From a virus: a stretch of 25,671 bases of DNA. This document shows, in pieces, positions 1 through 25,671 of the stretch; position 1 is the stretch's first letter; each line of letters opens with the position of its first letter. The notes beneath the pieces are model-generated. The model did not search any database, was not told the origin of the DNA, and was given only the letters and a program-made list of their open reading frames with translations. A program made the position numbers and the translations under genes. Location: positions 1 through 25,671 of the IMG/VR virus record IMGVR_UViG_3300005915_000102; one strand, 5' to 3'.

Positions 1-1
1 G

Positions 2-64
2 AAAAGAATATGTAGGTGCTGAAAACAAGTATGGAAAGATGTATATTGTAGTTGTGGTGGGTAG
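2..64 (+). CDS. 3' end of a gene, possibly a zinc-ribbon tail (partial)
   Basis: The window opens inside a gene. One open frame ends at TAG (62-64) and its last 20 residues carry four cysteines in a C-x-C-G...C-x-C-G arrangement, the look of a C-terminal zinc ribbon; one of those glycines is a TGA codon. A competing frame (3-74, ending TAA) gives a tail rich in valine, and nothing here decides between the two. No function can be assigned from about 20 residues. The stretch 65-119 contains no gene that I can see. Confidence 0.25.
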
Positions 65-119
65 CCTAAGCTAACAACAATATAGAATGAAACTAGATTT
101 TAATTGATTTACTTACAGT

Positions 120-392
120 ATGAAAGCAAAGATAGAAGCAATAATGGAAGAACTATACTGAGAGCATAAGAACAGTAGCGAGAGTTATTGTCACATACCA
201 AACTTAGTAAGAGGGGTATTAGAGAAACATCTATCACAAGAGCAGGAAGAAGCAGGAGAGTTAAATGATATGTTAGATAAACATTATGAGCAGTGAGTAG
301 AAATAAAACAAGAGGAGTACACCCCAGAAAATGTAGATAAGTTTATGAATGATAAATGAACACCAATACCAAGAAAGATTATAAAATTGTAG
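120..392 (+). CDS. Hypothetical protein, 90 aa, hydrophilic
   Basis: Open only when TGA is read as Gly (three in-frame TGA codons); it starts at ATG and ends at TAG. The product is charged and rich in Glu and Lys, with a likely helical middle, no membrane segment and no signal peptide. Two Cys/His residues near position 24 do not form a recognisable metal site. I do not recognise the family. It stands first in the row of small genes before the deazaguanine cassette, 28 bases before the next gene, and may be an early or accessory phage gene; that is inference from position only. Confidence 0.65.
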
Positions 393-420
393 TAGTTTTA
401 ATATATTAATATAAATAACA

Positions 421-648
421 ATGGTAAATAAAATGGGTGATTGCCCTCATTTGAAATCAGAAGAACAAGACGGATTTGAATATTTACAAAATAAATTTGA
501 TGAAGGACAAGTAATTTTTACAACAAAAGATATGATAAGATTTTGTTTTAGTATTAAGTGTCCTAATTTTGATACTTGTGAGTACCACGAAGCCATTGCA
601 GAAGCACTATTAGGCAATCTCGAAGACTTTAGAAAATGAAGTAAATAA
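421..648 (+). CDS. Small Cys/His-containing protein, 75 aa, unknown
   Basis: ATG start after an AT-only leader without Shine-Dalgarno; one in-frame TGA (637-639) is read through to TAA at 646-648. The product has a CPHL motif at residues 8-11 and a later C-x4-C-x6-C-x2-H cluster in the middle, so metal binding is plausible, perhaps a small zinc-binding protein. No family is recognised. It lies directly upstream of queD but is separated from it by about 90 bases holding a possible promoter, so it need not belong to the deazaguanine operon. Confidence 0.7.
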
Positions 649-679
649 TTTTAGATATAGATTTAGTATCAAAAAAGAC

Positions 680-707
680 TTGAAATTGATTTTCTATTAA
701 ATATATA
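680..707 (+). promoter_or_regulatory. Possible sigma70-type promoter before queD
   Basis: TTGAAA at 680-685 and TATATA at 702-707 are separated by 16 bases, in the 88-base gap upstream of queD. The placement would drive the whole deazaguanine cassette. In DNA this AT-rich such matches are frequent by chance, so the call is weak. Confidence 0.25.
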
Positions 708-736
708 GTGAGTGTTTATATTTCTTAAAACTCATT

Positions 737-1132
737 ATGCAAATAACAAAAGAATTTACAATCGACTTAGCGCATAGGCTTACTAACCACCCTAGCAAGT
801 GTATAAATGTTCACTGACACACTTATAGAATACAAGTATCTGTTAGGGGAGATATAAAAGAAAATTGAATGGTGATGGATTTTGGAGAGTTCAAAAAAAT
901 TAAATCTCGATGTGATGAAAACTGGGACCATTCATATTTGTATAAAGTAGGAGATGAAGTTTGAGAATTTTTAAAAGAAAAATGATATAGGGTTTTTAGT
1001 TTTGGTGTAGAACCTACTGCAGAAAATATGGTAATATTTCTAAAACAAATTGTAGCAATAGAATTTGATTTATTAGAAGAAGATGTGACTATAAGGATGT
1101 ATGAAACACCTACAAGCTATGCACAAGCATAG
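737..1132 (+). CDS. queD: QueD: 6-carboxy-5,6,7,8-tetrahydropterin synthase
   Basis: 131 aa, the normal size for QueD. The family converts 7,8-dihydroneopterin triphosphate (the FolE product) to 6-carboxytetrahydropterin, the second step to preQ0. Visible residues: His13 and the C-x3-H-G-H motif (Cys22 nucleophile; His26 and His28 zinc ligands with His13), the DHS motif in the middle, PTAEN, and a late glutamate in an ETPT motif. Gly27 of HGH is encoded by TGA, direct support for TGA = Gly. It is the first gene of the cassette and is followed 25 bases later by folE. The related eukaryotic-type PTP synthase is less likely because the Cys spacing is of the QueD type and the neighbours are queE and queC. 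Confidence 0.93.
1059..1083 (+). repeat. 25-base exact direct repeat, copy 1 (in queD)
   Basis: These 25 bases recur exactly at 8411-8435, about 7.35 kb away in an unrelated gene. Both copies are read in the same frame and encode the peptide EFDLLEE close to the C-terminus of their protein. See copy 2 and the corresponding finding. Confidence 0.6.
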
Positions 1133-1157
1133 TTTTTTTATTTATTGTAAAATTATT

Positions 1158-1751
1158 ATGTACCCAATGAGAGAAAACAATTTAACTGATATTGAAAAGA
1201 TAGAAGCTATATCACTACTATTCAGCGAGATTATGACAATCTTAGGATTAGATTTGGAAGATGATAGTTTAAAAAAAACACCATACAGAGTAGCAAAGAT
1301 GTATGTAAGAGAAATTTTCAAAGGATTGAATAAAGATAACTACCCTAGAATATCAGCATTTGAGAACAAATATAACTATAATCAGATGCTAATAGTAAAA
1401 AATATAAAAGTGATGAGTGCTTGCGAACATCATTTTGTACCATTCATAGGAGAGGCATTTGTTGCATATATACCTAATAACAAAGTTATATGATTGTCAA
1501 AGATAAATAGAATAGTAGATTTCTATTCTAGGAAACCACAAGTACAAGAAAGATTGACAGAAGAAATCCACGCAGATTTAGTAGAGAAGTTAGGGACAGA
1601 AGATGTAGCGATATTAATTAGAGCAAAACATTATTGCGTTGTTATGAGATGAGTAGAAGATATTAATTCAAGTACAACCACTAGCAAGATGTGATGAAAA
1701 TTTATGGACAGCAGCGATGTAAGAAAAGAATTTTTAGAACTTATAAAATAG
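1158..1751 (+). CDS. folE: FolE: GTP cyclohydrolase I
   Basis: 197 aa, usual length for type I FolE. It converts GTP to 7,8-dihydroneopterin triphosphate, the entry step to preQ0 (and folate). The zinc ligands are visible as Cys89, His92 (CEHHF motif) and Cys160 (HYC motif); the substrate-binding GLSK motif at 112-115 and the SSTTTSKM segment near the C-terminus are typical. Gly112 is a TGA codon, as are several others. The ATG at 1158 is chosen because the preceding in-frame ATG at 1101 overlaps queD and adds 19 non-conserved residues. The next gene begins 3 bases after the stop. In this setting it most likely supplies QueD; folate synthesis is a less likely role. Confidence 0.95.
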
Positions 1752-1754
1752 AAT

Positions 1755-2192
1755 ATGTACATAACCCAAAAACAATTTCAAAGAGATGTTTTTTTGTTAG
1801 CAGATATAATAAAATCTATGGGAGTGGAATATGATTGAATAATATGCGTCACTTGATGAGGATTACACTTAACATATTATTTAAGCAAACTTCTTGGTAT
1901 AAAGAATATACAAAACATTAATGTAAGTTCTTATGAATGAAAAAAAAATAAAAGAATAAAGAATTATACAGAATGAATTATGATAAATTGTCGTTTCAAT
2001 AAATATTTAGTTGTAGATGATTTAGTGGACACCTGAAAAACAATAAGGTATATACGCAAAAAGTTTTGAACAAACACAGATGTAGCAACACTATACCATA
2101 AGAATAAGTGTCCTAAACCCGCTTACTATGTGAAGGAAATTTCACCTAAGGAACGAATAACATTTTACTATGAGCATAATATAGATGAGTAA
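1755..2192 (+). CDS. Purine-type phosphoribosyltransferase (Gpt/Hpt-like)
   Basis: 145 aa, similar to small type I PRTases. The PRPP-binding loop is clear: residues 85-96 contain two hydrophobic residues, then VVDDLVDTGKT, the classic DD-x-x-DTG pattern. An upstream glycine-rich TGGG at 33-36 corresponds to the pyrophosphate-binding loop. Such enzymes join a base to PRPP. Specificity cannot be read from the sequence; xanthine/guanine or hypoxanthine is the usual guess. It sits inside the preQ0 operon between folE and queE, and its stop overlaps the queE start by 8 bases, so its expression is coupled to the pathway. A role in feeding GTP to FolE, or in making a deazaguanine nucleotide, is inference. 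Confidence 0.82.
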
Positions 2193-2844
2193 AAAAATAC
2201 CTGTAAGCGAGATATTTATTGCGTTGCAATGAGAGTGACCAAATATTTGAAAACCTACAATATTTATAAGGTTCTTTGGTTGCAATAAGAATTGTACTTG
2301 GTGTGATAGTAAATATTCTACTGCTGGTAAAGATTATAAATTGATGAGTATAGAGGAAATAGTAGAGGAGATAATAGATTTGGATTCTTATAGTGTGACT
2401 TTCACTTGATGAGAGCCTACATTATTTTGTGAGGAGATGGATATGATTATGGAATCTTTATTGAGTTATGAATATTTTTTGAATTACAGTTTAGAAACTA
2501 ATGGTAGCAATAGTGTAAAAAATATGGAACATAGTTTCCATAATATATCAGTAAGTCCAAAATTAATTAATAGTGGAAATTCTCCATACGAATTAAAGAT
2601 ATTGCCTACAGAAAATTGTGAGGCCATATATAAGTTTGTGGTCGATACGGAGAAAGATTTTAAAGAGGTACAAAAATATTGTGCTGAATATGATATACTT
2701 TGCGAAGATGTATATATAATGCCACAAGGGACAACAATGGAGAGTCAATTGAGACCAGAGTTTGTGCAATTGTGCTTAATGTTTTGATACACTTTAAATT
2801 TAAGGCAGCATATTTTACTTCATAATGATAAAAGATGAGTGTAA
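2185..2844 (+). CDS. queE: QueE: 7-carboxy-7-deazaguanine synthase (radical SAM)
   Basis: 219 aa, normal for QueE. This enzyme rearranges 6-carboxytetrahydropterin to 7-carboxy-7-deazaguanine using SAM and a 4Fe-4S cluster. The cluster motif C-x3-C-x2-C is at Cys33, Cys37, Cys40, followed by Asp41; before it stand the family motifs LQGEGPN (14-20) and FIRFFGC. FTGGEPT follows in the middle of the protein. Gly16, Gly18, Gly22 and both glycines of GGEP are TGA codons, while Trp39 is TGG; together this is the clearest proof in the window that TGA means Gly and not Trp or stop. The start overlaps the previous gene by 8 bases and the end overlaps queC by 10. Confidence 0.95.
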
Positions 2845-3413
2845 AAAAGAAAGTAGTATTGTTGTTGTCTTGAGGAATAGATAGTACAACTTTGCTATAT
2901 GAATATTATAAAAATTATGATATTACAGGATTGTTTATTGATTATGGGCAAACAAATCATAAAGAGATAGAGAGTGTAGAATATCATTGTGAGAAATTAG
3001 GTATAGAATATTATGTACACAAAATAGATATGGGTTCATTAGGTTGCGAGAGTAGTTTGGTGTGAGGGGTTATAGATTCACCGACAGTACACAATAGGAA
3101 TATGATGTTTATAGCGGCAGCATTAGCTTTTGCTAGGAACAATAACAAAGATATAGTTATGATATGAAGCCACCTAGGCTCTCCAGATACAGACAATTCA
3201 GTAGAATTTATAGGACGAATGGATTTGGTAGGTAAAATAAGTGTATGAATAGAAGTACAAGCACCATATATATACATAACAAAGAATGAGATTATACGCA
3301 AGGCACAAAAATTATTAGATTTAAATGAAACTCGAAGTTGTTATGAGTGATGAGCGGGACCTTGCGGTAAATGTAAAGCCTGCAAAGCAAGACTTTTAGC
3401 CTTAAAAGAATAG
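2835..3413 (+). CDS. queC: QueC: 7-cyano-7-deazaguanine (preQ0) synthase
   Basis: 192 aa, slightly short against the usual 220-230 residues. QueC uses ATP and ammonia to turn 7-carboxy-7-deazaguanine into preQ0. The ATP-pyrophosphatase P-loop SGGIDST is at residues 12-18 (Gly13 is TGA), the NRNMMF motif lies near residue 90, and the C-terminus has the four-cysteine zinc site (SC...PCGKCKACK). The start overlaps the end of queE by 10 bases, and the stop TAG is followed at once by the ATG of the transglycosylase gene. With FolE, QueD and QueE this completes the GTP-to-preQ0 route in one operon. Confidence 0.95.
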
Positions 3414-4190
3414 ATGTTATTATATTATAGTTGAGTAAAACAATTCAAAGATAAATTGGATTTCAAGAATATAGATAATATCTTGATGGCATTCCCTGAA
3501 CTGAATAAAAAGAAAGATAAAGATTTTTGGACTGATAAGAGAGTGTTTTTAGATAGTGGTGGGTTCTCCATAAGGAACAGTTGAATGGAATTAGATGTAA
3601 AAGATTATGCGGAATTTATCAAACAGTATGGAAGCAACTTCGAGGTATGTGCTAATATGGATACCTCAGATACTAAAGAAACATTAGAGAACCAAAAATA
3701 TCTTGAAGAAGAAACAGGACAATTCATTCTCCCAGTATTCCACCGATGAGAATTAAAGGAATGAAACAAACAACTTATGGAAGATTATTGTGAGAAATAT
3801 GATTATGTAGCGATATGAGGAATGGCGAGTGTGAAGATGAGCAAACCACAAAAGAAATACTATTTGGATTTCTGTTTCCATACAGCTATGAAACATAAAA
3901 CTAAGCTACATTGATTTGGAATAACTAGTATGCACGAACTAAAGAGATACCCATTCTATAGTGTAGATAGCACGACTTGGTTGTCGGCCAGAAGATACAA
4001 TTGCACATTTAAGTTTAGTAATGGTAAGCTATGGGCGTATGGGGTGCATAAGATGAAGAAACTTTGAATAGCGTTTGCTGAACTTACTAACGAACAAAAG
4101 ATGCAGAGAAGTTTGAATGAATGGTATAAGTTCGAGAAATATATAGATGAACTACATAAAGTAAAAGGTTTGAATTATTGGGAGAAGTAA
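3414..4190 (+). CDS. TGT-superfamily transglycosylase, phage DpdA-like (DNA base exchange)
   Basis: 258 aa, much shorter than bacterial tRNA-guanine transglycosylase (about 375). Seen: FLDSGGF at 45-51, matching the DSGGF active-site motif; FHRGE at 109-113; YVAIGGM at 131-137, matching the substrate-binding GGL/GGM loop; LHGFG at 165-169; and SVDSTTW at 183-189, where Asp185 fits the nucleophile aspartate of the family's GVDxFD motif. Known: phage and bacterial DpdA proteins are TGT relatives that exchange guanine in DNA for preQ0 or derivatives. Inferred: this protein acts on phage DNA because it directly follows a complete preQ0 pathway in a virus and lacks the size of a tRNA enzyme. A tRNA substrate cannot be excluded. 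Confidence 0.83.
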
Positions 4191-4208
4191 TATTTTATTT
4201 GTGGTATT

Positions 4209-5051
4209 ATGATGTGAGAGATAAAAAAGTTTGGTAGTTTATATAATACTGTATGATGAGGGGAATGAGATAAATGTAAATACCCTACAAGGCTTGATAC
4301 TTATTGACAGGGGTGTGGGCATAATTGTTCTTATTGTTATGCTAGAGCGTTATTAGAATTTAGATGACTACGACACCCAAACAATCCAAAGTTCATTGAT
4401 TTGAAGACAGCATATAAAACCATAGCGAGAATACCTAAAGACCAAACTACTAGATTATGAGGTATGACAGATTGTTTCCAGCCAGTAGAGAGAGTGCATA
4501 AAATAACCTACAATGTATTGAAAGCATTTAACCATTATAGGAAACACTATCTGATAGTCACTAAAAGCGATTTACTAGCAACGGATGAATATTTAGAGGT
4601 ATTAGATAAAGAGTTGGCACATATACAGATAACAATAACTGGAACAGACGACAAACTAGTATCAACATATGAGAAAGCGACTTTAGTATCTAATAGGATA
4701 AAGGCAATAGAAAAACTATACAAATTATGATATGATGTGCAGATAAGATTGTCCCCATATATAATACCGTATGTAGATATAGATATAATAAATAACATAA
4801 AGTGTGATAAGATAATAGTGGAGTTCCTTAGAATAAATCATTGGATTAAAAAATGGTTTGATATAGATTATAGCGACTACACACTAAAGGAATGAGGCTA
4901 CAATCATCTACCTTTAGAGAAAAAGAAAGAATATCTATCGAGAATAAAGATAAAGGAGATAAGTGTGTGTGAGGATGTGCAAGAGCATTACGATTACTGG
5001 AGAGAGAATGTAAACCACAACAAAGAGGATTGTTGCAACCTAAAGTTTTAA
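4209..5051 (+). CDS. Radical SAM protein, spore-photoproduct-lyase-like family
   Basis: 280 aa. The N-terminal third has DTYGQGCGHNCSYCYAR-type sequence with the C-x3-C-x2-C cluster at Cys36, Cys40 and Cys43; Gly33 is TGA. The following segment (MTDCFQPVE, then alternating strands and helices ending with a RLSP motif) fits a radical SAM barrel of the SplB-like group. Substrate is unknown. Position is telling: 18 bases after the DpdA-like gene and 18 before the ParB-like gene. A role in tailoring the inserted deazaguanine base, or in DNA repair, is inference. The start could be either of two adjacent ATG codons (4209 or 4212). Confidence 0.85.
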
Positions 5052-5069
5052 ATCTTTAATTATATAATA

Positions 5070-5606
5070 ATGGACATTAAACAAATTGCGATAGAGAAAC
5101 TTATACCCTACGAAAAGAACAACAAAGAACACGACGAGATACAGATAACTAGGATAGCGAACAGTATCAAAGAGTTTGGCTTCATACAGCCATTAGTAAT
5201 AGATAAAAACAATGTAGTGGTTATAGGACATTGAAGATTAGATGCAGCGAAAGAGTTAGGGTTGGAAACAGTACCTGCGATTATGGCAGAAAATCTTGAC
5301 GAAGAACAAATAAAGAAGCTAAGAATACTAGATAACAAACTTAATGAGAGTGATTGGCATTTAGAAAACCTCAAGATAGAGTTAGATGATTTAGGACAAT
5401 TAGATATAGGGGATTTGAATATAGATATAAAAGATATGTTCCCAGAGTTTGACGCACCTGAATTTAATCCTGATGAGTATGATGAGGAAGAAGAAAATAA
5501 AACTAAGATGGTTGCTTGTACTGTATGGGCAAAAGATTTAGATGAGGCAGGAGAAATTAAAGAGGCAATAGAGGAAATAGGGTACGAATGTGTAGTGAAA
5601 GGATAA
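5070..5606 (+). CDS. ParB/sulfiredoxin-fold domain protein
   Basis: 178 aa. The N-terminal half is a ParB-like nuclease domain: IPYEKNN near residue 12, a FGFIQPLVID segment, then VVVIGHGRLDAAKELG followed by VPAI, the phosphate-binding GHxR box (its Gly in GR is TGA). The C-terminal half is very acidic and ends in a small alpha/beta segment. Phages often carry such single-domain ParB-like genes beside methyltransferases or terminases. In the bacterial 7-deazaguanine (dpd) islands, one component, DpdB, is described as ParB-related, so a helper role for the transglycosylase is possible. A packaging or partition role is the main alternative. Confidence 0.8.
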
Positions 5607-5627
5607 GTTTTTATATAGATATATATT

Positions 5628-6128
5628 ATGGCAACAAAGAGATATGATTACAATGCTTTAAAGTTAGAGTTCTTTCAATCAGATTTTGATGAGATTTCAG
5701 TATTTTTTAAGTCGGTTTATAGTAAATGGACTGGAACTATTGCGAAAGCGACTACTGGTTGGGCTAAAGATAAAAACAATTGGATGAAAAAAGTAACGGA
5801 AAGGGCTATTACTAATGCAGAAAAGAGGGCAGCGAAATCATTGGAGATACCGCTTACTACCTTGAAATTGTGAAAAAAGAATGCGGTTGGTATATTAATG
5901 CAAAGTTTAAATGGCCTTGTAGACAAGAAAGGTAATGTGACGGAAGATGTGAATATACAAGATGTGTGCAGGGTATTAGATAAAATCAAAACTGAATTGA
6001 AAGAACCTACAAACATTACTAGGCAATTCAATACAGAAATTCGTGACGATAGTTTGACAGAAGAAGAACAAGAACTAATAGAAAAAATTGAGGAAGATGA
6101 GAAGAAAAAGAAAAAGAAAAAGAAGTAG
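5628..6128 (+). CDS. Candidate terminase small subunit
   Basis: 166 aa, one in-frame TGA (5871-5873), ending with an uninterrupted run of eight lysines before TAG. The first 90 residues are largely helical and basic, with features suited to DNA binding; the middle is acidic. I cannot match a TerS family directly. The assignment rests on position, immediately upstream of the large terminase (with the tRNA-like element between them), size, and the predicted helical DNA-binding character. It could instead be another DNA-binding phage protein. Confidence 0.5.
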
Positions 6129-6134
6129 TGATAT

Positions 6135-6270
6135 GGGAGAGTGGCGGAATAGGTAAACGCTAGCTGAAGTAAAACGGCGACGATACATTGAATACGAGAG
6201 TATCAGTGAGGGTGACTTGAAACACCCTATTCTAATCACAATTGTAGGGTGCGAATCCCTACCTCTCCCC
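6135..6270 (+). tRNA. tRNA-like element, Leu-type D arm, anticodon arm unresolved
   Basis: A perfect 7-bp acceptor stem pairs GGGAGAG (6135-6141) with CTCTCCC (6263-6269). The T arm is GTAGGG/CCCTAC (6244-6249 and 6257-6262) around loop TGCGAAT, with G where psi55 is normal. A D arm (GCG/CGC, 6144-6160) with GG in its loop closely resembles class II tRNA-Leu. Between D and T arms lie 83 bases, about 45 more than a class II tRNA needs. This interior can form GCTG/CGGC (6163-6178), ATAC-GAGA-GTAT, and AGGGTG/CACCCT with a CTTGAAA-containing loop. The anticodon cannot be assigned. No CCA is encoded. It may carry a small intron-like insertion, or be a degenerate or non-canonical tRNA. Confidence 0.5.
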
Positions 6271-6297
6271 TAATAAATATTTTATTAATCGTATGTA

Positions 6298-7764
6298 ATG
6301 GCTAATGATTTATGAACACAGGCAATGAAATGAAGTCCAGCTCTAAGGAAAACATACCTTAGCAATCGTTTTTATAAATATAGTTTATTTTATTTCCCTG
6401 AATATTTTATTTTTGATACTCCACAATTTATAGAGGATTATTGTGAGGCGTTGGAACAATGAAAGAATGTTTACTTTGAGGGATTTAGATGATGTGCTAA
6501 AACAACTATCGCACAAGTATATGTGAATAAATGTATAACTTATAGGACAAGGAGAAACATAATGCGGTACTCACAAACAATAGATAATGCAGAGGAGAAT
6601 TTGAGTTATATAGCGAATAGTTTAATATGATGAGATGATACAGAAGTTAGCAGGTTAGTAAAGGATTTTGGGCAGTTATATTATGATGAGTTCTCTTGAA
6701 AGTATTGAGAAAAGAAAATGAAAAGAACTAATAAGTTTGTGACGGAGAACGATATAAATGTTAGAGCAATGTCACTAGGTACAAGTCCTAGGGGAAAGAA
6801 TTATACAGCTAAGGACGGTAAACATAGACCCGATTTACTGGTGTTCGATGATGTAGATACTTTAGATAGTGTGTCGAGTAAAAAGAAAATAGATAAAAAT
6901 TTTAACTTTATGCTTCAAGAGGTATTGTGAGGAACTACTGGTGCGTGTCAGATGATATTTCTAGGGAACACTATATATGAAGACGGTATAGTGCCTAGAT
7001 TTAAAGAACATATAAAGAACGATTCCAGTCGAGTAATAATAAAACAGTCGATATATAAAAAAAAGAAAATAGTTTGGGACAGGTTTGTTGAAACAGATAA
7101 ACAGATGAACAAATTAAACAAAGGCATTAGAGAAAGTAATAGGAAATATACTTCATTAGAAACAGAGAGAAGAAGATTAGGGCAAATATCATTCGACCAG
7201 AACTACAATCTTGTACCTTATATTCAATGACAACAGATAATATCTAGAGATATGATTAAGTATTTGAAATGTAGTGACTTCGGGTTTGATTATATACAAA
7301 TAGGAGTTGACCCTGCGATAAGCGAAAAGACTGGTAGTGACAGGTTTGCGATATGCGTGACTTGATTTGATTGAGATAAAAGATATATATTAGAGAGTGT
7401 GAAGTTGATAGGTAAAGAAAAAAATATCAAGAGAGCGAGTAGGGTTGTATTAGGTCTCTATAAAAAATGGTGAGCGAATAGAGTAGTGGTCGAAACAACC
7501 GCATACCAAGCGGTATTAAAAACTATCTTTCAAGATATGGGTATGGCGGTTAAAGCTATATCGCCACATAGAGATAAAGTGACTAGAGTTATGGAGTATC
7601 AATGAATGTTTGAAGACGGAAAAGTTATATTCAATACAACAGGTACACAAGATTTAGTTGATGAATTATTAGTGTTCCCTTGATGAGATTTTGATGACCA
7701 AGTGGATGGTATGGTTTATAGCCTCTATGGAGAGAGAAATAAGTTCTTTATATCAGCTTTATAG
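6298..7764 (+). CDS. terL: Terminase large subunit (packaging ATPase and nuclease)
   Basis: 488 aa, typical TerL length. The ATPase part has Walker A GFRGCAKTT (62-70), with Gly65 as TGA, and Walker B LLVFDD (180-185). The C-terminal RNase H-like nuclease shows acidic residues in order: GVDPA (Asp338), VVVET (Glu399) and DDQVD (466-470). It powers DNA translocation into the prohead and cuts concatemers. The ATG at 6298 lies 28 bases after the tRNA-like element, following an AT-rich leader. The coding frame is broken by many TGA codons, all at plausible glycine positions. The downstream gene starts 1 base after the stop. Confidence 0.93.
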
Positions 7765-7765
7765 T

Positions 7766-8011
7766 ATGAAAAATCAAAAGATAAAAAAATTAGAGCGTGA
7801 AATCATTGTTCTAAAAACAGAGAGAGCAGGTAATTGGACAGTTCGTAGGAGCGAGGTTTTAGATATTATGAGTTGTGAATGACTTATAATGCAGTTCTTA
7901 AATAAAGGAGCAAGTAGAATGGATGAGATACCTGCGATAACCCACCACAATCTATTTGACTTTTGGAAATGGGTACAACAGAAGAAAGACACAATATGAC
8001 CTATAAAATAG
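7766..8011 (+). CDS. Hypothetical protein, 81 aa
   Basis: Starts at ATG 1 base after the terminase stop, so it is probably translated by coupling; ends TAG. The first 25 residues are strongly basic and predicted coiled-coil-like, followed by a short mixed region with aromatic FDFWKW near residue 65. Two Gly codons are TGA. I do not recognise the family. Its place between terL and portal suggests a packaging or head accessory gene. A longer in-frame start at 7691 lies inside terL and is rejected. Confidence 0.6.
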
Positions 8012-8037
8012 TTTTTATTTATTTATTATATATTATT

Positions 8038-8445
8038 ATGAAAGAAGAAAAAACATTTAAGAAGATTAGCGAAACCTCTTTCCAACTTGATGAAGTTAAG
8101 GAGTTTTCAAACACAGTAGATTGTGTCACTGTTTTCCAACAGTTAACTGCAGGAGTTAACCAAATCAAACAAGTGATAGGGCAAGCGAAAACAGGTAAAG
8201 ACCAAGTGAAGCAAATCATTACTTGATACAACGCTTGGGTAGATGTTCTAGTAGAGGCGAATGACAAATTGCATTTAGCGATTATTATTCCCGCAAAGAT
8301 TGATTTAGGAGATGATTATGATGTTGCTAGTATCGACATTGCTAAACTTCCTAAGATTGATATTAAGAAACCAGAAGCTCCAGTAGTACCTCTTGCAGAC
8401 GATATAGCGGTAGAATTTGATTTATTAGAAGAAGAAACGAAATAA
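8038..8445 (+). CDS. Hypothetical protein, 135 aa, acidic C-terminus
   Basis: ATG after a leader made almost wholly of A and T; ends TAA, with one internal TGA. The N-terminal two thirds look helical (Lys/Gln/Val-rich), followed by a Pro-containing linker and an acidic end carrying the EFDLLEE peptide shared with QueD. No known family is recognised. It is the last gene before the terminator at 8468-8496, so it probably ends the first transcription unit. The upstream in-frame ATG at 7963 overlaps the previous gene and is not used here. Confidence 0.65.
8411..8435 (+). repeat. 25-base exact direct repeat, copy 2
   Basis: Identical over 25 bases to 1059-1083 in queD and in the same reading frame. 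The bases just outside the block are similar but not identical (AGCG before it here, AGCA before copy 1). Confidence 0.6.
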
Positions 8446-8467
8446 TAAATTGTATTGTTTTGATTGA

Positions 8468-8496
8468 AAGATAGAGGTAAAATCCTATCTTTTTTT
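8468..8496 (+). terminator. Rho-independent terminator
   Basis: A 7-bp stem, AAGATAG (8468-8474) with CTATCTT (8485-8491), encloses a 10-base loop and runs into a seven-T tract. It lies 23 bases after the stop at 8445 and before the structural genes, so it should separate the modification/packaging transcript from the virion transcript. A second, unstructured T run follows at 8510-8518. Confidence 0.7.
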
Positions 8497-8504
8497 AAAA
8501 TAGG

Positions 8505-8533
8505 TATTGTTTTTTTTTAATTATAGGTATACT
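8505..8533 (+). promoter_or_regulatory. Candidate promoter for the structural genes
   Basis: A good -10 hexamer TATACT (8528-8533) lies just after the terminator and 36 bases before the portal start. The -35 is poor: TATTGT at 17 bases spacing or TTGTTT at 15. The same TATACT hexamer recurs in the gap before the tail fibre gene. Position after a terminator makes a promoter likely even though the -35 is weak. Confidence 0.4.
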
Positions 8534-8568
8534 GTAATTGAATAAGTTATTTATATCTACCAAAAAAT

Positions 8569-9846
8569 ATGGATTTGAATATACTAGGATTTGATTTCTC
8601 TATCTCTAAAAAGACACCTGCGAAGATAGAAAAGAAAGAATTTGTTGGTGCATACAACTATGGAAGTATAGCGGACCTCATTGAAGATTGAGTGGTTATT
8701 TCTGTACAAACTTTTTATGATTTATATAAAAAGAACCCTGATATAAGGCAATGTATTAGGAAAATATCTAGTAATGTAGGTAGGGATTGAATAAAATTAA
8801 CTGATAACAATTGAGATGCTATTGATAACAATGTATTAGTTGATGAGGTATTTGATTATCTAAAAGCTCCTACATTCCAGAAATTTAAGATAGATTTATA
8901 CAGGAACTACCTACTAAGTGGAGAAATTTATATCACTCCTATGAGGAACTTGAAGCAAGAGATAGTTGCATTTGAGATATTAGATACTAGGAGTATGTCT
9001 AAAACTGTGAATAAGAATGGGAATATTACTGGGTATAAACAATATACTAAAGGTGGAGCGTACAAACTTTTCAGAGTAGAGGATGTAGCTTACTTTCAAT
9101 TTGAGTCAGATATTAATAACGCAAACATAGGAATGGGATTACTACATTGAATAGTGCGAGATGCTTTAAGTGATTTAGAAGCGAGTAAAACTAATTATAT
9201 GTTCTTCGAGAACAATGCTGTTCCTAATTCGGTTCTGATGTTAGAGGATAGTTTGTCAGCTGATGAAATGAAATTAGCAAAAGAACAATTCACGCAGCAG
9301 TACAAATGAAGTGCTAACGCTCATAAAATGTTGATAGGTTGAGGGATTAAAGATATTAAAACCTTATCTATGAACCATAAAGATATGGATTTCATTAACC
9401 AAAAGAAACTTACTGTTGAAAAGGTGAGTGCGACATTTGGTGTGCCTAAAAACATATTATGATATGTAGATAATGTGAACCTTGCGAATGGTAAGGAGTT
9501 AAGAAAAGAATATATTGAATGAACTATAAGACCATTTGAACAGGACTTCGAACATATACTTAATGTATTATCTAGCAAATTCTTGCCAAAGATATTCGAA
9601 AAGTATTGGATTGAAGTGGTATGAGAAACCCTAGATGACAGGATAGAGATAGAAGAGAACCAAAGAAAAGATATAGACAAAGGTATTATGACTATCAATG
9701 AAGCGAGATTAGAAAGATGACAGTCAGAGTTGCTTGATGAGAACGCAGGTAAGTCAATGGTTAATAGAAGTATGGTACTATTAGAAGATTTAGCATTAGA
9801 TGCAGTCTTATCTCCTAACGAAAAATCATATGGCGGTGAAAGCTAA
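8569..9846 (+). CDS. Portal protein (HK97-like family)
   Basis: 425 aa, within the usual 380-500 range. The order of features fits phage portals: an N-terminal region with SVQTFYDLYKKNPD, then the central beta-rich part with LSGEIYI, a GMGLLHG motif before the long helix, the MLIGGGIKD segment, and the ATFGVPKNILG motif followed by KELRKEYIEGTIRPFE, all typical of the family. Twelve subunits form the ring at the capsid vertex through which DNA passes. It is the first gene after the terminator. The C-terminus overlaps the start of the minor head gene. Confidence 0.9.
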
Positions 9847-10651
9847 TCATAGAAACATAGATAGGAATGAGGTTATAGTATATACAACCGCAAAGAAATC
9901 TTTTAATAAACAACTGCAATTCTTATTAGATAATCTTGAAGAGTTATATACTAAATACCCCAGTAGAATAGAACACGAGTACGATTATCTAAACCAACCC
10001 ACAACGGACATATATCATTGAGAAAAGAATTGGATTTGAGATGTTAGTAGTGAGCCTATGGATTGATTTTGGAGAGAAATGGGAATATATAAAATGATAA
10101 ATGAAACCAAACAGCAGGTAAAGAAGACAGTTGAGAAGTGATATAAGAAAAGGTTTAGGGTATTGAAGAATGATTTGGAAGCTAATGGGTTCTATTACAA
10201 CACAGAAATACCAGTAAAATACACAGAGAAGTTTTGAGAATTGAACCTAAGCAATTTCAAATGAAGCATAAGTAGGACAACCAAACGGAATGTGACTAAG
10301 ATATTGAAAAAATGATTGATAGAAAATGTATGAGTTTGACAGATGAGTAAACAAATAAGAGCATTAAGTGGCTCATTGTTCTCTAAATCAAGGGCAGAGA
10401 TGATAGCGGTGACAGAGATAGGGAAAGCATATGAGTATTGAAATCTTTTCCCTGTGAAGCAACTCAACCAAATATGAATTGCTATGCTAAAGTTATGGTC
10501 GACTGTATGAGATGCAAAGGTAAGGGAATCGCATCGTGCTAATGAAAGTGAGTGACGAAAGCCTGTTGACTATGTGTATTGAGCGACAGGAACAGACACA
10601 GCACCAACTGGTGTAAATTGTAGATGCACAATGTTATATAAAAGACAATAA
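9830..10651 (+). CDS. Minor head protein, Mu F / SPP1 gp7-like
   Basis: About 273 aa. The C-terminal half is diagnostic: a TEIGKAYEYGN segment, then LKLWSTVGDAKVRESHRANE, and a final PTGVNCRC with two cysteines before the TAA. This is the Mu gpF-like domain found next to portal genes; these proteins are head morphogenesis factors, in SPP1 bound to the portal and ejected with DNA. Many glycines are TGA. Start: ATG at 9830 gives a 17-base overlap with portal; ATG at 9800 in the same frame (283 aa) is an alternative. Confidence 0.88.
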
Positions 10652-10680
10652 ACTTATTTTAAATATTAACTATTCTATTA

Positions 10681-12276
10681 ATGAAATCTAAGCTAATCAA
10701 ACAAAAGAATCACTTTCAAATTATTTGTGAAAAGAAAGCCATTAAAGAAACCATTAACGAGGCGGGAGATGTGACTGGTATAGAAATTGAATGATTTGCT
10801 TCTACTAAAGACAAGGACAGAGTAAATGATATAGTAGAACCAAAAGCATTTGCGGAAGCATTAGAGCTTTATATGACAAACCCTATTATGTTATTGCAAC
10901 ATAAAGCTGATAAACCTATCGGGACTGTTGTTGAAGCTACCATAAAATCTAATGGGCTTTATGTGAAAGCAAACATTACTGAAGACATTGACTGAATATT
11001 CTCTAAACTAAAAAATGGAGTAGTTAGAGCCTTTAGTATTGGGTACAGAGTTAGAGATTGGGAAGAATTGGAAGTAAAAGACGAGAACGATAATGTGACT
11101 GGCTACGAAGTAATCATAAAGAGTTTGGAATTGTATGAGATTAGTTTAGTTTCTATCCCTGCAAATCCTTATGCACTTTTGAAATCAGTTGATAGTTTGT
11201 TTGAACTACAAACCAAAGATGAAGCGGATGCAACAACAGAAGATAAAGAAGAAATTGTTGCAGATGAACCAAGTGACACAGTAGAAGAAAAACCTGCTGT
11301 AGAGACAGATGATGAACAATGAGAAGCGGAAACTATTGAGGCAAAAGAGGAAGTTGAGGAAACTGAAACTGTTGAAACAGAGGAAACAGAAACCGAAACA
11401 GAGGAAGTTGAAGAAGAAAAAGAAGAAAAAGAAGAAAAAATTGAGGAAGATGATAGTGAGGAAGCCAAAGAACTTGAAACAGAAGAGAAAAGAAATGGTG
11501 ATGGGCAATGACCTGCGGGTAATTGACCTTGAACTTGAAGAGGTACTTGAACTTGTTTGAAAGGTGAGGAATGAACTGTAAAAGATATTGTTAAAGATGT
11601 TGTTGAAGATGCACAAGAGGAAGAAGAGGAAGAAACTCTTGGAGATAAGCTTGAATGAGCGAATGAAGAAATAAACCCTACGGAAGAAGAAGAAAAAGAA
11701 ATTGAAGAAGAAGAAAAAGAAGAAAAAGAAGAAAAAGATAATGAAGTTATAGAACAAGAAGCTGTTGAAGCTGAAAAAAAAGAAGAAACAAAGGAAGATG
11801 TAGTGCCTGTTGAGGAGACAGAAGAAAAGGAAGAAGAAGAAAAAGAAGATGAAGTTATTGAAACTGCTGAAAATGCAGATGAAAATAAAGAGCCAGAAGT
11901 AGTTGAGGAATGACAAGAATCTGAAAACGCAGACGAAACTGTTGCGGATGAGGTTGAAACAGACCCTGTTGAAGAAGTCAAGGACTTAGAGAAAATGGCT
12001 ATCAAGAACATTGAGGGCTTAGTTAAAACTGGGAACGAAGATGTTATGAAAGAAGTCAAAAATCTTTTTGAAAAGAAAGATGAGGTTATTGAGGGGCTAT
12101 CTAAGAAATTAGAAAACTCCATAGAGATAATCAAAGGGTTAGTGGATTATCTTGAAACAATAGATAAGCAGCTAGCGAATACGATTGTAAAATCGTGAGT
12201 ACCATTTGAGAAAATTCCTGCAAAACGCAAGAGTGCATATGGTAAAGTAGTAGACAAATGTAAGACAATCCTTTAA
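10681..12276 (+). CDS. HK97-type prohead protease fused to acidic scaffold-like region
   Basis: 531 aa, against about 200 for a plain prohead protease. Residues 1-175 hold the protease: GFASTKDKDR followed by DIVEPKAF, catalytic His74 in LLQHKA, Ser119 in FSIGY, and LYEISLVSIPANP. From about residue 180 to 440 the chain is nearly all Glu, Lys, Thr and Val, broken by a Gly-rich patch near 275-300 whose glycines are mostly TGA. The last 95 residues are predicted coiled coil. The protease matures the capsid; the acidic and coiled part probably acts as the internal scaffold, since no separate scaffold gene is present. One continuous frame to TAA supports a real fusion. Confidence 0.88.
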
Positions 12277-12296
12277 TTTTTAAATTTTATTCCACA

Positions 12297-13430
12297 ATGA
12301 ACAAAAAACTTTTAGATGTAATCATTAAATCGAAAAAGATAGCTGATGACAATTTTGATTCAGAAGCGTTTTTGGTGAAATTAGCAGAACAAGAAGAAGC
12401 GAAAGCAGAAATGGATGTAGACACAAAAGCAAATGAAGTTATGAACACTGCTATTGCTGGATTTGGTTCGGAATTAATCCCTACTAATGTGTACACAGAC
12501 CCTCTATTGGATTTGATTCCTGAATATTCAAAACTACTTCCATCATTGCCTGGAAATCATGGTAATAATATGGCTATATCTATGAAAGTACCTATCATCG
12601 GCGAAGCTAATATGTTTTATGGGAACACACAACGGACTTCTGGAACACCTGTAGGACCTGATGCTGCGGCTAATGGACCGGCTACTGATGATTTGACTAT
12701 CACACAAGGACAGTTTATTATCACTGTCGCTCTATCAAGGAGAGAGTTAGCTTATAGTCCTGAAAATCTTGAAGCTATCGTAAGAGAAAGAATCAATAGA
12801 AGTGCAGCTAGAACATTAGATGCTCTTATTATGAATGCAGATGATGCAGCATCTAATAATGTAAATGATGATGGTTGAACACCTGCGACAACTCTATACT
12901 ACAAACAACAAGCATCAGGTATTAGAGAATTAGTTATCACTGCTACTGATGTTATTGATGTTGGGACTTTGACAGAAGGCGACTTCTTATCAGTTCTTGG
13001 ATTGTTAGATAGCGGTTATCAAGCAGACCTAAATAACTTACTATGGATTATGCCTTCAAATGTGTACAACAAATCTCTATTGCTTGATGCAGTATTGACT
13101 GTTGATAAATTTGGACCTAACGCTTCTTTCAAAAGTGGTGTGTTAGCTAAAGCATTTGGAATTGATATTACTGTTCAAAGAGACCGACCATCTTTGGCGT
13201 TGGCTACTGGTAAAGTACATACATCAACTGGGAATAGCTATGGGTCATTCGGACTTATCTATAAACCAGCAGTACAATACGGTTTCGGTATTCCATTAGA
13301 AATAGAAGTAGATAGAGTCCCTGGTAAAGGTGTGCAACTTGTTGCTACATTTGAATTTGGGTTCACTATGGCAAGCGAACTAGCAAGTCTGTGAGTAACA
13401 GCTGCTATGGGCGTAAATGTAACTCTATAG
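12297..13430 (+). CDS. Major capsid protein (HK97 fold)
   Basis: 377 aa. It directly follows the protease. A short acidic helical N-terminus (about 50 residues) precedes the mature region, which shows the N-arm (ELIPTNVYTDPLLDLIPEYS), an E-loop-like glycine-rich stretch, the LSRRELAYSPENLEAIVRERI helix, and a C-terminal beta-rich part with FGFGIP-like repeats of Gly and aromatic residues. This matches tailed-phage capsid proteins. Of 31 glycines I counted only 2 are TGA, far fewer than in its neighbours. The short N-terminus is compatible with a scaffold carried by the protease gene. Confidence 0.88.
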
Positions 13431-13545
13431 TATACATAAAACATAAAATAAGTCAAATATGGGTTGTCTAATTAACGTAAAGGTTGGGGAATGTAAGAGA
13501 TTCCCCCGCCTATCCCAATTCCTTTTATACTCTTACTATAAAATT
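13431..13545 (+). other. Structured leader between capsid gene and HNH gene
   Basis: This gap is GC-richer than its surroundings. It can fold in two exclusive ways: a 7-bp hairpin GGGGAAT (13486-13492) with ATTCCCC (13500-13506), or a longer helix from AAAGGTTGGGG (13479-13489) pairing with TCCCAA and CCTTT (13513-13525, two T bulged) followed by a short T run. A short frame ATGGGTTGT... starts at 13459 and runs in frame into the HNH gene. It may attenuate transcription after the capsid gene, or be a relic of the endonuclease insertion. Confidence 0.4.
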
Positions 13546-14097
13546 ATGGAAACACGAAAAGATGTTGTTTGATATGAATGATTGTATGAAGTGTCAGACA
13601 AAGGGAACATAAAAAGCTTGAATTACAATCACACTAAAAAACAAAAATTATTAAAACAAAGAAAGAAAAAGGACTGATATTTATGAGTGGTATTATTTAA
13701 AGATTATGAATATAAAAATTTATTAGTTCATAGATTGATTGGATTAGCGTTTATAACTAATCTAGAGAATAAGCCACAAATAAATCATATCAATTCTATA
13801 AGGGATGATAATAGAGTAGAAAATCTTGAGTGGTGTACAGCGTTAGAAAATCAACAACACTCTTGGAATACTACTGAAAGGAATGTGAGTAGACCTCGAT
13901 TATGAAAGTTTGGGAAACTACATCACCATTCTAAGAAGATAAATCAATATACAATGAAATGGGTATTTATTAAGACACGAGATAGTCAGGCAGAAATACA
14001 AAGAGAATTATGAATCGGTCAGTGAAATATATCAAGTTGTTGTGCATGAAAATTAAAAACTACTTGATGATATATATGGACACTTTTTAAATCTTAA
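13546..14097 (+). CDS. HNH homing endonuclease with NUMOD4 domain
   Basis: 183 aa. Residues 5-22 read [18 protein letters not shown], a NUMOD4 DNA-binding motif. The HNH core follows: [10 protein letters not shown] (61-70), [11 protein letters not shown] (79-89) and VENLEWCT (91-98), giving His81 and Asn93 as likely active-site residues. The C-terminal part has the TGGYIW ending of NUMOD-type recognition segments. Such free-standing endonucleases spread as mobile genes in phage head regions. It is inserted between the capsid gene and the neck genes and is not expected to be essential for virion assembly. Glycines are TGA in this gene too, so it has adapted to, or came from, a code-25 genome. 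Confidence 0.88.
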
Positions 14098-14107
14098 AAG
14101 AGCTATA

Positions 14108-14503
14108 ATGATAAACGATAAATTAATAAGTGTAGTAAAAAATCTTACTAAAAAAACAATGAGAGTACCGGCAATCAATTGAAAACAAAGTGTTGCTAAA
14201 TGAAAAACTTTTGAATGTCATAAAAGAGATGCAGATGCTTTGATGAGGATGTATTCTTGATATTTCGCAGTTGTTGAAACAAAAACAGTAAATGTAAAAG
14301 ATAATAAAGAAGTAAAAAAAGAAAATAAAACAGATGAAAGTAAAGCGGTAGCACCAGTAGTTCCACCAGTTGAAGAAAAAACTGCAGATGTAATTGAATT
14401 AGAGAAAGCTAGAGAAGCATATGCAAAGAAAATGGACAATGAAGTACCAGTTAATAAGAAGAATGATTTGGGACGAATAAAAGGTAAATTAAAAGATTTA
14501 TAA
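14108..14503 (+). CDS. Hypothetical virion-associated protein, 131 aa
   Basis: ATG at 14108, TAA at 14501-14503. The N-terminal 55 residues form a compact-looking unit with alternating Lys and hydrophobics (MRVPAING near 18, then a GYFAVVE stretch near 50). The rest is Lys/Glu-rich with a Pro-Val linker, likely flexible. I do not recognise it firmly. Its place between the capsid and the head-tail adaptor genes suits a head accessory or completion protein. Confidence 0.6.
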
Positions 14504-14517
14504 TATAAAGACCGTTG

Positions 14518-15354
14518 ATGAACTATGCAACACTAGCACAAATAAAATCATATTTAGGAATTAGTTGAACTTCTAGCGATACAATCTTACAAACATTAAT
14601 GGACAGTTCTTATGTCACCCTTAATAATTTGTTAGGAGTTGATACTATGAATGAAGCAACTAATACCGATACAGTAGATGTGAATACTATATACCAGAAT
14701 GTTTGATACTATGGGTATAATATTTTGTTGAAAAATAAACCTGTATCAGCTATCACCACTATTAATGGGACAGCTTATGCTTGAGTGAAAGGTACTGGTT
14801 ATCTTATAGTTTGTGAAAGGAAAATTATTATAAAAGATTTATCTACTTATATCGCAACTTTAAATTGGGATTTCTTTGATATTATATATACAGCAGGGTA
14901 CGACAGGGACGAGGTAAAAACATTAGATGTTTCCGCTGCCATTGATGCCACAGGTGGTATAGTAACCATTCCATTGACTGCGAATTGATATAGTGAGGAC
15001 GAAGTAATAACTATCGCAGGGAGTACAAATTATGACGGTACTTACACGATACTTTCAGCTACGACTGATACTTTCAATATAACTGCGACATACAATGCAG
15101 AAACATTTGCTTGAACAGAAACTTGTACTAACACTATTCCTTGAAGTGGTGATGAACTACCAAACGATATAGCGTTGCTACAAATGATGTTAGTGGGTGG
15201 ATTATATAGTGCTAGAGGACACGAGTGAATAAAATCCTATAAGTTAGGAGATGAAAGTATAACATTCTCAGATATGAATTGAACCAGTCCAGATGATTTG
15301 TTTTTCTCATTCAAAGTTATACTAGATAAATATAAAACTTTTACACTACCTTAA
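14518..15354 (+). CDS. Head-tail connector (gp6-like adaptor) with inserted beta domain
   Basis: 278 aa, longer than the 100-200 of simple adaptors. The N-terminus (YATLAQIKSYLGISG...LQTLMDSSYVTLNNLLG) is the helical pattern of HK97 gp6/SPP1 gp15-type adaptors that sit under the portal, and the C-terminus (DELPNDIALLQMMLVGGLY) resumes it. Between them residues about 142-201 are a separate beta-rich module ending NAETFAGTE, which recurs in the tail tube protein. Glycines are a mixture of TGA and GGN. The adaptor role is by family pattern and by place in the order capsid - adaptor - stopper - tail. Confidence 0.75.
14941..15120 (+). other. Inserted beta module, copy 1 (also at about 17155-17322)
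   Basis: About 60 residues with the pattern GST-NY-(D/N)-GT-(Y/F), then T-x-T-F-(N/E)-I and finally YNAETFAGTE. The copy in the tail tube gene shares the same order, and 20 bases (15091-15110 and 17292-17311) are identical. The last glycine is TGA here and GGT there. Confidence 0.7.
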
Positions 15355-15357
15355 AAG

Positions 15358-15660
15358 ATGAGCTTATTGCACAATAAAACAGCAACAGTATACACATATG
15401 CTAGGAATGCTAATATGGTTTCAACTTATACAGCAGGCTCTAATTTTTCCTGCAATATACAACCGGTATCGGTTAATGATTGATACTCTGGTGAAATGGT
15501 CTACAAGATGAAAAAGATGTTTACTGAATATGATTGACTAAAGGTTGGAGATAAATTAGTAATAGAGACAGTAAGTTATGTTATTAAGGAGTTCCAAAGT
15601 CGAGATGGGACACATTGAAAATACTATAAAGCTTTTATTCAAAAATCTGAATGAACCTAG
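15358..15660 (+). CDS. Head-tail stopper-like protein, 100 aa
   Basis: ATG 3 bases after the previous stop; ends TAG. The sequence is beta-rich with a GLKVGDKLVIETVSYVIKEF segment, the D-x-(I/L) strand and Y-V-I pattern typical of small siphovirus head-closure proteins (HK97 gp7/SPP1 gp16 type). It lies between the adaptor and the gp10-like gene, the expected place for a stopper. Similarity is short, so the family call is tentative. Confidence 0.55.
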
Positions 15661-16017
15661 ATGAAAAGATTTAATGTAGATTTGAAAGGAGATGTAAAGA
15701 AATTTGAAAACTTGGCTATTAATGCTAAAGATTCAATAGAATTAGCGATGTTAGATATAGGGTTAATGGTACAGAACCAAGCGAAATTAAATGCACCATT
15801 CGCTAAAGGAACATTAAGGAGAAGTATATCTACTGATTTCAGTAAGATTAAAAAAGGGATAGTAATAGTTTGAAGTCCTGTAGCATATGCAAGGCGTAGG
15901 GAGTATGAAAACTACAAGAACCCTGATAAGAAGCACTATTTAGAGAGGGCTTATAAAGAAAACAAAGCGAAGATAGAAAATATAATTGAAAAGGCTTTAA
16001 ATATTAAATTGAAATAA
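15661..16017 (+). CDS. HK97 gp10-like neck/tail completion protein, 118 aa
   Basis: ATG begins directly after the preceding TAG. The pattern NQAKLNAPFAKGTLRRSIS, then IVIVGSPVAYARRREYEN, and a C-terminal YLERAYKENK helix is the hallmark of HK97 gp10-type proteins (an xAPxxTGxLRxSI core followed by a YAxxxE strand). They act at the head-tail join. Its stop overlaps the next start as TAATG. Confidence 0.78.
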
Positions 16018-16466
16018 TGGCTGATACATATAGTTTTAAGGAGATATGAGATGCAATAAATACTGAAATGCTGAAAGTAAAAAATACAGATGCAAGAGTA
16101 TGAGCGGTTTATAATTACGATATTAAAGTTGAAAGTTGAATATCTTTGCCAGCGATTATCATTACTCCAACTAATGGGAGCGAAAATTATTTAGATACTT
16201 GTTCGAACCAAACTACAATAAACTTTACTGTTAGATTGGTTGACAGAATACAGGATTGAATAGAGGATGTGGAAAGTAATATGAGAGTAGTAGCAGATAT
16301 GATATTAAGTAGGTTAAAAGATATTGGTACTATTACTTGGAGTAATGATAATGGGGCTACAATAAAACTAGAATATAGTTATGTACGAGGATTTGCAGAT
16401 ACACAAGAGCCATTAAGAGTATTTGAGGTAGAGTGCAGATTTGTAGCAATAGAAGATACGACATAA
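16017..16466 (+). CDS. Tail terminator-like protein, 149 aa
   Basis: Start overlaps the previous TAA by one base (TAATG). The protein has two halves rich in beta strands around a central helical segment (VESNMRVVADMILSRLKDIG) and ends in a strand with VEVEC-like alternation (FEVECRFVAIED). Size and order, after the gp10-like gene and before the tail tube, fit the gpU/gp17-type tail terminator that caps the tail tube. Direct sequence similarity is limited. Confidence 0.55.
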
Positions 16467-16495
16467 TATAATTTTATTTTTAAAATACTATCATT

Positions 16496-16726
16496 ATGGC
16501 AACGAAAAAAAGGAAAGTTAAAATTTGTGAGGAAACTCCCGAAGAAGCAGTAATAAATAATGCTAAAGAATTAAAAGTGGAGAAGAAAGTTATTGAAAAA
16601 AAAAGTGAAGTATGATTACAGTGATACTCATTCCCTAAACAATGAGTAAGGGTAATGGCCAAAGATTTAGCAGATGCAGAAAGGAAAATGAAAATCATTG
16701 TTTGATACAAACAAAAAGAAATCTAA
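16496..16726 (+). CDS. Small basic protein, 76 aa, unknown
   Basis: ATG after an AT-rich leader; four in-frame TGA codons; ends TAA. The N-terminal half is Lys/Glu-rich and likely disordered; the C-terminal half has GYSFPKQGVRVMAKDLADAERKM, a compact pattern seen in small phage proteins where a strand is followed by a helix with A-x-D-x-x-D-A-E. Function is not known. It is located between the tail terminator and tail tube genes. Confidence 0.6.
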
Positions 16727-16760
16727 AAAAACTTATTTTATTATTTAAAAACTTTATAGA

Positions 16761-18185
16761 ATGTGAAATGAACACATAGGTAGGATTAGTGCCATTGGGT
16801 TAGGTAAAGAAGTGACAGCGGGTACATCGGAAGCACCATCTGTTTGGATTCCAAAGATGGGCGGAGTAATAGTTCCCGAATTTGAGTCAGCAATTGACGA
16901 TAGTGGGTATGGGACTATTGATGAAGTGTACGATACACAAACAACTAAAAACTTCTCTAAATTAACTTTAACGGGTATAATGAGAGATGATTTTATAGGA
17001 CATTTATTGTTAGGTGCATTAGGTACTTACAATCAAGTGGCGTGTGTAGAGTTATCATCTATAACAAGTGGAACTCCTGCAAGATTAGATGTAGTTATGG
17101 TATATGAAACACAATTATTAGATAATGCAGCAGCAGTTGACAAATGAGGAGCTCCTAATATGGTGGAAATTCCTGCAACAGGACACCCATTCACTGATGG
17201 AGATAGTATAGTTATTGTAGGCTCTACAAATTATAATGGGACATTCGTGGTAGCAAATGCAGCAACAAACACATTTGAAATTGAAACTGCTTACAATGCA
17301 GAAACATTTGCAGGTACAGAGATAGCGACTTGACCTGATACGACTTGGACAGGAATATTGAAAAAGATATTTAAGACAGGTACGGTTGATACTGATTACT
17401 ATTTTGTTTCTACAACAACAGGAACATTAGTGGATGCAGACACTATGACAGATGATACTTGGACAGCGTTGGTAGATTTGGCAACAAACTCAGCGGTTAA
17501 ATGACACTTTTTTGAGAGAGCAAATACTAATACACACCAAACTTACACAATGTATGATGATGACCCTGTGGCTTCTGTAAAATCTACATATTCAATGATT
17601 AATAGTTTTGAGATGAGTGCAGAGGTAGGAGATTTTGTTAAGTTTTCAGCAGAGTTCCGAGGTAAGAAAATGGAAGCAGGTGGTAGTTTAACTCCTGCAT
17701 ATACTTCTGACAATCCATTTCTAGCAAGTATGGCGAATGTATATTTTGCTACTAATGAATGAGCATTGAATGCAGCAACAGCAAGTTGTATGCAGAATTT
17801 CAGAGTGGCGGTAAATAAAAACTTAGCAGATATTCAATGTTTTGGTACTGACGACATAAATAGTTTACATAATCAGCAGTTTAATACTGAATGAGATTTG
17901 GAAGCTCTTTATAATTCAGCAACACTTAGGGACTTGGTTATAGATAGTACAAAACAGGCGGTAAGATTTGAGATACTTAATGATAGCACTACCGCTATTG
18001 TAGCGGCACAACTTTACCCCTCTATTATTGTGGATTTAGCAAAGGCAGGGTTCAAAGAACGAACTAAAACAGATGCTAATAATGATATAGTGAAACAAAC
18101 TATGGGGTATAGTGGTGAGTACGATGCAGATAATCTATTTCAAATAGAAATTCTTTTACTGAATGTAAATTCAACAGGGTACTAG
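16761..18185 (+). CDS. Major tail tube protein
   Basis: 474 aa, larger than many tube proteins because of an inserted module (residues about 131-187). The N-terminus has GRISAIGLGKEVTAGTSEAP, then FESAIDDSGYGTIDE and a strand-rich TKNFSKLTLTGIM; the C-terminal half has SFEMSAEVGDFVKFSAEFRGKK and the conserved ending of a phage tube beta sandwich. It polymerises into the tail tube. By my count 6 of 37 glycines are TGA. The ATG at 16761 is followed at once by TGA (Gly2), so under the standard code the gene would have no usable start there. Confidence 0.82.
17155..17322 (+). other. Inserted beta module, copy 2 (tail tube gene)
   Basis: See copy 1 at 14941-15120. The pattern GSTNYNGTF, then TNTFEIET and YNAETFAGTE matches residue for residue at the conserved places. 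It lies between the two halves of the tube protein, as a loop or surface domain. Confidence 0.7.
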
Positions 18186-18223
18186 AAGTTTATAAACCTT
18201 TTATTATATAAATATTTATTAAA

Positions 18224-18799
18224 ATGTTAATTAAAAACAATTCAACAAGTTCAAAAACAGGGGTAGAAGTAAGCCAAACAGGTGCAGCGATTACTGTTCT
18301 TCCAGGACAAATTGTTTCTGTAGATGACGACAAAGGTAGGGCTTTGATGAACCAGAGTGGAGATTTCATACAACAATTTTACGCAGATGATTTGAGAGTG
18401 ACTAGAAGAACTCTTACAACTGCAGAAATTCTTGCTTCAAATACAACTCCTATTCAATTGGTGGCAGCACCGTGAGCAGGGTATGCGATTGTAGTTCAAG
18501 AAGTTATTTCATCTTTGGATTATAATTCAGCAGCATATGCAACTAATACTGATATGGAAATTAGATATGATGGTTCAGCGGTTGCAGACGGAACAGGTGC
18601 AGAAGCTTTGATGGATTCATTAGATGCAATCTTATTACTAACAGCAGATGCTGTTTACAGAACTCCAGGTCTTGGAGCAGGTCTTGACACCGCATTGACA
18701 ATCAACAAAGGAATAACAGCAATCACAAAGACTGGAGACCCTGCTACTGGAAACAGCCCATTGGCATTGACTGTTATATACAGAGTAATTGCAGTATAA
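18224..18799 (+). CDS. Virion structural protein, 191 aa (decoration/tail surface candidate)
   Basis: Starts ATG after an AT-rich leader; ends TAA. The first 80 residues resemble a small beta barrel (TGAAITVLPGQIVSVDD); from about residue 75 comes LTTAEILASNTTPIQLVAAPGAGYAIVV, a pattern common in phage virion proteins where a signature LVAAPG loop precedes a jelly-roll-like segment. Only 1 of 16 glycines is TGA, as in the capsid gene, which suggests high expression. It may decorate the tail or head. Exact role not known. Confidence 0.65.
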
Positions 18800-18899
18800 A
18801 AATATTGATGGGTTGCTTAGGTTTTCCGCTCTTGTTCTCCTTTGTGACCCTGATTAATAAACAGGAGTATTCACTTTTAACTTTTAAACAAGAGAAAAA
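18800..18899 (+). other. Leader before the tail chaperone gene
   Basis: 100 bases without an assigned gene. It contains ATGGGTTGC at 18808, like the ATGGGTTGT at 13459, and a pyrimidine-rich tract. CTCTTG (18829-18834) can pair with CAAGAG (18889-18894), directly upstream of the next ATG, and CTCC (18837-18840) with GGAG (18864-18867). A 48-codon frame from 18808 overlaps the chaperone gene; it looks unlike a protein and is not called. Confidence 0.35.
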
Positions 18900-19157
18900 A
18901 TGCAAATTAACTGAAAAGAAATCACAATCAAAAAAGTCTATACGAGAGGTATAGATAAACAATACAATGAGATACTATTTAAAAATTCGTGAACAGATGG
19001 GGAAGATTTTAAAATAAATCCCACCAACTTCCAACTAGCGAATGATTTTTTGGTTAAAGAAATGGCAGGATTTTCAGAGAAAGAAATAGATGATATGCCT
19101 ATACAGGACTACGATAAAATTTTGGAAGCTATCTTGGCAATCAAAAACCCCAAATAG
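18900..19157 (+). CDS. Tail assembly chaperone (G-like, short product)
   Basis: 85 aa, ending TAG. It sits between tail tube and tape measure genes, where siphoviruses encode the G / G-T chaperones that hold the tape measure protein during tail assembly. The product is a small helix-rich protein with the charged motif KEMAGFSEKEIDDMPIQDYDKI near its end, like the C-terminal helices of such proteins. The next frame (-1) is open downstream without its own start, see the frameshift extension. Confidence 0.7.
19146..19157 (+). other. Candidate -1 programmed frameshift site
   Basis: The zero frame reads AAC CCC AAA TAG. After a slip on CCC at CCCC, the ribosome would re-read the last C and continue in the -1 frame. 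An earlier possibility is C-AAA-AAC at 19142-19148. Neither is a perfect X-XXY-YYZ heptamer, but both lie just before the zero-frame stop, which could also stimulate slippage. Confidence 0.45.
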
Positions 19158-19396
19158 GCAATGATATAATTAATTGATTTATAAAAACTTTGAGGACTTG
19201 AAGTTGAGTCAGTAAATATCATAGGGATTATATTTTGATAAAAGAGTTATATCATTGCAGTCCTAGCGAATTGGAACTCCAAGACGAACATATATTATCT
19301 TTGCATTACAATATGATTATGCAAGAAAGAAAAGAGAATTTGATAGAAATGGAAAGAGAAAAACAGAGAGCAGCTTCATCTCATAAAAAGAAATAA
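19151..19396 (+). CDS. Frameshift extension of tail chaperone (G-T like)
   Basis: The -1 frame runs from the slip site to TAA at 19394-19396, with no start codon suited to independent use. It gives about 81 extra residues, making a product near 165 aa. The extension contains a YHRDYILIKELYHCSPSE segment and a highly charged C-terminal helix (MEREKQRAASS), very like T domains of phage tail chaperones. The TTG start of the tape measure gene follows 1 base after the stop. Frameshifting is inferred from layout, not measured. Confidence 0.6.
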
Positions 19397-19397
19397 T

Positions 19398-21665
19398 TTG
19401 GCCTCAACTGATTACAACATAGAGCTGATACTAACAGCACAAGACAACATAAGTAAAGCATTAAAAAAAGTTAATGCAGAATTAAATAAAATGAAAAAAA
19501 AATCCAATTCAGCAGGAGCTAGTGTAAAAAAAGCAAATAATAGTATGTGAAAATCTTTTGATAAACTTAAAGGACAATTGATTGCAGTTTTCGCAGTGAA
19601 AGCAGTAGTCAATTTTTGAAAAGAGATGTTATCAGTAGGTACTAATTTAGATTTGATGTGAAAAAAGGCTGATGTAGTATTATGAAAGTTTAGAGGAGAT
19701 GTGGAAGCTACTGCACAAGATGTAGCGAGAAGTATGGGTATGACTAATATGCAATTTGTGACTGCGACGACTAATATGGCAGATTTATTAGTACCTATGA
19801 AATTTACTAGAGAGGAAGCTGTAAAGATGGCTACTGAAACTACTAAACTTGCAGGTGCATTATCTGAATGGAGTGCAGGAAAATATACAGCAGCAGAAGC
19901 TAGTGAAATTATGGCTAAAGCAATGTTAGGTGAAACAGAACAATTGAAACAGATGGGTATTAAAATAGACCAAAGTTCTCCATTATTCAATGCTAGAATA
20001 AAACAAATAATGGAAACCACAGGAGTGACTTTGGAGCAAGCTAGGGCTATGGATATACAACAACAAATTTTTGATAAATCTACGGATGCACAGGCAGCGT
20101 ATGCAGATTGAGCGTGAAGTGCAGCGAGGAGACAAGCTGAATTAAGTGCTAGTATGCAGGAACTTAAAGAAAGATTAGCGGTTGCATTATTACCTGCTTT
20201 TGAAAGATTAGTAGAAATATGATTAAAAGTTGCTTCTGTTATCGAGAAACTTACTTGATGAGGAAACGCTTTACACCAAGAAGTTAAAAAAATTGATAAA
20301 GAATATGTGGAACTTAATTGAGAATTAAGTGTTCATAAAAGTGCGTTGGAGAAAAGTGAACTTGCTACCAAGAATTTAAAAAATCAAAAAGAGCGAGGAA
20401 TAATAACTGAAATTGCTTATAATAAAGCTACTGGTGAAGCGACAAATACTATAGTCACAGAAACCAGAGCTATAATTCAAAATACTAAAGTTGTTATTAG
20501 AAATAGAATAGAGAAACTAAAATCTTTACAAGCTGAATATGAAGAATTACAAAAGGTTGATGAAAAAACATTAGAATTATGAGGAGATGTACAATGACAA
20601 TGACAAATAATGAATGTAGCGTATGCACAAATAAAACAAAAATTATGAGAAGTCACAGCAGAGATGTGAGGTTATTGAATGCAGGTAGCAGAAGCAGAAC
20701 TAACATTAAAAAATTTATGAGTTGCTTGAGTTGAAGCATATGATTGAATAAGCGAGGCGGCAGAAGATGTGGTGACTGCTACTGGTAATATTGAAAAAGC
20801 AACAGAAACAACTTTCAAAGATTTTGGTACAGATGTAGAAAATGTTGTAAAAAATATGTTAGAATTACAACAAGAGGTGGTTGATTTACAAACAGCACTA
20901 AATAATTTATGAGTATCAGAAACAGAAGATGTGGCAAAAAGATATATAGAAGCACAAGCAGAGATGGCGAAAATAAAAGAACAGTTATGAGATACTGGTA
21001 CTTCAGACGATGATAAGATAAAGCTATTACAAGAACAAAAACATCTACAAGAAGAAATAGCGATTGCTTTCAGATGATTAAGTGAAGAACAATCAGCGTT
21101 ATTAGAAGAACAGATAGCAGAGCAAGAAAGATATAACGCTCTTACAGGAATAGAAAAAATTAGAGAAGATTATGCAGAAAAAAGACTTGCAATAGAAGAT
21201 GAACTTAATGCAAAAATTGAAGCACTTAATACCGAGGCGGATAAATTACAAGAACTTATGTCCTCTAAACAGGCTTTAGAAAAGGCTTGGATGCTGCAAT
21301 TAGCAAATGACCAAAAAGTGCAAGTTGATTGGTATAATGCACAAATAGCGTTAGCACGCACATTAGCAAAGGCAAGAGCTTCACTATCAAAATGAGGCGG
21401 TAGTAGTTGATGAGGAGTGAGTTGAGCGAGGGCAGATGGTTGACCTGTATCGAGAGGTAGTACATATCTTGTTGGAGAGAGGTGACCTGAATTATTTGTG
21501 CCTAATAGTTCTTGAACTATTGTGCCTAATAATGAAACGACTAACAATAATTGAGTAAGTATAAGTGTTGCCAGTTTGGTAGTAAGAGAGGAAGCAGATA
21601 TATGATTGATTGCTGCGGAGTTAGCTAGACAGATAGAATTAGATAGACTTTATAATATAAAATAA
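19398..21665 (+). CDS. Tape measure protein
   Basis: 755 aa from a TTG start (19398), chosen because the N-terminal STDYNIELILTAQDN pattern is typical of tape measure proteins and no ATG exists before residue 31. The middle is long, helical and repetitive in Glu, Lys and Gln, with coiled coils at about 300-360 and 500-650. The C-terminal part carries the family-typical GGPVSRGSTYLVGERGPELF and a following VPNN. This protein sets tail length; at the usual 1.5 A per residue, about 110 nm. Many glycines are TGA, including most in the late Gly-rich loop. Confidence 0.85.
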
Positions 21666-21671
21666 AACTAT

Positions 21672-22502
21672 ATGTTTTGATGAGGATTGTTTTGATGAAT
21701 ACTATTTTGAGGTTGAGCTGTGCCATACGATGCAGGAACTCCAAGTATTTTTGTGTTCAATTGATATTCATTACATAATTCTGATTGAAGCGTAAGGGTT
21801 AAAAATAGTAATCACGACGACTTATGAAGCATAGATTTAGATACTTACAATACTCCTAGATTGGATTGAGGTGGGGTATTATGACATTATTATAGGAAGA
21901 AACAAATTGTTTTAGATATATCATTAAGTGCAACAACACCTGCACTCTTGAATACTTTGATAGATACTTTCAAAAAGAATACCAGAGAAACAGAATGACG
22001 ATTCGAAGTATATTTGGATTGAGAAACACGCAGGGTGACCGCCAGTATAACGAACCTCAAATTTAATCGTAAATACCATATGATTAATTTTGTGCAAGAT
22101 GTACAAATAACTTTCTCTACAATGGACCCGCATTGGTCGGAAAAAACAGCTACAAGTAAATCATATCTAGCAATAGCGGCAGATTTAAATGAGGAAATAA
22201 GTAATGACGGTAATGTAGGAGTATACCCTAAATTCTATTTTATCTTTGGGACTGTTGGTGCATTAGGAACATTGGCTATAACTATGTGAGGGTACACAAT
22301 AACTATAACTCAAACAATAGCCACTTGATGAATACTTATAATTGATTGAGAAAATAAAGAGGTGACTTATAATGCAACTGCGATAGATTATACAGGAACA
22401 TTCCCACTACTGGAAGTATGAGCGAACCCTATAACTTTTGATTTTGGGGCAGGTTCATATGTTTGTGATATAGCGGTAATTTATTATGAAAAATTTAGAT
22501 AA
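21672..22502 (+). CDS. Distal tail protein (Dit-like)
   Basis: 276 aa. It directly follows the tape measure gene, as Dit does. A Gly-rich N-terminus (residues 2-14, glycines nearly all TGA) precedes the N-terminal domain with the RKKQIVLDISLSA strand pattern of Dit ring proteins; the middle has FVQDVQITFSTMDPHWSE, very like the end of a Dit N-terminal domain; the second half is a galectin-like beta region. By my count 18 of 32 glycines are TGA. The stop overlaps the next ATG (TAATG). Confidence 0.75.
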
Positions 22503-23530
22503 TGCTTAAAAGATTTGAGATTAAAACTTATACATTTGGTTGAGTCCTTAAACATACTATTGCTCCTAATATAGTGATGTCAGAAATTTCTTTTAGTCAA
22601 ACAATGAATTGAGGACAATGACAATTAGTTATAAAATTAGATGCAGCATTCAACACTACGGATTATTTAGTTGGAGATTTAATAAGGATTTGGGAATATG
22701 ATGAAAACGAAAAGAGTGGAAGAAAAATATATTATGGATTTGTTAGTAAGATTTGAAGAGTTCAAGACACCAGTTCTGAATATATAGAACTTGTTTGTTT
22801 GTGAATAGGTTGACTACTTAATGATGTCCTTTTTTATTATACTGGAGTTTATAATCCTACAATTAATGATGACCCTGCCAATATAATAAAAGCGGCTATT
22901 GATTTCTTTAATACTATGTACTCTTGAACACTTATCTCTTATGCTTGATGACACATAGATACTTACTGAACTAGCGTAAATCTTTCTTATAGTTATCAAT
23001 CTTGTTTTTCTGTTATAAAAAAGGCGGTAGACACCACAGACTACTGGCGGTATATTGATGCTGATGGAGAGTTTTGGTTTAAAGCTAAGCCTGCAACCGC
23101 AACACATTCTTTAACAATGCAAAAGAATGTAGAGAAAATTATTCTGAAAGAAGATTTAGAAACTATGGTAAACAAATATTATCTAAGTTGGAGTTGAGGT
23201 GCTACTGGGCAATATGCTGATATGACTAGTGTTTGATTGTATTGACGAAGAGAGAAAACAGGTTCTGCCACAGAAGCAGCGGACAGTGCAGCAAGAGACG
23301 CACTTTGAAATAGTTATCTAGCAGAGAATAAAGATGCTAAGAGTGATATAAGTATAGTGGTTAATAGTAAATATGATATAGAAACAATTAAACCAGGCGA
23401 TACAATCAAGGTTATGAATATAGATTATACGATAGATAATATACAAGTATTGAAAACTAATTATAAAATAGACAATATGATATTGAGTTTAGATAAATTA
23501 GTCACATTTGGGGACGAAGTTATAGGATAG
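22502..23530 (+). CDS. Baseplate hub-like tail protein
   Basis: 342 aa. The order is like that of siphovirus tail hub (Tal-type, ReqiPepy6 gp37-like) proteins: N-terminal strands with VLKHTIAPN, ISFSQT and a QLVIKLD strand, then DLIRIWEYDENEKSGR and FVSKIG, a YYTGVYNP segment, the DTTDYWRYIDADGEFWFKA motif, and the final GDTIKVMNIDYTIDNIQVLKT strand pair, which is a close match to the family's closing barrel. It binds Dit and closes the tail tip. Long C-terminal extensions with lysin are absent. Confidence 0.7.
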
Positions 23531-23533
23531 ATA

Positions 23534-23560
23534 TTGCATTATTTCAAAAATGGTTATACT
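23534..23560 (+). promoter_or_regulatory. Possible promoter before the tail fibre gene
   Basis: TTGCAT (23534-23539) and TATACT (23555-23560) are 15 bases apart, in the 58-base gap upstream of 23589. The -10 is the same as that before the portal gene. Spacing is shorter than ideal, so the call is tentative. Confidence 0.3.
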
Positions 23561-23588
23561 AATTTTAGATTTATAATTTATATTTATT

Positions 23589-25544
23589 ATGGCATTAAAA
23601 GACTATCAAGCATACAACAACGCAAGAAGTGCGGTAGTAGGTACATTAGGTGCTTCGTGACTTTCTCTAATATGCACAACTGGAGAGGGTGCATTATTCC
23701 CTTCTGTCTACCCTTATCTCTTATTTCTAGAGCGTTATGTGAATTGAGAGGTGACAAAAAGAGAAGTTGTAAATGTGACTAATAGAGCCGCAGATGTTTT
23801 TACTATTACTAGAAGTGCAGGTTATTGTGTGGGTGATGACACCGCCAGTCCTAAGACAAGAGTAAATACAGCATTTTCTTTTGTGGATTGAGATTACATA
23901 AGTTTGTATGTAGGAGCAGGAATACTAGATGATTTGAATGATGAGTTAGTTAGATTAGAGGCAAACAAAGCAAATATAGAAGATATACAGAATGGTACTT
24001 ATGTTTATCAATCAAGTTCTACTGGTACAGATGCTTATGCAATAACAACAACACCTGCTATAAGTGCCTATGCAGTATGACAATGTTTTAAATTTATGGC
24101 TGATGTAGCGAACACTGGGGCTGCAACATTGAATATATGTAGTAAAGGTGCTATCACTATAAAAAAAGGACACGATATAGATTTGGCTGATTGAGATATA
24201 GAAGCAAACCAAATAGTGACTGTAAGTTATGATTGAACAAATTTCCAGATGGATAGCCAAGTGGCTACCATAGCAAATATTGATGTCCATTGACAGACAG
24301 AGAAAGAATATATGTTAGATGATGACGAAATAATTATTGCAGATAGTGAGAATAGTTTTGCAAATAGGAGAGTGACTTATAAAAATAGCAAATCATATTG
24401 ACTAGCAAATCGTGATTTTATCACTGCGGAAGCACTAACAGCGTGAATGTGTATTTTTCTAGAACCACCTACAACTTTTGCTTTGGCTACAACAGAGCAA
24501 GAAATTGGAGATGCGGCAGCAAACACAAGGTATGCTTTTAGGGTATATTGAAATGGGGTATCGATGACTACTATGAAGATGTCGTTGATGAAAGTCACAG
24601 CTCCTAGCGTTAATTTATGAATAAGAATAGAGACAGATAATGCCGGTGAACCTAGTGGTACACTAGCAGATGCAAATGCTTATGCTACCATTGCTGTTGG
24701 AGATTTAGGGGCAGCATTAGCAGATGAAGTAGTGACATTTGCTGGAGCATTTACTCCTGCTAAATGAACAGTATATCGAGTAGTATTGTTTGCAGGAACA
24801 TATTGAGCTGAAACAGTTAATGCAGTAAATTATTATAAGATAGGACAATATACAAATCTTACTAACACTAGAATAAATTTATTAGAAAATGCTTGACGAA
24901 GTGCGGGTGGTAATACTCTATATACAACATACTACGATGCAGATTGATTATATGATTATGTCTATGCTAAAGCAGATGCAACTTATGATTATACACTTCC
25001 TCAAACACAAAGAATAATAAATGACACTTTTGCAATAGGTAGCATACCAACTTATGATAACAGATGATTTACAAAAACTTTGACTGTTGCACAAGGAGAA
25101 TCGATGTATTTAACTGATACACCTTGAGTATTAGGAACAACTCCTTGAACTGAATTAGTACATATAGGGTATTGTGAATATGTAAACGAATTATTATTAG
25201 ACACAGAAGTTTATTTACACTCTCGAATAGAAGATGTAGCAAGTAGAGGTGCAGCTGGAACAACATACGGAACAACAATACAAATACTTAGAGAGCAAAT
25301 AGTATCGATAAGGATGTGAGCGGCAGGAACAATAGGGACAGGGTGAACACACGCAACAGCTTCTTTTGAGGTAAGTTATGATTGAAGCACGCGAACAACA
25401 GTCGCTTCACAAACTCAATGAGAAAGTACATCGGAAGCGGTTAAAAATGTTTCATATAATATGCCTAGATGAATGTACATAAGAGGAAATGCAACAGTTA
25501 ATTCAACAGGGAATGCAAGTGTTAGAGTAATGTATCAAGGATAA
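23589..25544 (+). CDS. Tail fibre / receptor-binding protein candidate
   Basis: 651 aa, one frame from ATG to TAA with many TGA glycines. Residues 1-120 form an N-terminal domain (LKDYQAYNNARSAVVGTLGA at the start) of the kind that attaches fibres or tip proteins, closed by a short coiled coil (LNDELVRLEANKANIED). Around 150-220 is the familiar fibre repeat GQCFKFMADVANTGAATLNI to VTVSYDGTNFQM. The rest is beta-rich, with alternating Gly, Thr and Tyr up to the C-terminus. It is the likely host-recognition protein. The structure of the C-terminal half is not recognised. Confidence 0.72.
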
Positions 25545-25587
25545 ACCAAACATAAAATAAACTTTTAACTATTAAATTATTTTAAAA

Positions 25588-25671
25588 ATGTCTAGTATTA
25601 ATGTATCGTGAGCGGTTTACAAAGCGTGAGAACAAATAAGTGGATGAGGAGTTGTAGCGACAGCGGCAGGA
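25588..25671 (+). CDS. Start of a further tail gene (partial)
   Basis: ATG after an AT-rich, Shine-Dalgarno-free leader; 28 codons before the window ends, four of the glycines being TGA. The fragment is Gly/Ala/Val-rich. Its place after the fibre gene suggests a second tail or lysis-related gene. No more can be said. Confidence 0.55.

Follow-up and report, generated by a model that had tools for sequence, protein, structure and literature searches.

A radical SAM gene and a ParB-like gene beside a deazaguanine cassette in the pre-terminase slot of a code-25 phage

A radical SAM gene whose product resembles spore photoproduct lyase (SPL) and a gene for a ParB_N-domain protein were found side by side in a linear virus record of 25,671 bases (IMGVR_UViG_3300005915_000102), analysed over its full length and called here the window, where they lie between a deazaguanine cassette and the terminase genes. 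On balance, we favor the explanation that they form a portable pair in a swappable pre-terminase slot for DNA modification, and that this pair probably acts on DNA without involvement of deazaguanine. This reading is preferred because of partner swaps within the window's radical SAM clade, relatives found through the small terminase (TerS), the presence of a ParB belonging to the radical SAM itself, the association with modification enzymes, the SPL fold, and the adjacency of ParB and DpdA. A radical SAM gene together with ParB and DpdA was not described in the literature searched, which included some but not all of the central deazaguanine papers.

Genetic code and gene order of the window

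Hardly any long frames were present on the plus strand under table 11, and reading through TGA opened frames of up to 773 codons. Translation with code 25 gave 147 TGA codons across 19 genes. Glycine was required at the TGA positions of the QueC motif LLSGGIDSTT, the QueE motif LQGEGP and one FolE motif, indicating that TGA encodes glycine (code 25) and not tryptophan. The glycine motifs and the frame lengths ruled out both TGA as tryptophan (code 4) and TAG as glutamine (code 15). The window is part of a tailed phage whose host, judging from the code, is of the Gracilibacteria/Absconditabacteria type. An altered code was not mentioned in the original prediction, which concerned positions 4209-5606; standard annotation breaks up nearly every gene of the window.

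The genes from queD to that for the large terminase lie on the plus strand. The cassette starts with queD (6-carboxytetrahydropterin synthase, 737..1132; PTPS PF01242, 1.4e-27; TIGR03367 above cutoff) and folE (GTP cyclohydrolase I, 1161..1751; PF01227, 2e-63; NF006824 above cutoff), followed by a purine phosphoribosyltransferase-like gene (1755..2192; PF00156, 6e-9; NF006613, 8e-20, below cutoff), queE (7-carboxy-7-deazaguanine synthase, 2185..2844; phrog_2076, 5e-45) and queC (preQ0 synthase, 2835..3413; PF06508, 6e-33). The third of these genes, xanthine-phosphoribosyltransferase-like and placed between folE and queE, is outside the canonical preQ0 pathway. Next come the dpdA-like gene for a putative DNA guanine transglycosylase (3414..4190; phrog_887, 5e-46; alignment and AF2 model), the SPL-like radical SAM gene (280 aa, 4209..5051; PF04055, 5e-10; alignment and AF2 model) and the gene for the ParB_N-domain protein (178 aa, 5070..5606; PF02195, 8e-11, residues 3-89). 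In code 25 frames these three genes are consecutive, with gaps of 18 bases each, just as originally predicted. The terminase genes follow: a small-terminase-like gene 21 bases after the ParB-like gene (5628..6128), which by tblastn is common to the code-25 relatives at 35-46% identity and precedes that for the large terminase (TerL, 6298..7764; phrog_38, 8e-56). Further downstream, a prohead-protease-like gene (10681-12276) encodes a very long, Glu-rich acidic tail, and a NUMOD4-HNH homing-type endonuclease gene (13546-14097) stands directly after the major capsid gene.

Family searches recovered the complete preQ0 pathway (FolE, QueD, QueE and QueC). In the dpdA product, D47-S48-G49, H166 and D185 were conserved in the alignment, and the best PDB folds for its AF2 model (pLDDT 90) were those of TGT (E 6e-5). 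The NCBIfam DpdA model scored only 21 bits against a cutoff of 200; phage DpdAs have been reported to separate from bacterial DpdAs (PMC6884629). A scan with the window DpdA itself matched solely a near-identical contig. From its sequence and model, the product is taken to be a TGT-fold protein with the DpdA-conserved His, for which base insertion into DNA is predicted. The same combination of FolE, QueD, QueE and QueC with a DpdA carrying the conserved His is known from phages 9g and CAjan, of the group without an amidotransferase (PMC6884629), and since no amidotransferase accompanies the cassette, dPreQ0 or dADG is the predicted product. The window differs from these systems in its code 25, in the pre-terminase position and in having ParB and radical SAM genes alongside, whereas CAjan and Vibrio 83AMN carry the DpdA gene in their replication region and lack ParB_N.

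The radical SAM and ParB-like proteins

The radical SAM motif CxxxCxxC corresponds to C36, C40 and C43. Spore photoproduct lyase provided the best PDB folds for the AF2 model (pLDDT 88; 4fhf and 4k9r by Foldseek, 4fhf at E 2e-7), with SuiB and anSME ranking lower. By sequence, the best family was NCBIfam PA0069 (3e-23), with 82 bits against a cutoff of 360, followed by TIGR04470, the radical SAM mobile pair protein B (6e-16, 59 bits against 410), and TIGR03886 (17 bits against 437.55), while the Pfam search gave no match to the SPL family PF20903 at E 0.01. These scores, far under the PA0069, TIGR04470 and SPL-family cutoffs, suggest a separate radical SAM subfamily. It shares with SplB (PF20903) the partial barrel, the CxxxCxxC motif and the top fold match, but the window protein is shorter (280 residues against about 340), about 15% identical, and has the extra conserved cysteines C23, C254, C275 and C276.

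These four cysteines and C89 were nearly invariant in the subfamily. Relatives were collected partly by the peptide pattern GGMTDCFQ, which is carried by all the IMG/VR loci found (the scan of bacterial genomes used a second pattern too), so that the conservation of C89 is partly imposed by the search and carries no evidence within the IMG/VR set. The hydrogen-donor Cys140 of SPL aligned in a weak profile alignment to Gly85, with the conserved Cys89 four residues on; an exact equivalence of C89 and Cys140 was unsupported by this alignment.

In the ParB-like protein of the window only the ParB_N domain was detected, and no HTH or partition region. Its match to TIGR00180 (45.5 bits, residues 5-99 only) missed the partition ParB cutoff of 58.45, and PADLOC returned an MTase_II match only. 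The protein grouped with the ParB copies adjacent to radical SAM genes (94/92, below the program's star threshold).

The proposal that ParB helps DpdA engage DNA held in part. The adjacency is real and recurrent: among 101 DpdA loci of gut/rumen phages, 98 had ParB at most 1.5 kb upstream, and a 4-base overlap of the ATGA type joined the two genes in 42/115 DpdA loci; in the window, the radical SAM gene sits between them. ParB also accompanies methylases and glycosyltransferases, however, and the DpdA of phage 9g needs no ParB to insert preQ0 into E. coli plasmids (PMC6884629), which together with the ParB_N-free CAjan indicates that ParB would be at most an accessory to DpdA. Most ParBs of the ParB-selected loci (n = 80) were of 370-520 residues, the size of a ParB-methylase fusion, and were encoded just upstream of terminase. 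ParB_N proteins in that position were commonly of methylase-fusion size, or beside TAGT (TET-associated glycosyltransferase), C5-methyltransferase (C5-MT) or radical SAM genes, and ParB_N by modifying enzymes has likewise been reported at CmoX loci (PMC12783734). Taken together, ParB is best regarded as an accessory that serves DNA-modifying enzymes in general.

The window resembles the Dpd islands (DpdA/DpdB/DpdC), in which DpdB has been described as a ParB-like ATPase (PMC12839542), in its TGT-like DpdA, the neighboring ParB-superfamily gene and the preQ0 pathway, but differs in that no DpdC or other Dpd genes were found and in being phage-borne and beside terminase, and radical SAM is no part of Dpd. 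Reading the window as a Dpd island was rejected, as no DpdC was found and the ParB gave no match among the PADLOC models other than MTase_II. A likeness in arrangement is offered by mycobacteriophages of the B cluster such as CRB2, in which, according to the excerpted text of PMC6392294, the ParB-like ORF1 stands directly beside the DpdA ORF2, the DpdB analogy was already proposed for this ParB and, unlike the window, no radical SAM appears.

In rumen and gut phages (L149-L284), an array of ParB, DpdA and YhhQ (Vut_1, preQ0-transporter-like) was observed, YhhQ being present in 118/136 DpdA loci; in an earlier study YhhQ showed no correlation with any phage group (PMC6884629). About 32 loci (within L205-L284) had a QueC-like gene by DpdA and YhhQ without QueD, QueE or FolE, which suggests precursor salvage or a QueC with another role.

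Partners of the radical SAM gene in phages and bacteria

At least 224 relatives of the radical SAM gene were found in IMG/VR. Identity within the subfamily was 54-80%, and DpdA was missing from most of its members. When 50 whole records were searched, DpdA was found in 12/50, QueC above cutoff in 4/50 and ParB in 29/50. Conversely, the radical SAM gene occurred in 14 of 136 DpdA loci, which were sampled independently of it by reverse scans, as compared with 8/79 terminase-control loci and 3/78 loci of the TAGT set. Thus, the claim that the gene is locked to the deazaguanine cassette was contradicted by the 38/50 records without DpdA, the 46/50 without above-cutoff QueC and the small share of DpdA loci containing it; the refuting pattern named in the original prediction, homologues mostly in phages with no deazaguanine genes and beside terminase only, was largely observed, and on the ParB side 79/80 ParB-selected loci were without DpdA. 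The exact order of TGT, radical SAM and ParB was observed solely in the window and its near-identical contig (L002). In the nearest relatives (L003-L006) the order was DpdA, ParB and radical SAM, with preQ0 genes upstream wherever the contig extends that far.

In the terminase control, an enrichment of the radical SAM gene with DpdA was not shown (2/8 vs 4/71, p = 0.11). Any modification enzyme was present in 5/8 loci with the radical SAM gene vs 12/71 without it (Fisher p = 0.010), an association that rests on eight radical SAM loci and on a terminase family picked out of radical SAM loci. Habitat is a confounder, since most loci seem to be of gut or rumen origin, judging from the organisms named in the bacterial-genome scan. 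Because the scans rely on peptides back-translated, it seems, with the standard code, relatives using code 25 are under-represented; numerous contigs are fragmentary, which makes an absence weak evidence for any single contig, and the neighbor-gene profiles were built from radical SAM loci and may miss distant versions.

The neighbors of 80 viral radical SAM loci, checked with Pfam, were ParB (n = 57), DpdA (n = 18), C5-MT-like genes (n = 16), TAGT (n = 11), MetK (n = 9) and a second radical SAM (n = 8). On the radical SAM tree of 144 rows, the DpdA context had to change 13 times, and well-supported branches made 9 of these changes unavoidable. The clade of the window (11 rows, 99% support) comprised four rows with DpdA, five with TAGT or a second radical SAM and two with a C5-methylase-like gene. 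One locus (L022) carried UDP-sugar enzymes, ParB, TAGT and radical SAM, and a whole-record search found both DpdA and QueC absent from it. Others had radical SAM, ParB and C5-MT (L082), ParB, C5-MT, radical SAM and ParB (L083), or ParB, a kinase-like ATPase, a second radical SAM, radical SAM and ParB (L444, L446). The radical SAM gene was accompanied by a ParB of its own, besides that of another enzyme, in L083, L444, L446 and L057.

Code-25 relatives, among them L534-L536, L538 and L539, were found through TerS, independently of the radical SAM gene. Three of them had ParB, C5-MT, radical SAM, ParB and TerS (L534-L536); in two others, whose TerL was 66% identical to that of the window, the slot held a GNAT gene without ParB or radical SAM (L538) or ParB alone (L539).

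The second radical SAM family, of about 420-440 residues and located in the same slot (L015, L016, L023, L044, L076, L444, L446), was accompanied by TAGT and MetK, or by ParB and the small kinase-like ATPase. In L034, L040, L041, L045, L056, L057, L073 and L083, C5-methylase-like proteins combined a GSPPC motif like that of CmoX with GMSVPP at motif X. Membership in CmoX was rejected for the C5-MT-like genes, because in spite of the SPPC their motif X is GMSVPP, with no Arg by inspection; they are possibly a further C5-transferase variant. One phage radical SAM gene (L061, 6001-6849) has an in-frame TAG, and the phage is likely TAG-recoded (code 15).

In the annotated phage collection, the subfamily was absent save for two gut contigs that lack annotation. 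Across 84,980 species genomes, 67 radical SAM loci were recovered, of which about 55 had no ParB nearby and most were without DpdA as well. Many of the bacterial loci lay amid type IV secretion genes, in Clostridial conjugative elements (e.g., L113-L123, L137). The latter indicate that the radical SAM gene belongs to mobile elements in general, and the loci without ParB, many of them among conjugation genes, that its partnership with ParB is non-obligatory.

Possible roles of the pair

The preferred explanation envisages a slot for DNA-modification genes immediately upstream of the phage terminase, which here would hold the preQ0 pathway (FolE, QueD, QueE, QueC) and the DpdA transglycosylase, predicted to insert either preQ0 or the ADG form of it into the DNA of the phage. 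Alongside the cassette, the SPL-like radical SAM enzyme and the ParB_N protein would constitute a separate portable unit. The former would most likely apply 5'-deoxyadenosyl radical chemistry to DNA, for a second modification or for repair and not for the tailoring of deazaguanine, and the latter would most likely be a generic nucleotide-dependent, DNA-engaging partner of radical SAM, DpdA, C5-methylase and TAGT enzymes. Going further, it is possible, if only tentatively proposed, that the subfamily with its own ParB_N represents a novel class of phage enzymes that modify DNA bases by radical chemistry, a unit swapped with DpdA, methylase and TAGT modules and, for example, replacing TET ahead of glycosyltransferases.

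The original prediction suggested that the radical SAM enzyme could convert the base inserted by DpdA, here preQ0, or repair modified DNA, and that ParB may help DpdA to engage DNA as in Dpd islands. The 18-base gaps in the window, the contiguous DpdA, ParB and radical SAM genes of L003-L006, the coupling of ParB with DpdA and the analogy to DpdB agree with tailoring of the inserted base, but we regard it as distinctly improbable, as the subfamily is found mostly apart from DpdA, next to different modifying enzymes and within conjugative elements, and is absent from most DpdA loci. The context data thus weigh against tailoring; repair chemistry is not separable by context.

Repair by an SPL-like enzyme that undoes UV damage or other lesions in the DNA of mobile elements, at a site that is merely a collecting spot for accessory genes, would account for the closest solved fold and for the presence of the gene across phages and conjugative elements irrespective of the type of modification. 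It is nevertheless rather unlikely, given that the SPL donor Cys140 was not conserved at the position to which it aligned, weakly, and that recurrent pairing with ParB, TAGT, MetK and methylase genes is unexpected for a stand-alone repair lyase. Spore photoproduct itself would be an unlikely substrate, since spore formation is not known from code-25 hosts. A target other than DNA, a protein or an RNA modified for instance during takeover or counter-defence, with ParB hitch-hiking upstream of terminase, seems improbable: the SPL fold match ranks ahead of the peptide modifiers, and, next to genes for DNA-modifying enzymes, the radical SAM gene is repeatedly accompanied by a ParB of its own. In favor of such a target are the many loci without any DNA-modifying neighbor (65/144 tree rows labelled none, conjugative elements included) and the five extra conserved cysteines, which might bind a second cluster like that of peptide-modifying radical SAM enzymes.

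Much new base chemistry, and much resistance to restriction, stems from the hypermodification of phage DNA. The survey separates two things that had been joined, in that ParB_N emerges as a partner common to many DNA-modifying enzymes and the radical SAM gene recurs in the same slot; should the enzyme encoded by the latter act on DNA, its radical chemistry would serve to write DNA bases and not to repair them. This is already open to testing, as the gene is also present in cultured gut Clostridia and Bacteroides. In the loci from cultured Clostridia (L113-L123, L137), the subfamily gene was located between VirB4-like and DUF5697/DUF6100 genes.
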